Shown piece by piece: positions 1-64,000 of a stretch of 64,000 nucleotides of DNA; within the stretch, counting starts at the first letter, position 1, and the number at the start of each line of letters is the position of its first letter. The notes under the pieces are model-generated. The model searched no databases, was not told the origin of the DNA, and saw only the letters and a program-made list of their open reading frames with translations. Source of the DNA: Slackia heliotrinireducens DSM 20476. GTDB lineage: Bacteria > Actinomycetota > Coriobacteriia > Coriobacteriales > Eggerthellaceae. Location of the stretch: positions 62,001 to 126,000 of the forward strand of contig NC_013165.1 in the NCBI RefSeq assembly GCF_000023885.1, in the 5' to 3' direction. The translations under genes and the position numbers were made by a program.

Positions 1-572
1 ACCAGGTCGCCTACCGCGTAACCTTCCTTGGTGTAGCCGAGCCAATCTAGCTCGCCCTTGGGGGAGCCGTGGCAGGTCAGGCAGGACTGCTCGATGCGGA
101 TGGGGCGCAGGTACCGGTACTGGTCGGTGCCGGTGGAGTTGTCCACGTTTTCGTACGCGACGACGGTCGGGTCCTGCTCGAAGAGTTCCATGGCGGCGCG
201 TTCGAAGTCGTCCGGCGCATCATCGGTGTTGCGGGGTTGAAGCGACGTGTAGCGGATGGTGCTTTCGGACATGTCGCTGAACCGAGCCGCCACCGACTTG
301 GCGGAAATGATGCAGACGTACCCGTTTGCGCTGGTGGCAGCCTCGTCGGTTTCGGCGACAACGCCCTGGTGCGTCTCGATGTAGTCCCATACGGCGTCCA
401 TCTGGTCGGCCAGAGCCGATGCCTTCTGCGAGGCCGCCTCGATGCTCTGGTCGTGGCTGCGCACGGCGCCGCCGATGATGCCGACGACGGAGAACGCCAC
501 CAGAAGCGCAGCCAGGCACAACAGGAGTTTCCCCTGTATGCCGAGCGGTTTTGTCCGTATGGGTGTGGCCAC
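1..572 (-). CDS. DUF3365-type haem-binding sensor protein, N-terminal part
   Basis: This reading frame is open from a GTG at 572 to the window edge, so only about 190 residues are seen. A purine-rich ribosome site (GAGGGG) lies a few bases before the GTG. After a basic N-terminus there is one hydrophobic segment (about residues 12-35, LLLCLAALLVAFSVVGIIGG), then an extracytoplasmic domain ending in SCLTCHGSPKGE and a GYxxGDL motif. A single CxxCH c-type haem motif with that tail is typical of DUF3365 (Tll0287-like) sensor domains, which usually sit in front of histidine kinase, HAMP or chemotaxis-receptor modules. The output domain lies outside the window, so its role beyond haem/redox sensing at the membrane is inference. 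Confidence 0.7.
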   Translation of the reverse strand, partial: MATPIRTKPLGIQGKLLLCLAALLVAFSVVGIIGGAVRSHDQSIEAASQKASALADQMDAVWDYIETHQGVVAETDEAATSANGYVCIISAKSVAARFSDMSESTIRYTSLQPRNTDDAPDDFERAAMELFEQDPTVVAYENVDNSTGTDQYRYLRPIRIEQSCLTCHGSPKGELDWLGYTKEGYAVGDL

Positions 573-742
573 GATCCCCTCTTCTCGTGAAGAAACAGCG
601 TCCGTTCCTGCGTTTAGGATACCGCCGATTCGCGCGCGTGCGAAGGGCGATGCCGAATCATGAACAAATATCAAGGTGGGCGATATGGAGAAAACGACAC
701 GTGGCTTGGCGAGCGGGGCATTTGGGCCGCGGTCGCATGACG

Positions 743-768
743 AAAAGCCCCGGCCGTGCGGTCGGGGC
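743..768 (-). terminator. Intrinsic terminator of pgi
   Basis: On the minus strand a GC-rich stem (GCCCCGACC pairing with GGCCGGGGC, one wobble) is followed by TTTTC. It lies just downstream of the pgi stop codon. Confidence 0.75.
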
Positions 769-786
769 GGTTGTTCGGATTGGCGG

Positions 787-2520
787 CTATGCGTTCCAGA
801 TGCCGGTGCGGGTGCCGGATTTCAGCTCGAAGACGATGTCGGTCACGGCCTTTTCCAATAGGCGCAGCGTGATGCCGGCGTTGTCGGGCAGATGCAGGTG
901 CACCACGCGCCGTCCGCGGTCGATCAGGATGGCGGTGTCGCCTGCGGCCTGGGCTTTCGCCAGCTCGCCGAGGGATGCGGCCTCCAGCCCCTCCAGCGGG
1001 ATATCGTCGATTTCGCCTGTCGAAACCACCAGGAAGACACCGTTGTTGGTGCCGCCTTTCTGCAGCTGGCCGGTGGAGTGGAGATAGCGCGGGCCCAGTT
1101 CTAGGCAAGACACTACGTTCAGCTCCGAGGCTACCAGGCGGCGGATGCCCTCCAGCGCCTCGCGGCGGTTGTCGCCGGTGAAGGGCACGAAGGCGTCGAA
1201 GGCGAAATAGTCTCCGGGCTCGATGGATGCGAACAGGTTGTACAGCGCGTCGTGCAGGTTGTCAGCGGCCACGGCGGGGCTGCAGGTGACTTCGACTTTG
1301 CCAAGGTCAATCCCGCCGAGGAACGTCTCGGTAAAGCTGGGCTGCGGCATGCCGGACTTCAGGATATCCAGCGTGGCGGCCTTGGGCAGAGCCACGTCGG
1401 GCTGGTCGAAGGGGTTGAGCTCCATAAGCCAACCCACCATGGCGGTGGCGTATTCCCACATGACGAAGTGGGCGAACAGGTCGGTAACATCCGTCACCTC
1501 GTAGGTGCGGCGCGGGTATGCCGGATCGATGCGGTCCAGGCCGAGCTGGAAGTTCTCGCGCTCATCGTCGAGCGGCGTCTCGACCAGGTAGGGAATCACC
1601 GTGCGGTCGCCGTGGTCGATGCTCAGCACCAGCGGGTCGAACTCGATGTTCGGCAGGATGCCCTTGCCGTTCTTGCCGACGCTTTCGGCCACGAGCTGCT
1701 CGATCCACAGACCGAAGGTACGGGCGCGCTTGGGCGTGATCAGGCTGAACTTGTCGCGACCCTCGAGCATGGAGTCGTACATGAACGAGGCCAAGCCGAT
1801 GGCGGGGTTGTCCAGGCTGTCGGCGGAGCAGGCGGCCTCGGCGGCGCGGGCCTTCTCGATGACCTGATCCAGGTCCAGCCCGATGAGTGCAGCCGGAACC
1901 AGGCAGAACACCGACAGCGCGCTGAACCGTCCGCCCACGGTGGGTTCGCCGCTGAACACGGCTCGCCAGCCCTCGTCCAAGGCGCGGGTCTCAAGCTGCG
2001 TGCCCGGGTCGGTGATCGCCACGAAATGCTGCGGCGCGTCTTCTCCCAACGCCTCCGTGAACAGGCGATACACGATGCTCAGGTTCGAGCGCACTTCGAT
2101 GGTGCCGCCGGATTTGCTGGACACCAGCACCAGGGTCTTCTCGAAATTCAGGTTGTGGGTCAGGGCGTGCATGCGCACGGGCGACACGTTGTCCAGCACG
2201 TGGAATTTAAAGTGATAGCGGTCGCCCTTGTTGTATTTGGTGATGGTCATGGGTGCCTGGGAGCTGCCGCCCTGCGCTATTAGCAGGCACGACGTGTATC
2301 CTTCGGCACGCACTTGCTTGGCGAAGGCCTTGATCGCCTCGATGGATACCGGCGGCTGGCTGGCCAGCGTGGCCCAGCCCATGAAGCTGCCCGCGGCTTC
2401 GGGCATGCCTTCGGCGAAATTGTACAGGCCGCCGTCTTTGGCGTGCACGCGACTAGCCACCTTGTTGTCGACAAGGCGTTGCGCGGAGGGATACGAACCA
2501 TTGCAATCGCAGGAGAGCAT
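787..2520 (-). CDS. pgi: Glucose-6-phosphate isomerase
   Basis: Interconverts glucose-6-phosphate and fructose-6-phosphate in glycolysis/gluconeogenesis in the cytoplasm. The 577-residue product has the paired sugar-isomerase (SIS) folds: a GGSSQAP segment near residue 85, the SKSGGT phosphate-binding motif near 135, TDPGTQL near 170 and a C-terminal GTNNGVFLVV region. The frame is open 19 codons further upstream, but ATG 2520 is preceded by GGAAAAGAGG at good spacing and starts the conserved region, so it is preferred. The gene is longer than the compact E. coli enzyme only modestly and matches the Coriobacteria/Firmicutes-type isomerases. It is followed by a hairpin terminator and preceded by hypE on the same strand, about 90 bases away. 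Confidence 0.9.
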   Translation of the reverse strand: MLSCDCNGSYPSAQRLVDNKVASRVHAKDGGLYNFAEGMPEAAGSFMGWATLASQPPVSIEAIKAFAKQVRAEGYTSCLLIAQGGSSQAPMTITKYNKGDRYHFKFHVLDNVSPVRMHALTHNLNFEKTLVLVSSKSGGTIEVRSNLSIVYRLFTEALGEDAPQHFVAITDPGTQLETRALDEGWRAVFSGEPTVGGRFSALSVFCLVPAALIGLDLDQVIEKARAAEAACSADSLDNPAIGLASFMYDSMLEGRDKFSLITPKRARTFGLWIEQLVAESVGKNGKGILPNIEFDPLVLSIDHGDRTVIPYLVETPLDDERENFQLGLDRIDPAYPRRTYEVTDVTDLFAHFVMWEYATAMVGWLMELNPFDQPDVALPKAATLDILKSGMPQPSFTETFLGGIDLGKVEVTCSPAVAADNLHDALYNLFASIEPGDYFAFDAFVPFTGDNRREALEGIRRLVASELNVVSCLELGPRYLHSTGQLQKGGTNNGVFLVVSTGEIDDIPLEGLEAASLGELAKAQAAGDTAILIDRGRRVVHLHLPDNAGITLRLLEKAVTDIVFELKSGTRTGIWNA

Positions 2521-2610
2521 GGAGTCCTCTTTTCCTATGTGGCGCCCTATTGGGCCTTCAACTGGGGATGTGCTCAATAATACCGCAACGGCGGCAGGTA
2601 GTGTGCGGCG

Positions 2611-3636
2611 TTAGCAGATGCGGGGCAGTTGTTCGCCGACGAGCATGTCCAAGATGCGCCTGCTCCCGAAACCGGTTTCCAGGAACACCTTGTTGCCGCG
2701 TTCTGGTTTGCTTGCTTCCACCTGGCCGATGATGGCCGCGTCGGCGCCGTAGACGTTGCCGCGCATGGCCGCCAAGGCGGCTTCGGCCTGTTCAGGCGGC
2801 ACGACGCACACCATCTTGCCCTCGTTGGCAACCTGGAACACGTCGTAGCCCAGCATTTCGCAGGCGCCCAGCACGGCGGGCTTCACGGGCACGTCGTTTT
2901 CGCGGACCACCATGTCCACGCCGCTCTGTTCGGCCAGCTCGTTGAGGGTGGAGGCCAAGCCGCCGCGGGTGGGGTCGCGGAAGCACCGCGCGTCGGGCGC
3001 GGCCGCCAGCACGTCGGCGATCAGGTGGTTGAGCGGCGCCGCGTCAGATTTGAGGTCCGTGGAGAAGGACAGGTCCTCGCGCTGACTCATGACCGTGATG
3101 CCGTGGTCGCCCAGCGTGCCGGAGATCAGAATGACGTCGCCCACCTGGCAATTCGCGCCGGACAGGTTGCGGCCCTCGGGGATGAACCCGATGCCGGCGG
3201 TGTTGATGTAAACGCCGTCGCCGTGCCCGCGGTTGACCACCTTGGTGTCGCCGGTGACCACATGCACGCCTGCCTCTTCGGCTGCGGTCTTGATGCTAGC
3301 GCACACGCGCTGAAGCTCCTCCATGGGGAAGCCCTCTTCCAGCACCATGCCCACGGAGAGGTACTTGACCTCGGCTCCGCTGGTTGCGACGTCGTTGACG
3401 GTGCCGCACACGGCCAAGCGGCCGATGTCGCCGCCGGGGAAGAAATGAGGCGTGACCACGAAGGTGTCCGTGGAGAAGGAGAGGCGCTCACCTGGGGCGG
3501 GAGCCGTCAGCACTGCCGCATCGTTGCCCTGGGCCAGCTCCTCCGACCCGTAGGAGGCGGCGAACACGTCGTCGATGATGCGCTTCATCATGGTTCCGCC
3601 GGACCCGTGGCCCAGCAATACCGTTTCGTCCTTCAT
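2611..3636 (-). CDS. hypE: Carbamoyl dehydratase HypE, NiFe-hydrogenase maturation
   Basis: HypE takes a carbamoyl group from HypF on its C-terminal cysteine and dehydrates it to the cyanide ligand of the NiFe site. The 341-residue product has the AIR-synthase/PurM-like fold: an N-terminal LGHGSGGTMM glycine motif, NDAAVL, FSTDTFVV, GTVNDVA, DPTRGG near residue 220, and the diagnostic C-terminus PRIC with the acceptor cysteine last. The start at 3636 has an AAGAAAGAGGG ribosome site; the frame stays open 21 codons upstream without one. It is separated from hypDCF (8.8-12.5 kb) by trpB2, rlmKL and two R1 repeats, which is unusual since these genes are normally contiguous. No hydrogenase structural gene is in the window. 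Confidence 0.93.
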   Translation of the reverse strand: MKDETVLLGHGSGGTMMKRIIDDVFAASYGSEELAQGNDAAVLTAPAPGERLSFSTDTFVVTPHFFPGGDIGRLAVCGTVNDVATSGAEVKYLSVGMVLEEGFPMEELQRVCASIKTAAEEAGVHVVTGDTKVVNRGHGDGVYINTAGIGFIPEGRNLSGANCQVGDVILISGTLGDHGITVMSQREDLSFSTDLKSDAAPLNHLIADVLAAAPDARCFRDPTRGGLASTLNELAEQSGVDMVVRENDVPVKPAVLGACEMLGYDVFQVANEGKMVCVVPPEQAEAALAAMRGNVYGADAAIIGQVEASKPERGNKVFLETGFGSRRILDMLVGEQLPRIC

Positions 3637-3706
3637 GGGTACCCTCTTTCTTGCGGCTTTGTTTGCTGCTGAAAATGATACTCCAATGGCATGGCGCAAC
3701 CGTGCT

Positions 3707-3966
3707 TTCCGTCAAAATGAGACAATGCCACGCTTGGTTGGGACGGCCGAGGGCGCTGCTGCAACATCTGGAAGACCCCGGAGGTAGGAAACGCGCATTT
3801 TTTGCATTCAGGGTACTGGGAAAGGGGGCTGCAACCCAGGTGTTCGACATCTAAAGGCCGTTTGGGCCTCTCAATATGGTTATAACCACCGAATCCGAAT
3901 GCCGAACGCGCATGGCGATGCAAAAAACGCGCGTTTCCTACCTCCAACAGGTTTGAAATGTGGTGG
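3707..3966. repeat. R1a: 260-bp long-armed repeat, copy 1
   Basis: Near-identical (about 10 mismatches in 260, no indels) and in the same orientation as 6053-6312. The core 3780-3945 is closed by 28-base inverted arms (3780-3807 and 3918-3945, one wobble) starting GGAGGTAGGAAACGCGC. Inside are smaller hairpins: CTGGG/CCCAG (3816-3839), AGGCC/GGCCT around 3855-3869, and GGTT-AT-AACC near 3890. It does not code: short frames through it are inconsistent between strands. It could be a MITE or a structured RNA. It lies between the hypE start and the trp leader. Confidence 0.9.
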
Positions 3967-4109
3967 GCCAGGCGAGGCGGCAGCGCGCCATATGGCAGCA
4001 GGGGACGTTGGACGAGGTGTTCCGATTTGCGTCACAGGGGTGGGGCCGTCGCCGAGGCTTCGCGACGCGGACGGAACGCCCTTGCGGCAAAATATTTCAA
4101 AAATGATAC

Positions 4110-4138
4110 TTGCTTTAGTCTGGTAAAGCGTTTACCAT
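4110..4138 (+). promoter_or_regulatory. Candidate trpB2 promoter with LacI-like palindromic operator
   Basis: TTGCTT (4110-4115), a 17-base spacer and TACCAT (4133-4138) form a plausible sigma-70-type promoter 40 bases before the leader peptide. A 17-base palindrome, TGGTAAAGCGTTTACCA (4121-4137), overlaps the -10 element. Its shape is that of LacI/GalR-family operators, not a classical TrpR site. The regulator is unknown. Confidence 0.5.
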
Positions 4139-4177
4139 GTCTCCAACAGTTCGACCAGAAAGGGATCGGCAACAAGA

Positions 4178-4258
4178 ATGACCACCATGACGAACATGAA
4201 CCTGATCGCAAGCGCCTTCGGCGCCGATCGTCGTTGGTGGTGGAACAAGGGCAGATAG
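4178..4258 (+). CDS. trpL: Tryptophan leader peptide with three Trp codons
   Basis: A 26-residue open frame starts ATG ACC ACC ATG and ends DRRWWWNKGR, with three consecutive TGG codons at 4235-4243 and a TAG stop at 4256-4258. It sits directly before an intrinsic terminator and an overlapping antiterminator and 160 bases upstream of the tryptophan synthase beta-like gene. Tryptophan codons just before a terminator are the hallmark of ribosome-mediated attenuation. Internal ATGs at residues 4 and 7 are alternative starts; the purine stretch AGAAAGGGA lies before the first. Confidence 0.85.
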   Translation: MTTMTNMNLIASAFGADRRWWWNKGR

Positions 4259-4323
4259 GTTTACCGAAGCGCTTGTTCACATTGTTTGGCACTCATGAGC
4301 TCTCGGTAAACCGGGAGCTTTTT
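4258..4323 (+). promoter_or_regulatory. Trp attenuator: terminator plus mutually exclusive antiterminator
   Basis: The terminator stem is 4298-4306 with 4311-4319 (AGCTCTCGG / CCGGGAGCT, loop TAAA) followed by a run of five T (4319-4323). An upstream segment, GGTTTACCG at 4258-4266, is perfectly complementary over nine bases to 4304-4312, which spans the terminator loop and both arms, so the two structures exclude each other. A ribosome stalled at the Trp codons leaves 4258-4266 free to form the antiterminator. A ribosome that reaches the stop codon covers it, so the terminator forms. That reading is inference from established trp attenuation. Confidence 0.85.
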
Positions 4324-4416
4324 CGTTGCCAGACACCTTCTTTCGCCTGCCTGGCAACAGCTCCACGAGTGAAGCATCGTACGCAATCCAGCTGACAGAC
4401 AGGAAAGGAACCCACC

Positions 4417-5829
4417 ATGGAAAACCAGAAGAACCCCTACCGCATCTACCTGCGCGAAGACCAGATTCCCACGCAGTATTACAACCTGCGCGCCGACATG
4501 CCCGAGCCGCCCGAGCCCATGCGTCTGCCCGACGGCACAGTGGCGCAGTTCGAGCACTTGGCACCCGTGTTCGCCGACGAGCTGGTCCGCCAAGAGCTCG
4601 ACAACGAGACGCGCTACGTGGACATCCCCGAGGGAATCCGCGAGATGTACAAGGTGTACCGCCCCAGCCCGCTGTGCCGTGCGTACAACTTGGAAAAGGC
4701 CCTGGGCACGCCGGCCAAGATCTACTACAAGTTCGAGGGAAACAACACGTCGGGCTCGCATAAGCTGAACTCGGCGCTGGCCCAGGCCTACTACGCCCAT
4801 GAGCAGGGGTTGACCACCATCACCACCGAGACCGGAGCCGGCCAATGGGGCACCGCGCTGTCCGAGGCAGCCGCGCACTACGGGCTGAACTGCGACGTCT
4901 TCATGGTGCGCGCATCCTACGAGCAGAAGCCCTTCCGCCGTTCCGTCATGCAGACCTTCGGCGCCCAGGTCACGCCGTCGCCTTCACAGGAAACCGAAAT
5001 CGGCCGCAAGATGTATGCCGACGAGGCGAACCGTTCCGGATCGCTGGGCACCGCCATTTCCGAGGCCGTGGAGCGCGCGCTGCATGTTCCCGAGAACAAG
5101 GGTCGCTACCAGCTGGGATCCGTGCTCAACCAGGTGGTGCTGCACCAGTCCATCATCGGTCTTGAAAGCCTGGCTGCCTTTGATGAGCTGGGCGAATATC
5201 CCGACGTGGTCATCGGCTGCGCTGGCGGCGGCTCCAACCTGGGCGGCCTGATCGCGCCGTTCATGCGTGACAAGCTGACCGGCGAAAAGCCCGATACGCG
5301 TTTCATCGCCGTGGAGCCCGCGAGCTGCCCGAGCCTGACCCGTGGCCGCTACGCCTACGACTTCGCCGATACGGGCCAGACCTGCCCGCTGGTCAAGATG
5401 TACACGCTGGGTAACGGGTTCATTCCCAGCCCCGATCATGCCGGCGGCCTGCGCTACCACGGCATGAGCCCTATCATCTCCAAGTTGAAGCATGACGGGT
5501 ACCTGGACGCCGTCAGCGTGAAACAGACCGACGTGTTCGCGGCGGCCGAAGAGTTCGCCAAGTTGGAAACCATCCTGCCCGCGCCCGAAAGCGCTCATGC
5601 CATTTGCGTCGCCATGGAAGAGGCCCGCAAGTGCGCCGAAACCGGTGAGGAGAAGGTCATCCTGTTCGGCCTGACCGGCACCGGGTACTTCGACATGACG
5701 GCCTATGAGGCGTTCAACAACGGGACCATGGTCGACCACGTTCCCACCGACGAGGAGCTGGAGCGCGGATTTGCCACCATTCCTGCGGTGCCCGGCATCC
5801 AGGACGCAGGCGGCGCACCCGTGGCATAG
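4417..5829 (+). CDS. trpB2: Tryptophan synthase beta chain-like protein (TrpB2 type)
   Basis: A PLP enzyme that condenses indole with serine (TrpB2 enzymes are also reported to prefer O-phosphoserine). The 470-residue length and the long N-terminal extension (IYLREDQIPTQYYNLRADMPE) mark the TrpB2 rather than the TrpB1 group. Visible motifs are RPSPLCRA, the lysine-bearing EGNNTSGSHKLNSA near residue 110, TETGAGQWG, the phosphate-binding CAGGGSNLGG near 270, and GLTGTGYFD at the C-terminus. There is no trpA beside it, so it probably scavenges free indole or partners a distant TrpA. The start ATG has an AGGAAAGGAA ribosome site. Expression appears controlled by the leader/attenuator and a palindromic operator upstream. 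Direct R1 repeats flank the whole unit. Confidence 0.92.
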   Translation: MENQKNPYRIYLREDQIPTQYYNLRADMPEPPEPMRLPDGTVAQFEHLAPVFADELVRQELDNETRYVDIPEGIREMYKVYRPSPLCRAYNLEKALGTPAKIYYKFEGNNTSGSHKLNSALAQAYYAHEQGLTTITTETGAGQWGTALSEAAAHYGLNCDVFMVRASYEQKPFRRSVMQTFGAQVTPSPSQETEIGRKMYADEANRSGSLGTAISEAVERALHVPENKGRYQLGSVLNQVVLHQSIIGLESLAAFDELGEYPDVVIGCAGGGSNLGGLIAPFMRDKLTGEKPDTRFIAVEPASCPSLTRGRYAYDFADTGQTCPLVKMYTLGNGFIPSPDHAGGLRYHGMSPIISKLKHDGYLDAVSVKQTDVFAAAEEFAKLETILPAPESAHAICVAMEEARKCAETGEEKVILFGLTGTGYFDMTAYEAFNNGTMVDHVPTDEELERGFATIPAVPGIQDAGGAPVA

Positions 5830-5893
5830 GCGCCAATCGCCAAGCAAAGGGAGGGCGGCGAGCCTGCAGCATAGGGCCTATCGCCAGGCAAGA

Positions 5894-5922
5894 GGAGGGC
5901 GGCATCGCGTCGCCCTCCTTCT
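5894..5922 (+). terminator. Terminator after trpB2
   Basis: GGAGGGCG (5894-5901) pairs with CGCCCTCC (5911-5918) and is followed by TTCT. The preceding 70 bases are an imperfect tandem duplication: GCATAG plus a GGAGGGCGGC-ending block occurs twice (about 5824-5855 and 5869-5905). Confidence 0.6.
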
Positions 5923-6052
5923 ATATGGATAGGGAAATGCTCCGGCGTTGTTGCTGGAGGGCGTTCTTCGGGTTTGGCGCGATTCTTGCCCGGGGTGCTC
6001 CGGGTTCGGGCGCACGCCTTCTAAAGCCGGCGGAATGGCCGTGTTCGGTCCG

Positions 6053-6312
6053 TTCCGCAAAAATGAGACAATGCCACGCTTGGTTGGGGCGGTCGAGGGC
6101 GCTGCTGCAACATCTGGAAGACCCCGGAGGTAGGAAACGCGCATTTTTTGCATTCAGGGTACTGGGAAAGGGGGCTGCAACCCAGGTGTTCGACATCTAA
6201 AGGCCGTTTGGGCCTCTCAATGTGGTTAAAACCACCGAATCCGAATGCCGAACGCGCATGGTGATGCAAAAAACGCGCTTATCCTACCTCCAACGGGTTT
6301 GAAATGTGGTGG
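6053..6312. repeat. R1b: 260-bp long-armed repeat, copy 2
   Basis: Second copy of R1, same orientation as 3707-3966, lying between trpB2 and rlmKL. The left arm is identical. The right arm carries two extra mismatches, so the closing stem is slightly weaker. The small internal hairpins are kept. Downstream, 6412-6426 is a separate palindrome (CCCGTAT-C-ATACGGG) followed by a short T run, of unknown role. Confidence 0.9.
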
Positions 6313-6481
6313 AGCACGCCGCGCAATGCGTCCCCATTCACATTGGTCCTGCAGGATTTAAAGGCGTTCCAGCGGATTCGGCGCGGCGTGGGACCGCGCA
6401 CACTGCTGCAACCCGTATCATACGGGCTACTGTTTTTGACTTTCGCCGGCGGCTGACGCCGGTTTTCGATGGGAGCCCGAC

Positions 6482-8671
6482 ATGCCCGAACGCGCCGACC
6501 AACTAGAGTTTTTCGCACGCTGCGCCAGCGGTTTCGAGGACCAGCTGGCAGCGGAGCTGACGCAGATTCGGTGCCGTCGGGTCAGGCCGCTTCACGGAGG
6601 CGTCGCGTTCTTCGGCGCCTACGAGGACGGGCTGCGCGCGTGCCTGCACAGCCGCGTGGCCACCCGCGTTCAGCTGGTGCTCGGCCGCGTGAGCGCCCGC
6701 AACGCCGATGCGCTGTACGACGGCGTGCGCGCGCTGCCCTGGGAGACGCTGGTCGCACCGGGCGCCACCATTGCCATGCGCGCCACGGGTCAGAATTCAA
6801 ACTTGCGGAACACCCAGTTCACAGCCCTGAAAGTGAAAGATGCCGTGTGCGACCGGCTGGCCGCCGAGCGCGGGGCGCGTCCCGACGTGGACGGCTCCGA
6901 CCCCGATTTCTCGGTCGACATCCTGCTGCATCGTGACAAGGCCACCATCTCGTTGAACCTGGCTGGTCCCGTGCTGCACAAGCGCGGCTACCGCGAGCCG
7001 GGCGTGCAGACTGAGGCACCTTTAAAGGAGACGCTGGCCGCAGGCATGCTGCTGGCGGCCGGCTGGGATTCGATGGTCGCCGACGGCATGGGATTCGCCG
7101 ATCCCATGTGCGGCAGCGGCACCCTGGCCATCGAGGCAGCGCTGATCGCCACCCGCGCCGCGCCCGGCCTGCTGCGCAACCGCTGGGGCTTTACGGCGTA
7201 TATGCCCCACGACCCTGCGGCGTGGGAGAGGCTTGTGGCCGAAGCGGAGGCGGCGCGCGTGCCCGCTTGGGAGTCGGGCGTTCGCATTCTCGCAGGTGAC
7301 ATGAATGAAGAAGCCGTTGCTGTGGCGCGGGCCAACGCCGAGCGCGCCGGGGTGGCAGAGCTTATCGAGTTCTACGTGGACGATGCCGCGAACTTGGGCA
7401 CGCACCTGAAGCGGGGTCGCCGTTTGAGCGGCGGGCTTGTGGCGTGCAACCCGCCCTACGGGCATCGCCTGCTTTCGGGCGAGGATCTTTCGCAGGTGTA
7501 TGCTGCGTTGGACAGCGCCACGGCTAAGCTTGGTGGCGGGTGGCAGCTGGCTATTATTTCGCCTGATGAGGGAGTCGATACGGGGCTGGGGCGTATGCCT
7601 GAGCGGTCGATTGCCTGCCACAACGGCCCGCTGGACACGAGCCTTCGCATATACGATTTGGGCAAGGCAGCTGCGAGGCTTTCAATCCCGTCGCTGTCTG
7701 GGTCCGATTCCGTTGTGCCAGTGGCCGAAGGCGCAAGCGAGCAGTTCGCCGCACGTTTTCGCAAAGTGGCCAAGGAGCGCGCCAAGTGGGCCCGCAAAGC
7801 CGGGGTGCACAGTTACCGAGTCTACGACGCCGACCTGCCCGAATACGCGTTTTCGGTCGACGTGTTCCGCAGCGCCGAAGACGACGGGCTGCTGGTGCGT
7901 GTGGAGGAGCATCGCGCCGGCTCGAACGTGGATGCCGACCGGGCGAACCGCCGTGTTTTCGACGGTCTGGCCATTGTTTCCGCCGTGTTGGATGTGCCGC
8001 GTGAGCGGGTGTTTTGCAAGCGTGCTCGCCAGGAGAAGAGCCGCCCGGCCGCAGAGCCGGTGTGGGTCGACGTGCGCGAGTCGGATTTCGTGTTCGACAT
8101 GGATATCGCCTCGCAGCGCGAGTGCGGTTTGCCGCTGGACATGCGTCCTGTGAGGGAACTCCTGCGCGCCCATGCCGCCAGCAAGCGTTTTGCCTGCTTG
8201 CTGGCCCATGGCGGGGCGCCTTCGGTGTATGCCGCGGCTGGCGGCGCCGTAAGCACCGTGACGGTGGACCCGGCCGATCCATTCCTGGAGCAGGCCGATC
8301 ACGCTCTTTATGTCAACGGATTCCGTGGCCGCGAGCACGACCTGGTGTGCGACGACCCTCTGGATTGGGCTCGCCGCGAAGCGCGAGCTGGCCGCACGTA
8401 CGACCTGGTGTTTTGCGACCTGTCGGCATTCCCTTCGTCTCGCAGCCACGATTTGATTGCCGACCACATGTCTGTAATCCAACAAATAGTACGCATCTTG
8501 TCGCCCGAAGGAAAACTGGTTCTGACCTGCCATGATCGCAGGTTCAATCTGTCGGACAAGGCTTTCGGCGGCCACGGTCTAACGGCGCAGGACATTACCG
8601 CAGACACCATCGGCCACGATTTCACCCGCACGCCGAAGATTCACCGGGCTTTCCTGATTGGCCACGAATAA
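6482..8671 (+). CDS. rlmL: Bifunctional 23S rRNA guanine methyltransferase RlmK/L
   Basis: In gamma-proteobacteria this fusion makes m2G2445 (RlmL part) and m7G2069 (RlmK part) in 23S rRNA using SAM. The 729-residue product carries an N-terminal THUMP RNA-binding region (about residues 45-155), the UPF0020-type methyltransferase with DPMCGSGTLAIEAA near 205 and the catalytic NPPYGHRL near 325, and a C-terminal Rossmann methyltransferase (about 480-729) with CDLSAFPSSR and GKLVLTCHDRRFNL. Both halves look intact. The length fits the family's roughly 700 residues. It is a single gene with its own hairpin terminator. Confidence 0.9.
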   Translation: MPERADQLEFFARCASGFEDQLAAELTQIRCRRVRPLHGGVAFFGAYEDGLRACLHSRVATRVQLVLGRVSARNADALYDGVRALPWETLVAPGATIAMRATGQNSNLRNTQFTALKVKDAVCDRLAAERGARPDVDGSDPDFSVDILLHRDKATISLNLAGPVLHKRGYREPGVQTEAPLKETLAAGMLLAAGWDSMVADGMGFADPMCGSGTLAIEAALIATRAAPGLLRNRWGFTAYMPHDPAAWERLVAEAEAARVPAWESGVRILAGDMNEEAVAVARANAERAGVAELIEFYVDDAANLGTHLKRGRRLSGGLVACNPPYGHRLLSGEDLSQVYAALDSATAKLGGGWQLAIISPDEGVDTGLGRMPERSIACHNGPLDTSLRIYDLGKAAARLSIPSLSGSDSVVPVAEGASEQFAARFRKVAKERAKWARKAGVHSYRVYDADLPEYAFSVDVFRSAEDDGLLVRVEEHRAGSNVDADRANRRVFDGLAIVSAVLDVPRERVFCKRARQEKSRPAAEPVWVDVRESDFVFDMDIASQRECGLPLDMRPVRELLRAHAASKRFACLLAHGGAPSVYAAAGGAVSTVTVDPADPFLEQADHALYVNGFRGREHDLVCDDPLDWARREARAGRTYDLVFCDLSAFPSSRSHDLIADHMSVIQQIVRILSPEGKLVLTCHDRRFNLSDKAFGGHGLTAQDITADTIGHDFTRTPKIHRAFLIGHE

Positions 8672-8673
8672 AG

Positions 8674-8706
8674 AAAGAGGCAAGGGTCGGTGTCCTTGCC
8701 TCTTTT
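8674..8706 (+). terminator. Terminator after rlmKL
   Basis: An 11-bp perfect stem (AAGAGGCAAGG / CCTTGCCTCTT) with an eight-base loop ends in a T run, directly behind the stop codon. Confidence 0.85.
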
Positions 8707-8729
8707 AAGTTGGCAGGCGGTTGGCTGGA

Positions 8730-8785
8730 GATGTGTCCCTACTGACACAAAAATGTGCCAATCGGAAACGTCCCTACTGACACAT
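8730..8785 (+). repeat. R4a: 56-bp 3'-end repeat
   Basis: GATGTGTCCCTACTGACACA, an AT-rich centre with ATGTGCCAA, then GGAAACGTCCCTACTGACAC. The CCCTACTGACAC block occurs twice inside the unit, and GTGTC/GACAC can fold. Related copies are at 32096, 43572, 54481 and 56229. This copy ends two bases from the hypD stop codon. Confidence 0.85.
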
Positions 8786-8787
8786 TG

Positions 8788-9867
8788 CTAGTAGTAGCGG
8801 AAGTAGGCGGCGCAGGAGCCTTCGGAGCTCACCATGCAGGGGCCCACGGGGTTTTCGGGGGTGCACACCTTGCGGAACAGCGGACACTCGTCGGGGGCCA
8901 TGCGGGCGCGCAGCACATCGCCGCAGCGGCAGCCGCGATGCTCGCGGGTGGGCTCCACCGGCGGATCGAAGCGCAGGGCTGCGTCGAAGTCGGCGAACTC
9001 GGGGCGGATGCGGTAGCCGCTGCCTTCGATGGGGCCAAGCCCGCGCCAGGTGGCGGTGCAGGTGTCGAACACCTCGTCGATGGCGGCCATGGCCACGGGG
9101 TTGCCCTGGGGCATGACGCCGCGTCCGTAGGCGTTTTCGATCTCGGCGCGCCCCTCGTGAAGCTGGCGCATGATCATGGCGATGGCGGCCAGCACGTCCA
9201 CCGGCTCGAAGCCGGAGATGACGCCGGGAATGTGGTATTTCTCGGCCAGGAACCTGTAGGGCTCCATACCGATGATGGTGCTGACGTGACCAGGCAAAAT
9301 GAGCGCGTCCACCTGCAGCTCGGGGTCGCTCATGATGACGTCCAGGGCGTTCGGCATGTTCTTGTGCGCCGCGAACACGCTGAAGTTCTTGAGCCCGGCC
9401 GCCTTCGCGCGCTTGATGGCCATGGCCACCAGCGGCGTGGTGGTTTCGAAGCCGACGCCGATGAAGATGACCTGGCGCTCGGGGTTCTCCTGGGCGATTT
9501 TGAGCGCGTCCAGCGGCGAGTACACGATGCGTATGTCGCGGCCGTCGGCCTTCTCTTTGTTGAGGGAAGATGTGCTGCCGGGCACGCGGGTCATGTCGCC
9601 GAAGGTGGTGATGATGGCGTCGGGCACGCGGCATAGCGAAATGGCCATGTCGATGTCGACGTTGGCGGTCACGCACACGGGGCACCCCGGGCCGGACGCC
9701 AGGCGGGTGCCTTCGGGCATCAGGTTGCGGATGCCGTTGCGGGCGATGGCAACGGTGTGGGTGCCACAGACCTCCATCAGGGTGGCATGTTCGGGTGCGA
9801 AGGCGTTTATGGACTTGATCAGGCCCTTTGCAAGCTCAGGGTCGCGGAAGCTGTTCAGATCGACCAT
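8788..9867 (-). CDS. hypD: Hydrogenase maturation iron-sulfur scaffold HypD
   Basis: HypD with HypC forms the scaffold on which the Fe(CN)2CO unit of NiFe hydrogenases is built. The 359-residue product shows the family's cysteine motifs in order: MEVCGTHT near residue 34, GPGCPVCVT near 70, VGFETTTP near 140, and the C-terminal 4Fe-4S region GCRCGDVLR...DECPLFRKVC...GSCAAYFRYY. The length is normal. The start is four bases after the hypC stop codon, so the two are probably translationally coupled. It is the last gene of the nikR-hypF-hypC-hypD run and its stop abuts repeat R4a. Confidence 0.96.
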   Translation of the reverse strand: MVDLNSFRDPELAKGLIKSINAFAPEHATLMEVCGTHTVAIARNGIRNLMPEGTRLASGPGCPVCVTANVDIDMAISLCRVPDAIITTFGDMTRVPGSTSSLNKEKADGRDIRIVYSPLDALKIAQENPERQVIFIGVGFETTTPLVAMAIKRAKAAGLKNFSVFAAHKNMPNALDVIMSDPELQVDALILPGHVSTIIGMEPYRFLAEKYHIPGVISGFEPVDVLAAIAMIMRQLHEGRAEIENAYGRGVMPQGNPVAMAAIDEVFDTCTATWRGLGPIEGSGYRIRPEFADFDAALRFDPPVEPTREHRGCRCGDVLRARMAPDECPLFRKVCTPENPVGPCMVSSEGSCAAYFRYY

Positions 9868-9871
9868 GATG

Positions 9872-10105
9872 TCACGCCAAATCGTCCGCGAGTTCGGGCA
9901 TCTGCTTGATGAGGTCCAGCGTGATCTGGGCGTCCTCCTCGCTGACCACCTCGATGGCGAACCCGGCGTGGATCAGCACGAAGTCGTCCACGGCGGCCTG
10001 AGGCGTCAGGTCCAGCGAGACCTCGCGGGTCACGCCGAGGATGTCCACGGTGGCCAGGTTGTTTTCGCCCAGCTCGGTCACGCGGGCGGGTATTGCAAGG
10101 CACAT
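9872..10105 (-). CDS. hypC: Hydrogenase assembly chaperone HypC
   Basis: A 77-residue HypC/HupF protein starting MCLAIPARV. Cys2 is the residue that binds the iron and the hydrogenase large-subunit precursor. The DDFVLIHAGFAIEVV segment of the OB-like barrel is present. It partners HypD, encoded four bases downstream. The GGATAGGAG ribosome site is good. Confidence 0.96.
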   Translation of the reverse strand: MCLAIPARVTELGENNLATVDILGVTREVSLDLTPQAAVDDFVLIHAGFAIEVVSEEDAQITLDLIKQMPELADDLA

Positions 10106-10153
10106 GGCTAACTCCTATCCGAAAGGCGAAGGGAAGGTCCCGACGCCCGTTTC

Positions 10154-12511
10154 TTACTGGCGGGCGGCCGCGGCGGCGGCTTGTCCGTACGCGATGCCGC
10201 CGTCGTTGGGCGGCAGCTCGCGGTTGATCGCGATGGTGAATCCGGCGGATTCGAGGGCTGCGGTGGTGTGCTCGATAAGATAGCGGTTCATGAACACGCC
10301 GCCGGCCAGCGCCACGGTGGAAACTCCGTAAGCGGCGTTGGCTACCAGGCAGATCTGCAGCACGGCTGCCACCAAGGCGTTGTGGGCCTTGGCGGAAATC
10401 GTCTCCACTCCCACGCCTGCGGCCAGGTCGTCCAGCACGCCGCGGAACAGCGGCTCGGCGTCGAACAGCACCACGCTGGTGTTATGGGCGGTGCTTCCCT
10501 CACCCGCGGTGTTCTTCACCACATCGATGGCGTATGCCTCGTCGGTCTGCACGCCGTTCATGGCGGCTTCGAACAAAATGGCGGCTTCGCCTTCGTAAAG
10601 CGGCTCGGTGCACACGCCGCAGATGGCGCTCAGTGCGTCGAACATTCGGCCGACGCTGGATGTCATGGGCGTGTTCAGCCCGCGGTCGATCATGGTGCCG
10701 CACAGTTCGGCCTGCTGGCCCATGGCTTCGAGCATCGGTTGCGCCGCAGGATGTTCCAGCAGGTCATAGGTCCAAAGGAAGCCGTAGGCCATGCGGTCGG
10801 GGTGTTTGACGGCGGCCGCTCCGCCCGGCATGGGCACATAGGCGAAGTTCGCGAACCGTTCGAAATCCTGGCGGTTGGCCATCATGACCTCGCCGCCCCA
10901 GATGCGCCCGTCCACGCCGTAGCCCGTGCCGTCGAAGGCCACGCCGATCACGGCGTCGGTCAGGTCGTTTTCCGCCATGACCGAGACGATATGCGCGTGG
11001 TGGTGTTGCACCGGCTCGGCGGCGGCGCCAGCGGCCGCCTGCTCGAGGGCCCACTTGCTGGCCAGGTATTCCGGGTGCAAGTCGTAGGCGATGCGGTCGG
11101 GCGTCGCCTGGAACAGCCGCTCGAATCGGGCCTTGGCGTCCAGCCAGGCGTCGAAGGTTTCGGCGTTCTCCATGTCGCCGATGTGCTGGCTGACGAAAGC
11201 GTCCTCGCCCCGGAGCAGGCAGAACGTGTTCTTCTGCTCCGGCCCGGCTGCAAAAACCGTGTCCAGCTTCTGCCCCTCGGCGGCGTGACGCTTCAGAGGC
11301 ACCGGCATGGGCGCGTAGCCGCGGGCGCGGCGCACCATCTGCAGCGCGTCGCCCGCCGTGCCCACCTGAATCACGCGGACCACGGAGTCGTCGAAGCGCG
11401 TCACGATGGGGCGGTCGTTGCCGATGAACGCGTCGGCTATGCCGCCCAGCTTGGCGAAGGCTTCCTCGTCGTCGGTCTGGATGGGCTCGTCGTGCAGGTT
11501 GCCCGAGGTCATGACCAGCATGCCGCCGAACGCCGCCAGCAGCAGGTGCTGCAGCGGGGTGTAAGGCAGCATGATGCCCAGCTCGGGCAGCTTGTCGCAC
11601 AGCCCCGGTGCAAAGGTGGCCTCGGCGCGTTTCTTCAACAGGACGATGGGCCGAACCGAGCCCGTGAGCAGGTCTTCTTCGGCCTTCGACACGTGGCATA
11701 CCGCGCGCACCGCATCCAGGTTCGGCACCATGACCGCGAACGCCTTGCCCTCGCGGCGCTTGCGGCGCCGCAGCTCGGCCAGCGCCTCGGGGTTGGCGGC
11801 ATCGCAAGCCAGGTGGAACCCGCCCAGGCCCTTGATGGCCAGGATGCGGCCCTGACGCAGACACTGGGCGGCACGTTCGACAATCGCATCGCTCGAGGCC
11901 AGGTCAAGTCCCCATTCGCGTTCGTCGGACCCGGACGCGCGCCAATAGATGTGCGGCCCGCAGTCGAAGCAGGCGTCGGGCTGCGCGTGGAACCGCCGGT
12001 CCTCGGGGTCGGCGTATTCGCGGGCGCAGTCGGGGCACATGGGAAAGCCCGCCATGGACGTGGCGGCGCGGTCGTAGGGCAGCCCGTTGATGATGGTGAA
12101 CCGCGGGCCGCAGTTGGTGCAGTTGATGAAGGGGTAGTGGTAGCGCCGGTTGGCGGGGTCGAACAGCTCGGCCACGCAATCGTCGCAGGTGGCGAGGTCG
12201 GGGGAGACCAGCGTGGTTTCCGGCACGTCCTCTTCCTCGGAGAAGCGGATCTCGAAGGTGGTGAACCCTTCCAGCGGCACCTCCTTGAGCAGGATCTCCT
12301 TCACATTGGCCGCCGCCGGGGCGTTTTCCGAAAGCTCCATGACGAAGGAGTTCACGTGGTCGGATTCGCCCTCGGCATGGATGAACACGCCGGACGTGGC
12401 GTTGAGCACCCAGCCCGAAATAAGGTTCCGACGTGCGGCTTTGTAGACGAACGGCCGGAAGCCGACGCCTTGCACCACGCCGTGGACCTCTATGTCGAGT
12501 GCGTCAAGCAT
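10154..12511 (-). CDS. hypF: Carbamoyltransferase HypF, NiFe-hydrogenase maturation
   Basis: Transfers the carbamoyl moiety from carbamoyl phosphate, via a carbamoyl-adenylate, to HypE. Domains in order over 785 residues: acylphosphatase (1-90, VQGVGFRPFVYKAA), two zinc fingers (CDDCVAE...NCTNCGPRF and CPDCARE...CFDCGPH, about 110-185), a YrdC-like domain (about 205-385, with KRREGKAFAVMV) and a Kae1-like domain with HHHAHIVSV near 505 and LAGGVFMNRYL near the C-terminus. All key parts are present and the length is usual. It lies between nikR and hypC on the same strand. The carbamoyl phosphate could come from the arginine deiminase route suggested by arcB/arcC at 50.7-52.6 kb, which is inference. 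Confidence 0.96.
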   Translation of the reverse strand: MLDALDIEVHGVVQGVGFRPFVYKAARRNLISGWVLNATSGVFIHAEGESDHVNSFVMELSENAPAAANVKEILLKEVPLEGFTTFEIRFSEEEDVPETTLVSPDLATCDDCVAELFDPANRRYHYPFINCTNCGPRFTIINGLPYDRAATSMAGFPMCPDCAREYADPEDRRFHAQPDACFDCGPHIYWRASGSDEREWGLDLASSDAIVERAAQCLRQGRILAIKGLGGFHLACDAANPEALAELRRRKRREGKAFAVMVPNLDAVRAVCHVSKAEEDLLTGSVRPIVLLKKRAEATFAPGLCDKLPELGIMLPYTPLQHLLLAAFGGMLVMTSGNLHDEPIQTDDEEAFAKLGGIADAFIGNDRPIVTRFDDSVVRVIQVGTAGDALQMVRRARGYAPMPVPLKRHAAEGQKLDTVFAAGPEQKNTFCLLRGEDAFVSQHIGDMENAETFDAWLDAKARFERLFQATPDRIAYDLHPEYLASKWALEQAAAGAAAEPVQHHHAHIVSVMAENDLTDAVIGVAFDGTGYGVDGRIWGGEVMMANRQDFERFANFAYVPMPGGAAAVKHPDRMAYGFLWTYDLLEHPAAQPMLEAMGQQAELCGTMIDRGLNTPMTSSVGRMFDALSAICGVCTEPLYEGEAAILFEAAMNGVQTDEAYAIDVVKNTAGEGSTAHNTSVVLFDAEPLFRGVLDDLAAGVGVETISAKAHNALVAAVLQICLVANAAYGVSTVALAGGVFMNRYLIEHTTAALESAGFTIAINRELPPNDGGIAYGQAAAAAARQ

Positions 12512-12578
12512 GCCTCTCCTTCAAGTTGGCAAGGGCGAGCCGCCCGGCCCGCCCCGCAGTGTTCGATGTTGCAGCCAG

Positions 12579-13097
12579 CTAGATGCTGCGGGGTTTCACG
12601 TGCACGTGGGGCTTGCCCCCGTGGCTATGCGGGTGGGAGCCCGTGCCGCTCGTGTCGCCGGCGCTGCCCAGCCCAAGGAAATTGTTCCCCGTGGACGTGA
12701 TCGAAAGGTTGCCGTGGAGCACGCCCTTCGTGCCGACGATGCGGTTTGATATGGTGCGGACCACGTCGTTTTCGCCGCGCAGGATGATGACCTCCATGCA
12801 CAGCTCGTGGTCCATGTGCACGTGTACGGACGTCACGATCTGTTCGAGGTAGTCGTGCTGGATGCTGTCCAGCTTCTCGCGCACGTCGTTGGTATGGTGG
12901 TTGAACACGATGGTGAGCGTGCCCATGACCTCCTCGCCGGGACGGTCGCAGGACTGCTCGGCCAGCGCGTCGCGCACCAGGTCGCGCACGACTTCGCTGC
13001 GGTTCTTCGCCAGGCCGCGGGTGGCGACCAGCTTGTCGAAATCCATCAACAGGTCCTCGGGCATCGCCACCGAGAACCTCATAAGGTCCTGGCCCAT
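12579..13097 (-). CDS. nikR: Nickel-responsive regulator NikR with His-rich tail
   Basis: A ribbon-helix-helix repressor that binds DNA when nickel-loaded. The N-terminal RHH region (MRFSVAMPEDLLMDFDKLV, then NRSEVVRDLV) is followed by the ACT-like nickel domain with the HVHMDHELC cluster that supplies the His/His/Cys ligands. Unlike E. coli NikR (about 133 residues) this 172-residue protein has a tail ending HPHSHGGKPHVHVKPRSI, with five histidines. Such a tail may store or buffer nickel. It is placed first in the hypF-hypC-hypD run, behind a small unknown gene four bases away, so it probably ties hydrogenase maturation to nickel supply. Confidence 0.93.
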   Translation of the reverse strand: MGQDLMRFSVAMPEDLLMDFDKLVATRGLAKNRSEVVRDLVRDALAEQSCDRPGEEVMGTLTIVFNHHTNDVREKLDSIQHDYLEQIVTSVHVHMDHELCMEVIILRGENDVVRTISNRIVGTKGVLHGNLSITSTGNNFLGLGSAGDTSGTGSHPHSHGGKPHVHVKPRSI

Positions 13098-13100
13098 GCG

Positions 13101-13355
13101 CTATACCAGTTCAACAGTGACGCCGCCGGCGTTTTCGGCGTCGTCTTCCAGTGCGTCGGTGGTTTCGTCCAACAGAGCCAGCACGTCGTCGAGGGCCGCT
13201 TGGACCTCATGCAGCTTTTCGGACACGTTGGCGAAGCCGGCGTCACCCGCCATGTGGGCGAGCTTGTGGGACCAGCGGCGCTCCAGTTTGACGTGGTCTT
13301 CAATCTGCTCGATCATCTGCTCGAACTGGCCGGTATTGATTCCGTTGGTGCACAT
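13101..13355 (-). CDS. Small helical protein upstream of nikR, unknown
   Basis: An 84-residue acidic protein with no recognisable family. Nearly the whole length is predicted amphipathic helix (heptad-like spacing in MIEQIEDHVKLERRWSHKLAHMA and VSEKLHEVQAALDDVLALLDETTDALEDD), suggesting a helical bundle or coiled coil. It has a TAGGAGCCAATC ribosome site and ends three bases before nikR starts, so it is the first gene of the nikR-hyp operon and may serve nickel or hydrogenase maturation. That role is inferred from position only. Confidence 0.75.
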   Translation of the reverse strand: MCTNGINTGQFEQMIEQIEDHVKLERRWSHKLAHMAGDAGFANVSEKLHEVQAALDDVLALLDETTDALEDDAENAGGVTVELV

Positions 13356-13431
13356 GATTGGCTCCTATCTCGGTGTATGTTGAGGTACCATTCTTTATGT
13401 GCAGAGTATAGTGCTCGCGTGAGGTGACGGT

Positions 13432-13881
13432 GTGAATTTTTCGGCAAAAAGTAATATGTATTCACAAGCGAAGGCGGAGCAGCTGGCTCCCTTCGGGCAT
13501 GCCGTCGACGGCGACCCCGATGCCTTCGCCTGCGTCGTCTACGTCGGGCAGCTGGCGGACGTGGTGCGCACGGCTCTGGAGGCGTCCTTCAGGCGGCTGG
13601 AGTACGACCAGGTCTGCCACGCGAACCTTGCAGCCTTGGAGCCAGGTCAGGTGATTGCCCTGGTGGAGGCGCTGGACCCTATGGCGCTTGTGGTGGTGGG
13701 ACGCGACGCCGCGTCGGTGCTGGGGGAGGCCTACCGCTGCGAGCTTGCGCTCGACGACCACGGCACGCTGCTGGGGCGCCCCTATGCGGCGTTCGCTTCC
13801 TTCGAGGAGGATATGGACCAGCCGAAACTCAAGCAGCGCAACTGGGCGTTGCTGAAGACGCTCAAGGCCAGCCACGCGTGA
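13432..13881 (+). CDS. Unknown 149-residue protein divergent from the nikR operon
   Basis: Starts at GTG 13432 with a strong GAGGTG ribosome site 5 bases upstream. An internal ATG at codon 9 is possible. The product has no motif I recognise. It contains a hydrophobic strand ALVVVGRDAASVLG and a basic C-terminus (KLKQRNWALLKTLKASHA), and reads like a small cytosolic alpha/beta protein. It diverges from the 84-residue gene and nikR across 76 bases. An inverted pair, TGTGAAT (13431-13437) and ATTCACA (13460-13466), overlaps the start and could be an operator, but the 22-base gap is longer than known NikR boxes. Confidence 0.7.
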   Translation: MNFSAKSNMYSQAKAEQLAPFGHAVDGDPDAFACVVYVGQLADVVRTALEASFRRLEYDQVCHANLAALEPGQVIALVEALDPMALVVVGRDAASVLGEAYRCELALDDHGTLLGRPYAAFASFEEDMDQPKLKQRNWALLKTLKASHA

Positions 13882-14077
13882 GACATTGTCCGAACGAAGG
13901 GACTCTGTTCTAAAGTTAACCCCGTCTAACCTGCGGAGATGCGTTGCCGTTCGGGGTTTTGTTACCTTATTTCAGTTGCATTCCTGTGGGTCTGTGATAC
14001 TTTGCAGACGTGCCAATACAGCCGCGGGACGGCGGTTTGGATATTGATTAACGATTCGATTTAAAGGGGAAAATACT

Positions 14078-14266
14078 ATGGCTCATCCTGTACTCGAAAC
14101 TGATGAATGCATCGGCTGCGGCATCTGCGTTGATGCTTGCCCCCAGGAGGTTCTGGACATTCAGGGTGGCACCGTCACCATCGCCAATGAGGACAACTGC
14201 ATCGGCTGCGGCGAGTGCGTCGAAGAATGCCCCATGGGCTGCATCACCGAGATCGTCGACGACTAA
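14078..14266 (+). CDS. 2[4Fe-4S] ferredoxin
   Basis: A 62-residue low-potential electron carrier with two complete CxxCxxCxxxC clusters, CIGCGICVDACP and CIGCGECVEECP, in the standard bacterial 8Fe arrangement. It has an AAAGGGG ribosome site, stands alone and has a strong hairpin behind it. It is probably the general electron donor/acceptor for anaerobic oxidoreductases. Confidence 0.95.
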   Translation: MAHPVLETDECIGCGICVDACPQEVLDIQGGTVTIANEDNCIGCGECVEECPMGCITEIVDD

Positions 14267-14304
14267 TCCGGTGCTTCGAGCCTAAGCTCGCATACGAAAT
14301 GAAC

Positions 14305-14334
14305 GGGAACCCCGCGCTTCGGCGTGGGGTTCCC
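14305..14334 (+). terminator. Hairpin terminator after the ferredoxin gene
   Basis: GGGAACCCC (14305-14313) pairs with GGGGTTCCC (14326-14334) around a GCGCTTCGGCGT loop. The tail is only weakly T-rich (TGCGTTT). Confidence 0.7.
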
Positions 14335-14373
14335 TGCGTTTGGGGAGGCGTTCGTCGGCGGTCGAATGCCTTT

Positions 14374-14563
14374 GCGTTGGCGTTCTGGCCGATTTCTGCA
14401 CGAGATTCGAAGTTGTGCATTCAAATTTCGGCGCCTTCGCGTTTTTGGTGCCGTCTCGAGATTCCCGACCTGGGCAAACGCGTCGATGGCCGCCGGCTTT
14501 CCGGACGTCGGAATGCACAACTTCGAATCTGATGCAAAAAGGAGCGAATCCGCAAAACGACGC
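14374..14563. repeat. R2a: about 190-bp long-armed repeat, copy 1
   Basis: Starts GCGTTGGCG. The left arm (14374-14421) ends AGTTGTGCATT and the right arm (from 14512) begins AATGCACAACTTCG, the two being imperfect inverted copies. The centre (GGCGCCTTCGCGTTTTTGG...) matches R2b closely. The outer end of the right arm (after 14541) is diverged. Same orientation as R2b at 15849. Confidence 0.85.
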
Positions 14564-14647
14564 GCGGAGGCGGATTCCACGAAATAGTCGGCATCGCCTG
14601 TAAATCGCCGCAAAACCCCGCCGATTCACCCGAAAAATAAGATGGAC

Positions 14648-14686
14648 TTCAGGCTGGATTCAGGCTCTGTTCAGGCAAAATTCAGA
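14648..14686 (+). promoter_or_regulatory. Four 11-bp-phased TTCAG direct repeats, response-regulator-like operator
   Basis: TTCAGG, TTCAGG, TTCAGG and TTCAGA start at 14648, 14659, 14670 and 14681, exactly 11 bases apart, so all face one side of the helix. OmpR/PhoB-class response regulators such as streptomycete PhoP bind 11-bp direct repeats of this kind. It lies 40-75 bases upstream of the candidate promoter of the gene at 14820. Confidence 0.55.
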
Positions 14687-14722
14687 CACTCCCTCAATTT
14701 CGACCGATTTTTGCCAGGGGTC

Positions 14723-14750
14723 TTGAACGTCGCTCGGCCATATCTATCCT
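14723..14750 (+). promoter_or_regulatory. Candidate promoter of the nuclease-like gene
   Basis: TTGAAC (14723-14728), a 16-base spacer and TATCCT (14745-14750), 70 bases before the start codon at 14820. Confidence 0.45.
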
Positions 14751-14819
14751 GTAGCCTCACCGATTCGCGTGGTTTGCGATCGGCCTATGTGGAAGCTTGC
14801 GACGAAAGGATAGAGACGT

Positions 14820-15836
14820 ATGAATCCCAAACGAAAAAAGGCGTACACCCTCAGCCACCAATCCGCCCTGACATGCATTCGGAGCATGCGCGTCGGCGAT
14901 CCGCACAACCTGATGCATGCGCCGTTTGCGAGCTGGTATAGAGGCTTAGGGTTAAAGCCCAAGCTAAACAGGTCGAGGGCGGTGCTCGATTTTGCACAGC
15001 CCTGCGGCCAGGATTGGGACGGTATGGTTGAAGAGTGTCGTTACCTCGGAATCGAAGGGAAGGTTGACATCCTGGTAAAAGACCCCAACGATCGTCGATG
15101 GGGCAGCTCCGTCAACACTCACGTGTGCAAGGCGGATTTGCCGGTAGGGTCTTTCGTTTCCCTTGGCGACGGGTTGCAGGTGTGCGCGCCCGAGCTTGTG
15201 TTTGTGCAGATGGCGCAGGAGTTGACGTTCGTGCAGCTTGTCGCTTTAGGGTTTGAGCTCTGCGGATCGTATTGTCAAGTCGATTCGGTGGACGAGAAAT
15301 ACGAATTGCCTCCGGTGCTTACGGCGGCAAGGCTGAACAACTACATCGACAAGCTCAAAAATGTTCAAGGGCTAACTTTGGCTCGTCGGGCGGCTGCGTT
15401 CGTGCTGGACTGCTCGGCGTCGTTTTTGGAGACAGGCTCGACGATGTCGTTTTACCTGCCTCATCGGTACGGGGGATACGGCTACGGCACGCCGCGGCTG
15501 AACTGCAAGATTGTAAACGAGAGCCCGCAGCCAGGGGAGGCTCCAGATTATCGCTGCGACATCTGCTATCCCGAGCATAAGCTGGTGATGGAGGCCAACG
15601 GCAAGGGTTATCATGCCGGCGCCGCGTGCGACGACGACGATATCGAAAAGATGGCCGCGTTGGAGCGCATGGGGTACAAGGTCGTCGTCATTACATGGGA
15701 ACGCCTGAAAGACCCGTTCATACTGCATAAAACCGCTGTGGATGTAGCCAAGGCAATGGGGCGGCGCACGCCTGATGACGGATTTTGCCTGGGGCCCGAG
15801 CAGCGGAGGCTTCGAGCCGAGCTCTTCGGGTGGTGA
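14820..15836 (+). CDS. Repeat-bracketed protein with possible PD-(D/E)XK nuclease core
   Basis: A 338-residue protein with an N-terminal basic region (NPKRKKAYTLSHQSAL) and a C-terminal segment YRCDICYPEHKLVMEANGKGYH. Asp, then Glu-x-Asn-Gly-Lys after a hydrophobic strand, followed by DDDDIEKMAALERMGYKVVVIT, resembles the DUF559/VSR-like PD-(D/E)XK nuclease core. The middle part (ELVFVQMAQELTFVQLVALGFELCGSY) recalls AbiEi-type (type IV antitoxin-like) proteins. Family assignment is tentative. The start has a GAAAGGATAGAG ribosome site. R2 repeats lie 256 bases upstream and 12 bases downstream in the same orientation, and four phased TTCAG repeats sit ahead of the promoter. Confidence 0.65.
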   Translation: MNPKRKKAYTLSHQSALTCIRSMRVGDPHNLMHAPFASWYRGLGLKPKLNRSRAVLDFAQPCGQDWDGMVEECRYLGIEGKVDILVKDPNDRRWGSSVNTHVCKADLPVGSFVSLGDGLQVCAPELVFVQMAQELTFVQLVALGFELCGSYCQVDSVDEKYELPPVLTAARLNNYIDKLKNVQGLTLARRAAAFVLDCSASFLETGSTMSFYLPHRYGGYGYGTPRLNCKIVNESPQPGEAPDYRCDICYPEHKLVMEANGKGYHAGAACDDDDIEKMAALERMGYKVVVITWERLKDPFILHKTAVDVAKAMGRRTPDDGFCLGPEQRRLRAELFGW

Positions 15837-15848
15837 CTGCAGGCTGTT

Positions 15849-16034
15849 GCGTTGGCGTTTTGGTCGATTTCTGCACGAGATTCGAAGTTGTGCATTCAAA
15901 TATCGGCGCCTTCGCGTTTTTGGTGCCGTCTCGAGATTTCCGACCTGGGCAAACGCGTCGACGGCTGCCGGCTTTCCGGACGTCGCAATGCACAACTTCG
16001 AATCTGATGCAAAAATCGGGAAATTCGCCAACGC
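15849..16034. repeat. R2b: 186-bp long-armed repeat, copy 2
   Basis: Arms are 15849-15896 and 15987-16034, matching as inverted repeats at about 40 of 48 positions, with the inner 19 bases (AGATTCGAAGTTGTGCATT) perfect. It begins 12 bases after the stop of the gene at 14820 and lies directly upstream of the mazG leader. Confidence 0.9.
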
Positions 16035-16127
16035 AGTAGGCTGGTGTCGCGCGGCATCGGGCGTATAGGGGTTGGGCGCGGGCGCCGCAGTCGTGGTACA
16101 GTGGTCGAAACCACGAAGGAGACAGAC

Positions 16128-16961
16128 ATGCCAGATACAATGCCCATCCACAGCGACCGCTGCGAAGACTTCGACGCGCTGGTGAAGACCATCGCCGCGC
16201 TACGCGACCCCGACCACGGCTGTCCGTGGGACAAGAAACAAACGCACGCGAGCATCGCGAACAACTTCATCGAGGAGACGTACGAGGTGGTGGATGCCAT
16301 CGAGGCGAACGACGTGCCCCACATGTGCGAGGAACTGGGCGACGTGCTCATGCAGGTGGTGCTGCAGGCGCAGATCGCCGAGGACAACAGCGAATTCACC
16401 ATCGACGACGTGTGTCGCGGCATCAACGAGAAACTCATCCGTCGGCATCCCCACGTGTTCGGCGACGCGGCCGCCGACACGCCCGAAGAGGTCAATAAGC
16501 TGTGGTCGCGCATCAAGATGGAGGAAAGGGCCACGTCAGACGCCCAGGCGCAGGCGCCGGGCGAGAAGCGCGAGGGGCTGCTGGACGGCGTGCCCACCAG
16601 CTTTCCGGCATTGCTGCAGGCCCAGAAGATATCCCGCAAGGCCGTGGCCGTGGGCTTCGAGTGGGAAAGCGTGGATGACGTGTGGGCCAAAGTGGCCGAA
16701 GAAATTGAGGAGTTCAAGACTGCCGAAACGCCCGAAGACGCGCAGCTCGAGTTCGGCGACGTGCTGTTCGCCCTGGTCAACGTGGCGCGATGGTCGGGGT
16801 TCGATGCGGAAGAGGCGCTGCGCCAATCCAACAACAAATTCCGTCGCCGCTGGTCGTTCATGGAGGGCGCGGCGTGGGCGCAAGGGCGCGACATCGCCGA
16901 GCTGACCGGCGAAGAGCTCGAAGATCTGTGGCAGCAGGCAAAGCGCCACGAACGTGAATAG
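16128..16961 (+). CDS. mazG: Nucleoside triphosphate pyrophosphohydrolase MazG
   Basis: A house-cleaning enzyme hydrolysing (d)NTPs to NMP and pyrophosphate. The 277-residue protein has two MazG domains: the first with HGCPWDKKQTHASI, EETYEVVDAIE and EELGDVLMQVV, the second with KVAEEIEEFKTA and EFGDVLFALVNVARW (magnesium-binding EExxE and ExxD helices). The start ATG 16128 has a GAAGGAGA ribosome site; the frame upstream is open but unconserved. It is convergent with the TetR gene seven bases away. Confidence 0.93.
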   Translation: MPDTMPIHSDRCEDFDALVKTIAALRDPDHGCPWDKKQTHASIANNFIEETYEVVDAIEANDVPHMCEELGDVLMQVVLQAQIAEDNSEFTIDDVCRGINEKLIRRHPHVFGDAAADTPEEVNKLWSRIKMEERATSDAQAQAPGEKREGLLDGVPTSFPALLQAQKISRKAVAVGFEWESVDDVWAKVAEEIEEFKTAETPEDAQLEFGDVLFALVNVARWSGFDAEEALRQSNNKFRRRWSFMEGAAWAQGRDIAELTGEELEDLWQQAKRHERE

Positions 16962-16967
16962 TCCCTG

Positions 16968-17585
16968 TTAGAAGAGCGTTTCCAGCACCTCGGTAGGTAT
17001 GGTTGCCACAAGGGCGTCCACCACGCTTTGCGGCTCCTCGACACAGCCGCCAAGAACCCACTGCTCAACCACCTTGGAGCATCCGGCTGCCGCGAAGCGA
17101 ATCATGACGCGCTTCTCAAGCGACACCTCGTCGGGGCCGTGCTCGGCGTGCCAGCATTCCAACATGTATTCGTCGTTGGCCTCGAACATGTAGTCGCGCA
17201 GCGAATTCTGCCCCAGATACCGAAGCGCCGACGCGTAGCAGGTGCGGTATTCCTTCAGATGCAGAAGCTGGGCATACAGCGCCGTCGAGAAATCATGGTA
17301 TTGTTCGACGTCCTGGATGCGGATATTCTTGTAACGCTTGAAAGACCAGTTCACGACGTCGTATTTATCTGCGAAGCAACGGTAGAACGTGGATCGTGAA
17401 ACGCCCGCCCGCTTCATGATGTCGCTGGCGGTGATGGCACTGAAGTCGCGTTCCTCCACCAGGGCGCAAAGCGCAAGGAACACGGCCCGCTTGGTCACAA
17501 GCACGCGGTCGCTATCCGTGTTCGTGCTGCTATCTCGCAGGTTTTCCTCGTGTCCGTTTTCGGCTTCCGGCAGATTCTTCCCCAT
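16968..17585 (-). CDS. TetR-family transcriptional regulator
   Basis: A 205-residue regulator with the N-terminal helix-turn-helix ITASDIMKRAGVSRSTFYRCFADKYDVVNWSF (about residues 50-80) and an all-helical C-terminal ligand/dimer domain of the DhaS/TetR_C_7-like kind. It is divergent from the DMSO-reductase-type pseudogene. The intergenic region holds the 26-bp palindrome TGAAACA-N12-TGTTTCA (17666-17691), its probable operator. The same pattern occurs upstream of the SDR gene (22097-22122), which suggests that this protein still has a live target although its neighbour is dead. Confidence 0.85.
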   Translation of the reverse strand: MGKNLPEAENGHEENLRDSSTNTDSDRVLVTKRAVFLALCALVEERDFSAITASDIMKRAGVSRSTFYRCFADKYDVVNWSFKRYKNIRIQDVEQYHDFSTALYAQLLHLKEYRTCYASALRYLGQNSLRDYMFEANDEYMLECWHAEHGPDEVSLEKRVMIRFAAAGCSKVVEQWVLGGCVEEPQSVVDALVATIPTEVLETLF

Positions 17586-17665
17586 GCTGCGTTCCTTGGT
17601 GCGTCAACGTCTCATCACGCTATTTATGGTAATGCAGCCCAGATTGCCATTTCAATTTCTTTTTC

Positions 17666-17691
17666 TGAAACAGATTGCGGGGTCTGTTTCA
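17666..17691. promoter_or_regulatory. Palindromic operator between the TetR gene and the pseudogene
   Basis: TGAAACAGA (17666-17674) and TCTGTTTCA (17683-17691) are perfect inverted 9-mers separated by eight bases, in the divergent promoter region. The core TGAAACA-N12-TGTTTCA recurs with identical spacing at 22097-22122. Confidence 0.7.
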
Positions 17692-17841
17692 CTATGGGAG
17701 CACCGTCGGTGCTGTCTCTGTTTTTGTTCAGACACCCCCCTTTTATTATCCGTGTTGTTCGCAGATGACCTGGGGAAAGAAGGGTGCGAGAACCTTTCGT
17801 AGGCCTGCGAAGACCGATTGGTTGAACAAAGGGGGGACATT

Positions 17842-19095
17842 GTGGAAAAGCATGAAGCTCACGCAGTCAGCAGGCGTTCGTTCGTAACGGCCAGCGCCGC
17901 GGCGCTCGCGAGCCTTTCGCTCGTCGGCTGCCAGCCTGAAACGAAGGTCGAGAAGACCGACGCTGCTGCGACCGGAGAAGCCGCATCGTACGTTTCGCCT
18001 GATGTGGACCTGGATCCCAATTCCGGTGGCGAGTGGATTCCCATCGTGTGCAACGCCAACTGCGGCGGTTTCTGCGAGAACAAGGTGTTCGTGCAGGACG
18101 GCGTTGTGATTCGTCAGAAGACCGACGACACCACCGAAGACAGCTGGAGCCGTCCGTAGCTGCCCGCGCGGTCGCTCCAAGCAGCAGGACACTTTCAACG
18201 TCGATCGCATCAAGTATCCCATGAAGCGCAAGAACTGGAGCCCGGACGCCCCTAACGGCGAGCTTCGCGGTGTGGACGAATGGGAGCGCATCAGCTGGGA
18301 CGAGGCGTTCCAGACTATCGCCGACCAGCTCAAGAACACCATCGACAAGTACGGCAACCGCTCCATCCTGTACGCCGGCACCGCAACGGCCTTCGGCCAG
18401 ATTGCCAACTGCATCAACGGTGTGGGCGGCGGCCTGGCCTCCAGCAGCACCGAGTCCTTCGGCAGCTGCCAGATGTATTCCGACCCCGTTATCGCACGCC
18501 GCTCAACGGCATCGGCGAGTCCAACGACCGCATGGACTTCGTGAACGCCGACTACATCGTGCTGTACGGCTGCAACCAGGCATGGGCCAGCCCCGGAACG
18601 TACACCTACGCGTTCGACGAGGCCAAACAGGCCGGCACCCAGTTCGTCTATGTGGGACCCGAGTTCAACCCCACCGCAGCACACTTCCACGCCAAGTGGA
18701 TTCGCGTCCGCCCCGGCACCGACACCGCGCCGCCTTGGGAATCGGTGTACCGCGACAACAAGTGCGTGGTTATGACGGCGACGACGCTGGGCGTGCGCAA
18801 CGCATACAAAGCCCATGGGTTCATCCCGCAGCGCTATCCGCATGTGCCGGACGATCATCTGGCGCTTGAGCTGGACTTTATCGCGGCTCTGACCGCCGAA
18901 GCGCTGCAGGCCTGCCAGGCTGGCGACATCGATGCGGCCTCCAAGCACGAGGCCGATGCGGTTCAGTTCACCCATGATCACCTGAGCGCATGGGCGCCGT
19001 TCTTCGCCGAAGACGTTCGCGACAAGGGCAAGGCTCCCCTCTATGCGACGGTGGCGCAGACGATGGCAGCTTTCGTCGAGGCCACGGTCCGATAA
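17842..19095 (+). pseudogene. Collapsed DMSO-reductase-type operon: catalytic subunit fused to TorD-like chaperone
   Basis: GTG 17842, behind an AAAGGGGGG ribosome site, starts a twin-arginine lipoprotein signal (SRRSFVTASAAALASLSLVGC). The frame then follows a molybdopterin oxidoreductase N-terminus (VCNANCGGFCENKVF) with a stop at 18157-18159. Homology resumes in other frames after shifts near 18160 and near 18495 (WERISWDEAF, GGGLASSSTESFGSCQMYSD, then NADYIVLYGCNQAWASPGT). At about 18721-18735 the text jumps from the catalytic-subunit phrase RVRPGTDTA straight to PPWESVYR, a TorD/DmsD chaperone motif, and continues as the chaperone C-terminus to 19095. The rest of the catalytic subunit and any iron-sulfur and anchor subunits are deleted. 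Non-functional. Confidence 0.85.
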
Positions 19096-19276
19096 CTCGT
19101 AGCAGAACGGCCCGGGATGCAACCCTGCATACGCATCCCGGCCCATTCTACGTCTGCAGGCGGTCTCGTCCGGCAGCGTCGTGAAGCGAAAAGGCGGCTT
19201 CCGCGCGCGTCAAAAAGCAGCGTTCTGCATTTATTACGGTATTCATACGGTTAAAGAGAACGGGGCTTTCTATCTA

Positions 19277-19282
19277 TATAAT
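19277..19282 (+). promoter_or_regulatory. Consensus -10 element ahead of the flavin reductase pair
   Basis: A perfect TATAAT in a locally AT-rich stretch 70 bases before the start at 19352. No good -35 is seen at 17 bases; TTAAAG lies at 20 bases. Confidence 0.4.
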
Positions 19283-19351
19283 GACCGGCAACAAGCAAGA
19301 GACGGCTCCTCCGTGGGAGCCGCGAACACGACCTGCGAAGGAGCCGGCCAC

Positions 19352-19867
19352 ATGAACAAGAAGAAGTTGAACTACACCGACTGCGCCGACGTCGTCACGA
19401 AATCGCTGCGTCGCGGGGCGTTTCTGACCACGAAGAACGGCGACAAGGTGAATTCCATGGTCATCGGTTGGGGCCACATCGGCCGGGTGTGGGAACTGCC
19501 GGTGTTCATCGCGTACGTGCGCGACAGCCGTTACACGCGCGAGATGCTGGACGCCAATCCTGAGTTCACGGTGAACGTCCCGGTCAACGGATACGAGCGC
19601 AACGCCTTCGCCATTTGCGGTGCGCGAAGCGGCCGCGACATGGACAAGATCGAGGCGGCCGGGCTTACGTTGGTGGAGCCTGAAGTGGTGTCCGTTCCGG
19701 GCATCAAGGAATACCCGCTGACGCTGGAGTGCCGTGTGCTGTACCGCGAGGAGCAGGATGCGTCCAGGCTGCCGGAGAGCATCCGCAGCAAGTTCTATTC
19801 CGTCGAGAACGACGACCACATCGCCTACTACGGCGAGATCGTGGCCGCGTACATGATCGAGGACTAG
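19352..19867 (+). CDS. Flavin reductase-like FMN-binding protein
   Basis: A 171-residue FMN-binding split-barrel protein of the flavin reductase-like (DIM6/NTAB) family. Visible family features are KSLRRGAFLTTKNGDKVNSMVIGWG near the N-terminus, the strand PVFIAYVRDSRYT, and the FTVNVP segment followed by the CGARSGRDMDK loop, then LTLECRVLYREEQ. ATG 19352 has a GAAGGAG ribosome site; the open frame upstream is not conserved. It is followed nine bases later by a second protein of the same family, suggesting an operon of two flavin-binding oxidoreductases. Substrate unknown. Confidence 0.85.
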   Translation: MNKKKLNYTDCADVVTKSLRRGAFLTTKNGDKVNSMVIGWGHIGRVWELPVFIAYVRDSRYTREMLDANPEFTVNVPVNGYERNAFAICGARSGRDMDKIEAAGLTLVEPEVVSVPGIKEYPLTLECRVLYREEQDASRLPESIRSKFYSVENDDHIAYYGEIVAAYMIED

Positions 19868-19876
19868 GGGGCCGGC

Positions 19877-20482
19877 ATGGCGAAAAAGGAGCTCAGGATG
19901 CGCGCGATGGTAGCGCCGACGCAGACCGTTGTGGCGTCCGCCTATGACAGCGACGGCAAGCCGCAGGCCTGCACGCTGGCGTTTTACATGCCCAGCAGCC
20001 ACGAGCCGCCCTGCGTCACCATTGCGATCAACGCGTTCCAGAAGCGCAAGACGCTGGAGGCGATCCGTGAGAGCAACGCGTTCGTGGTGGGGTTTCCCAG
20101 CGTGGACCAGGTGCGGGAAACCGATTACCTGGGAGTGGAATCGGGGCATAACACCGACAAGCTGGCCAACGTCGGATTCACCACAACCGAGGCCAAAACG
20201 GTGCACGCGCCCGTGATCGACCAGCTGCCGTATTCGCTTGAGTGCGAGGTGGTCCACATGGTCACGGTGGGCAGCCACGCGCAGATCACCGGCGAGGTGA
20301 AGCGGATTCTGGCCGACGAGGCCATCCTCAACGAGCGCGGGCGCATTGTGCTGGAGAAGCTGAACCCCATCATCTACGACGAGGAGCAGCACCGCTACTT
20401 GGAGCTTGGCGGCAAGGTTTCGGATGCATTCAGGGTCGGCGCCCAGATGAAACGAGAGTTCGACCAAGGTGTCGAGGCGTAG
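19877..20482 (+). CDS. Second flavin reductase-like FMN-binding protein
   Basis: A 201-residue member of the flavin reductase-like family: TVVASAYDSDGKPQACTLAF, PCVTIAINAFQKRKTLEAI, AFVVGFPSVDQVRETDYLG and LECEVVHMVTVGSHAQITGEV follow the usual strand order, with a C-terminal RYLELGGKVSDAF segment. The GGGGG ribosome site overlaps the end of the first gene. Likely cotranscribed with it and terminated by the hairpin at 20548. Confidence 0.87.
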   Translation: MAKKELRMRAMVAPTQTVVASAYDSDGKPQACTLAFYMPSSHEPPCVTIAINAFQKRKTLEAIRESNAFVVGFPSVDQVRETDYLGVESGHNTDKLANVGFTTTEAKTVHAPVIDQLPYSLECEVVHMVTVGSHAQITGEVKRILADEAILNERGRIVLEKLNPIIYDEEQHRYLELGGKVSDAFRVGAQMKREFDQGVEA

Positions 20483-20547
20483 GCGGCTCGCGGAACCGTT
20501 GCCATGCCGCTTGGCGCATCCATCAGGCAAAACGCCGCATATGCAAA

Positions 20548-20578
20548 GGGACCGGGGTTAAAGCCCCGGTCCCTGTTT
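20548..20578. terminator. Bidirectional terminator
   Basis: A perfect 10-bp stem (GGGACCGGGG / CCCCGGTCCC, loop TTAAAG), T-rich on the plus side (TGTTTGT) and ending TTTGC on the minus side, lies between the convergent flavin reductase and radical SAM genes. Confidence 0.8.
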
Positions 20579-20600
20579 GTATCTGCTGCCAGAAGCGGCG

Positions 20601-21566
20601 TTAGGCGACACCCTGCTCGGTGGCGGGTTCGAGCCCGCTCTCGAATTCCTCCGTAGACTTAATGTAGCCGTCGAGGCCCGCAAGGATGTTCTCCCGCTCG
20701 GTGCGCAGGTCGCCCTTGAGCAGCAGGCTCTTGCGCACGAACTCTCCGGCAGTGTTCACGATTACCTTGGATCCGGGGCCGACGCCCTTGCCTTCGGGCT
20801 TGCGCAAAAACGCGCTGAAGTACCCCTCGAAGAACAGGTCGAGATCCTCGTCCAACAGGCTGACGAACTCGCGCATCTCGCGCATGTTCTCGAGCATTGA
20901 GGCCCGCACGAATTCGCCGTCTTCCTCTTTCAGGCCCAGCTCGGTAACGGATGCCACGTACAACGAGAAGTCGCAGATGTGCACGGGGCGCAGCTCGTTG
21001 ATGAGTGCGGCCGTTGCGCGGGCGTTCTCGATGCCGCGGCCGTTGCCGGCGGCGCCTGTGATGATGTGCGCGCCGAAGTCGATGCCGGCCTTATGCAGGC
21101 GGGCGATCTGCTCGCGAGCCTGGTCGTTGAGGTGGTCCTTGTCCATGAACTCGAGCACGTCGTCCAGGCCGCTTTCGATGCCCACATAGGCCATGCGGTA
21201 GCCGTGTCGGGCCAGCCAGGCCAGCTCGTCGTCGGTCTTGCTTTCGATGGCGAGCACCGACGCGTCGCTGCACAGCGTGGTGCAGGACGGCAAGTAGTGC
21301 TCGATCATCTCGACGATCTTCTTCAGGCGGTCGAAAGGCAGCCACAACGGGTTGCCGTCGCCCAGCATGATGCGCTCGGGCTTGCCGCCGGCGTTGCTGA
21401 CGCGGGCCAGTTCGGCCTCGATGTCCTCCAGCGGGATTTCGCGATAGGTCATGTGTTTGTAGAAGTCGCAGAACGCGCACTTGTTGTAGGGGCACCCTTT
21501 GGCAACCGGCAGCTTGTAGGTGAAGCGTTCTTCAACGACTCCGCAGATGACTCCGTGGTAACTCAT
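20601..21566 (-). CDS. Radical SAM protein
   Basis: A 321-residue radical SAM enzyme with the cluster motif KGCPYNKCAFC (CxxxCxxC pattern) near residue 25, a GDGNPLWLP glycine-rich motif, and the barrel strands YVGIESGLDDVLEFM and FGAHIITGAAGNGRG, which resemble the Elp3/MiaB-like SAM-binding segments. No extra C-terminal cysteine domain is seen, so a simple radical SAM fold is likely. Reaction and substrate are not identifiable. It stands alone, with a GTCGTAAGGAGG ribosome site. Confidence 0.87.
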   Translation of the reverse strand: MSYHGVICGVVEERFTYKLPVAKGCPYNKCAFCDFYKHMTYREIPLEDIEAELARVSNAGGKPERIMLGDGNPLWLPFDRLKKIVEMIEHYLPSCTTLCSDASVLAIESKTDDELAWLARHGYRMAYVGIESGLDDVLEFMDKDHLNDQAREQIARLHKAGIDFGAHIITGAAGNGRGIENARATAALINELRPVHICDFSLYVASVTELGLKEEDGEFVRASMLENMREMREFVSLLDEDLDLFFEGYFSAFLRKPEGKGVGPGSKVIVNTAGEFVRKSLLLKGDLRTERENILAGLDGYIKSTEEFESGLEPATEQGVA

Positions 21567-21814
21567 GACGGCCTCCTTACGACTACCTTTCTCGGTCGGC
21601 CCTGATGATGAAATGAATCATTGACGTGCTTATTTTACTATGCAGCGCAGCCGCATAACGAGCAGAGTCCGCGCGTAAAGAATCTGTTACCCGTACGCAT
21701 ACTACAAGGAGGAGGGATGCGGGCAACCTGAGGATGCTACGTTTGTTGACGATGTGCTTGTAACGCCAACGAATGTGGCGGCGCATCGGATGCGTGGGCA
21801 AGAAGCAGCTGGTT

Positions 21815-21998
21815 GCGTTGGCGAATCTGCCGCAATCTGCACCAGATTTAAAGTTGTGCATTCCCTTGCGTGAATCGAGGCCTGCCGCCGTAGCGTTTTC
21901 CCAGGTGGGATTCCGACGCAACCCCCGAATTTGAAGCATGCGCCCGAAACAGAATGCACAACTTCGATTCTGGTGCAGAATCTGGCGATTTCGCCAAC
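21815..21998. repeat. R2c: long-armed repeat, copy 3, inverted
   Basis: Arms 21815-21862 and 21953-21998 match the R2 arms (GCGTTGGCGAAT, AAGTTGTGCATT / AATGCACAACTTCG). The centre aligns to the reverse complement of R2a (GCCTGCCGCCG, then TTTTCCCAGGTGGGATTCC), so this copy is inverted and more diverged. It stands alone in the 700-base gap between the radical SAM and SDR genes. Confidence 0.8.
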
Positions 21999-22096
21999 TG
22001 AACCCGTGCCGTGCTTGCCATGAGCGGCCCAGATGCAAGTCGGTCCCCGCACCCTGGTCTCATGGGCGACCCGCGCATCATTATCAGCATCAAAAC

Positions 22097-22122
22097 TGAA
22101 ACAATTCGACCCATATGTTTCA
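22097..22122. promoter_or_regulatory. Operator upstream of the SDR gene, same pattern as at 17666
   Basis: TGAAACA-N12-TGTTTCA, one base longer as an inverted repeat on each side (CTGAAACA / TGTTTCAG, 22096-22123). The identical half-sites and spacing at 17666-17691 point to one shared TetR-type regulator. Confidence 0.65.
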
Positions 22123-22265
22123 GCACCGTGCATTTCGGCGGAATGTACGGCGACATTCTTTGGTAACCGCGATAACGTGTGCGTTGGAAGACGGATGCCG
22201 TTTGCGTCCACGCGCTTCCATATGGGCATGTCAAAAGGGCATTCATGCAGAAAGGAAGTCAGGCT

Positions 22266-23039
22266 ATGAATCGACTTGAAGGTAAGGTTGCCATTGTAAC
22301 GGGGGCAGGCCAGGGTTTGGGTCTTGCCGTGTCTCGCCTGTTCGCCGAGGAGGGAGCCAAGGTGGTCGGCACCGGGCGTCACGTCGAAAAGGTCGAGAGG
22401 GCCTTTGCCGCGGTGCTGGAGGAGCATCCCGAGTTCGAGATGGTCGCCATGCAGCACGAGATCTCGAAGCGCGACGAGTGGGAGCGCGTGATCGAGGATA
22501 CCGTCGCCAGGTTCGGCAAGGTGGACATTCTGGTTAACAACGCATCGGTCACCTCTGGCAAGTACCTGATGGACATCGACGAGGACAGCTTCATGAACGT
22601 CATGAAGATCAACGTCGTGGGCGAGCTCTTCGGCATCCAAACCATCGCGCCGTACTTCGAGAAGAACGGCGGCGGTTCCATCGTCAACGTGAACTCCATC
22701 GGTTCCATGGTGTCCGGCGACGCCGACGGTTGGGACCCCGCATACTCCGCATCCAAAGGCGCGGCCCGCTCGCTGACCCGCCATGCCGCATTCCAGCTGT
22801 CCGGCAAGGGCATTCGTGTGAATAGCGTGTTCCCTGGCCCCATCGAGACTCCCATGTTGCGTGAGTCCCTCCAGAACGACCCGGCTATCGCGGCCCGCGT
22901 CGAGGCCAACAACCCGCTGCCGCCGCATATCTCCACGGCCGAGCACATCGCCCAGGGCGTGTTGTTCCTGGCCAGCGACGAGTCCGCCACTATGTGCGGT
23001 GCCGAAGTCGTCATCGACTGCGGCCACGTCGTCATCTAA
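22266..23039 (+). CDS. Short-chain dehydrogenase/reductase
   Basis: A 257-residue classical SDR. The Rossmann cofactor motif TGAGQGLG lies at residues 12-19, the NNAS motif near 90, the catalytic serine in [10 protein letters not shown] near 142, Tyr-x3-Lys in [11 protein letters not shown] near 160, and PGPIETPM follows. GTGRHVEK after the second strand, without an acidic residue, may indicate NADP preference. ATG 22266 has an AAAGGAAG ribosome site; the upstream frame is open but unconserved. Substrate cannot be told; gut Eggerthellaceae SDRs act on steroids, bile acids or sugars. Probably regulated from the palindrome at 22097. Confidence 0.9.
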
Positions 23040-23064
23040 CGACGCACCTCGTCCGCATTGTTCG

Positions 23065-23095
23065 GGGGCCGGAAGTCACAGGCCCCGTTCCGTTT
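23065..23095 (+). terminator. Weak hairpin after the SDR gene
   Basis: GGGGCC (23065-23070) pairs with GGCCCC (23081-23086) and is followed by GTTCCGTTTCC. It lies between convergent genes. Confidence 0.5.
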
Positions 23096-23103
23096 CCTCG
23101 GGG

Positions 23104-24051
23104 TTATTCCCAGTGGCCCTCGGAGACCAAGACCTGCTCGGTCCAGGCGGGGGAGTCCACCACCCAGACATCAACCGGTTCGGAGTAATACCCGGACAGC
23201 ATGTGGTCGCCGGTGCATTGGAAATTCGGATTGATCTGGCGCATCTCCGCGATGTAGGCGTCCTGATGCGCCTTCTGGTCTGCAACGGAGTCGAATATGG
23301 CGCCGCAGTTGCAGACCACCTGGCCGGTCTCTACATACTGCGTTTCCCAATGGCCCTCTTCTTCGTGGTAGACCTCTTGATACACGGGCTCTACCCAGAC
23401 CTTCTGCTTTTCAGCCGGCTTGCTGCTGGTCGAAGAGCTGCTGGACGAAGAGCTGCTGCTGGACGAGGAGCTGCTTGCCGAAGAACTGCTGGACGAGGAA
23501 CTGTTCTTGCTCGAGGAATTGCTCTGGGTGTAAGAATCATCCTGGTCGGAATCGTCGCTGCTAGCCTTGGCGTCTTCGGTTTTCTTGTCGCTCGATTCGA
23601 CAGCGTCCTTCTTCGCGCCGACGGTGTCTTCCTTATCCTTGTCGGCGGCATCCTTTTCGTCGGAATCTTTGTCGTCCTTGGCGTCGGAGGCCTTGTCGTC
23701 CTTGGCGTTCTTGTCCGACTTGGTGTCCTTCGCGTCGACTTTGCCGGTTTTGTCGGCGTCGTCGGAAGCGGCGTCGGACAGGGTTTTCGAAGCTGCGCTT
23801 TCCGCCGCGTTGCCAGCTTCCTGGGGACTGTTCGCGACATTGGCGGCGATGCCGATGCCCCCTGCCAAAAGGCATGCAGCGGCAATGGCTACGCCCTTGA
23901 CGGCCAATCGGCGAGGCTTCTTTTCCTGGGGAGCCTCATTCTCGGCCGTGTCTTCCGCGGCTGCGATGTCGTCGTTGAGGACCTGCTCCAGCTCGGCGGG
24001 CTTTTCTGTCGAAGCGTCCTGGCTATCCATGGGAATGGTTTTATCTGCCAT
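23104..24051 (-). CDS. Membrane-anchored Ser-rich protein with Cys/His C-terminal domain
   Basis: 315 residues. The acidic cytoplasmic N-terminus ends in EKKPRR, one membrane helix follows (about residues 48-71, GVAIAAACLLAGGIGIAANV), then a long Asp/Lys/Ser-rich linker and a near-pure poly-Ser tract. The C-terminal domain has repeated YxEVYHEEEGHWETQYVETG, CNCGAIFDSVADQKAHQDA (Cys-x-Cys with nearby histidine, zinc-finger-like) and QVLVSEGHWE. The layout suggests an extracytoplasmic, possibly metal-binding, domain held away from the membrane by a disordered stalk. I do not recognise the family. The linker is encoded by degenerate GAC/AAG/TCC codons, so its length may vary between strains. Confidence 0.8.
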   Translation of the reverse strand: MADKTIPMDSQDASTEKPAELEQVLNDDIAAAEDTAENEAPQEKKPRRLAVKGVAIAAACLLAGGIGIAANVANSPQEAGNAAESAASKTLSDAASDDADKTGKVDAKDTKSDKNAKDDKASDAKDDKDSDEKDAADKDKEDTVGAKKDAVESSDKKTEDAKASSDDSDQDDSYTQSNSSSKNSSSSSSSSASSSSSSSSSSSSSSSTSSKPAEKQKVWVEPVYQEVYHEEEGHWETQYVETGQVVCNCGAIFDSVADQKAHQDAYIAEMRQINPNFQCTGDHMLSGYYSEPVDVWVVDSPAWTEQVLVSEGHWE

Positions 24052-24573
24052 GGCGGTTTCCTTCCCCCTGCGCTGTCAAGTGCATATGGCGATGCACGGC
24101 GTCGCGCTCCCCTTTGCGCGCCTGCATCCGTATGAAAGGTGGTTCACTATAAGCAGAAACGGCAGCTCATCAGCATTGGCAGACGATGATTTGCCTTATG
24201 GCTTTTTATTATAACCAGCTAAACCTTACAATATAGGCAGAATTTATTATCTGGATTATACTATTTACGCTGTCTGGAATGTGCGTCCCCATCTGCAACG
24301 ACGCGCGACTCTGCATCAACGGGCAGCTTGTTCTGATCCGCAAACGCACACGCACCGAGCAAGCGCTCATGCAATCGCCCGGTACGGTTCGCTGCGTTTC
24401 GCCGGTTTTCTGCAAAATCTATACGAGTGGTCTGCTGCTGGTCTCATGGATGTCGGCCTTCTCAGAAGGTGCGCCCCCTATGGGGCTTTCTTGCGTTGCG
24501 GGCAGCTGCTGTTCGGATTTGATGGCGAGTCTGCGGAGTGTGAAAGTATCTAAGACAACGAGATTGGAGCGCA
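24052..24573. other. 522-bp intergenic region with AT-rich island and hairpins
   Basis: The stretch around 24195-24280 is far more AT-rich than its surroundings (TTTTTATTATAACC, TTATCTGGATTATACTATTTACG) and probably holds divergent promoters. About 80-100 bases before the surface-protein start, CCTTCT/AGAAGG and a short GCCCC/GGGGC stem (24473-24486) followed by TTTCTT could act as a leader terminator. No gene or known riboswitch is recognised. Confidence 0.4.
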
Positions 24574-27500
24574 ATGATAGGGAAGAAATTCTTAGCGTTG
24601 CTGCTTTCGCTGACGTTGGCGTTTTGCTCGGTTCCCGCATACGCCATAGAGGCGGCGGTATCCGACGATGCCTCCGCTGCTGTGGAGGTGCAGGATTCCG
24701 AAGCGTCCGTCGCCGAGGAGACGTCGTCGGCAGAAGGGGATGTTGCCGAGCCGACAGACGAAGCGGCGAACCAGGACGAGCAAACGTCTGCCGAAGAGGA
24801 ATATGAAGAAGCCGTTCCTGCCGAAGATGTTGCGGTTGCGGAGGGTGAAGAACCGTCTGCAGCCGAGCCTGAAGCCGCAGCCGAAGCGGACGAGGAAGTC
24901 GTCGAAACGCAGGCCGAAGGTGACGAGGCCATCGACGCTACCACCTGGGACGCTGCGGACTTCACCTATGGTACCTACTCCCAGCTGTTCTACGGGTGCG
25001 ACTATACCCGCCAGCTTACGGTGGAGGGCGTCATCATCACCGGATTCTCCGAGCGCGGCACGCAGAAGCTCGCACAGAACACCGACCTGGTGATTCCCGC
25101 GGCCGACGAGTCCGGCAACCCGATCGTCGGCGTGGGCAACAGCGCCTTCAAAGGCATGGGGCTCACCTCGGTGACGTTCCCGGCCGACAGGATGGTGAAC
25201 TACAACGACGATGTGACGTACCGCGTGACGCAGCGCGGCGACTTCGTGATCTGCGAAAACGCCTTCGCGAACAACAACCTGACCAGCGTTGATCTGCCCA
25301 ACGGCGTGCTGGCTGTCATGTCGTACGCGTTCAACGGCAACCAGCTGACCACGGTCACGCTGCCTCAGACCATCTGGTGGATCGAGACCATGTCGTTCGC
25401 GAACAACCAGATCACCCAGGTGAATTTCCCGTCTACCTGCTACTTCATGCTTGAAATGCACGGTATGGCGTTCGGAAACAACCAAATCACCTCGGTGCGC
25501 CTGCCCGACTACACCGAAGTCGTGAACAAGGACACGTTCGCGTTCAATCCCGGCGCCGAGCCTATGCCTGAGGACGCGCCCGAGAAGTTCAAGACCTACC
25601 AGGGCAAGACGGTCGGCGTTGTGCACATGTACGCCGTGGCCGGATTGGCTGAAAAGGACCGCATCCACCACATCGACCAGCCCACGGCAAGCACGAAATC
25701 GTACTTCCAGAAGCTCATTACCGACGGTCAGGAGCAGGGCGACACGTCCAACGAATGGGTCGCGGCCGACTTCACGTTCGACGGCCAGACCATCACCGGT
25801 CTTTCCGAAAGCGGCATCGCCAAGCGCGCGACGCTGAAGAACCTGGTCCTGCCCGACCGCACGCGGTCGAACCTGCCGGTTAAGAAGATCGCGGCCAGCG
25901 ACAACTTCGACGGCGGCTTGTTCGCCACGGCGGATGAGCAGTTCGAGAGCGTGACGCTTCCCACCCAGCTCGTCGAGGTGGGCGACAGGGCGTTCTGCGG
26001 CAGCGGCATCACGAAGATCGTGTTCTCCCAGAAGCTCACAACCATCGGTATGCAGGCCTTCGCGAACAACAACCTGGTGTCGGTGTCGTTGCCGAACACA
26101 GTGACCACGCTTGGCCAAGGCGCGTTCGCAACGAACCCCACCCTTTCCTCCGTCAAGCTGTCCACCGCGCTGACCGAGATTCCCGGCGGCGCCTTCGGAT
26201 GCAGCGCCAAAGACACGTGGATGCCGAACCTGACGTCCATCGAGCTGCATGAAGGCATCGTCACCATCGGCGACAACGCCTTCGCGGGCAACAACTTCAA
26301 GGAGATTACGCTTCCGTCCACGGTGAAGACTGTCGGTCGCTTCGCATTCTCGTCGAAGAACTACCTGATGGAAGAGGGCGGCGAGCCGAATTACTGCTCG
26401 CTCACGCTGAACGAGGGGCTCGAAAGCATCGGCAGCCGCGCATTCCGCAACAAGGCAATCGCCGAGGTCACGCTGCCCACCACGCTGACGAGCCTGCCCG
26501 GAGAGAGCAACGACCCGTTCACCAAGGAGTTCTCGGGCGGCGCGGAGACGGTGCTCACCAAGGTGTACGTGACCGCCAAGGCTCAGTACGACGACAAGAC
26601 GAACTTTGCCAACACGAAGTACCGCCACGTGTATTACCTGGGGGACGAATGGACGGCCGAAGACTTCACGTACGGCGACCTTGACCTGGACGTCGAAGGC
26701 ATCCAGACCATCGGCGGCGCAAAGCTTATCGGTACGGTCCATGCCATCACGGGCCTGAGCGAAGTCGGCCTGAAGAAGGTCGAAACCAACAAGGATTTGG
26801 TGCTTCCCTCCGTTGACGCCGACGGCGTGAAGATCCAAGGCATTGGCAAGTACGCCTTCAAGGGTCAAGGTATCGAAAGCATCGAGTGGCCCACCATCAC
26901 CGTGAACGACGAAAGCGGCACCTGGGACGCCGACATGGCCGATCGCGGCTACTTCTTCATCGGCTACGGCGCATTCGACAACAACAAGCTTACGACCATC
27001 GAGATTCCCGAGGGCACGTTGAGCATCGGTACGTATGCGTTCCGCGGCAACGTTGCCACGAAGGTGGCCTTGCCTGAAAGCATTCAAACCATCGCTACCG
27101 GGGCCTTTGCCAAGAACAACATCGTGCTGGTGGAATTCCCGAGTGAAACCACCTACCCGACCACCATCGGCATGCAGTCGTTCTTGGGGAACCAGATCCA
27201 GTCGCTGCGCATTCCCAACAATGCCGAAACGGTAAATAAGTTTGCGTTCATGCAGAACACCGGCATGGAGCCGATTACCTGGGGCAATGTGAACGAGAAT
27301 AAGGGCGGTCTCGTCCATATGTACGTGGACAGCCCTGACAACCTGGGCGGGAACGTTAGCTATAGGTCGGCCGGCACTTCCAACGTGCAGGAGCTCGTAG
27401 TGGGCGACATGCCCAGCCAGTTCGGCCCGTGGTGCGCGGACGACTTCACCTTCGACGGCGCAACGGTGACCGGCCTGTCTGAACAGGGCAAGCTCAAGGT

Positions 27501-30500
27501 CAAGCTCAATCCGGCCATGGTCATTCCCGACACGACCGCTGATGGTACGCCCGTTACCGCAATCGGCCCCGGCCAGATGGGCAAGGGTACCTTCTACTGC
27601 GACGAGACCGTGGCAGCCGAAGACGGTACGGAGACGACCACTACCTACGTTCCCACGAGCGTGGTGTTCCCGTCGACGCTGACGACCATCGGCGACCGTG
27701 CATTCTCCGCGGCCGAAAGGGACCTTTCCAAAGGTGAGTATGCAGGCCTGACCAGCGTCAACCTGCCTGAAAGCGTGACGAGCATCGGCATGATGGCGTT
27801 CCAGAACGCACCGATCAGCGGCGCGCTCAAGCTGCCCGCAGGGTTGACGACGCTCGGTGCCGGCGCCTTCGTGACCAACGACAAGACGACGGCCAAGATC
27901 ACCTCCGTCAACATCCCCGAAGGCCTTACGACCATTCCTGCGAATGCGTTCAACTGCCAGGCCATCGACGAGATCGTCATTCCCGAAGGCGTCACGAAGA
28001 TCGACCAGCGTGCGTTTGCGGGCAACTTCTCCACGAAGCTGAGCCTGCCTTCGACGCTGACCAGCATCGGCAACTACGCCTTCATGAACCACCAGTTCGA
28101 AACCATCGAGCTGCCGGAATCCGTCACGAGCGTCGGCAACTACGCCTTCCAGATTTCGAATGAGAACCTGCAGCCCATGCCTACGAAGCTCGTGTTCAAC
28201 AACGGGCTCACGTCGGTGGGCAACAAGTCGTTCGCTGGCAGCGGCGTTGCATCCGCCACGCTGCCCGGCACCGTGACGACGCTGCACAAGGATGCGTTCG
28301 CGGGCTCCGCCCAGACGGTGACGCTGTACACGGCGACGCCTCTTGACGAGCTTGCAGCGAGCAGCCCGAAGGTGGTGCAACAGGGCACGAGCCACCAGGT
28401 GGTTTACAGCTCGATCGCCGATTCCCCGTGGAGCGCGGACGACTTCACCTACAGCGAAGACAACGCTACCATCACGGGCTTGACCGACTCGGGCAAGGCG
28501 AAGCGCCTGCAGAACCATGAGCTCATCCTACCCGAAACCGGACCGGACGGCACCACGCCCATTACCGGCATCGCCGACGCCGCATTCGCCATCGTGCTTG
28601 AAGGCGATTCGGCCGTCGACCTGTCCGGCGCCGATGACCCGGTCGCCGAGCTTTCGAAGTTCGGCTCCATCTCCAAGAACGGCTTCACGAGCGTGCAGCT
28701 GCCCAGCGGCCTGGTCTCCATCGGCGACCGTGCCTTCGAGTACAACGCGCTCAAGTCCGTCGACTTGGCCGCCGCGCCTGGCCTGACCACCATCGGTAAC
28801 ATGGCCTTCCACGGCAACCAGCTGCAGTCGCTGGTCATCCCCGACAGCGTTACCGACCTGGGCACCGGCGCCTTCGCCATGAACGCCCTGCTCAGCTTGA
28901 CGCTGTCCAAGAACGTGACCGTCATTCCCGCCGGTGCGTTCTCCATGAACATCTGGCTGTCCAGCGTAACCATCCCCGACACCGTGACCGAAATCGGCCA
29001 GACGGCGTTCGCGGGCGCGAGGCTCACGAGCCTCGAGATTCCGGCGTCCGTCACCAAGATCGGCCGCAAGGCGTTCCACCTGCATCGCATCACGAGCCTG
29101 ACCATCCCGGGCACGGTTAAGGAGCTCGGCGAATCCGCATTCGAAGGCACCTACAAGGGTCTGGCGCTCAAGAGCCTGACGCTTGAAGAGGGCATCGAGT
29201 CCATCGGCGACCGCGCCTTCAAGGAAGGCCTGCTCGAAACCGTGGCGCTGCCCAGCAGCCTGAAGACGCTCGAGGGCGAACCCTTCGAGAACAACAAGGG
29301 CGAGAACGGCTCCCATGTGGTGCTGCTGACCTCCGAGAATCCTGATCACGCAGCTTTCAACGGGGCCAATTTCCACAAGGTGGCAATCGACATCTCCGCC
29401 GCCGAAGTGACCGTTGAAGGCACCGTGGTGTACACGGGCAAGGCGCAGGAGCCCGCTCTGAAGGTGACGCTCGACGGCGTCGAGATTCCCGCCGAGGGCT
29501 ACACGGTCGAGTATGCCGACAACGTCGAACCCGGCACCGCCACAGTCACCGTTACAGGCAAGGACGCCTTCACGGGCACCGCAACCGGAACGTTCGAGAT
29601 CCAGGACGTGTGGACCCTTGAGGACTTCACCATCGACGGCACGGTCATCACGGGCCTGACCGACTCCGGCAAGGCCAAGCTGAAGACCACCACCACGATG
29701 GTGATGCCCAGCAAGAACGCCGACGGACAGGACATTACCGAAATCGGCGCAGGTTCGTTCAACAACCACCTGTTCGCCTACGAGGAGGACGGCGCGCAGT
29801 ACTATCCGACCAGCGTGACGCTTCCCGCCAACCTGCAGAAGATCGGCGGCTATGCATTCCAGGGTATCCTCGTCGACTCCACCGCTGCGCCGAAGGTGTA
29901 CGGCGGCGTGACCCAGATCGAGTTCCCCGAGACGCTCGTCGAGATCGGCAGCAACGCGTTCCAGAACGCGCCCATCAGCGGCAACGTGGTCATCCCCGAA
30001 AACGTGACGACCATCGGCAACGCCGCCTTCATGACGCAGGGCGCGCCGCTGATTACGGGCATCACGCTGCCGACGGGCCTTACCGCCATCCCGGCTTCGC
30101 TGGCCGGCGGCCAGGCCATTTCCGAAGTGGGCATTCCCGACAAGGTGGAGACCATCGGCGCCAGCGCATTCGCGGGCTGCCCCATCGTTTCGGTGGACAT
30201 CCCGGCCAGCGTGACCAGCATCGGCAGGAGCGCCTTCGCCGGCGTCAGCTCGAACCCGACGCTGGAATCCATCACGCTGCATGAGGGGCTGCAGACCATC
30301 GACAGGCAGGCGTTCGCGTATTCCAAGGTCGCATCGGCGCAGCTGCCTGCCTCAGTGGCAACCCTGCACAAGGACGCGTTCAAGAACTCCGAGCAGCCGG
30401 TGCTCCTGTACACCGACCTGCCCTACAGCGAGCTGGCCAGCGGCGTGGTGAAGGTGGGCTCCGGACACGAGGTCGTCTCCATCGCCGATTGGGAGGCCGC

Positions 30501-32085
30501 CGACTTCACCAGCTCCGAGGACGGCACCACCGTCACCGGACTGACCGAGCGCGGCATGGCCAAGCTGGAGAAGAACCCCAACCTGGTCATTCCCGAACAG
30601 CTGGTTGACGGCGTGAACGTTACCGCCATCGGCGACATGGCGTTCCGCGCCAACGCGCTTCTGGAAAGCGTGTCGATGCCCGACACCATCACCACGATGG
30701 GCAACGCGGCATTCAACAGCTGCCCGAAGCTTACGAGCGTGAAACTGTCCGCAGGCCTGACGGCCATTCCGGATGCGGCGTTCCTACAGAACGACGCGAA
30801 TGCGCAAGGTATTGACGAGCTGGTCATTCCCGAGGGCGTCACCAGCATCGGCCGGAACGCGTTCGCGGGCACGAAGGTGACCAAGCTCACCCTGCCCAGC
30901 ACGCTTGAGACCATCGGCGACAGCGCATTCCTCAACAACCAGATCGCCGAGCTTGAGATCCCTGCCAGCGTGAAGACCATCGGCAAGAGCGCGTTCTCCG
31001 TTGCTCGCGCCGAAAAGGGCAGCCTGCCTCGCACGCTTGAGAAGCTGACCCTGAACGAGGGCCTCGAGACCATCGAAGCGAACGCGTTCCGCTGCAGCAA
31101 GCTGGACGCGGTGGCGATTCCCGCGACGCTGACGACGCTGCACAAGGACGCGTTCAAGAGCGGCGACACCGAGGTCGGCGCAGGTGCGGGCGGCAAGGTC
31201 CTGCTCACCAGCGGCGTGATGGACCAGGTGACGGCAACCGGCGATTACACCGGCATCGTCGCCGACGGCACGTGCCACGTGGTCGCGTTCGACCTGGAAG
31301 AAGCCCAGGACGAGGTTACGATTGCGATTGACCCCGAAACCGCCCCCTACACCTCCGCCGCCATCGAACCCGCCGTCACCGTGAAACTCGGCGACACCGA
31401 GCTTACGGCCGGCACCGACTACGAGCTGACCTTTGCCGACAACGTCGAGCCTGGCACCGCCACGGCAACTGTGACGGGCAAGGGCACCTTCACCGGCAGC
31501 GTGTCCGGCACCTTCGCCATTCAGGCCAAGGCGGGTTGGTTCAAGACGCCCGACGCCCAGTGGTACTACTTCAAGGACGCCGACGGCACCAAGGCAAGCG
31601 GCTGGCTTGAGGTTAAGGACAAGTGGTATTACTTCGACCCGGCCACAAAGCTCATGCTGACCGGCTGGCAGAAAATGAAGGACAAGTGGTATTACCTGGG
31701 CACCAACGGCGCCATGGTCACGGGTTGGAACAAGATCGGCACCAGCTGGTACTGGTTCAAATCCGGCGGCCAGATGGTGACTGGCTGGAACAAGATCGGT
31801 TCTAGCTGGTACTGGTTCAAGCCCGGCGGCCAGATGGTCACAGGCTGGAAGGAAATCAACGGCAAGTGGTACTGGTTCAAGGACGGCGGCCAGATGGTCA
31901 CCGGCTGGCAGAAGATTTCCAACAAGTGGTATTACTTCGAGAGCTCCGGCGCCATGAAGACCGGCTGGCTGAAGCTTGATAACAAGTGGTACTACATGAA
32001 CACCTCTGGAGCCATGGTTACCGGTACGCAGACCATTGACGGCAAGACCTACCGCTTCAACTCGAGCGGTGTTTGGGTCTCGTAA
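24574..32085 (+). CDS. Giant BspA-like leucine-rich-repeat surface protein with cell-wall-binding repeats
   Basis: 2,503 residues, secreted (signal peptide about 1-25, LALLLSLTLAFCSVPAYA), then an acidic Ala/Glu-rich spacer to about 125. The body consists of BspA-type LRR_5 units (patterns such as LTSIGDRAFxxxxLxxVxLP). Seven higher-order modules each open with W-x2-(A/E)DFT(Y/F) and ITGL(S/T)-x2-G near residues 128, 394, 691, 953, 1286, 1680 and 1972. Two Ig-like domains (VEYADNVEPGTATVTVTGK and its twin) lie near 1607 and 2245. Residues from about 2318 are roughly nine GW/KWYYF-type cell-wall (choline-binding-like) repeats. BspA proteins are known adhesins. There is no LPxTG, so anchoring is by the repeats. 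A weak GGAGCG ribosome site precedes the ATG. Confidence 0.92.
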   Translation: MIGKKFLALLLSLTLAFCSVPAYAIEAAVSDDASAAVEVQDSEASVAEETSSAEGDVAEPTDEAANQDEQTSAEEEYEEAVPAEDVAVAEGEEPSAAEPEAAAEADEEVVETQAEGDEAIDATTWDAADFTYGTYSQLFYGCDYTRQLTVEGVIITGFSERGTQKLAQNTDLVIPAADESGNPIVGVGNSAFKGMGLTSVTFPADRMVNYNDDVTYRVTQRGDFVICENAFANNNLTSVDLPNGVLAVMSYAFNGNQLTTVTLPQTIWWIETMSFANNQITQVNFPSTCYFMLEMHGMAFGNNQITSVRLPDYTEVVNKDTFAFNPGAEPMPEDAPEKFKTYQGKTVGVVHMYAVAGLAEKDRIHHIDQPTASTKSYFQKLITDGQEQGDTSNEWVAADFTFDGQTITGLSESGIAKRATLKNLVLPDRTRSNLPVKKIAASDNFDGGLFATADEQFESVTLPTQLVEVGDRAFCGSGITKIVFSQKLTTIGMQAFANNNLVSVSLPNTVTTLGQGAFATNPTLSSVKLSTALTEIPGGAFGCSAKDTWMPNLTSIELHEGIVTIGDNAFAGNNFKEITLPSTVKTVGRFAFSSKNYLMEEGGEPNYCSLTLNEGLESIGSRAFRNKAIAEVTLPTTLTSLPGESNDPFTKEFSGGAETVLTKVYVTAKAQYDDKTNFANTKYRHVYYLGDEWTAEDFTYGDLDLDVEGIQTIGGAKLIGTVHAITGLSEVGLKKVETNKDLVLPSVDADGVKIQGIGKYAFKGQGIESIEWPTITVNDESGTWDADMADRGYFFIGYGAFDNNKLTTIEIPEGTLSIGTYAFRGNVATKVALPESIQTIATGAFAKNNIVLVEFPSETTYPTTIGMQSFLGNQIQSLRIPNNAETVNKFAFMQNTGMEPITWGNVNENKGGLVHMYVDSPDNLGGNVSYRSAGTSNVQELVVGDMPSQFGPWCADDFTFDGATVTGLSEQGKLKVKLNPAMVIPDTTADGTPVTAIGPGQMGKGTFYCDETVAAEDGTETTTTYVPTSVVFPSTLTTIGDRAFSAAERDLSKGEYAGLTSVNLPESVTSIGMMAFQNAPISGALKLPAGLTTLGAGAFVTNDKTTAKITSVNIPEGLTTIPANAFNCQAIDEIVIPEGVTKIDQRAFAGNFSTKLSLPSTLTSIGNYAFMNHQFETIELPESVTSVGNYAFQISNENLQPMPTKLVFNNGLTSVGNKSFAGSGVASATLPGTVTTLHKDAFAGSAQTVTLYTATPLDELAASSPKVVQQGTSHQVVYSSIADSPWSADDFTYSEDNATITGLTDSGKAKRLQNHELILPETGPDGTTPITGIADAAFAIVLEGDSAVDLSGADDPVAELSKFGSISKNGFTSVQLPSGLVSIGDRAFEYNALKSVDLAAAPGLTTIGNMAFHGNQLQSLVIPDSVTDLGTGAFAMNALLSLTLSKNVTVIPAGAFSMNIWLSSVTIPDTVTEIGQTAFAGARLTSLEIPASVTKIGRKAFHLHRITSLTIPGTVKELGESAFEGTYKGLALKSLTLEEGIESIGDRAFKEGLLETVALPSSLKTLEGEPFENNKGENGSHVVLLTSENPDHAAFNGANFHKVAIDISAAEVTVEGTVVYTGKAQEPALKVTLDGVEIPAEGYTVEYADNVEPGTATVTVTGKDAFTGTATGTFEIQDVWTLEDFTIDGTVITGLTDSGKAKLKTTTTMVMPSKNADGQDITEIGAGSFNNHLFAYEEDGAQYYPTSVTLPANLQKIGGYAFQGILVDSTAAPKVYGGVTQIEFPETLVEIGSNAFQNAPISGNVVIPENVTTIGNAAFMTQGAPLITGITLPTGLTAIPASLAGGQAISEVGIPDKVETIGASAFAGCPIVSVDIPASVTSIGRSAFAGVSSNPTLESITLHEGLQTIDRQAFAYSKVASAQLPASVATLHKDAFKNSEQPVLLYTDLPYSELASGVVKVGSGHEVVSIADWEAADFTSSEDGTTVTGLTERGMAKLEKNPNLVIPEQLVDGVNVTAIGDMAFRANALLESVSMPDTITTMGNAAFNSCPKLTSVKLSAGLTAIPDAAFLQNDANAQGIDELVIPEGVTSIGRNAFAGTKVTKLTLPSTLETIGDSAFLNNQIAELEIPASVKTIGKSAFSVARAEKGSLPRTLEKLTLNEGLETIEANAFRCSKLDAVAIPATLTTLHKDAFKSGDTEVGAGAGGKVLLTSGVMDQVTATGDYTGIVADGTCHVVAFDLEEAQDEVTIAIDPETAPYTSAAIEPAVTVKLGDTELTAGTDYELTFADNVEPGTATATVTGKGTFTGSVSGTFAIQAKAGWFKTPDAQWYYFKDADGTKASGWLEVKDKWYYFDPATKLMLTGWQKMKDKWYYLGTNGAMVTGWNKIGTSWYWFKSGGQMVTGWNKIGSSWYWFKPGGQMVTGWKEINGKWYWFKDGGQMVTGWQKISNKWYYFESSGAMKTGWLKLDNKWYYMNTSGAMVTGTQTIDGKTYRFNSSGVWVS

Positions 32086-32095
32086 TCCGGAAGTG

Positions 32096-32149
32096 AGTCA
32101 GTAGGGACGTTTCCAACTGACACACTTTTGAGACAGTGGGGACACATCC
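32096..32149 (-). repeat. R4b: 3'-end repeat behind the giant surface protein
   Basis: Reverse-strand copy of R4 (on the minus strand GGATGTGTCCCCACTG, then TTGGAAACGTCCCTACTGAC). It begins 11 bases after the surface-protein stop codon, so its orientation relative to the gene is the same as R4a to hypD. The following 32150-32212 is a degraded R6-like stretch (GTGGGACAACGGG, CCCCTTTGTC). Confidence 0.8.
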
Positions 32150-32212
32150 TCGCTGTCTGGCCCGTGGGACAACGGGAAGCGTTCGGCCCCTTTGTCTCAC
32201 AATGGGACGTGC

Positions 32213-32245
32213 GCCCCGCATCGATTCGTCGATGCGGGGCGTTTT
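32213..32245 (+). terminator. UUCG-loop terminator
   Basis: A perfect 12-bp stem (GCCCCGCATCGA / TCGATGCGGGGC) with a TTCG tetraloop, followed by GTTTTG. Probably ends the surface-protein transcript. Confidence 0.8.
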
Positions 32246-32260
32246 GCCTTCCTGTCGGTC

Positions 32261-32466
32261 TGCTCCTCCAGCCCGAAACCAGCTTTTGCGCCAGAAAAAA
32301 CAACTAGTGTACGACCGGTCGGCTCCGCTCGGGCATCAGAAATATGAGCCCACGCAAAGCACCAGGTCAGACGCGTGCCGATATGACACGCGTGACCCAT
32401 ATCTTCGCGAAGTCGTACACTACTTGTTTTTCTTGGTGGAAAACGAGGTTTTCGGGCCGAGGAGCA
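32261..32466. repeat. R3a: 206-bp long-armed repeat, copy 1
   Basis: Arms 32261-32312 and 32415-32466 are imperfect 52-base inverted repeats (TGCTCCTC...CTAGTGTAC / GTACACTACTTG...GAGGAGCA), about 80 % complementary. A palindrome ACGCGTG-N9-CACGCGT lies in the centre. A second full copy of identical length is at 54228-54433 and a right half-copy at 43504-43554. Non-coding. Confidence 0.88.
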
Positions 32467-32518
32467 GGGCGAGACGGAATCGCGTCCATCCCGCCTCGCC
32501 CATCGCCGCGTCACTTCA

Positions 32519-32701
32519 TCAGGATTTATCGCGGGCGGCCACGTAGAGGACCATGCCGGCTATCAAGGCGACGAAGCCACCCCAGGCCAAAGCTGCGCCG
32601 GCAAGCGCCGCATCTTCGGGAACGGCGCCTGAGAACAGCATCGCGAACACGCTCAAAATCATGACGGCAAGGCCGATCATCTTTAAGGCGGTCTCACTCA
32701 C
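32519..32701 (-). CDS. Small two-TM membrane protein at the end of the ABC operon
   Basis: 60 residues from a GTG start embedded in the 3' end of the ABC transporter gene (stop and start overlap in GTGAGTGA), with GGGAGG as ribosome site. Two membrane segments are evident: ALKMIGLAVMILSVFAMLFSG and ALAWGGFVALIAGMVLYVAA, with a short acidic loop between. Translational coupling suggests an accessory subunit of the transporter. No family recognised. Confidence 0.75.
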   Translation of the reverse strand: MSETALKMIGLAVMILSVFAMLFSGAVPEDAALAGAALAWGGFVALIAGMVLYVAARDKS

Positions 32702-34475
32702 GGGAGCCTCCCTTCTCGACGGAATCGCTCCAGACGCCGGTGGTGTCGGCCGTTGCAACCATGCGTGCGAACAGGCCGTTTGCTGCAACCAGCTCGGCGG
32801 GCGTGCCCGTTTCGGCCACGCGGCCCGCATCCAGCACCACAATCTTGTCGGCGTTCATCACCGTGTTCAGCCGATGGGCGATCACAATGGCGGTCTTGTC
32901 GCGGCAGAGCTCGGTCATGGCCTGCTGGATGGCGCTTTCGTTGTCCGCGTCGATGTTTGCCGTGGCCTCGTCCAACACGATGATGGGCGAATCCTTCAGA
33001 ATGCACCGCGCGATGGAAATCCGCTGCGCCTCGCCGCCGGACAGGCTGGCACCGCCCTCGCCGATGATGGTGTCGAAGCCGTAAGGCAGCTTCTCCACGA
33101 AATCCAGGCAGCGTGCCTTGCGAGCCGCCTCCCGAATCTCCTCGTCCGTGGCGTCTTGCCTGCTCATAGCGATGTTGTTGCGCACCGTATCCTCGAACAG
33201 ATACACGTGCTGGAATACCATGCTCAGGCTGCCCATCAGCGTTTCCATGGGTAGGTCGCGCACGTCGGCGCCGCGAACCCGCACCGAGCCGTCGGCCACA
33301 TCCCAGAAGCGCGTCAGCAGGCTTGCCACCGTGGTTTTGCCCGATCCGCTTTGACCCACCAGCGCCACGGTCTGGCCGCGATTGGCGGCGAACGACACCT
33401 CGTGCAGCACCTCGGTATCGTCGTAGGCGAAGCTGACCTGGTCGAATTCGATTTCCGGAACGCCTGTTGCCTGGGCGTCCGCGGCGTTTACGAGCGCTGC
33501 CGTGCCCTCGTCGGCGATGACCTTCTCGTCGAACACCGACTGCAGGCGGTCCAGGCAGGCCTGCATGAGCGTGATCTGGGAATCCAGCTGGTATAGCGCC
33601 TTGATGGGCGCGAACACGCTGAACGCGAAAATGAGGATGCCGATGAACGACCCCAGGCTCACGCTGCCGGTTCCGAACAGCCACACCGACGCCGACACCA
33701 GGGCGGTTATGCCGCAGGCGTAGATGATCTGCAGCCTACGCTCCCACGGGGCGTGCTCCTCTTCGAAGTCGAGGTTCGCCCTCGTCATCTGGGCGAAGCC
33801 GGCGCGCAGGTCGGCCGCGCCTTCGCCGGTGCGGTTGAAGCTCTTGATGATGCGCAGGCCCTCGATGTATTCGAGCAGCGAACCCGTCAGGGTCTCGATA
33901 GCCTGCTGGCGCTTGACGGAATTGCGCACGGACTCGCGGTTCATGGGCTGCGCCGCCGCCACGGCAACAAGCTCGGTAGCCAGCGCCACAGCGCCGATGA
34001 GCGGGTGCATCACGAACAGGAACACGGAGATGATGACCTGGGCAAACACGTTGCTGGCCACATCGGCGAGAATCGTCATGGAGTGCTCTTCGATGTAGAC
34101 CATGTCCGCCGAAAGGATCGAGCTGATCTTCCCCATGTTGCCCGCGCTGAAATAGCCCATGGGCAGTCGGCGCAGGTGTTCGGCCAGCTCAAGGCGCTTG
34201 TCGGCGAATAGCTCGTAGCCGGCGGTGGATTGCAGGCGGTCCGCAGAGTGCTGGAATACGGATTGCAGCACCAGCAGCGCCACCATGGTTGCCGCCGCAA
34301 TAAGGCAGGTGGCCACGGTGCAGTCGCCTTCGACGATGAGGTTCACCAACACCACCGCCACCACCAGGGGCGCATTGGCGCACAGGGCCCGCAAAAACGA
34401 GAACACCCAGGCCAGACGGATGCGTTTCGCGTAGGGCCCGCAGAAGCGCATGATTTGACGAACGAGCGCTAGCAT
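32694..34475 (-). CDS. ABC transporter, exporter-fold permease fused to ATPase (second half-transporter)
   Basis: 593 residues: a six-helix type IV transmembrane domain (about 1-320) followed by a nucleotide-binding domain with Walker A ALVGQSGSGKTT, Q-loop FQHVYLF, signature LSGGEAQ, Walker B IIVLDEAT and the H-loop IAHRLN. It most likely pairs with the exporter-like half of the upstream fusion protein. In operons with an S component of the Trep_Strep type and EcfT, such pairs are reported without known substrate. Similar exporter-fold heterodimers (YbtPQ, IrtAB) import metallophores, so import is possible. It overlaps the upstream gene by seven bases and the downstream small gene by eight. 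Confidence 0.93.
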   Translation of the reverse strand: MLALVRQIMRFCGPYAKRIRLAWVFSFLRALCANAPLVVAVVLVNLIVEGDCTVATCLIAAATMVALLVLQSVFQHSADRLQSTAGYELFADKRLELAEHLRRLPMGYFSAGNMGKISSILSADMVYIEEHSMTILADVASNVFAQVIISVFLFVMHPLIGAVALATELVAVAAAQPMNRESVRNSVKRQQAIETLTGSLLEYIEGLRIIKSFNRTGEGAADLRAGFAQMTRANLDFEEEHAPWERRLQIIYACGITALVSASVWLFGTGSVSLGSFIGILIFAFSVFAPIKALYQLDSQITLMQACLDRLQSVFDEKVIADEGTAALVNAADAQATGVPEIEFDQVSFAYDDTEVLHEVSFAANRGQTVALVGQSGSGKTTVASLLTRFWDVADGSVRVRGADVRDLPMETLMGSLSMVFQHVYLFEDTVRNNIAMSRQDATDEEIREAARKARCLDFVEKLPYGFDTIIGEGGASLSGGEAQRISIARCILKDSPIIVLDEATANIDADNESAIQQAMTELCRDKTAIVIAHRLNTVMNADKIVVLDAGRVAETGTPAELVAANGLFARMVATADTTGVWSDSVEKGGSRE

Positions 34476-37400
34476 GCCGCCACCTCGCTTCCCGCCGCGT
34501 CGGATTCTTTCAAGGTCCAGGTGCCCACCTGCTCGGATGCGTTCCAGAGCGAACGGTACGTGGGGCAGGATTCAAGCAGCTCGGCATGGGTGCCTTCGCC
34601 TGTGACCTGGCCGTCGTCGAACACCAGGATCTTGTCCGCGTTCACGATGGAGCTCAGCCGGTGCGCGATGACTACCACGGTCTTGTTGCGGACCAGCCGC
34701 GCCACGGCCTCGTTCATCTTCTCGGCGTTCTCCGGGTCGATAAACGCCGTGGCCTCGTCCAACACGATGATCGGGGCGTCCTTCAGCATGGCGCGGGCGA
34801 AGGCGATGCGTTGGCGCTGTCCGCCGGAAAGCTTGCCGCCCGCCGCGCCGGCATTGGTGTGGTAGCCCTGCGGCAGCTCGCGCACGAATTCGTCGCACAG
34901 CGCAGCCTTCGCTGCGGCCAGCACCTCCTCGTCGGAGGCGTCGGGCCGGCCGATGCGGATGTTCTCCAGGATGCTCTTGTTGAACAGGAACAGCTCCTGC
35001 GACACGTAAGACACCTGGTCGTTGAGGGATTTCAGACTCATATCGCGAATGTCCTGGCCGCCGATGCGGATGGCGCCGCTCTCGATGTCGTAGTAGTGCG
35101 CCACCAGCTTGGCCGTCGTGCTTTTGCCGCTGCCGCTGGGTCCTACGATGGCCGTCATGGCGCCCTCCCGCGCCGTGAACGACACTCCCTTGAGCACCTC
35201 GTCGTTGCCGTATCCGAAATGCACGTTGTCGAACTCGACGGTGTGCCCTATGCCTGCGAAGTCACGCTCGCCGGTCTTTAAAGGCAGACGGTCAAGGGAT
35301 TTCTCCAGCGCCTGAATCTTGTAGTTGACCTGGGGAATTGCGCTAGCGTACGTCATGACGTGGGTGAGCAGCGGCCCAATGCCGAAGCTCATGCACAGCA
35401 CCAGCACGTAGCTTGCCAAGGTCAGCTTCTCCGTAATGACCAGCAGCGCGCCGAAAGGCAGCGTGTACAGGGTGCACGTGAAGAAGATGCTGCCGTACAC
35501 GGCCATCCAGGGCCAGCACACCTTGTACCAGGCCAGCGCGAAATCGCGGTAGCCGTGCACCGCCTGCTCGAACTTGCGCAGGTGCTCATGGGAGCGGTTG
35601 AACACGCGGACGACCTCCATGCCGTTCACGTACTCGATGATGGTGTTGTTCAGGCGTTTCGTCGAGGCGAAGTAGCTGCCCATGCGGTCGGCACCCGTTT
35701 TTTGCATCTGGCTTGTGGCGCTCATTCCGAAGGCCACCATTACCACGGTGAGCAGGCACAACCGCCAATCGATGGCCGCCATGAGCAGCAGCACCGCCGC
35801 CGGCACGGCCAGGTTCGCTATTCCTTCGGGAATCATGTGGGCCAGCAGCAGCTCGATGGATTCGATGTCGTCCACGAACAGCTTTTTCGCCGCGCCCGTG
35901 CCCATGTCGGCGATGTTGCCCAAGGGCTGCGCCTCGAGCTTTTCCTGCAGCGAGCAGCGCAGGTTCTCAAGTGTCTTGTACGCCGCCCGATGCGAAACCT
36001 GCAGGCCGCCCACGTACAGCACCGCGTTCAGCACCAGGCAGGCCAGAATGCCCGCCAGCAGCGCAAGCGACCCTTCCAGCGTGACGGCTTCGCCGGCGAT
36101 TGCCTGTGTGACCAGGTGATACACGATAAGATAGGGAAGGACGGAGAACACGGCTCCCGCGGTCATCATGACGGCCGCCTTGATGACGTTGCGCTTCTGA
36201 TCGCCCGTGTAGCTGAGGATTTTGCCGATCATGCTGACGCGTTCGCGCTTGCGGCTGGTGGAGTCGCTGGCCTCCGACGTGAAGTAGTACCGCACGCGGC
36301 GGGCGCCGTCGCCATCCAGCGGGTACACCCCGGTTACCCGGCCGTTGTCCATGTGCATGACGTGGGTGCACGCCCGCATGATAAGCTCGGGGTCGTGCGT
36401 GACGATGACCTGGGCTTTCACGTGTTCGCGGGCGTCGTCCAGCAGGGCGGCGAACCGCTCCATGCCGTTGCGGTCCAAGCCGCTCGTGGGCTCGTCGTAG
36501 AACAGAATCTCCTTGCCGGCGCACATGGCGCTGGCGATGGCCACGCGCTGCTTCTGTCCGCCGGAAAGCGAAGCGGGGTGGCGGTCGGCGCATTCGGCCA
36601 GTTCAAGCTTGTCCAGCACGGCCAAAGCCTCTTCGCGGCTGGCGGTTGAGTTCAGCAGGACCTCGTCCAGCACGTTGTCCGAAAACAGCTGCCGGTTCAC
36701 GTCCTGCATGACCAGAAAGCTTGCGCGGTTGCGGGCCTTGTCGGTCAGGTACGTGCCGTCCAGGGCAACGCTGCCGCTGGAAGCGATCAGCCCGCACAGC
36801 ACCTCGGACAGCGTGGATTTGCCGCAGCCGTTGTCGCCGATGAGCGCCACCACGCTGCCTTCGGGCAGGGCGAAGCGGTCGATGTCCAGAATCTGCGTGC
36901 CGCCGCGGTTGCAGGACAGGTCCAACGCCTCCACGCTGGGCTTGCGCGTCGCTTCGCCCGGCAGATGGCGGTGCGCGTTCCGGCCGCGGTGCAGGGTCTG
37001 CAGGCTGGTGCAGCGCAGGCCCAGGTCACGCAGCTGGTCGTCGGACATGGCCTGCAGGTCGGCAGCGGTGTATTCCGCTGCTATGCGGCCGTCGTCCAGA
37101 TAGATGAAGCGGTCCACCAAATCCATCAGATAATAGATGCGGTGCTCGGACAGAACGATGGTCGAGCCCTGGGCCTTCACCCGGGCCAGCATGTCGTGCA
37201 GGCGCCGGATGGCCTTGCGGTCCAGGTTGCTGGAGGGCTCATCGAGCACGTACACCTTCGGCGTGGCCGCATACACCGAGCCGCAGGCGATCTGCTGCTT
37301 CTCGCCGCCGGACAGGTCGAAAATGTTGCGGTCCATCAGGGCGTTCAGCTTCAAATCGTCGCGGGCCTTGGCCACGCGGGCATGAATCTCATCCCGCGGC

Positions 37401-37744
37401 ATGGCCTGGTTTTCGCAGCCGAAGGCCAGCTCGCCGGTGGTGTCCACGTTGAAGAACTGGCTTTTCGGGTTCTGGAACACGCTGCCCACAATGGCGGCCG
37501 TGTCGGACAGCTCGCCGGTGGTCACGCAGATGTCGTCCACGTACACGGCGCCTTCCATCTGGCCCTCGTAGAAGTTGGGGGCCAGTCCGTTGATCATGCG
37601 GGTCAGCGTGGTTTTGCCGCAGCCGCTCTTGCCGCAGAACAGGACGCATTCGCCAGGCGCAATGCGCAGGTTGATGTCGTCGACGCCTTCGCCGGTGCCG
37701 GTTTCGCCGCCGTAATGGAAGCTTGCGTTATCGAACAGGATCAT
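34469..37744 (-). CDS. Fusion of double ECF ATPase with ABC exporter-fold half-transporter
   Basis: One uninterrupted 1,091-residue frame. Residues 1-500 are two EcfA/CbiO-like ATPase domains: Walker A FCGKSGCGKTT, signature LSGGEKQQ and VLDEPSS; then IGDNGCGKST, LSGGQKQR and YDEPTSGLD. Without a stop the frame runs via TSRKRERVS into MIGKILSYTGDQKRN (36232), a six-TM domain and a third ATPase (VGPSGSGKST, LSGGQRQR, IIVLDEAT). No convincing ribosome site precedes 36232, so a real fusion is likely, though internal initiation is not excluded. The first half should energise EcfT and the S component, and the second half should pair with the 593-residue protein. The start overlaps the ecfT stop (ATGA). 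Confidence 0.9.
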   Translation of the reverse strand: MILFDNASFHYGGETGTGEGVDDINLRIAPGECVLFCGKSGCGKTTLTRMINGLAPNFYEGQMEGAVYVDDICVTTGELSDTAAIVGSVFQNPKSQFFNVDTTGELAFGCENQAMPRDEIHARVAKARDDLKLNALMDRNIFDLSGGEKQQIACGSVYAATPKVYVLDEPSSNLDRKAIRRLHDMLARVKAQGSTIVLSEHRIYYLMDLVDRFIYLDDGRIAAEYTAADLQAMSDDQLRDLGLRCTSLQTLHRGRNAHRHLPGEATRKPSVEALDLSCNRGGTQILDIDRFALPEGSVVALIGDNGCGKSTLSEVLCGLIASSGSVALDGTYLTDKARNRASFLVMQDVNRQLFSDNVLDEVLLNSTASREEALAVLDKLELAECADRHPASLSGGQKQRVAIASAMCAGKEILFYDEPTSGLDRNGMERFAALLDDAREHVKAQVIVTHDPELIMRACTHVMHMDNGRVTGVYPLDGDGARRVRYYFTSEASDSTSRKRERVSMIGKILSYTGDQKRNVIKAAVMMTAGAVFSVLPYLIVYHLVTQAIAGEAVTLEGSLALLAGILACLVLNAVLYVGGLQVSHRAAYKTLENLRCSLQEKLEAQPLGNIADMGTGAAKKLFVDDIESIELLLAHMIPEGIANLAVPAAVLLLMAAIDWRLCLLTVVMVAFGMSATSQMQKTGADRMGSYFASTKRLNNTIIEYVNGMEVVRVFNRSHEHLRKFEQAVHGYRDFALAWYKVCWPWMAVYGSIFFTCTLYTLPFGALLVITEKLTLASYVLVLCMSFGIGPLLTHVMTYASAIPQVNYKIQALEKSLDRLPLKTGERDFAGIGHTVEFDNVHFGYGNDEVLKGVSFTAREGAMTAIVGPSGSGKSTTAKLVAHYYDIESGAIRIGGQDIRDMSLKSLNDQVSYVSQELFLFNKSILENIRIGRPDASDEEVLAAAKAALCDEFVRELPQGYHTNAGAAGGKLSGGQRQRIAFARAMLKDAPIIVLDEATAFIDPENAEKMNEAVARLVRNKTVVVIAHRLSSIVNADKILVFDDGQVTGEGTHAELLESCPTYRSLWNASEQVGTWTLKESDAAGSEVAAC

Positions 37745-38493
37745 AGGATGCTCACCCCCGAGAACACGACGAAGAGGATGATCGCGGCCATGATGCCGAA
37801 CACGACGAGCACGACGTAATCGGCCGCGCTCAGGCGCACTTCCTCGTAGGAGGTGCGTGTGTGCTCCGCTTCCAGCCCGCGTGCCAGGGCCGCGGCCGCG
37901 AGCTCCTCCATAACCGATACGCTGCTGATCAGCAGCGGCACCAGCAGGTACTCGATGGACTGCATGGGGTGGCGCGCCACGCTGGCGAAGTCCAGGTCGA
38001 TGCCGCGAAACGCCATGGCCTTGCGGATGCCGCTCCATTCGTCCTGAACGGTGGGGATGAAGCGGAGCATGACCGCCACGGGAATGATGGCGCCCGCGGG
38101 CAGGTGCATGGCCTGGAACGCCGCCAGAAACTGGCTGATGCGCGTAGTTTGGATGATCAGGACGAGCGAGATGAGCACCGGGAAGGCGAACAGGAAAAAA
38201 GTGACCAGCGCCTGGCAGACGGTGGTGGCCACGCCGAAGCCGCCGGGCTGCGCGGCGATGCATATCCGCAGGTAGGCGGCCACCGCGAAGGCGGCAAACG
38301 CTTTCAGGGCCGTGCCCTTCTTGCCGCAGACCGCCAAAAGGATGCACAGCGCCGTGTCGTACATGATCAGCGTGGCCATGCTGCTGTAGGTGTGGATGCT
38401 CAGGATGCTGCTGATCAAAAAGACGAACATCTTGGTTCGCGGGTCAATCCTGACCAGCGCTTTCGAGTCATCTCCGTACAGGTTGAATTCCAC
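37741..38493 (-). CDS. ECF transporter transmembrane component EcfT
   Basis: 250 residues, with about five membrane helices and a cytoplasmic coupling region (RLDPRTK-like start DPRTKMFVFLISS, then AFRGIDLDF). The C-terminal ARGLEAE is the Ala-Arg-Gly coupling motif that touches the ATPases. It starts at GTG directly after the TAA of the S component (TAAGTG) and ends in ATGA overlap with the fusion ATPase, so the three are tightly coupled. Confidence 0.92.
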   Translation of the reverse strand: MEFNLYGDDSKALVRIDPRTKMFVFLISSILSIHTYSSMATLIMYDTALCILLAVCGKKGTALKAFAAFAVAAYLRICIAAQPGGFGVATTVCQALVTFFLFAFPVLISLVLIIQTTRISQFLAAFQAMHLPAGAIIPVAVMLRFIPTVQDEWSGIRKAMAFRGIDLDFASVARHPMQSIEYLLVPLLISSVSVMEELAAAALARGLEAEHTRTSYEEVRLSAADYVVLVVFGIMAAIILFVVFSGVSIL

Positions 38494-39105
38494 TTACAGG
38501 ATCCTCGCCTTCTCGAAATGCTTGGCGATCAGCTTGCTGGCTACCGCCGCGCCGATGATGCCGCCCAGGATGGCGAAGCCCAGGATGAGGAACCAGACGC
38601 CGTCGAAGGTGACCGCAGCCAGGCCGTCCGCGTAATCCTGTCCGTACCACTCGACGGCGCGGACCATGAAGTCGTCATAGGCCAGCAAAAGCATGGTGTA
38701 AGGGCATGCCATGTTGATGTTGAATGCCACGAACGATGCCAAATAATGCTTCTTGGACTTGTATTTGCCCAGGTAGATGATGAGTTCTGCCAGCAGGGCC
38801 GCCGCGACGGCCAAAATGGCGCCGATGATGTTGGAGCTGCAGGTCACCAACGCGAACAGCACGCCCAGGATGAGGGCCGCGCCGAACTTGTGGACCTTGA
38901 GTACGCACATCTCGTAGATGGTGCCGCACACAACGCCCACCGTGAGCGGGGCCACAAGGTAGAGGACGGGGACCATGCCCGAGGCCATAACGATGGCGAG
39001 CATGACCACCAGATAGATTGCGCCGAACGCACCTGCATAGATGAGGTCCCTCGTGCGCAGTTTCTTGTCGCTCTGCGGCTGGGCTGCGATTTCTTTTCTT
39101 GCCAT
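38494..39105 (-). CDS. ECF transporter substrate-binding (S) component, Trep_Strep type
   Basis: 203 residues: a basic, charged N-terminus (MARKEIAAQPQSDKKLRTRDL) followed by about six membrane helices. The pattern TRDLIYAGAFGAIYLVVM and the length match the MptD/Trep_Strep putative S-component family (TIGR02185-like), whose substrate is unknown. ATG 39105 has an AAAGGAAAC ribosome site; the frame continues upstream without one. First transport gene of the operon. Confidence 0.85.
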   Translation of the reverse strand: MARKEIAAQPQSDKKLRTRDLIYAGAFGAIYLVVMLAIVMASGMVPVLYLVAPLTVGVVCGTIYEMCVLKVHKFGAALILGVLFALVTCSSNIIGAILAVAAALLAELIIYLGKYKSKKHYLASFVAFNINMACPYTMLLLAYDDFMVRAVEWYGQDYADGLAAVTFDGVWFLILGFAILGGIIGAAVASKLIAKHFEKARIL

Positions 39106-39189
39106 TACGTTTCCTTTCTCTTCACTTTTCGGGTCAGGCACGTTCCGCGCCAAGTAACCCATGGATAACAATTGTTCTCTTCCGTTATT

Positions 39190-39216
39190 AAAAAGGCCCG
39201 GGTTATCCCGGGCCTT
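39190..39216 (-). terminator. Terminator at the end of the TetR gene
   Basis: On the minus strand AAGGCCCGGG-ATAA-CCCGGGCCTT is followed by TTTAATAA. It overlaps the last codons of the TetR gene, so the transport genes probably use read-through or their own promoter in 39106-39190. Confidence 0.8.
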
Positions 39217-39796
39217 CGAAAGACGTGTTGAGGAGTGCTTCAAACCCTGCTCGGGTGAAGTCTCGTATTCGTCGTGTTATGCGCATCACTTCGTCGCGGC
39301 TGTAATCGCTATAGATCATGGCGCAGTACTGCTCGAATTTCATGCGCAGGATGGTGTTCGTGACGGCGGGGTCCACCGCGCCAGGGTTGTAGGCGTCGAA
39401 AAAGTCCTGGTAAGTGTCGTTGAACTTGACCAGGAGGTCGGCCTTGAAGTTTTCGTACTTGGTGCCTTGGGCGCAGTCGAACAGCAGCTTGAACAGGTCG
39501 CGGTGGTCCATGATGAAGGACATGAGCAGGGCTTCGCTGTCGAGTTGCGTCGATTTCTGATCGATGATCCGGTCCATAAGCCCGTCGTACATCTGGTTGT
39601 ACAGCCGCAAATCGTCTTCGACCAAGGCCGAGAACAGGTCTTCCTTCTTTTCGAAATGGGAGTAGAAGGCCCCAGTGGTCACGCCGGCGTTTTGGCAGAT
39701 GGTGCGCAGCGAAGCTTTGTCGAAGCCGTGTTCGAGAAACTCCTTCTTGCCGCTTTCCAGCAGCGCCGCGCGTATGTTCTGTTTTCCGTTCTTCAT
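39203..39796 (-). CDS. TetR-family regulator of the ECF/ABC operon
   Basis: 197 residues with the HTH SLRTICQNAGVTTGAFYSHFEKKEDLF (about 28-55) and a C-terminal ligand domain of the AcrR/TetR_C type (LDSEALLMSFIMDHRDLFKLLF). Placed directly ahead of the S component on the same strand. Two inverted repeats lie just upstream of its start (39809-39844), so it probably represses itself and the transporter. Confidence 0.88.
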   Translation of the reverse strand: MKNGKQNIRAALLESGKKEFLEHGFDKASLRTICQNAGVTTGAFYSHFEKKEDLFSALVEDDLRLYNQMYDGLMDRIIDQKSTQLDSEALLMSFIMDHRDLFKLLFDCAQGTKYENFKADLLVKFNDTYQDFFDAYNPGAVDPAVTNTILRMKFEQYCAMIYSDYSRDEVMRITRRIRDFTRAGFEALLNTSFEGPG

Positions 39797-39808
39797 GTGA
39801 CCTTCTTT

Positions 39809-39844
39809 AGTTAGTGCAGGCTAACTCATGATAACGGTCGTTAT
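39809..39844. promoter_or_regulatory. Two palindromes upstream of the TetR gene
   Basis: AGTTAG-N6-CTAACT (39809-39826) and ATAACG-GT-CGTTAT (39831-39844) lie within 50 bases of the start. Each has the size of a TetR-dimer site, and together they look like an autoregulatory operator. Confidence 0.55.
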
Positions 39845-40253
39845 TGCGCCTGTCAACCACGGTTAACAAACGGAGCGAGCCGGCGTCGGGCGTGCCTGAG
39901 GGCTGCGTGAGGGCACTGCGATGCCTCCTCTGGTGCAAATCAGCCTTTCACACCGGGTGCGCCCGGGGCCTGTGTGTCGCCCCGACGTCTCCTTCCTCGA
40001 AAGGCCGTTTTCGGGAAAAGGAGTGGGAAGCAAGGCGTGGCTGAGGCGCGTGGAAGCGCAAATCGCTTCGTCTGAGGGGCGCTGCAAAGTACCAGAATTG
40101 CATCATCTTGCTGTTAGGAGGATGGACCCGCTGCGCTTATGGGATAATTCTTCGACAGAATGAACGCATCGACGGTGGCGGCGGTGAGCGGCTTGCACCA
40201 GCCGGTCGGAGTCGTTGACGTCAAAGGCCAGTGCAACAGTAGGGGGAAGAAAT
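39845..40253. other. 409-bp gap without recognised gene
   Basis: Short frames here lack ribosome sites and coding character. Nothing beyond the probable promoter of the flavodoxin-like gene is recognised. Confidence 0.5.
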
Positions 40254-40889
40254 ATGGCCAAGAAAATCGTTGCCGTGAACGCTGGGCCCAGGCGCGGCTG
40301 GAACACCGACACCCTGATTGAGGAAGCCGCCGCAGGCGCTCGTGAGGCCGGGGCTGAGGTTGTCAAGTTCGATCTGTTCAAGCTCGAAAAATACACCGGA
40401 TGCATTTCGTGTTTCGGGTGCAAGAAGAACAAGTTCGCGGGCCACTGCATCGTTCGCGACGGGCTTACGCCGGTGCTTGACGCAATCCGCGAATCCGACG
40501 GCCTGATCATCGGCTCGCCTAACTACCTGGGCGAGACGACGGCGTCGTTCCGCGCGCTGTACGAGCGCTTGATTTTCCAGTACCTCACCTACAACACCGA
40601 GCGCCCGTGCTGCAACGAGCGTCCCATCCCCGTGCTGTTCATCATGACGAGCAACGCTCAGGAAGGCTTTTTCGCTCATCTCGTGCAAGGCTACCAGCAA
40701 ACGTTCTCGCGATTCGTCGGTTCCACGAAAACGCTTGTCGCTGGCAATACGCTGCAGATCAAGGATTACAGCAAAACCGATTGGCAGTGGACGCTCTTCA
40801 ATCCCGAAGCCAAGCAGGAGCGTCATGAGAAGGTGTTCCCGCTGGAGCGCAAGAAGGCCTTCGAAATGGGTGCCGACCTGGTGAAATAA
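40254..40889 (+). CDS. Flavodoxin-like NADPH-dependent FMN reductase with Cys motif
   Basis: 211 residues of the flavodoxin/NADPH-dependent FMN reductase fold: the FMN-phosphate loop VAVNAGPRRGWNTDTLIEE at the N-terminus, and SPNYLGETTASFRALYERL for the second flavin loop. CISCFGCKKNKFAGHC (CxxC...C) near residue 50 is the cysteine signature seen in iron-sulfur-flavoprotein-like reductases, although the spacing here lacks the full 4Fe-4S set. GGGGGAAG is the ribosome site. Probably a redox enzyme of the anaerobic cytoplasm. Confidence 0.87.
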   Translation: MAKKIVAVNAGPRRGWNTDTLIEEAAAGAREAGAEVVKFDLFKLEKYTGCISCFGCKKNKFAGHCIVRDGLTPVLDAIRESDGLIIGSPNYLGETTASFRALYERLIFQYLTYNTERPCCNERPIPVLFIMTSNAQEGFFAHLVQGYQQTFSRFVGSTKTLVAGNTLQIKDYSKTDWQWTLFNPEAKQERHEKVFPLERKKAFEMGADLVK

Positions 40890-41010
40890 ACCATTCGCAG
40901 GACAAAACCGCGCTTCGCGAAGCTTGTGGGAATACAACATGAAGCGAAATGCCGTCGACGGCGCGGCTGCCTTCTGAGCTGCGCCAATCGCACACATCCG
41001 AAATCCGATC

Positions 41011-41049
41011 CGCAGAAACGCCGCTGCACAGTGCGGCGTTTCTGCGTTT
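41011..41049 (+). terminator. Strong terminator
   Basis: A perfect 14-bp stem (CGCAGAAACGCCGC / GCGGCGTTTCTGCG) with an eight-base loop, followed by TTTG. Confidence 0.85.
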
Positions 41050-41149
41050 GTCCTCGTGCGTTTTGTAGAAAACAGTTTTCCTCCCGACAAAACGGACGCC
41101 TGAATCGTGTGGTATAGAGAAGACGTAAAGCGCAACCGGAGGAGGAACA

Positions 41150-41917
41150 ATGGGCGCAAAGGTTTTGAAGGCTCTGGTTTTCGGGGCGACGGCAGCTCTG
41201 GCTATGGCTTTGGCGGCGTGCACGCAGGCGCCGGCGGCCGGCCCCACGTCGGTGGTGGTGTCGGAAACGGGCAGCGCCATCACAGTGACCGCGCAAAGCG
41301 AGGTGAAAGCGGTGCCCGACAAGGCAAGCATCGGCTTATCCATTGTGGTCCAGGCGGACACGAGCGAAGAGGCGCAGGCGCAGGCCGCCGAAGCGTCCAA
41401 TGCCGTAACGGCTCAGCTCAAAGCGGCGGGCATCGACGAGAAGGACATCCAGACCGACTGGACGAACTTGAGTCCTATCTATAATTACAACTACGATGCG
41501 AAAACCGGTGAAGACGTCGAGACCATCATCGGATACGAGTCCGACACGCATATCGTTGTGAGCGGTCTTGAGGTCGACGCAGTGGGCGATGTGATGCAGA
41601 TGGCCGTCGAGGCCGGTGCGACAGGCGTGGACGGCCCTTCCTATTACTGCAGCGATTACGATGCGGCCTATCAGGAGGCCCTGGCCGCAGCCATGGAGGC
41701 GTCGCGTGAGAAAGCCCAAGTTGTCGCCGATGCCGGAAATGTCGGGTTGGGCCAGGTCATCAATGTGGTCGAAGGACAACAGGACATGGGCATGAAATAC
41801 GCAAGCACCGGCGTGTATGCCGAAGAGGCCGCCGCGGATATGGAAGGGTCCATGGATGTCCAGGCCGGCGAAGTGACCGTAACCGCCCAGGTCACCGTAA
41901 GCTACGCCATCGCGTAA
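41150..41917 (+). CDS. SIMPL-domain (DUF541) lipoprotein
   Basis: 255 residues: a lipoprotein signal peptide with lipobox LAAC (Cys24), then a SIMPL domain (ITVTAQSEVKAVPDKASIGLSIVVQADTSEEAQ, and LKAAGIDEKDIQTDWTNLSPIYNY). The C-terminal half has REKAQVVADAGNVGLGQVINVVEG and VTVTAQVTVSYAI, as usual for the family. Periplasmic or surface-exposed, function unknown; some members protect against oxidative stress. A GGAGGAACA ribosome site precedes the ATG. The IS110 element begins about 25 bases after the stop. Confidence 0.9.
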   Translation: MGAKVLKALVFGATAALAMALAACTQAPAAGPTSVVVSETGSAITVTAQSEVKAVPDKASIGLSIVVQADTSEEAQAQAAEASNAVTAQLKAAGIDEKDIQTDWTNLSPIYNYNYDAKTGEDVETIIGYESDTHIVVSGLEVDAVGDVMQMAVEAGATGVDGPSYYCSDYDAAYQEALAAAMEASREKAQVVADAGNVGLGQVINVVEGQQDMGMKYASTGVYAEEAAADMEGSMDVQAGEVTVTAQVTVSYAIA

Positions 41918-41949
41918 CCGGCCGGGGCACGGGACATTGGGGACACTGA

Positions 41950-42228
41950 TAATTGACTTGGCCGGGTTGGCGTGCGCCGCCCGGCTGGGCGATAATGGCA
42001 CCGGGCCCGCCCCAGTGACCCCATTGGGGACCGTCCGCGCGAGCGTGACCTCGCTCCGATCAGTCCTGGAGGGCCCGGCGCCGGAGGCCATTCCCATGAC
42101 CTCATAGGAGCTTGGCGTTCCCGCCTTCGCACCCAAGACAAGCGAAGTGTACCACACGCCCCGTCAGTGTCCCGTCTGGGACGGCCCTCCGTCGCCGACA
42201 GCAAGGAGAAGACGACGAAGGAGGGGCT
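41950..42228 (+). ncRNA. Candidate bridge/seek RNA of the IS110 element
   Basis: In IS110-group elements the non-coding left end upstream of the transposase encodes the guide RNA that pairs with target and donor DNA. Here the left end is 285 bases, GC-rich and foldable (for example CCCCA...TGGGG at about 42013-42032 and GGGCCC-containing stems), with no reading frame. The assignment is from family knowledge and position; loops were not resolved. Confidence 0.45.
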
Positions 42229-43437
42229 GTGGACTACACGGCAGGGGCGCCGGCGTTCGCCGGCGTCGACACCCACAAGGAAACGAACATGCTGGCCCTC
42301 AAGGACGGGCTCGGCCGCACGGTCGGGGTCTGGGAGTTCCCCGCGGACCCGGAGGGCTACGACGCGCTCGCGGACGCGATCGGCGACGCCTCGGTGCCGG
42401 TCGGCATCGAGGGGGCCAGGTCCTACGGCGCGGGCCTCGCGCAGAGGCTCGCCGAGCGCGGCTACGAGGTCCGCGAGGTCGTCAGGCCGCGCCGCGAGCA
42501 GCGCCGCCGCGGCAAGACCGACGAGATCGACGCGCTGGCGGCGTGCGACAACCTGGCCGCCGGCAGGAGCATGCCCGCCAAGGAGATGGAGGGGGACGCC
42601 GCGGCCCTGCGCTGGCTGATGGTCGCCCGCGAGCAGGAGGTCGCCCACATGACGAGGCTCGCCTGCTGCATGGACTCCATGCTGGTCACGGCGCCCTACA
42701 GCGTCCGCGAGCGGTGGCGCGGCCTCGGAGGCGCCGCCCTGATGCGGGCCGTGGCCTCGTGCAGGCCCAAGGACGCGCCCGGCCGGACGATGAGGGAGGT
42801 CGCGAGGAGCTGGCGGGAGGCCGCGGGGCGCGCGGAGAGGCTCGAGGCGGAGATCCTGGAGCTGATGGCGCGCTCGTACCCCGCCCTGATCGGCGCGCCG
42901 TGCGTCGGCGCGATCAGCGGCGCCCGCATCGTGCTGGCCGCCGGGTCCAACCCGGGGCGCCTGCGCAGCGAGGCCGCCTTCTCCATGCTCTGCGGCACCT
43001 CGCCCGTGCCCGCGTCGTCGGGCAACACCACCCGGCACCGCCTGAACCGGGGCGGGAACCGCCAGGCCAACCGGGCCATCCACGAGATCGCCCGCGCGAG
43101 GATGGCCCACGACCCGCGCACGAAGGCCTACATCGCGCGGAAGATGTCGGAGGGCAAGACCAAGCGCGAGGCCGTCCGCTGCCTGTGCCGCTACATCGCC
43201 CGTGAGATCTACCGCCTGCTCACGGGCCCGCAGGAGCCCCCCTGCGACCAGTCCGCCCTCGCGCAGAGGCGCAAGGCCTGCGGCCTGACCCAGAGGCAGG
43301 CGGCGGAGGGCGCGGGGATCACGAGGGCGAAGGTCGGCGGGCTCGAGAGGCTCGCCGAGTTCCACACCGAATCGCTGCTGAGATACGACGCGTTCCTAAG
43401 GGAGGTGGAGGCGAAAAAAGGGCTTGACAGCATATAG
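42229..43437 (+). CDS. IS110-family transposase with C-terminal XRE-like helix-turn-helix
   Basis: 402 residues from GTG 42229 (ribosome site GAAGGAGGGG). The N-terminal RuvC-like DEDD domain shows GVDTHKETN, IEGARSYG and KTDEIDALAAC. The C-terminal Tnp_20 domain has PCVGAISGARIVLAAG and SGNTTRHRLNRGGNRQANRA, carrying the catalytic-serine region. After position 340 an additional segment, LAQRRKACGLTQRQAAEGAG followed by ITRAKVGGLERL, looks like an XRE/Cro helix-turn-helix, which is not part of the usual IS110 layout. Intact, so the element may be active. Confidence 0.92.
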   Translation: MDYTAGAPAFAGVDTHKETNMLALKDGLGRTVGVWEFPADPEGYDALADAIGDASVPVGIEGARSYGAGLAQRLAERGYEVREVVRPRREQRRRGKTDEIDALAACDNLAAGRSMPAKEMEGDAAALRWLMVAREQEVAHMTRLACCMDSMLVTAPYSVRERWRGLGGAALMRAVASCRPKDAPGRTMREVARSWREAAGRAERLEAEILELMARSYPALIGAPCVGAISGARIVLAAGSNPGRLRSEAAFSMLCGTSPVPASSGNTTRHRLNRGGNRQANRAIHEIARARMAHDPRTKAYIARKMSEGKTKREAVRCLCRYIAREIYRLLTGPQEPPCDQSALAQRRKACGLTQRQAAEGAGITRAKVGGLERLAEFHTESLLRYDAFLREVEAKKGLDSI

Positions 43438-43503
43438 GAGCATCGGAGCCCTTTGTCCGTTCGTTGACGCTTCACGAAATTGGTCATTGAACGCAGTCCA
43501 AAT

Positions 43504-43554
43504 CATGCACTACTTGTTTTTTGGCGCGGAACCTGGTTTTTGGCTTGAGGAGCA
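43504..43554. repeat. R3c: right half-copy of R3
   Basis: Matches only the right arm of R3 (ATGCACTACTTGTTTTTTGG ... GAGGAGCA). The left half is missing. It lies about 60 bases beyond the right end of the IS110 element, so the loss may be linked to that insertion. Confidence 0.75.
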
Positions 43555-43571
43555 GGCCGAAAGGAAAGGGG

Positions 43572-43626
43572 ATGTGTCCCTGGTGACACAAAAATGTGCC
43601 AAAAGGAAACGTCCCTACTGACACAT
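43572..43626 (+). repeat. R4c: 3'-end repeat behind the SixA-CHAD gene
   Basis: GATGTGTCCCTGGTGACACA, ATGTGCCAAAAGGAAACG, TCCCTACTGACACA. It follows the stop of the minus-strand gene at 43665 in the same relative orientation as R4a and R4b, with a hairpin between. Confidence 0.85.
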
Positions 43627-43627
43627 G

Positions 43628-43663
43628 GGACAAAGGGGATAGCCCCCTTTGTCCCGCTTTTTG
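43628..43663 (+). terminator. GGGACAAAGGGG hairpin
   Basis: A perfect 12-bp stem (GGGACAAAGGGG / CCCCTTTGTCCC) with a five-base loop, followed on the plus strand by GCTTTTT. Together with the nearly identical hairpin at 56287-56313 it belongs to the R6 sequence family. It would stop plus-strand read-through from the IS110 side. Confidence 0.7.
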
Positions 43664-43664
43664 G

Positions 43665-44984
43665 TTACAGGTCCTGTTGTTCGGAGCGAAGCAGGGTGTA
43701 AAGGAACATTTCGTTTTGGGCGCGCAGCAGCGTGAGGTCCCAGGCTACGACTTCGGGCACGTCCTGCTCGAGGAAGCCGTTGATCAGGTCGATGTTCACA
43801 CGTGCGTCGCAGATGGCGCCGAGGTTGTCCTGATGTGCAGTCATGCCCTTTGCGACGCCCACGGCGTCGGCGCCAACGATGGGCTTGAAGTTCTCGGCGG
43901 CGTAGCGGGCGCGTTTGGCCTTTTTCCGCACGTCGTGGGTCAGCTCCACGTCGGCAAGGGTGAGGTCTTCAAGATCCTGCTCCAGCCCCGTGACAAGCGC
44001 GTCGAACCGGGCGCGCACCACGCAGGCGGGCAGCCCCTCATCTTCCAGACGACGCTTCCACTTGAGGTCCTTGATGAGCGAATGCACCCTCTTCAGGGCT
44101 TTGGTGGTGGACTTGGATTCCAGAATCTTCTTCACGCGGGCGCGCTCTTCGGCCGCCTGGGCTTCGCAGAATTCGACCAGCTCGGCGGAACTCGTCTGCG
44201 AGGCTGCCGCCTGCTGGGCAAATACGTCGAGCTCGCGCAGGCGGGACGTGTGGGCCACAACGCTTTTGAGCAGCGTTTGCGTTTCGGCGTTCTGATCTGC
44301 CTGCTGCCAAGGTTTGACGAATGCCACCAGGCTGCGCAGTGTGCGGATTGAAACACGGAACTTGTGCATCGTCTCGATGTCGTCGGGGTCTGCCATGAAC
44401 GCTTCAAGGCGGTGTCGCATCGTGGCCTCGGCGCCTTTGAGCGTCTCTTCGATCTGTACAAGCGTCTTCCAGTCCTGCGAAACCGGCCCTTGCGCGAACC
44501 AAAGCAGGCGCCCTGCGGAGGCGTCTTCTTCGGTCGGCTGGGCCAGCGCGTCGGTGTCGATCCTGATGCAGACGAGCCCACCCGTTGCACAGGGAATCAC
44601 CGCGCCCGTGAGTTTCTCGGTAAGCGACTCGACGAACGGGTTGTGGCCGACGGCGAACACGGTGTCGGCGTCGCTTTCCGACAGGGCCTGCAGGAAGGGG
44701 TCTTCGTCCTGGCTCCAAAGCGATTCCGCCTCGACAACATCGTCAATCTTGACGCCCTTGTCATCAAGCGCCCGTTTAATCAGCTCAGCGGTTTGCATGG
44801 CGCGAATGGCAGGGCTGCTCCACAGAGCGAAGGAGCCTCGCGTGTCGAGCTGTGCGAGCGAATCGGCCAGCGTGGCCTTAAGCGAGCGCCTTCCCGGTTC
44901 CGAAAGCTCCCTGTCGAAGTCGGGCTGCCCCTCTTCACCGGCGCATGCCTTCCCGTGACGCATGAGTATGAGCGTTTTTGCCAT
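43665..44984 (-). CDS. SixA-type histidine phosphatase fused to a CHAD domain
   Basis: 439 residues. The N-terminal half (1-160) is a branch-2 histidine phosphatase of the SixA kind: LILMRHGKA (RHG with the phospho-accepting His), SSPAIRAMQTAE and GHNPFVE with the second catalytic His. The C-terminal half (about 185-439) is a CHAD domain, helical and rich in basic residues (MHKFRVSIRTLRSLV, THDVRKKAKRARYAAENFKP), which binds polyphosphate. The fusion suggests a phosphatase acting at, or targeted to, polyphosphate granules, by inference. Cytoplasmic. Confidence 0.88.
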   Translation of the reverse strand: MAKTLILMRHGKACAGEEGQPDFDRELSEPGRRSLKATLADSLAQLDTRGSFALWSSPAIRAMQTAELIKRALDDKGVKIDDVVEAESLWSQDEDPFLQALSESDADTVFAVGHNPFVESLTEKLTGAVIPCATGGLVCIRIDTDALAQPTEEDASAGRLLWFAQGPVSQDWKTLVQIEETLKGAEATMRHRLEAFMADPDDIETMHKFRVSIRTLRSLVAFVKPWQQADQNAETQTLLKSVVAHTSRLRELDVFAQQAAASQTSSAELVEFCEAQAAEERARVKKILESKSTTKALKRVHSLIKDLKWKRRLEDEGLPACVVRARFDALVTGLEQDLEDLTLADVELTHDVRKKAKRARYAAENFKPIVGADAVGVAKGMTAHQDNLGAICDARVNIDLINGFLEQDVPEVVAWDLTLLRAQNEMFLYTLLRSEQQDL

Positions 44985-45208
44985 GATGAGCTCCTATCTT
45001 CGGTCGTCGTTCCTCCCCATCATAACAAATCCCGCGATTATCGCGGCAAGCCATCGGGTTCTGGGCGCATGTCGCCCCTCAGATGCCGCGTGAGAAGACC
45101 CAGGTCACCATAGGCTGTGCTATCGCTTGTCATCCGACAAGGCGTATCCATATCAGCGTCGTGCGCCGATGGGGTCCGATGCGCAACCGGTCGGAGCATC
45201 GTGGCCGA

Positions 45209-46000
45209 CTACCATTCGATGTCATCCCATTCGTAAAGGCCTGGAATCTGGATTTCGCTTCGATGGCATCCGTGCTTTTCGGCAGCACGGTCTATATCGG
45301 CCTTCATGTCGAGGTATTGATCGTGTTTGTAGCACTCGGTGATGTCGCGCACCACGACGCTCAGCTCCTCGGCACGCCGCCGTTTCGTCATGCCTGCGAA
45401 ATCGTTGTTGATGACGTCGACCCACTGCTCGTACATGGCGGCAGCGTACTGGTAATTCTTCATTCCCTTTTTGATTCGTTCGAACCGTCCCTTGGTGGCC
45501 TGCTTCCCCACGGCAGCCAGAAGCTTTGCCAAATAAGCGCGAACAATCGCCATCGGTTCGTCGAGAAGCGATTCGCCGGGCCATTCGTCGCGCATGTCCA
45601 CCGCGTTTGATTCGAGCATGTGATTCGTGCGCTTCGCCATCAGATAATTCAGTATCAGCGCCTCGTACATTGCCTCGGGGTAGAGAACCTCGACCGAGAA
45701 CACAACGCTTTTCAGGTTCGTGTCGATGCCGAGATACTCTGCGGTCCATTCGTTCAGTCCGTTGTCTTTGAGTTCGACATTGCGGTCGCCCTGGTAGGCA
45801 TGGCGGATGTCGTAGCAAAGCGAAAGCAGCCGGGTGGACATGGCAAGCTCGTCTGCGGTCCCTCTGAGCCGCTTGTCCTCGGGGAAATCCGAGTCGGCGA
45901 TTGTAAGGGCCCAGATGGCATCGTAGAGCTCGTTCAAGTCGTCGTAATCCCCTGCGATTTTGATTCCAAGCAGGTTGGGGGTCATTTCAACGATAAGCAT
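45209..46000 (-). CDS. Conserved protein of unknown function, DUF6904-like
   Basis: 263 residues starting MLIVEMTPNLLGIKIAGDYDDLNELYDAI, a pattern I associate tentatively with DUF6904 (small proteins computing or storing a value per segment; no function known). The rest is helical and charged with no catalytic motif visible. AGGAGG ribosome site; the frame extends 16 codons upstream without support. It follows the metallophosphatase by 67 bases on the same strand, so the two may be cotranscribed. Confidence 0.6.
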   Translation of the reverse strand: MLIVEMTPNLLGIKIAGDYDDLNELYDAIWALTIADSDFPEDKRLRGTADELAMSTRLLSLCYDIRHAYQGDRNVELKDNGLNEWTAEYLGIDTNLKSVVFSVEVLYPEAMYEALILNYLMAKRTNHMLESNAVDMRDEWPGESLLDEPMAIVRAYLAKLLAAVGKQATKGRFERIKKGMKNYQYAAAMYEQWVDVINNDFAGMTKRRRAEELSVVVRDITECYKHDQYLDMKADIDRAAEKHGCHRSEIQIPGLYEWDDIEW

Positions 46001-46067
46001 GGGGCCTCCTTGGCGGCTGAACGTCTCGTTGTGCGGCAGCAAGTCCATGGTACCATTTCGGCGCCAC

Positions 46068-46991
46068 CTACAGGCTGGCGTACTCGCCGGTTTCGGAATT
46101 CCAGACGAGCAGCGGCAACACGCCGGACGCCGTGGTCATGCCATCTATATAGATATGGGACGGGCCCCAGCGCAGCACGTCGTGGTGGTCGGGGTCGCCG
46201 CACACGTAGCAAGTGGGCGTGTGCCCGCAGATCACATCCTTGTAAAAAGGCGCGTTCGACGTGGTGCGCGTGCCCAGCATGGTTTCGCGCGGGGTGCCCA
46301 AGGCCCATTCGCGGCCGGCGGACTCGTCGATGCCTGCGTGCACGAAGATCTGCCGCTCGGTTTCGTGATAGTCGCGTAGGGTCTGCATCCAACTTATGAC
46401 CTCGGGGTATGCGTTGCGGATGGCGTGGCAGGCGGTGCCGAAGGCATCGATCATGGTGGCGAAGCGGCGCATGCCGTGGTCAAGCTGCCGGAGCTGCTCG
46501 TCCGTCAGAAACGACCGCATGGTGGCCAGGTTCGGATCCATCTGGCGAAAGCTGCGGAAACGGTATTCCGGGTCCATCACGTCGCGGTCGGGGTCGGGCG
46601 CGTCGAAAGGCGGCTCCACGTCGTAGAAGTCGGAACTGCCGAACTCGTCGAACCCCAGGTCATCGTCGAAACCGAAGCTTAAATCCTCGTCGAAGCCCGC
46701 CGATTCCAGCCCAGTCGCCACTCCGCCCGTGGTCGGCACGCCCAGCCACTCCAAAAACATCTCGTCGTGGTTGCCGCGCAGCACGGTCACGCGTCCTGCC
46801 GCCCGTTGCTCGAGCGCCATGACCGCGTGCAGCACACCAAGGCTGTCGGGCCCGCGGTCCACATAGTCGCCTAGAAGCACCAGCTCATCGGCGCAGTCCG
46901 TGTCGAAGAACCCCAGTTCCTCAAACTGCGCGATGCGGGCCTGTAGCGGCTCGATGCATCCGTGTATGTCGCTTATGGCGTATCTGCGCAT
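46068..46991 (-). CDS. Calcineurin-like metallophosphoesterase
   Basis: 307 residues of the PPP/bacterial Ser-Thr phosphatase type: SDIHGCIEPL (DxHG), LVLLGDYVDRGPDS (GDxVDRG) and VLRGNHDEM (GNHD/E) in the N-terminal half, HAGI near residue 240 and ICGHTP near 265 complete the two-metal site. A long acidic insert (GFDEDLSFGFDDDLGFDEFG) between 110 and 150 is unusual. Similar proteins dephosphorylate proteins or hydrolyse diadenosine tetraphosphate. The substrate is not predictable. Confidence 0.92.
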   Translation of the reverse strand: MRRYAISDIHGCIEPLQARIAQFEELGFFDTDCADELVLLGDYVDRGPDSLGVLHAVMALEQRAAGRVTVLRGNHDEMFLEWLGVPTTGGVATGLESAGFDEDLSFGFDDDLGFDEFGSSDFYDVEPPFDAPDPDRDVMDPEYRFRSFRQMDPNLATMRSFLTDEQLRQLDHGMRRFATMIDAFGTACHAIRNAYPEVISWMQTLRDYHETERQIFVHAGIDESAGREWALGTPRETMLGTRTTSNAPFYKDVICGHTPTCYVCGDPDHHDVLRWGPSHIYIDGMTTASGVLPLLVWNSETGEYASL

Positions 46992-47156
46992 GTGCCTGCC
47001 CCTCGTCTGTCGTTTGAGCTATTTTACCAGCTGACGAGTGGGAAGGCTGCCGGCTTGGGTTGGCGAGTGAAAGCCGTCGTGAGCCTGCGAAGCTTCGCGC
47101 GAGTTGCGGCTACGGCTCTGTGCGGACGCCGCATGGGGTTTTATTTGTTCGCGAGC

Positions 47157-48119
47157 CTAGTTCTTCCAAAAGTCCCTGATCAGGGCCTGGCGATTCTGCT
47201 GTCCGGTCTTCTTCAGTATGTTGTGTACGTGCACTTTCACCGTGTTGAGGGACAGTGTCATTTCGCTCGCGATGTTCTGGTTGTCTTTCCCCATGACGAT
47301 GAGGGCCAACACTTCGGTCTCGCGCTTGGACAGGTTGTTTCGTTTGGCGTACATCGGCATAACGCGGTCGATGGATTCGCTCATGGGCGCGTCGGAACGC
47401 TCGGGCGGCTGTTCGAACCGCAGCGACAGCATTTTCCAACAGGTGCGGAACACGTGAGAAGCGACGTAGAGCATGAGTGCGTTTTCGGCAATGCTTCTTT
47501 CGGCGAAGAACCATGCGGTGTCGGGGATGTCGCCCGGGTCGAAAATCAGCTGGATATAGACGTTTTCAACAACGATGGCGACTACCAGCAGCAGCGCAAC
47601 GAAGTATGCGCGCACGTATCGGGAAAGGGCGTCGTGTATGGCGTCGTTTCGATGCGAGATGTAGACATAGCCCAAGTATCCGAGCATCCAGAACAAAAGC
47701 AATTCGCGGGTATTGAAGTACAGGAATTCACGCCAACGGATATTGTCGGTCAACACCAAAGCGCCCACGCTGAGAACGATGAATGCGACGATAGGCCCGA
47801 AACGCACGGCAGGTCGGCGCTCGTCGATGTACTGACATACAGCAAGCCACATCGCTTGAAGGAAGATGGCGCCGGTCGTAAGGAACGTGTAGGGCGTGCT
47901 TATGTCCCAGAACGAAGGGGTCTCAAGCGTTACCTGCGGCGTGAGAAAGTCGTGTTGGAACGGAATCGAGCAATCGAAGAAATAGGCGACGAACGTGATG
48001 GTCAGATACAGAAACGTCTTGCGTCGGGTGACGAAATACGACGACAGGCTGATGGCGGAAGTCAAAGCGATTGACAGAAGGATTGTGAGGGAATAGTAGA
48101 AGAGCATGATATAACCCAT
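47157..48119 (-). CDS. Membrane-bound LuxR-family regulator with seven TM helices
   Basis: About 320 residues: six to seven hydrophobic segments through residue 235 (YSLTILLSIALTSAISL, FLYLTITFVAYFF and VRAYFVALLLVVAIVVENVYI are examples), then a cytoplasmic linker and a C-terminal LuxR/GerE HTH with LSKRETEVLALIVMGK and NIASEMTLSLNTVKVHVHNILKKTG. This 7TM-LuxR architecture is expanded in Eggerthellaceae and often sits beside transport or redox operons. It diverges from the YfcC antiporter gene and likely controls it. The start was taken at 48119 because it opens the first helix; the frame is open 52 codons further. Confidence 0.85.
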   Translation of the reverse strand: MGYIMLFYYSLTILLSIALTSAISLSSYFVTRRKTFLYLTITFVAYFFDCSIPFQHDFLTPQVTLETPSFWDISTPYTFLTTGAIFLQAMWLAVCQYIDERRPAVRFGPIVAFIVLSVGALVLTDNIRWREFLYFNTRELLLFWMLGYLGYVYISHRNDAIHDALSRYVRAYFVALLLVVAIVVENVYIQLIFDPGDIPDTAWFFAERSIAENALMLYVASHVFRTCWKMLSLRFEQPPERSDAPMSESIDRVMPMYAKRNNLSKRETEVLALIVMGKDNQNIASEMTLSLNTVKVHVHNILKKTGQQNRQALIRDFWKN

Positions 48120-48309
48120 TGGTCCGGTCGCCTTTCTGTGCGCAGGATGGTCTCGATACAGCACGTGATCGGATGTATAGATTGCGGTTGCTCGCTGTCG
48201 CTTTTCCGCACGCCATATTGTAAAGGACTCGGGTTGAAAATCGCGGATTTCCCTTTGTTCGGATTTGAGATGCAATTGCGTACGAATGCTTTCTGACCTG
48301 CGGTTTAGC

Positions 48310-48341
48310 TAGGCATTAGAGAGCTGGTGCCTATGCATAAT
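48310..48341 (+). promoter_or_regulatory. Inverted repeat and -10 element ahead of yfcC
   Basis: TAGGCA (48310-48315) and TGCCTA (48328-48333) form an inverted repeat directly before CATAAT (48336-48341). The repeat covers the -35 position, as expected for a LuxR-activated promoter. It lies between the divergent LuxR and antiporter genes. Confidence 0.45.
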
Positions 48342-48547
48342 TCCAAGTTACAGCTCCTCGTAACGCTTCCTTACGTCTTTTCGAACTCCTGTGTCTGCAG
48401 GCATAGTTGCGCCAACGGATGCCGGAAGGGGCATCGAACACGCTTTCGAGAGCGCTGCTCGCAGCCCTCTTGTTGGGGGCGCTGTCGGTTTGCGGCGTTT
48501 CCGAATGCGCGTTGGTCGGGAAACTGGTTGTAGGCAAGGAGGAGACA

Positions 48548-50131
48548 GTGTCAGAAACAGTTGCAACCATGGACTCCGTCGGCGTAGCCGAGGAGCCGAA
48601 AAAGAAGAAGCACACGTTCACGTTCCCGTCAGCATTCACGGTGCTGTTCATCGTCACGATCATCGCAGTGGCGTGCACGTACCTTATTCCGGCGGGCCAA
48701 TACAGCAAGTTGATCTATGCCGCAGACAGCAACGTGCTGCAAATCACGGATCCCGCTGGCGAAGTGACGGAGCTCGAGGCTACGCAAGATACCCTCGACG
48801 AGTTGGGGGTGAAGATCGAAATCGAGCAATTCACCTCGGGCGCAATCACCAAGCCGATTTCCATTCCCGGCACCTACGAAAGCCTGGAGCAGAACCCAGT
48901 AAGCTTCCTGGACATTCCCTACAGCATGGTTGTCGGCATCATCGACGGCGTAGATGTCATGGTGTTCATCCTGTGCTTGGGCGGTTTGATCGGCGTCGTG
49001 CGCGCAACGGGCGCTTTCGAGAGCGGCCTGGGTGCACTGACCAGGAAAACCAAGGGCCGCGAGTTCCTGCTGGTTTTCGGCGTAAGCGCCTTCATGATCT
49101 TCGGCGGCACCATGTGCGGTCTTGAAGAAGAGGCCGTTGCGTTCTACCCGATTCTGGCTCCGATATTCATCGCGTTGGGGTACGACTCCATCGTGACTGT
49201 TGGCGCCATCTTCATGGCCGGCTCCATCGGTACCACCTTCTCCACGGTCAACCCGTTCTCCGCCGTCATCGCATCCAATGCCGCCGGCATCGTGTTCACC
49301 GAGGGCATGCCCATCCGCATTCTCGGTTTGATCATCGGCTCGATTGTGTATTTGCTCTACCTGCATTGGTACTCCAAGAAGGTGAAGGAGAATCCCGAGT
49401 TCAGCTACGCATATAAGGACCAGGACGAGTTCAAGTCGCTGTGGGCCATGGACACCGAAGCCGATACCGGCTCTTTCGATCTGCGCCACAAGCTGATTCT
49501 GGTGATTTTCGTTTCGGCATTCATCATCATGATCATCGGCGTTATGGCTCTCGGCTGGTGGTTCCCCCAGATGGCGGCCGAGTTCATCACGCTCTCCATC
49601 CTGTGCATGTTCATTGGCGGCACTGGCAAGAACGGCCTGGGCGAGGCGCGCATGGTCGATGCGTTCTCCGACGGCGCAAGCAGCATGGTTGCCGTGTCCT
49701 TGATCATCGGTCTTGCCCGCGGCATCAATCACGTGCTGAACCAGGGTCTCATCAGCGACACCATTCTGTACAGCGCTTCCAACCTGGTCATGGGTATGAG
49801 CGGTCCTGCGTTCATCATCGTGCTCATCCTGGTGTTCTTCGTACTGGGCTTCGTGGTGCCTTCGTCGAGCGGCCTGGCCGTGCTGTCCATGCCCATTTTC
49901 GCGCCCTTGGCCGACACGGTGGGCATCCCGCGCTGGATCATCGTCTGCGCATATCAATGGGGCCAGTACGCCATGCTCTACATCGCGCCGACCGGCCTGA
50001 TCATGGCTACGTTGCAGATGCTCCACATGAAGATGAGCGACTGGTTCAAGTTCGTGTGGCCCATGATGCTGTTCACGCTGGTGTTCGGATCCATTCTTCT
50101 GTCCATCTGCACGATCGTGTACGCGGTCTAA
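48548..50131 (+). CDS. YfcC-family amino-acid antiporter, likely arginine/ornithine
   Basis: 527 residues from GTG 48548 (GGAGGAGACA ribosome site). A hydrophilic N-terminus (EEPKKKKHTFTFPSAFTVLF) is followed by about 12 membrane helices with the DcuC/YfcC-family features GTMCGLEEEAVAFYPILAPI, STVNPFSAVIAS and VVPSSSGLAVLSMPIFAPL, and an extracytoplasmic insert after the first helix. YfcC proteins serve as arginine/ornithine exchangers in arginine deiminase clusters. Here arcB and arcC follow after 545 bases, supporting that role. The divergent LuxR protein is the likely regulator. Confidence 0.87.
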   Translation: MSETVATMDSVGVAEEPKKKKHTFTFPSAFTVLFIVTIIAVACTYLIPAGQYSKLIYAADSNVLQITDPAGEVTELEATQDTLDELGVKIEIEQFTSGAITKPISIPGTYESLEQNPVSFLDIPYSMVVGIIDGVDVMVFILCLGGLIGVVRATGAFESGLGALTRKTKGREFLLVFGVSAFMIFGGTMCGLEEEAVAFYPILAPIFIALGYDSIVTVGAIFMAGSIGTTFSTVNPFSAVIASNAAGIVFTEGMPIRILGLIIGSIVYLLYLHWYSKKVKENPEFSYAYKDQDEFKSLWAMDTEADTGSFDLRHKLILVIFVSAFIIMIIGVMALGWWFPQMAAEFITLSILCMFIGGTGKNGLGEARMVDAFSDGASSMVAVSLIIGLARGINHVLNQGLISDTILYSASNLVMGMSGPAFIIVLILVFFVLGFVVPSSSGLAVLSMPIFAPLADTVGIPRWIIVCAYQWGQYAMLYIAPTGLIMATLQMLHMKMSDWFKFVWPMMLFTLVFGSILLSICTIVYAV

Positions 50132-50155
50132 CCGCATCGTCGAAAGAGGCTTTAG

Positions 50156-50187
50156 GGGTGCCCGGGTTTTGTCCGGGCACCCTTTTT
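50156..50187 (+). terminator. Terminator after the antiporter gene
   Basis: GGGTGCCCGG (50156-50165) pairs with CCGGGCACCC (50173-50182), followed by TTTTT. Confidence 0.92.
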
Positions 50188-50676
50188 AGTGTGCCGAGCA
50201 CGCACGCATCTCTAATGGGTGAACGTCCCCGAGCGCGCCTGGCAGCGGGCGGGCGGTCGGCTCGTTCGGCCCGCCGCTGAAAGACTCGAGCGCGTCCGGC
50301 GGTGGGAAGCGCATGGCCAAGTGCAAGGCGTCCGTCGCGAGGCGGGGGCCAACCGTTCCGCAACGGACAGGCGGGTGAGTGTTGGTCGCATTCGGTGTTG
50401 GCCGGCCTTGGCTCGGCCCGCGCGACGCCCTGTTGACGTTTCCTTAGGGCCTCGCCCGAAAGAATTTGTTCGGCGCGATAAAGCAGTGCGCTGACCTGGT
50501 GTTTACCTAAGGTTTAGCGTCTCGGCCGGACTGGCAAATACCTTAATACACCTGCGAATACACACTGTTTAGGACTTTTCGAACCGAGTCGCAGATGGCA
50601 AAGTGCGAATCAGCAAACGGAGCATCTGCCCCAAGCCAACCAACGGCGCCGAGCGCCAAAGAGAAAGGAAACTGTC
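50188..50676 (+). promoter_or_regulatory. Leader/promoter region of arcB-arcC
   Basis: 489 bases without a convincing gene. The first 250 are very GC-rich; the last 150 hold the probable promoter, with AATACAC occurring twice 12 bases apart (50545 and 50557) and ACCTAAGGT at about 50504. No clear ArgR box was found. Confidence 0.35.
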
Positions 50677-51672
50677 ATGGGAGTCAATCTGAGCGGCCGC
50701 CACTTCCTGAAGCTGCTGGACTTCACCACCGAGGAGATCGAGTACCTGCTCGAGCTGTCCCGCAACTTCAAGGACCTCAAGCGCACCGGCACCCCGCACC
50801 GCTACCTGGAGGGCAAGAACATCGTCCTGCTGTTCCAGAAGACGTCCACCCGCACCCGCTGCTCCTTCGAGGTCGGCGCCATGGACCTGGGCATGGGCGT
50901 GACCTACCTCGACCCCGGCAGCTCCCAGATGGGCAAGAAGGAGTCCATCGAGGACACCGCCCGCGTGCTCGGCCGCTTCTACGACGGCATCGAGTTCCGC
51001 GGCTTCGCCCAGTCCGACGTCGAGGACCTGGCCGCCAACGCCGGCGTGCCGGTGTGGAACGGCCTGACCACCGAGTGGCACCCCACCCAGATGCTCGCCG
51101 ACATCCTGACCGTCAAGGAGAACTTCAACGACGACATCAAGGGCAAGACGCTGGTGTTCATGGGCGACGCCAAGAACAACGTGGCCCGCTCGCTGATGGT
51201 CGTCTGCTCCAAGCTCGGCATGAACTTCGTGGCCTGCGGCCCCGAGGAGTGCATGCCCGCCGACGACGTCGTCGAGGCCTGCAGGCCCATCGCCGAGGCC
51301 AACGGCTGCACCGTCAAGCTGACCTCCGACGTGGCCGAGGGCGTGGCCGGCGCGCACGTCATCTACACCGACGTGTGGGTCTCCATGGGCGAGCCCGACG
51401 AGGTGTGGGAGGAGCGCATCAGGCTGCTCGAGCCCTACCGCGTCACCTCCGAGGTCATGGCCCAGGCCGACCCCGACGCCATCTTCCTGCACTGCCTGCC
51501 CAGCTTCCACGACACCAACACCACCATCGGCGCCCAGAAGGCCGAGCAGTTCGGCATCACCGAGATGGAGGTCACCGACGAGGTGTTCGAGGGCCCGCAG
51601 TCCAAGGTCTTCGACGAGGCCGAGAACCGCATGCACACCATCAAGGCCGTCATGTACGCAACCCTGAAGTAA
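50677..51672 (+). CDS. arcB: Ornithine carbamoyltransferase, catabolic
   Basis: In the arginine deiminase pathway it converts citrulline and phosphate to ornithine and carbamoyl phosphate. 331 residues with the carbamoyl-phosphate motif STRTR near 57, FAQSDVEDL, HPTQMLAD and the ornithine-site HCLPSFHDT near 270. The catabolic role is inferred from the arcC gene 18 bases downstream. GAGAAAGGAAAC ribosome site. Codon use is extreme: nearly every codon ends in C or G, more so than in arcC or the antiporter, which fits very high expression. No arginine deiminase gene (arcA) is in the window. Confidence 0.96.
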   Translation: MGVNLSGRHFLKLLDFTTEEIEYLLELSRNFKDLKRTGTPHRYLEGKNIVLLFQKTSTRTRCSFEVGAMDLGMGVTYLDPGSSQMGKKESIEDTARVLGRFYDGIEFRGFAQSDVEDLAANAGVPVWNGLTTEWHPTQMLADILTVKENFNDDIKGKTLVFMGDAKNNVARSLMVVCSKLGMNFVACGPEECMPADDVVEACRPIAEANGCTVKLTSDVAEGVAGAHVIYTDVWVSMGEPDEVWEERIRLLEPYRVTSEVMAQADPDAIFLHCLPSFHDTNTTIGAQKAEQFGITEMEVTDEVFEGPQSKVFDEAENRMHTIKAVMYATLK

Positions 51673-51690
51673 GAAGAGAGGGTTGTCACG

Positions 51691-52650
51691 ATGCCTTACA
51701 TCAAAGGAAAAGGCCCTTCCGTGGTTATTGCGCTGGGCGGCAACGCCCTCGGAAAGACGCCGGAAGAGCAGCTCGAGCTTGTAAAGACGACGGCTCGTCA
51801 TATAGTCGACATGGTGGGCGATGGCGTGAACACCATCGTGACCCACGGCAACGGCCCCCAGGTCGGCATGATCAACAACGCCTTCGACATTGCCTCGAAG
51901 GACCCCGCGAGCAAGGTGCCGGTGGTTCCGTTTCCCGAATGCGGCGCCATGAGCCAGGGCTATATCGGATACCACCTGTCTCAGGCGATTCTCGGCGAGC
52001 TCAAAAGCCGCGGCATTATGCGTTCGACGGCGAACATCGTAACCCAGACCGTCGTCTATCCCGACGACCCCGCCTTCGACAACCCTACCAAGCCGGTAGG
52101 TTCCTTCATGACCGAAGAAGAAGCGAAGGCCCTGGCCGAAGCCACGGGGTGTACCGTTAAGGAAGACGCCGGCCGCGGATGGCGCATGGTGGTGGCCAGC
52201 CCCACCCCGCGCCGCATCGTCGAGTTCGACGCCGTGAAGGACCTGATGGACGCCGGCTACATCGTCGTGTCCACCGGTGGCGGCGGTGTGCCTGTATTCG
52301 AGCGTAACGATCATTACTACGGCGTTCCTGCCGTTATCGACAAGGACCGCTCGGCCGCCATGCTGGCATCAGGGTTCAAGGCGGACATGCTGGTCATCCT
52401 GACTGCAGTGGAGAAGGTGGCTGTGAATTTTGGCAAGCCCGATCAGCGCGACCTGGACATGATGACCGTGACCGAAGCTCGCGAGTACATCGCCCAGGGC
52501 CAGTTCGCCCCCGGCAGCATGCTGCCCAAGGTCGAGGCCTGCATCGACTATGTTACGAAGTATCCGCAGGGCAAGGCCCTGATCACCAGCCTCGAGTGCG
52601 CGGCAGCCGGCCTGCGCGGCGAAACGGGAACGGTGATTGTCACCGGCTAA
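51691..52650 (+). CDS. arcC: Carbamate kinase
   Basis: Makes ATP from carbamoyl phosphate and ADP. 319 residues with VVIALGGNALGK at the N-terminus, THGNGPQVG near 46, ECGAMSQGYIGYHL, VVSTGGGGVPV near 195, DKDRSAAMLA and the C-terminal ITSLECAAAGLRGETGT. All are typical of the amino-acid-kinase fold carbamate kinases. Cotranscribed with arcB. Its carbamoyl phosphate pool could also feed HypF. Confidence 0.96.
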   Translation: MPYIKGKGPSVVIALGGNALGKTPEEQLELVKTTARHIVDMVGDGVNTIVTHGNGPQVGMINNAFDIASKDPASKVPVVPFPECGAMSQGYIGYHLSQAILGELKSRGIMRSTANIVTQTVVYPDDPAFDNPTKPVGSFMTEEEAKALAEATGCTVKEDAGRGWRMVVASPTPRRIVEFDAVKDLMDAGYIVVSTGGGGVPVFERNDHYYGVPAVIDKDRSAAMLASGFKADMLVILTAVEKVAVNFGKPDQRDLDMMTVTEAREYIAQGQFAPGSMLPKVEACIDYVTKYPQGKALITSLECAAAGLRGETGTVIVTG

Positions 52651-52698
52651 ATTGCTTTTCGAGCATGCTTAGCCCATGCTTGCAAGAGAGAGGGAGAA

Positions 52699-52732
52699 GG
52701 TGCGGTCCGTGTGGCCGCACCTTCCGCTTTTT
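52699..52732 (+). terminator. Terminator after arcC
   Basis: GGTGCGG (52699-52705) pairs with CCGCACC (52715-52721), followed after six bases by TTTTT. Confidence 0.75.
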
Positions 52733-52814
52733 AGGCGCAGGTTGGCAATGGCTTTCGATTCTTTAATGCGTGAACGCCGCTAACGTGCGCCTGCCCTTGG
52801 TTTCCGACGCGGTT

Positions 52815-53273
52815 TCAGGCGAGTTCGGACAGCATCTGGGCTGCGTTGTCCTTGGGTTTCACCTTGCCGAATGCTTTCTCGATGGTGCCGTTGGCGTCGA
52901 TCAGGTACGTCGACCGCACCAGCCTGCGCGTGATCTTGCCGGTTTTCGTGGTGCTTTCGGCCAGCACGTCGTACGCGTTGATGACGTTCATTTCCGGATC
53001 TGACAGCAGCGTGAACGGCAGTCCGTGCTTCTCTTCGAACCGCTTGTGCGATTCGACTGAATCCTTGCTCACGCCAAGCACCACGGCCCCTTTTTCGCGA
53101 AGCTGCGGGTACAGCTCAGCAAACGAGCACGCTTGGCTCGTGCAGCCCGCCGTCATGTCTTTGGGGTAGAAGTACAGAATCACACGTTGACCTCGGTAAT
53201 CGGCCAGGCTGTGCATCTGGCCGTTCTGATCCGGCAGCGTAAAATCCGGAGCTTTAGTTCCCACTTCAAGCAT
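52815..53273 (-). CDS. bcp: Thioredoxin-dependent peroxiredoxin (BCP/PrxQ)
   Basis: 152 residues that reduce H2O2 and organic peroxides. GTKAPDFTLPDQNG opens the fold; the peroxidatic cysteine lies in MTAGCTSQACSF (Cys44) with the resolving Cys49 five residues on, as in alpha2-type BCP. The usual TPGCT is TAGCT here, a mild change. ATG 53273 has a GGAGG ribosome site; the longer frame upstream is spurious. Confidence 0.93.
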   Translation of the reverse strand: MLEVGTKAPDFTLPDQNGQMHSLADYRGQRVILYFYPKDMTAGCTSQACSFAELYPQLREKGAVVLGVSKDSVESHKRFEEKHGLPFTLLSDPEMNVINAYDVLAESTTKTGKITRRLVRSTYLIDANGTIEKAFGKVKPKDNAAQMLSELA

Positions 53274-53513
53274 GCGGGGCCTCCTTCGTTTTGGTGCTTG
53301 CTCGTGCGCGCCTGCGCAAGGCGGCTTGCCTGGCCCGCGTGGCGCTTCGGCGTTTGTGACATTATAGGCAACCCGCATGCGAATGGTGCGTTCGGAAACT
53401 GTCCATATGAAAATGCGGCGGTCTGTACCTGTGACCGTGACGACCTGCGGCGTAGGATGCGTCTTGGTTTTTCGATCGGCGTGCCGTGCGGTGCGCCGCA
53501 GCCAGGAGGTTGT

Positions 53514-54029
53514 ATGGCTATGCAGTTCAACAAGCGGACCGCGCTGCGTGTGGCGGCGCTGTTCGCGATTCTGTTTCTGATCGGGTTTACCATGCGGATT
53601 CCCGCCATTTGGCTGAGCGGGTTCTATGGCATGCACGGTGTGCTGAGCGCGCCGTTTTTCGGGGCGCTTGCCATGTGGCATTACCGTCACGGCGGCGCAG
53701 GGTGGCAGCTGGTGGCGGCCACGCTTCTGCTTGCGGCGCTGCTCGGGATGATGAGCCCGGTCATGGGCGTCGCCTTCGCCGCGATGGCCGCAATCGCTGG
53801 TGTCGTGCGCGCGGTCGTTGGCGGACGCGGGCACGGCGACCTGGTGTCTGCGGCTGTTTTCGGTGCGGTCAGCTACCCGTGCACCTTGGCCGCAGGCATT
53901 GCCCTAGGTTCCTATTTCCCCACGTCATCTTCTGTTTTGACCATTGTTGTCATGACCGTTTTGGGCGTTGCGCTCAGTGTGCTCGGCGCCCTCCTCGTCC
54001 CCTCCAAGAACGGGACAATGGGGACGTAG
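53514..54029 (+). CDS. Small multi-TM membrane protein, unknown
   Basis: 171 residues from ATG 53514 (AGGAGGTTGT ribosome site), with about five to six hydrophobic helices (ALRVAALFAILFLIGFTM, LVAATLLLAALLGMMSPVMG, VLTIVVMTVLGVALSVLGAL). The size and helix pattern resemble ECF S components, but no family motif is certain. The last residues (NGTMGT) and the TAG stop are supplied by the first unit of the R6 tandem array, so the array has grown into the 3' end of the gene. Confidence 0.75.
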   Translation: MAMQFNKRTALRVAALFAILFLIGFTMRIPAIWLSGFYGMHGVLSAPFFGALAMWHYRHGGAGWQLVAATLLLAALLGMMSPVMGVAFAAMAAIAGVVRAVVGGRGHGDLVSAAVFGAVSYPCTLAAGIALGSYFPTSSSVLTIVVMTVLGVALSVLGALLVPSKNGTMGT

Positions 54030-54203
54030 CACTTTGTCCCGCGTGGAGGTGGACAACGGGGACGGAGCCTTTTGTCTAACGAGACAACGGGGCGGACAAC
54101 GGGGACGTAGCCCTTTGTCCCGCGTGGAGGTGGACAACGGGGGCGGAGCCTTTTGTCCAACGAGACAACAGGGCGGACAACGGGGACGTAGCCCTTTGTC
54201 CAA
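54020..54203. repeat. R6 tandem array, 81-bp period
   Basis: Units start at 54020, 54101 and 54182 (GGGGACGTAGC...), exactly 81 bases apart, two full and one partial, with few differences. Each unit contains inverted GGGACAA / TTGTCCC and GGACAACGGGG motifs capable of hairpins. Related sequence occurs at 32150-32212, 41931/43444, 56110-56215 and in the hairpins at 43628 and 56287. Not CRISPR: there are no unique spacers. Confidence 0.88.
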
Positions 54204-54227
54204 TTGGACCTCCCCGTCATTCCGGCC

Positions 54228-54433
54228 TGCTCCTCCAGCCCGAAATGCGCTTCTGCGCCAAGAAAATCAACTAGTGCAGGACCGTTCTGTTCCGATCTTC
54301 TTTCGAAAACATACACCCGCGCAGAGCCCCAGGTCAGACGCGTGGCGATATGACACGCGCGACCCGTGTCTACGTGAAGTCGTGCATTACTTGTTTTTCT
54401 TGGCACAAATCGAGGTTTTCGAGCCGAGGAGCA
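54228..54433. repeat. R3b: 206-bp long-armed repeat, copy 2
   Basis: Same length and orientation as R3a (32261-32466), with diverged centre but conserved arms (TGCTCCTCCAGCCCGAAA ... GAGGAGCA) and the central GTCAGACGCGTG...CACGCG palindrome. Confidence 0.87.
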
Positions 54434-54480
54434 GGGCGCGACGGACTCGTGTGCCCGCTCCGCTTTCTGTCCCGCGTGCG

Positions 54481-54536
54481 GATGTGTCCCCATTGACTCG
54501 AAAATGCGCCAATTGGAAACGTCCCTACTGACACAC
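54481..54536 (+). repeat. R4d: 56-bp repeat
   Basis: GATGTGTCCCCATTGACTCG, GCGCCAATTGGAAACG, TCCCTACTGACACA. The one R4 copy not directly behind a stop codon; it lies after R6 and R3b in the gap before the cell-wall-binding protein. Confidence 0.8.
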
Positions 54537-54659
54537 CCCGGGCTGACCTCATTGTTCTGCTCCGTTGTGGTAGCGGCAGGCACGGCGAATGGGCCATGTG
54601 GCCGGGCGTCCAGCTGGCATAATGAATGTGTCCACGGGCGTTCGACCAGGGAGGTTGCC

Positions 54660-56096
54660 ATGACTGTTGCAGCAAAGCGGTTCGCGTATGTGGTTGGGGC
54701 ATGTCTTGCGTGTCTGGTTGCGATTGCCGCAGCGCCGGCGCAGGCGCACGCGGTCGTTCACCCCTCGGCCGACGACATCGTCCTCGGCGGGGTCGTGTAT
54801 TCCGCATCGCATCCGGAAACGGTGTCGTATGACGAAAGCTCCGGCGTGCTGACGCTGGAATACTACGACGGCGGAGGCATCCAGGTATTCGGGCAATCCG
54901 ATGTTGAAAGCCAGCTGACGATCGATCTGGTCGGGTACAACCAGATTTCGTGCACGGGCGAGCCCGACATCGACCCGGGCATCCGTATGACGGGCGGCAA
55001 AGGGAGCATCGAGATCACGAGCAGCGACCGGGCATACCTCGAGCTCGTCGCGAATTACACCTATTCCGGAATCTACCCCAACCTCTGCGGCGTGATGGTG
55101 GATGAGAACCTCACCGTATCGGGAAACGCCGACGTATGGGTGTGGACTGCCAGTTCGTCGAGCGACCACGTCCGCGGGTCGGGCATCTGTTGCCAGGATG
55201 GCGGCGTAATCGTGAAAGACCACGCCAGGCTGAAGGTGTGGGTCACGTTGGATTGGTCGAACGGCTGCTACGGAATCGAGAGCCATTCAATAAGCACGCC
55301 CGCCCTTGTCGCGACAACGGACGACGAGGTGTCTTTCGAGTGCACGACCGGACACGGCGCCAACACGTTCGCTGTGTACCAGCCGGGCGCGTCCGTCCCG
55401 TTGGGGCTTTACGGCGTGCCGTACGTCGAGGTGGCTGCGGTGTATGTGGCAACCAATAACGGCATGGACGGTTTCAACTTCGGCCTGCCGAGCTATTCGT
55501 TTTCAGCCACCGGGCCGAACGCGTATGTCTACAAGCTGGAGACCGGGTGGCTGAAAGTGGGTTCGAAATGGCGCTACTACCTGGGTGATGGCGAATTCGT
55601 GACAAACGACTTCCGCAGCGACAAGAACAAGACCTACTACTTCGACGCCGACGGATTCATGGTCACGGGGTGGAAGAAGGTTGCCGGTGCGTGGTATTTC
55701 TTCAGCAGGAACGGCGGCGCCATGCAGTTCGGTTGGGTGAAAGACGGCGGCAAGTGGTACTACCTCAGTTCCGGCGGCACCATGGCCACGGGTTGGCAGA
55801 AACTTGGATCCACGTGGTACTACTTTGACGTGAACAGCGGCGCCATGAAGACCGGTTGGCAGAAGATCAGCGGGAAATGGTACTGGTTTGAAAGCTCCGG
55901 CGCCATGAAAACCGGCTGGTTGCGAAGCGGCGGCAAGTGGTACTACCTGCAGAGTTCCGGCGCTATGGCCACAGGCTGGCTGAAGGTGGGCTCTACCTGG
56001 TACTACTTCGACAGCTCGGGGGCCATGGCCACGGGCACCAGGACCATCAACGGCAAGACCTATCGGTTCAGCTCGAGCGGCGCGTGGATTGCCTAA
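54660..56096 (+). CDS. Secreted protein with C-terminal cell-wall-binding repeats
   Basis: 478 residues. Signal peptide (VVGACLACLVAIAAAPAQAHA, about 9-29), then a domain of about 260 residues (HPSADDIVLGGVVYSASHPE, YYDGGGIQVFGQSDVESQ) rich in beta structure and resembling right-handed beta-helix carbohydrate-type domains. From about 293 there are eight or so GW/WYYF cell-wall-binding (choline-binding-like) repeats, closely related to those of the giant BspA-like protein. CAGGGAGG ribosome site. Function probably adhesion or binding at the surface, catalytic role not seen. Confidence 0.88.
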   Translation: MTVAAKRFAYVVGACLACLVAIAAAPAQAHAVVHPSADDIVLGGVVYSASHPETVSYDESSGVLTLEYYDGGGIQVFGQSDVESQLTIDLVGYNQISCTGEPDIDPGIRMTGGKGSIEITSSDRAYLELVANYTYSGIYPNLCGVMVDENLTVSGNADVWVWTASSSSDHVRGSGICCQDGGVIVKDHARLKVWVTLDWSNGCYGIESHSISTPALVATTDDEVSFECTTGHGANTFAVYQPGASVPLGLYGVPYVEVAAVYVATNNGMDGFNFGLPSYSFSATGPNAYVYKLETGWLKVGSKWRYYLGDGEFVTNDFRSDKNKTYYFDADGFMVTGWKKVAGAWYFFSRNGGAMQFGWVKDGGKWYYLSSGGTMATGWQKLGSTWYYFDVNSGAMKTGWQKISGKWYWFESSGAMKTGWLRSGGKWYYLQSSGAMATGWLKVGSTWYYFDSSGAMATGTRTINGKTYRFSSSGAWIA

Positions 56097-56109
56097 ACGG
56101 GGATGCGGG

Positions 56110-56215
56110 GTGGACAGTGGGGACGTAGCTCATTGTCCCGCGTGCATGTGTCAGTGAACATCGGGTGGACATCGGGGACGTGGACATCGGGGACGTGGCC
56201 CATTGTCCCGCCTTC
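56110..56215. repeat. R6-like degenerate repeats
   Basis: GTGGACAGTGGGGACGTAGC, then CATTGTCCCGCGTG, and twice ACATCGGGGACGTGG. Degenerate members of the R6 array family filling the space between the cell-wall-binding gene and R4e. Confidence 0.7.
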
Positions 56216-56228
56216 TGCCCCGCGCGCG

Positions 56229-56284
56229 GATGTGTCCCCATTGACTCGAAAATGTGCCAAAAGGAAACGTCCCTACTGACACAT
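56229..56284 (+). repeat. R4e: 3'-end repeat behind the CPBP protease gene
   Basis: GATGTGTCCCCATTGACTCG, ATGTGCCAAAAGGAAACG, TCCCTACTGACACA. Placed downstream of the minus-strand gene that ends at 56327, in the same relative orientation as R4a-R4c. Confidence 0.85.
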
Positions 56285-56286
56285 TC

Positions 56287-56313
56287 GGGACAAAGGGGAT
56301 TGCCCTTTGTCCC
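56287..56313. repeat. GGGACAAAGGG hairpin
   Basis: An 11-bp perfect stem (GGGACAAAGGG / CCCTTTGTCCC, loop GATTG), nearly identical to 43628-43656. It lacks the T run seen there. Confidence 0.7.
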
Positions 56314-56326
56314 GCTCCTTGTCCCA

Positions 56327-57232
56327 CTAGGGCTGAGGTTTGGCGGGGGAGAGCTGCAGCCAGCAGACGACGCCGAGCGCCATCATCGGGATGCCCGCGA
56401 CCAGTCCCAACGGGGACGGTCCCAGCGGGCCGGGGCCGACGGTGCAGAACGCAACCCCGGTGGACGCAATCGCGTTGATGGCTCCGTGGGCCAGCGCGCA
56501 AGGCCACATGCTTCCGGTATTCAGGCGCAGGTAACCCAACGCACATCCGATGGCTGTGCAGGCAACGATCATAACCAGGATCCCTACCAGGGGAAACCCT
56601 GCGTAGTCCATACCATAGTTGTGCCCCATGGCAATGACCGGCGCATGCCACAGACCCCATATCACGCCCGAAACCAGCACGGCTCCGCGTTCGGACAGGC
56701 GCTCGCACAGCGTCGGGAGCAGCAAGCCGCGCCAGCCGATTTCCTCGCCCGCTGCAGGAATCGCGTTGATGAACGGGGCGATGGTCAGCGCCGCAAAAAG
56801 GGAACTCGTGAGAAGAACGGGGGCCGGCGGCATCTGGGCGGCCAGCTGGTCGGAGGATGCGCCCGCCGCCGCTGCGTCGGCGGCCAGAAACGACTCCATG
56901 GACGGATCGAACAGGCTGGGGTTCAGGACGAAGAACACGACGCACCCGAGCAGCGTGAACACGGCTGGGGCGAACCACGCTGCCAGATAGAGCCGTAGGT
57001 TGCCTTCGAGCCGCAGCTTAAGGCCCAGGTCGATGCGGCCTTCGCTTCCGCTGGCGGCGTTGGCGGCAAGCGCTCCCACCAGGGGAAAGAACATGCTCGC
57101 GGCGATGAGAACGACCATGACCAGGGAGGAAGACTCGCCGTGTTCGAAGGTGCCCAGGGCGATTCCCGCAGGAATCAGCAAGCCCCAGGTAAGGCCGAAG
57201 GTTACGGCAAGATAGACGGCAAGTCGCTTCAT
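56327..57232 (-). CDS. CPBP-family intramembrane metalloprotease (Abi)
   Basis: 301 residues with about eight membrane helices. The zinc-site motifs of CAAX-prenyl/bacteriocin-processing proteases are present: AAGEEIGWRG (EExxxR) near residue 163, VIWGLWHAPV (FxxxH equivalent) near 192 and ALAHGAINA (HxxxN/B) near 250. Bacterial members give self-immunity to bacteriocins or cleave membrane anchors. The start overlaps the stop of the XRE regulator by four bases (ATGA), so the pair is one operon. Confidence 0.9.
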   Translation of the reverse strand: MKRLAVYLAVTFGLTWGLLIPAGIALGTFEHGESSSLVMVVLIAASMFFPLVGALAANAASGSEGRIDLGLKLRLEGNLRLYLAAWFAPAVFTLLGCVVFFVLNPSLFDPSMESFLAADAAAAGASSDQLAAQMPPAPVLLTSSLFAALTIAPFINAIPAAGEEIGWRGLLLPTLCERLSERGAVLVSGVIWGLWHAPVIAMGHNYGMDYAGFPLVGILVMIVACTAIGCALGYLRLNTGSMWPCALAHGAINAIASTGVAFCTVGPGPLGPSPLGLVAGIPMMALGVVCWLQLSPAKPQP

Positions 57233-58338
57233 CGGGCAATCTCCTTCAGGTTCGTCACGATACGTTGGAAGCGCGGCATCTGGGCCAGGCTCGCGAAAGC
57301 TGGGTTGGCTGACACGCTTTCCACCAGGCTTTTCTTGATGATAACCTCATCCCGCGGCGCGCTTGTGCCTATGATGTTGACCCGCTCGACCCAGGCCTCG
57401 GTCCTATCGAAAAACGCGTCGCCGTGCAGCTCGATGGGGAATTCCAGCTTACGGCACGCCCGCTCGTAATCCTCGAGGCAATCCAGGGCGCGATTGACGT
57501 TGCCGCCCATGAGGTGCGCGGTGGCGAATGACAAATGGATGGCCGCCGTGTTCACGTACACGTTTTCAAGATCGAAGGCGTCGATCAGGGCAAGCGCTCG
57601 TGCGTGAGCCACGTCGAGCTTCTGGGGCCTGTCGGCGTAGAGCGTCGCGAGCTGGGCCAGGCGGTTCAAGGCCAGCACCAGTGATTGGAAGAGCGTGCCC
57701 TGGAGCGTTTCGTCGGCCTCGTCGGCGCGTCCCAAAGCCTGGTAGGCGCTGGCCAGAAGCAGGTCGGTACCCAAATCGATGTCGGTCGACTTTTCGAGCG
57801 CCTCGGAGGCTGCCTGCGGGTTTCCGGTCACCAACAGCACACTTGCATCGATGGCTTCCGCAAGCTTGATGTCGGCGGATGACTCGGAATTGCGCTTGAC
57901 GCGGTGGCACAGCTCGACGATCTCGTCGGCAAACGCGGCGCGTGCGTTGCCTTCCACCAGGTTGATGTGGTTCAAATACAGCGCCGCGATTTGCGCCAGC
58001 AGGGGGTAGCAGGAATAATAGTCGCCCACGAGCTGCTGGCATTGCCGATGGGCCTGGTCAAAGGGCTCATTTGCGAAGGCCGCGCGCAATCGGGCGCATT
58101 CCCGCGCGATGCCTACCCGGGACATCTGGGGCTCGTAGCCGATAAGCTGGTCGATGGTGATGTCGAAGTAGGCGGCAATCTTCGGCAGCAGCTCGATGTC
58201 CGGGTAGCTCTGTCCGTTTTCCCACTTCGAGACGGATGCCTTGGTGACGCCGAGATGCATTGCTAGGCCGTCTTGGGTCAGGCGGGCCTCTTTCCGCAGG
58301 CGGTAGATGGTGGTTCCGATGGAAATCGCGGGTGTCAT
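57229..58338 (-). CDS. XRE-family regulator with helical-repeat C-terminus
   Basis: 369 residues: an N-terminal XRE helix-turn-helix (IGTTIYRLRKEARLTQDGLAMHLGVTKASVSKWENGQ, about 5-60), then about 280 residues of alpha-helical, TPR-like repeats with no enzymatic motif. The architecture resembles peptide-responsive RRNPP-type regulators. It is coupled (ATGA overlap) to the CPBP protease, so regulator plus intramembrane protease may form a signalling pair. Confidence 0.85.
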   Translation of the reverse strand: MTPAISIGTTIYRLRKEARLTQDGLAMHLGVTKASVSKWENGQSYPDIELLPKIAAYFDITIDQLIGYEPQMSRVGIARECARLRAAFANEPFDQAHRQCQQLVGDYYSCYPLLAQIAALYLNHINLVEGNARAAFADEIVELCHRVKRNSESSADIKLAEAIDASVLLVTGNPQAASEALEKSTDIDLGTDLLLASAYQALGRADEADETLQGTLFQSLVLALNRLAQLATLYADRPQKLDVAHARALALIDAFDLENVYVNTAAIHLSFATAHLMGGNVNRALDCLEDYERACRKLEFPIELHGDAFFDRTEAWVERVNIIGTSAPRDEVIIKKSLVESVSANPAFASLAQMPRFQRIVTNLKEIAR

Positions 58339-58485
58339 GCGGCTCCTCCTTCCGACATCTCAAGGGTATGCCGCAGGACCGCTGGCCGCAAGCGATAATG
58401 GGTTGATTCTGGTAAAGAAAGTCAACTATCGGTTGATTTGCGAAACTGTGCGCGGGTGGGGGACGACGGGGGGAGGGACGGCGGT

Positions 58486-58563
58486 GGACGACGGGGACGG
58501 AGGGTATTGTCCCTTCGTTGACGCGCGTCAACGAAGGGACAATACCCTCCGTCCCCGTCGTCC
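58486..58563. repeat. R5a: 78-bp perfect palindrome
   Basis: Perfectly symmetric about 58524/58525 with no spacer; the centre is TTGACGCGCGTCAA and the ends read GGACGACGGGGACGG / CCGTCCCCGTCGTCC. A second copy is at 60758-60843. Lies 3' of the MerR gene. It can extrude a cruciform or, as RNA, a 39-bp hairpin. No T run, so not an ordinary terminator. Confidence 0.93.
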
Positions 58564-58589
58564 CCCGCCACCGCAGCTCGTCGCCTGGT

Positions 58590-59042
58590 CTACCGGACCG
58601 AGGCGCTGTTGCCGTTGTCGTAGAGTTCCTGGATGCCCTCGGGAAGGTTGTCAGGCAGCATGGCAAGTATGCGGTCCTCGCTGCCGTCGGCAATGGCCGT
58701 GTCGTAATACCAGCACTTGTATTTCAGCATGTCGCGCATGCGGCTGAGCTGGGCAATCTCCTCCTCAATGGCCGCAAGGCGCGTTTCGAACAGCTCTTTG
58801 CGCTGGGGGTACGTGTCGGGGCCTTGCGTGCACCAATCCATGAACCGCTTGATATCGCGAATCTCCAGCCCCGAGCCCTTCAAACACTCTATAACGTTCA
58901 GCGCGTCGATTTCGGTGTCGGTAAACTTTCGGATGCCTGACGTGCGTTCCAAGTAAGGGAAGAGGCCTTCTTTGTCGTAGTAACGCAGGGTGGATATGGG
59001 CAGACCGAACATCTCCGAGATTTGTCCGATGGTGTACGTCAT
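58590..59042 (-). CDS. MerR-family transcriptional regulator
   Basis: 150 residues: winged-helix HTH MTYTIGQISEMFGLPISTLRYYDKEGLFPYLERT at the N-terminus, then IRKFTDTEIDALNVIECLKGSG and a coiled-coil dimer helix. The C-terminus has no cysteine-rich metal site, so an organic ligand or stress signal is more likely. ATG 59042 has a GAGGAG ribosome site. It diverges from the alpha/beta hydrolase, whose promoter has MerR geometry. Confidence 0.9.
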   Translation of the reverse strand: MTYTIGQISEMFGLPISTLRYYDKEGLFPYLERTSGIRKFTDTEIDALNVIECLKGSGLEIRDIKRFMDWCTQGPDTYPQRKELFETRLAAIEEEIAQLSRMRDMLKYKCWYYDTAIADGSEDRILAMLPDNLPEGIQELYDNGNSASVR

Positions 59043-59065
59043 GTTGCTCTCCTCAAAATACACAC

Positions 59066-59096
59066 TTGACCTAAAGTCAGGTTTAGCCTCTATCGT
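59066..59096 (+). promoter_or_regulatory. MerR-type promoter with 19-bp spacer
   Basis: TTGACC (59066-59071) and TATCGT (59091-59096) are 19 bases apart, the over-long spacing that MerR activators correct. The inverted repeat CTAAA-N6-TTTAG (59071-59086) lies inside the spacer. It drives the hydrolase gene. Confidence 0.75.
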
Positions 59097-59151
59097 CACA
59101 TCATATCCGAAACCGAAAGCAATGCAAGCACTCTTTCAGGAGGTTCACATC

Positions 59152-60153
59152 ATGATGAAAACCGAAGAACTCGAGCTCACTCAGGAGTGGGACAAGACGT
59201 TCCCGAAAAGCGACAAGGTCGACCACAGCAAGGCGACCTTCGTCAACCGCTACGGCATCACGCTGGCGGCGGACCTGTACGTACCCCAGGGCGCGCAGGG
59301 CCAGCTGCCCGCCATCGCCGTATGCGGACCCTTCGGCGCCGTAAAGGAGCAGTGCTCCGGTTTGCACGCCCAGGAGCTGGCCGAACGTGGCTTCGTGACC
59401 ATGGCCTTCGACCCGTCTTTCACCGGTGAAAGCGGCGGCGCGCACCGCTACATGGCCTCGCCCGACATCAACACCGAGGACTTCATGGCTGCCGTGGACT
59501 TCCTGTCGCTGCATGAGCTGGTGGACGCGGACCGCATCGGCATCTTGGGCATCTGCGGCTGGGGCGGCATGGCCCTGAACGCAGCGGCGCTGGACACCCG
59601 CGTGAAGGCGACCGTGGCTTCCACCATGTACGACATGACCCGCGTCAACGCCAACGGATACTTCGATTCCGAAAACACCGAAGAGGCACGCTACGCCAAG
59701 CGTGCCGCCATGTGCGCCCAGCGCCTGGTGGATTACAAAGCCGGCGAATACGCCCTGGGCGGCGGCGTGGTGGACCCGCTTCCCGAGGATGCGCCCAAGT
59801 TCGTTGCCGACTACTACGACTACTACAAGACGCCCCGCGGCTATCATCCGCGCTCGCTGAATTCCAACGGCGGATGGAATGTAATCGGTTGCGAATCCTT
59901 CATGAACCAGCCCATCCTGCATTACAGCAACGAGATCCGCTCCGCTGTGCTCGTGATGCATGGCGACGCGGCCCATTCCTTCTATTTCGGCAAGGACGCT
60001 TTCGCGAACATGGTGGAGGGCAACGCCTACGCCGACAACAAGGAGCTGCTGGTCATTCCTGGCGCATCCCACACCGATCTGTATGACGGCGGCAAGAACC
60101 AGGCGATTCCCTTCGACAAACTGGAGGCGTTCTATCGCGAATACCTGCGATAA
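59152..60153 (+). CDS. Alpha/beta hydrolase (dienelactone-hydrolase-like) with Cys nucleophile
   Basis: 333 residues from ATG 59152 (AGGAGG ribosome site). The strand-turn-helix nucleophile elbow reads GILGICGWGGMA, with Cys in the nucleophile place as in dienelactone hydrolases. The acid is in LVMHGDAAHSF and the histidine in PGASHTDLYD. The N-terminal NRYGITLAADLYVPQG, with FGAVKEQCSGLHAQELAERG and AFDPSFTGESGG, matches YcjY/dienelactone-hydrolase-like proteins. The MerR regulator sits divergently. Substrate unknown. Confidence 0.9.
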   Translation: MMKTEELELTQEWDKTFPKSDKVDHSKATFVNRYGITLAADLYVPQGAQGQLPAIAVCGPFGAVKEQCSGLHAQELAERGFVTMAFDPSFTGESGGAHRYMASPDINTEDFMAAVDFLSLHELVDADRIGILGICGWGGMALNAAALDTRVKATVASTMYDMTRVNANGYFDSENTEEARYAKRAAMCAQRLVDYKAGEYALGGGVVDPLPEDAPKFVADYYDYYKTPRGYHPRSLNSNGGWNVIGCESFMNQPILHYSNEIRSAVLVMHGDAAHSFYFGKDAFANMVEGNAYADNKELLVIPGASHTDLYDGGKNQAIPFDKLEAFYREYLR

Positions 60154-60167
60154 TCCAATATGACGCT

Positions 60168-60205
60168 GCGCGGCCGACGTGTTGTACAAACGTCGGCCGC
60201 GCTTT
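60168..60205 (+). terminator. Terminator after the hydrolase gene
   Basis: A perfect 12-bp stem (GCGCGGCCGACG / CGTCGGCCGCGC) with an eleven-base loop and TTTC. The next gene starts 21 bases later, so it may attenuate read-through into it. Confidence 0.8.
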
Positions 60206-60225
60206 CATGTAAGGGGGAAAGCAAC

Positions 60226-60747
60226 GTGGAAATACTGGTTTTGAACGGAAGCCCGCGTCCGCGCGGCAATACGGCCCAGATGGTGGCGGCGTTTCGAGAA
60301 GGTGCTGAATCTGCAGGGCATGCGGTGCACGTCGTCGATGTGTGCCGAAAACAGATCAAAGGGTGCCTGGCCTGCGAATACTGCCATGGCAAGGGGCGCG
60401 GCGAGTGCGTCCAGAAGGACGATATGCAAGAAGTGTACGACCTGCTCAAGACCGCCAATATGCTGGTAATCGCTTCGCCCATCTACTACCACGGGCTGAC
60501 CGGGCAGGTCAAATGCGTTATCGACCGTTTCTATTCGGCTCTGTATCCGAAGGCGCCCGCCAGCTTGCAGAAAGTCGCTATGTTCCTGAGCTCGGGGGAT
60601 GCGAACCAATACGTAGGTGCCTGGTTCTCCTTCGACGGAGATTTCCTCGGCTACTTGGGGCTCGAAAACGCCGGGTTTTACGCCGCGCCGGGCAGCGTAG
60701 ATGCGGGTACGCTTGAGGAGATCCGCCGCATGGGAGCGGAACTGTAA
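60226..60747 (+). CDS. Flavodoxin-like NADPH-dependent FMN reductase
   Basis: 173 residues from GTG 60226 (AAGGGGGAAAG ribosome site). VLNGSPRPRGNTAQMVAAF is the FMN phosphate loop; CLACEYCHGKGRGECVQKDDM is the cysteine-containing segment of iron-sulfur-flavoprotein/azoreductase-like reductases; ASPIYYHGLTGQVKCVIDRFYS is the second flavin loop. It is likely partly cotranscribed with the hydrolase. The R5b palindrome separates it from the convergent TetR gene. Confidence 0.9.
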   Translation: MEILVLNGSPRPRGNTAQMVAAFREGAESAGHAVHVVDVCRKQIKGCLACEYCHGKGRGECVQKDDMQEVYDLLKTANMLVIASPIYYHGLTGQVKCVIDRFYSALYPKAPASLQKVAMFLSSGDANQYVGAWFSFDGDFLGYLGLENAGFYAAPGSVDAGTLEEIRRMGAEL

Positions 60748-60757
60748 CAACACGCCA

Positions 60758-60843
60758 GGCGGGACGACGGGGACGGAGGGTATTGTCCCTTCGTTGACGC
60801 GCGTCAACGAAGGGACAATACCCTCCGTCCCCGTCGTCCCGCC
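60758..60843. repeat. R5b: 86-bp perfect palindrome
   Basis: Symmetric about 60800/60801 with no spacer, sharing the R5a sequence (centre TTGACGCGCGTCAA) plus a longer tip (GGCGGGACGACGG). Placed between convergent genes (FMN reductase and TetR). Confidence 0.95.
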
Positions 60844-60854
60844 AAGGGCCTGAT

Positions 60855-61397
60855 CTATGCGCGGTTTCTGAGGGCCGCCATGCCGCCGCTCGAATACAGG
60901 TTCAGCAGCGTTTGCGCACGGTCGAACTCGGGGCCGCGCTTCCAACCCAGCAGACGGTTCACGGCCAGGTTGCCGTAGGCGTTGTGCACGAACAGCAGGT
61001 AGGCGTCCTGTTCGGACAGTCCGGTCCTTTCCATAATGGAGGGCACGGTCTGCTGGGCACCCTGTTCGATCACCCGGGCGGCGATGCGCGAGAACACTTC
61101 GTCGTCGGCGTACAGCATCAGGTACTCGTCGTTGGCGGGGGCCCGCTGGCACAAGCTGGCCTGGGCGTTTCCCTCCAGCGGCGGGGCGGCCTCGAGCGCC
61201 TCGTCGATCAGCGCGTCCAGCAGGGCGAACTTATCCTCGTAGTGCAGATAGAAGGTGCCGCGGTTGATGTCGGCGCGCCGGCAGATGTCGGCCACGGTCA
61301 TCTTGTTGAACCCGACTTCGCGGAACAGCTCGAAGAACGCCTCGCGGATCACCATGACGGTGTAGCGGGTGCGTCGGTCGAGGGTCGGTTCTTGCAT
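60855..61397 (-). CDS. TetR-family regulator divergent from the sirtuin-like pair
   Basis: 180 residues: HTH MTVADICRRADINRGTFYLHYEDKFALLDAL (about 33-62) and a C-terminal TetR_C_7/8-type helical domain. Divergent from two sirtuin-like genes across 150 bases, and probably their repressor. The shared region holds repeated TGAACACAT motifs (about 61447 and 61508) of unknown meaning. Confidence 0.87.
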   Translation of the reverse strand: MQEPTLDRRTRYTVMVIREAFFELFREVGFNKMTVADICRRADINRGTFYLHYEDKFALLDALIDEALEAAPPLEGNAQASLCQRAPANDEYLMLYADDEVFSRIAARVIEQGAQQTVPSIMERTGLSEQDAYLLFVHNAYGNLAVNRLLGWKRGPEFDRAQTLLNLYSSGGMAALRNRA

Positions 61398-61548
61398 GGT
61401 CGTGCCTTTCTATCCGAATCCGCCATCAATATCGTGCATCCGTACGTTCCTGAACACATCCGGGCATCTGTCGATTGTCTTCGTTCAAATCAACACAGAT
61501 ACTGTTTATGAACACATGTTGATTATATCGAAACGAACGGAGAAATCC

Positions 61549-62514
61549 ATGACCCCTTACGAGCAATTGGTCGTCCAACTGACCAACCAGTCCTTCAGGT
61601 ACCAGCATGTCTACCGCCAGGGCGGCACGCCCTACAGGCTGACCGAGAAGGAGCCGCTGCCTTACGAAGAGCAAATCAAGGCGTTCGCCCACATGGTCGA
61701 GCAGGCCGACTGCATCCTGGTGGGTGCGGCATCGGGACTTTCCGCGGCCGGCGGCGGCGACTTCTATTACGAAGACAACGAGTCGTACCGCGCCTATTTC
61801 GGCAAGTTCGCCGAGAAATACGGGTTCCAAGGCGCTTTCGCCGGCATGATGCACCCGTGGGAAACCGCCGAGGAGCGCTGGGGGTATCTGGCCACGTTTT
61901 TGAACACGACGCTCAGCGTGCCCGTGCGTCAGCCCTATGTGGACTTGGACGCCGTAATCCGCGACAAGGAATTCTTCATCCTGACCACGAACCAGGATAC
62001 CCAGTTCATGAAGCTGTACCCCTGGGACAAGGTGGCAGAAATCCAGGGCGATCACCGGTTCTTCCAGTGCCAGCACTGCTGCACCGACGAGGTGTGGGAT
62101 GCCACCGAACCCGTGGCGAAGATGATCGAGGGCATGGGCGAGGGCCTGGCGGTGCCCGCCGACCTGGTGCCGCGTTGCCCCCATTGCGGCGGCGAGGCGT
62201 TCCCTTGGGTGCGCGGCTACGGCAACTTCCTGCAGGGCGAGCTGTATGACGAGCAGTACCGGAAGGTGTCCGACTGGCTTAGCGAACATGCCCAGGAGAA
62301 GGTGCTGTTCATCGAGCTGGGTGTGGGCCGCATGACGCCCGCGTTCATCCAGGAGCCGTTCTGGGCGCTGGTTTCGCAGCTGCCGCAGGCGAGCTATGTG
62401 GGCATCAACAACGTGACGCAGTTTCTGCCGGAGGTCATCGAGGACCGTGGCATCGCCATCCGCGGCGACATCGCCGAGGTGCTGACGGACGTTCGCGCCG
62501 AGATGGGACGATAA
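61549..62514 (+). CDS. Class-M-like sirtuin, first of a tandem pair
   Basis: 321 residues. The Rossmann start DCILVGAASGLSAAGG and FILTTNQDTQFMKLYP correspond to GAGxS and TQNxD of sirtuins, and the zinc site is CQHCC...CPHCGG. The residue aligned to the catalytic histidine (ELHG in deacylases) is glutamine in AEIQGDHRFFQ near residue 165. Class-M sirtuins (SirTM), which ADP-ribosylate lipoylated GcvH-L, are described with this His-to-Gln change. So ADP-ribosyltransferase or another NAD-dependent activity is more likely than deacetylation. No macrodomain, gcvH-L or lipoate-ligase gene is nearby. The start has a ACGGAG ribosome site. Confidence 0.8.
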   Translation: MTPYEQLVVQLTNQSFRYQHVYRQGGTPYRLTEKEPLPYEEQIKAFAHMVEQADCILVGAASGLSAAGGGDFYYEDNESYRAYFGKFAEKYGFQGAFAGMMHPWETAEERWGYLATFLNTTLSVPVRQPYVDLDAVIRDKEFFILTTNQDTQFMKLYPWDKVAEIQGDHRFFQCQHCCTDEVWDATEPVAKMIEGMGEGLAVPADLVPRCPHCGGEAFPWVRGYGNFLQGELYDEQYRKVSDWLSEHAQEKVLFIELGVGRMTPAFIQEPFWALVSQLPQASYVGINNVTQFLPEVIEDRGIAIRGDIAEVLTDVRAEMGR

Positions 62515-62515
62515 C

Positions 62516-63358
62516 ATGCGGGTCGATGATTTGAGGCGCATCCGCCAGGCGCTTGACACCGCCGACCTGGTGCTTATCGGTGCCAGCAACGGGTTGGACA
62601 TGGCCGAAGGACTGAACATCTTCGCGCCGGACGCGCATTTTGCCGAAGCTTACGGCGACCTGGCGCAGGCCTGCGGCGCCCGTTCCGTTTTGGAGGGCAT
62701 GTACCGCAGCCGCGGCAATCTGGCGCAGGCTTGGGCGTGGCAGGCCCGATTCGCCTGCCGCGAGTGGCTGGACTACAATCCGGGCGCCGTTATGGAGCCG
62801 CTGCGCAAGCTGGTGGGCCAAACGGATCACTTCGTGCTGACCTGCAACACGGATGCCCGTTTCATGCGGGCCGGTTTCGACGAGGCCTTTGTCATGCAGA
62901 CCGAAGGCACCGTGGCACGCATGGTGTGTTCCGCCAGTTGCTGCGACGAGCGCCATGCATCCGCCGAGGCTGTGCGTGCGCTGGATGCGTCCATTGCGGA
63001 AGGCGCTGTGGACCTGCGGCTCATTCCTGCGTGCCCGCACTGCGGCGCGCCTTTGACCCTGGCCGTCGACGAGATGCGTCTGCAGCATCCCGATTCCGAA
63101 ATCGCAGGTCAGATGGATGTGCTTAGGGACCTTCTCGCGCGTCGTCGTGGCGGCAACATCGTGGTGCTGGAGCTGGGTGTGGGCCTGCGCAACGGCGTTA
63201 TCAAGCAGCTGCTGGCCCGGACGGCGGCGGGCGAGCCGAACCTCACCTACGCCATTTTCAACTACAACCAGGTTGTCTTCCCCCAAGGACTGGAGGCGCG
63301 CTGCGTCGGCGTCGACGGCGACATGGCGCAGGCCTTCGAAACGATGGCGCGCCTGTAA
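62516..63358 (+). CDS. Second class-M-like sirtuin
   Basis: 280 residues, one base downstream of the first gene's stop and clearly homologous to it: ADLVLIGASNGLDMAEG, FVLTCNTDARFMRAG, FVMQTEGTVARMVCS with Gln instead of His, and the zinc site CSASCC...CPHCGAPL. VLELGVGLRNGVIKQLL and YAIFNYNQVVFP near the C-terminus match the NAD-binding end of the fold. Tandem sirtuin genes of this type in one operon are unusual. The two products may form a heterodimer or act on related targets. Confidence 0.78.
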   Translation: MRVDDLRRIRQALDTADLVLIGASNGLDMAEGLNIFAPDAHFAEAYGDLAQACGARSVLEGMYRSRGNLAQAWAWQARFACREWLDYNPGAVMEPLRKLVGQTDHFVLTCNTDARFMRAGFDEAFVMQTEGTVARMVCSASCCDERHASAEAVRALDASIAEGAVDLRLIPACPHCGAPLTLAVDEMRLQHPDSEIAGQMDVLRDLLARRRGGNIVVLELGVGLRNGVIKQLLARTAAGEPNLTYAIFNYNQVVFPQGLEARCVGVDGDMAQAFETMARL

Positions 63359-63384
63359 CTCGTAAGTGCGCCCGATAGCGAAAT

Positions 63385-63413
63385 GGCCCGACCGGCAGGT
63401 GCCGTGTCGGGCC
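63385..63413. terminator. Hairpin between convergent genes
   Basis: GGCCCGAC (63385-63392) pairs with GTCGGGCC (63406-63413). The minus side continues ATTTCGC. It probably ends both the sirtuin operon and the dehydrogenase gene. Confidence 0.6.
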
Positions 63414-63437
63414 GTTGCGGTTGCGGGGCGTGAGCTT

Positions 63438-64000
63438 CTACTCGAAGTCGGAGTCCTGGGTGCGCATGACCAGGCGGCCGGGAACGCCAGCGCCGTCCAG
63501 CAGGTCAAGGCCTTCGGGAACCTTGTCCAGAGTGGTTTCGATGGCATTAATGGTGAGGTCACCGGTGGCCATAAGGGCGATGACGTTCTCGATGCTTTCC
63601 TTCGTGCCTCCCACGGAGCCGCGCAGCTCAGTCTGCATGTTGATCAGCGCGTTCGTGTTGACGGTGGTCTCCAGCTTGGTCATGCCGACAACGACGACGC
63701 GGCCGCCGGGCTTTACGGCCAGCAGAGCGTCGGAGGTGGTCGTTCCGGCGCCGGCGAAGTCGACTACCACGTCGAGCTGGTCGTCCTTGAAGTCGAGGAT
63801 GCTGTCGGCCGTCTTGTAGGCGCCCAAAGACATGGCGTCGTCCTTGGCCTGCTGCTTGCGGGTGGCGCAGTAGACCTGGGCGCCCTGCAGCACGGCGATG
63901 CGGGTGGCGACGCGGCCAAGACCGCCGACGCCGATGATGCCGACCTTCGTGCCTTCACGTACTTCGGCACGGTCCACGACGGCATGATAGGAAGTCATGC
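63438..64000 (-). CDS. Zinc-type alcohol dehydrogenase, C-terminal part
   Basis: 187 visible residues continuing past the window edge. The text GCMTSYHAVVDRAEVREG at the edge is the usual phrase before the cofactor domain, so the ATG at 63998 is not the start. GIIGVGGLGRVATRIA is the GxGGxG nucleotide motif. VVDFAGAGTTTSDALLAVKPGGRVVVVGM and the C-terminal IETTLDKVPEGLDLL complete the MDR fold. The metal-binding half is outside the window. Likely an NAD(P)-dependent alcohol/aldehyde dehydrogenase. Confidence 0.9.
   Translation of the reverse strand, partial: MTSYHAVVDRAEVREGTKVGIIGVGGLGRVATRIAVLQGAQVYCATRKQQAKDDAMSLGAYKTADSILDFKDDQLDVVVDFAGAGTTTSDALLAVKPGGRVVVVGMTKLETTVNTNALINMQTELRGSVGGTKESIENVIALMATGDLTINAIETTLDKVPEGLDLLDGAGVPGRLVMRTQDSDFE

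Follow-up and report, generated by a model that had tools for sequence, protein, structure and literature searches.

The window analysed here is a 64,000-nucleotide stretch of the genome of the gut bacterium Slackia heliotrinireducens, which consists of one contig of 3,165,038 bases. Within this window, an XRE-type HTH regulator gene (57229..58338, minus strand), a MerR regulator gene (merR; 58590..59042, minus strand), an alpha/beta hydrolase gene (59152..60153, plus strand), an NADPH-dependent FMN reductase gene (60226..60747, plus strand) and a TetR regulator gene (60855..61397, minus strand) follow one another and are interspersed with two long palindromes. Palindrome 1, which lies on the 5' side of the XRE-type gene and 20 bp from the end of merR, has a perfect core of 78 bp without a spacer (58486-58563) and extends, past one mismatched pair (58485/58564), to an inverted doublet of 90 bp whose arms measure 45 bp each (58480..58569, unstranded). 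Palindrome 2 is perfect and spacerless over 86 bp (60758..60843, unstranded) and occupies most of a 107-bp gap between two convergent genes, with the FMN reductase gene ending 10 bp before it and the TetR regulator gene ending 11 bp after it. The two elements share 79 bp at 100% identity, and the original prediction of two perfect, spacerless palindromes of 78 and 86 bp that bracket merR, the hydrolase gene and the FMN reductase gene was therefore confirmed. Spacerless perfect arms attain a maximum of 43 bp in the window, compared with 7-9 bp in ten first-order Markov windows, which excludes a chance origin of the palindromes; when both elements are removed, the longest such arm in the window is 9 bp. 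Folded as DNA, palindrome 2 reaches -58.6 kcal/mol (z -16.1). A search of positions 52000-64000 of the window returned no Rfam match at gathering scores.

A dispersed family of REP units

The arms of both palindromes are matched by R1, a sequence-only model that was built on 26 units of the S. heliotrinireducens genome. Palindrome 1 is composed of a REP unit on the plus strand in its left arm (58486..58524; genome 120486-120524) and one on the minus strand in its right arm (58525..58564; genome 120525-120564), and palindrome 2 is built in the same way (60761..60800, plus strand, genome 122761-122800; 60801..60840, minus strand, genome 122801-122840). Additional members of the family are found on the plus strand of the window, namely an array of five direct units (54012..54201), two direct units (56112..56214) and a partial unit (43444..43470; genome 105444-105470). 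Across the whole genome, R1 detects at least 83 half-units (E<=1e-3) in 51 clusters, comprising 27 single, 18 double and 5 triple clusters and one of five units; these counts are lower bounds, as 150 of 1415 first-look candidates in S. heliotrinireducens were scored. The two copies initially described are thus both real but merely part of a larger family, and the earlier reading overlooked its remaining members as well as the transposase described below.

The units show a clear preference in orientation. Among neighbouring units separated by at most 60 bp, 14 pairs face inward, 0 outward, 10 are both on the plus strand and 5 both on the minus strand, and for gaps of up to 200 bp the corresponding numbers are 16, 0, 10 and 6; opposed neighbours within 60 bp are hence inward-facing in 14 of 14 cases. 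Further long near-perfect palindromes occur elsewhere in the genome, beyond the pair in the window. In six near-identical palindromes, similarity ends at the palindrome edge or at most about 20 bp past it, and the copies sit in differing flanks. For example, the palindromes at genome positions 122761 and 257116 have exactly 86 bp in common, at 100% identity. A home-made gene finder, for which the window (coding fraction 0.84) provided the training data, placed 49 of 50 clusters in intergenic DNA (1 of the 51 clusters, lacking context, was left out of the location analysis).

This organization resembles that of REPINs as presented in the available text of Bertels and Rainey (2011; PMC3116915), in which two inverted REPs form one hairpin, dispersal is intergenic and a link to a RAYT exists. 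Likewise, in S. heliotrinireducens two inverted REP units form a single hairpin, the family is dispersed and mainly intergenic, and here as well as in Hugonella massiliensis it is linked to a RAYT whose gene has REPs of this family in its flanks. Moreover, compensatory changes between arms are also reported for REPINs. In contrast, the ten Slackia doublets listed have loops of 0-9 bp where REPINs have a spacer region, and the Slackia elements lack a 5' GTAG-type tag and are present in fewer copies (at least 83 units). The Slackia unit begins with GGGACnnn and has no GT[AG]G at the 5' hairpin foot, where canonical GTAG REPs carry a GTAG. The tetranucleotide GTAG is seen inside some units but not at the foot. 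Folding of single units, assessed for two units of the family, was no better than that of shuffled sequences (z -0.53 and -0.87), and compensatory pairing inside the S. heliotrinireducens unit is weak (outer pair in 32 of 61 distinct units, with 6 of the 83 units dropped from this analysis).

Y1 transposases and their flanking repeats

A genome search revealed three Y1_Tnp genes in S. heliotrinireducens. One of these, RAYT1 (genome 1466575-1467327), encodes a Y1/HuH tyrosine transposase with a predicted C-terminal helix-turn-helix and is flanked by units of the family, one at roughly 140 bp on the upstream side and two in the first 100 bp downstream; these units are related but not identical to the palindromic subtype. 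RAYT1 matches Y1_Tnp with an E-value of 9.9e-15 and has the HuH motif (H-x-H) and catalytic tyrosine region (Y-I-x-x-N-P) of a RAYT/TnpAREP protein, together with a C-terminal RQIERLTG block. In the AlphaFold model (pLDDT 92.6), the best PDB match is 4er8, a structure of TnpAREP in complex with a REP hairpin (E 6.8e-8), which was also recovered by a profile search (9e-6); phmmer with RAYT1 alone gave 0 matches in the PDB, so that 4er8 is reached by profile and fold only. The helix-turn-helix corresponds to helices between residues 206 and 247 of the model, and the RQIERLTG block is conserved. Pfam HTH_23 matches 5 of the 52 members of our RAYT alignment A2, and RAYT1 is not among them. The NCBIfam REP-transposase model NF047646 scores RAYT1 at 67.8 and the second protein, RAYT2, at 70.3 bits, both below the cut-off of 80. 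RAYT2 (genome 154545-155300) is flanked by a different repeat, which forms a family of its own with 79 genome sites (at most 1 mismatch) compared with 7 for the reversed control pattern. For TnpAREP of E. coli, the text available to us (PMC8266576) reports that the protein cuts single-stranded REPs and recombines them in vitro.

Among 61 genomes, S. heliotrinireducens included, R1 units (E<=1e-3) were found in 5 and RAYT1 relatives (E<=1e-10) in 20. The unit search in relatives used stricter filters, under which 108 of 1372 first-look candidates were scored in S. heliotrinireducens, and its counts are lower bounds. At the thresholds applied, the 11 other genomes of the genus have neither R1 units nor a RAYT1 relative. 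Four of the 60 other genomes have R1 matches, and these include the genomes of the two closest RAYT1 relatives, which are 54% (G037) and 53% (Hugonella massiliensis, G012) identical. A third genome (G059) contains units and a RAYT that is merely 38% identical, and in the fourth (G033), the two unit matches are weak and no RAYT was matched. R1 units are lacking from 16 of the 19 other RAYT-bearing genomes, which is as expected if every RAYT has its own repeat and is not proof of it. Over the 60 relatives, co-occurrence of units with any RAYT is not significant (3 of 4 versus 19 of 60), and it is the match of the two closest RAYTs alone that appears striking. In H. massiliensis, one doublet (32-bp arms, one mismatch) overlaps the end of the RAYT coding sequence at its stop codon, and there is a further unit upstream of the gene. 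Other doublets, whose perfect arms measure 23 to 34 bp, are found elsewhere.

This pairing of gene and repeat extends to a wider set. We scanned the best 80 of 210 RAYT relatives, mostly from Coriobacteriia with a few from Bacillota, and found matching repeats on both sides of the gene at 58 of 75 loci (51 inverted, 7 direct; 5 of the 80 loci were left out for short flanks). At each of these 58 loci, the repeats exceed the 99th percentile of a control in which flanks were paired at random across loci (160 pairings, with a top value of 39). For 43 of 82 RAYT genes, RAYT2 included, a hairpin with a stem of at least 7 bp and with GGGAC near the start of its loop is located no more than 400 bp away; the flanks of RAYT1 fail this test. 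Such hairpins occur at a density of 1.324 per kb near RAYT genes versus 0.054 per kb in the remainder of these loci, and 35 distinct stems are present in the 43. Other orders of the five letters were found at a mean of 3.3 loci, and the highest of these, GGACG (19) and GACGG (14), both overlap the true motif. In addition, the RAYT-flanking repeats of two further genomes are dispersed, with 62 matches (control 1) in one (G057) and 90 half-sites (control 0) in the other (G014), and each is absent from three other genomes. Altogether, five RAYT-repeat pairs from four genomes display four different stems around a common motif. On the protein side, Y1_Tnp is found in all 52 members of alignment A2 (52 of 82 RAYT proteins; L043 and L067 were excluded because their stated range contains a stop, and the others were omitted by choice), and motif inspection of 53 chosen loci out of 80 revealed HxH in 53 of 53 and Y[IVL]xxNP in 50 of 53.

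Competing explanations and the persistence of long palindromes

The position of the clusters relative to genes would suit palindromes that act as terminators or mRNA 3'-end stabilisers under selection, with repeats that spread by ordinary duplication only. By hand count, a gene 3' end is at most 30 bp away for 24 of the 49 intergenic clusters and a 5' end for 1, 18 of 47 clusters stand between convergent genes compared with 9 of 36 gaps above 50 bp in the window, and the convergent gap filled by palindrome 2 fits the same pattern. However, placement at 3' ends is also expected from selection against promoter damage, and by eye the hairpins of both window copies have no T-run on either strand. 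We consider this explanation unlikely, as it leaves unaccounted for the near-identical copies with fairly sharp ends and the transposase gene flanked by related units. It is very improbable that the palindromes are the ends of a composite mobile unit with merR, the hydrolase and the FMN reductase genes as cargo. Although the three genes are flanked by two near-identical copies, four more near-identical palindromes lie elsewhere without such a partner and units are present in 51 places. Clusters are moreover clumped genome-wide (9 cluster gaps of at most 2.5 kb versus 1.98 expected from a random control not restricted to intergenic DNA), which makes the pair unremarkable. The one genome of the genus with a clear partial match in an empty-site search (G008; 75% and 70%) has no R1 units, yet its DNA matches the three genes in the same order. 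We found no sign that the three bracketed genes form a unit, and a composite transposon was rejected because the copies belong to a dispersed family.

We give equally little credence to the view that the elements are MITEs of the third Y1 protein, an IS200/IS605-type TnpA (genome 1283455-1283811), and not of a RAYT. One REP unit does lie about 0.6 kb from this gene (genome 1282789-1282828), but no R1 unit among those scored is close on its other side, whereas RAYT1 has units close on both sides, and the protein is a plain IS200 TnpA (155.9 bits). Perfect palindromes are prone to assembly and cloning artefacts. Such an origin is scarcely credible here, given the differing flanks of the near-identical copies, the same kind of element in H. 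massiliensis and the finishing of the S. heliotrinireducens RHS 1T genome by Sanger and 454 sequencing, as stated in the available part of the genome report (PMC3035243).

The original prediction also saw a puzzle in the survival of palindromes that SbcCD would be expected to cleave, and proposed a check for the corresponding genes. Both are present and open in S. heliotrinireducens, where sbcC (1081 aa) and sbcD (381 aa) are adjacent; sbcC scores below the TIGR00618 cut-off, as in 13 of 14 control genomes, and was called by Pfam domains and its adjacency to sbcD. Absence of SbcCD as the reason for survival is therefore rejected. According to the available text of PMC3315005, E. coli that has SbcCD tolerates an interrupted palindrome 85 bp long, which is not a target of SbcCD cleavage during replication; the E. 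coli palindrome has a spacer and the Slackia palindromes have none, which makes the comparison close but not exact. By this analogy, palindromes of this size would not be expected to be destroyed despite SbcCD, and indeed several of about 70-90 bp coexist with open sbcC and sbcD genes. The palindromes are real, and most of the puzzle over them disappears, which leaves a RAYT-repeat system of moderate interest.

Arm identity, proposed mechanism and related systems

In eight of the 14 inward pairs, the 28-nt arms do not differ from each other, and arm identity within pairs (26.64 of 28, versus 23.86 when shuffled) is reached by 0 of 20000 shuffles. Arm likeness can partly reflect subfamilies; within the main subfamily (9 pairs) and among the other 5 pairs, the observed identity is reached by 124 and 172 of 20000 shuffles, respectively. 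This excess likeness suggests homogenisation or birth by inverted duplication. In four of the 14 pairs, both arms carry one and the same haplotype, which is absent from all other units (76 units compared, 7 of the 83 having been dropped for want of a fixed register), a count that favours homogenisation. The count of private letters, with 1 on both arms and 9 on one arm only, does not favour it, and six of these ten letters come from the pair at genome position 1404552, partly via a shifted register. Youth explains copies with one common haplotype but fails to account for private haplotypes carried by both arms. The latter point to either arm copying or an origin by inverted duplication, while single private letters that are mostly one-armed indicate that decay is also under way. 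With one genome, youth, arm copying and birth by inverted duplication cannot be separated. The earlier suggestion of recent origin or active conversion thus holds in part. Near-identity of the copies extends roughly as far as the edge of the palindrome and arms often share a haplotype, although single private letters are mostly one-armed. Homogenisation of inverted-repeat arms by template switching is described in the available text of PMC8604942 and PMC7202029, where the arms likewise become identical; in contrast to observed events, Slackia shows the pattern only.

We believe it very probable that both palindromes are REPIN-like copies, each made of two inverted REP units of 29-40 nt joined by their 3' tails, and that the element is most likely cognate to RAYT1. 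The choice of RAYT1 is based on the related units on both sides of its gene and on the same pairing in H. massiliensis. RAYT1 would then most likely have spread the family, judged from one genome per species. We infer mobility, strand choice and arm copying as follows. During replication, a single strand may fold the element into a long hairpin, in which RAYT1 would recognise GGGACnnnGGGGACGGAG units on single-stranded DNA, nick beside them through its tyrosine and move or copy the hairpin into other intergenic sites. Perfect arms could result from young copies together with arm-to-arm copying by polymerase template switching, or from inverted duplication of one unit. The two copies around the three genes would be independent insertions in a stretch where copies clump. 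More tentatively, a Coriobacteriia RAYT lineage may keep a constant apical GGGAC inside lineage-specific stems, with the Y1 domain reading the core, the C-terminal helix-turn-helix perhaps reading the private stem, and continuing arm copying keeping doublets near-perfect, a proposal that we regard as possible rather than probable.

The system works like a REPIN with its RAYT, and its nearest named group is TIRYT, probably corresponding to TnpAREP subclass 2.1. Similar to the TIRYTs described in the available text from the Di Nocera group (2013; PMC3733652), a Y1 tyrosine transposase is flanked by inverted repeats with a GGGG-AC-type motif, and the repeats occur singly, as dimers or in clusters in the genome. 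Compared with the reported TIRYT/TIRtron consensus GGGGWSAS, the RAYT1 unit reads GGGGACGG and agrees at 7 of 8 positions, whereas several relatives read GGGGACAG, which fits. The Slackia elements differ in that opposed repeats are inward-facing and often make up perfectly palindromic doublets whose loop is short or absent. The words Actinobacteria, Coriobacteri, Eggerthella, Gordonibacter and Slackia do not occur in the main text of the TIRYT paper. Among the matches listed from the open-licence literature, none concerned REPs or RAYTs in Eggerthella, Actinobacteria, Coriobacteria and four genera. As described for subclass 2.1 in the available text of Quentin (2018; PMC6006769), the proteins are long Y1 proteins with a C-terminal helix-turn-helix extension, a feature that the RAYT1 model shares; RAYT1 is likened to this subclass by description. 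In that text no REP-like sequences are reported near subclass 2.1 genes, whereas flanking repeats were found here at 58 of 75 related loci.

Finally, a probable RAYT branch for which the available text of the survey gives no REP-like sequences is now linked, in Coriobacteriia, to a dispersed palindromic family. Moreover, the four stems around a common motif in five RAYT-repeat pairs make the rule by which these transposases would recognise their repeats directly testable.

Repeats within the window

Five REP units of the first family, all in direct orientation, form an array at 54012-54201, in which the unit cores alternate between the GGGGACGTAG type and a GGGG-CGGAG type. The gene downstream of this array encodes a product with repeated TGW..GGKWYY blocks which, judged by eye from the sequence, is a putative cell-wall-binding protein. 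The second-family repeat (GTCAGTAGGGAC), which flanks the second REP-associated tyrosine transposase (RAYT) gene, RAYT2 (G000:C1:154545-155300, genome-wide coordinates), occurs in the window at 8735-8781, 32097-32108, 43611-43622, 54521-54532 and 56269-56280, and at three of these five places first-family units lie at most 0.5 kb away.

Clumping of first-family clusters

Clusters of first-family units are clumped on the same contig, with nine neighbour gaps of at most 2.5 kb versus 1.98 expected under random placement not confined to intergenic DNA (examples of such clusters start at G000:C1 116012, 118112, 120486 and 122761).

RAYT loci in other genomes

The 1.4-Mb genome G019 holds nine matches resembling RAYT1, the RAYT gene flanked by first-family units related to those of the palindromes; several are partial and one contains a stop. 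At L054, a RAYT locus in a Coriobacteriia MAG, a perfect 25-bp stem adjoins GGGAC in the flank and, among the matches listed, much exceeds the stems of the remaining loci. Genome G014 contains 90 GGCATAAAAGGGGAC half-sites, the majority of which are adjoining +/- pairs that form short palindromes, and two of them flank its RAYT gene.
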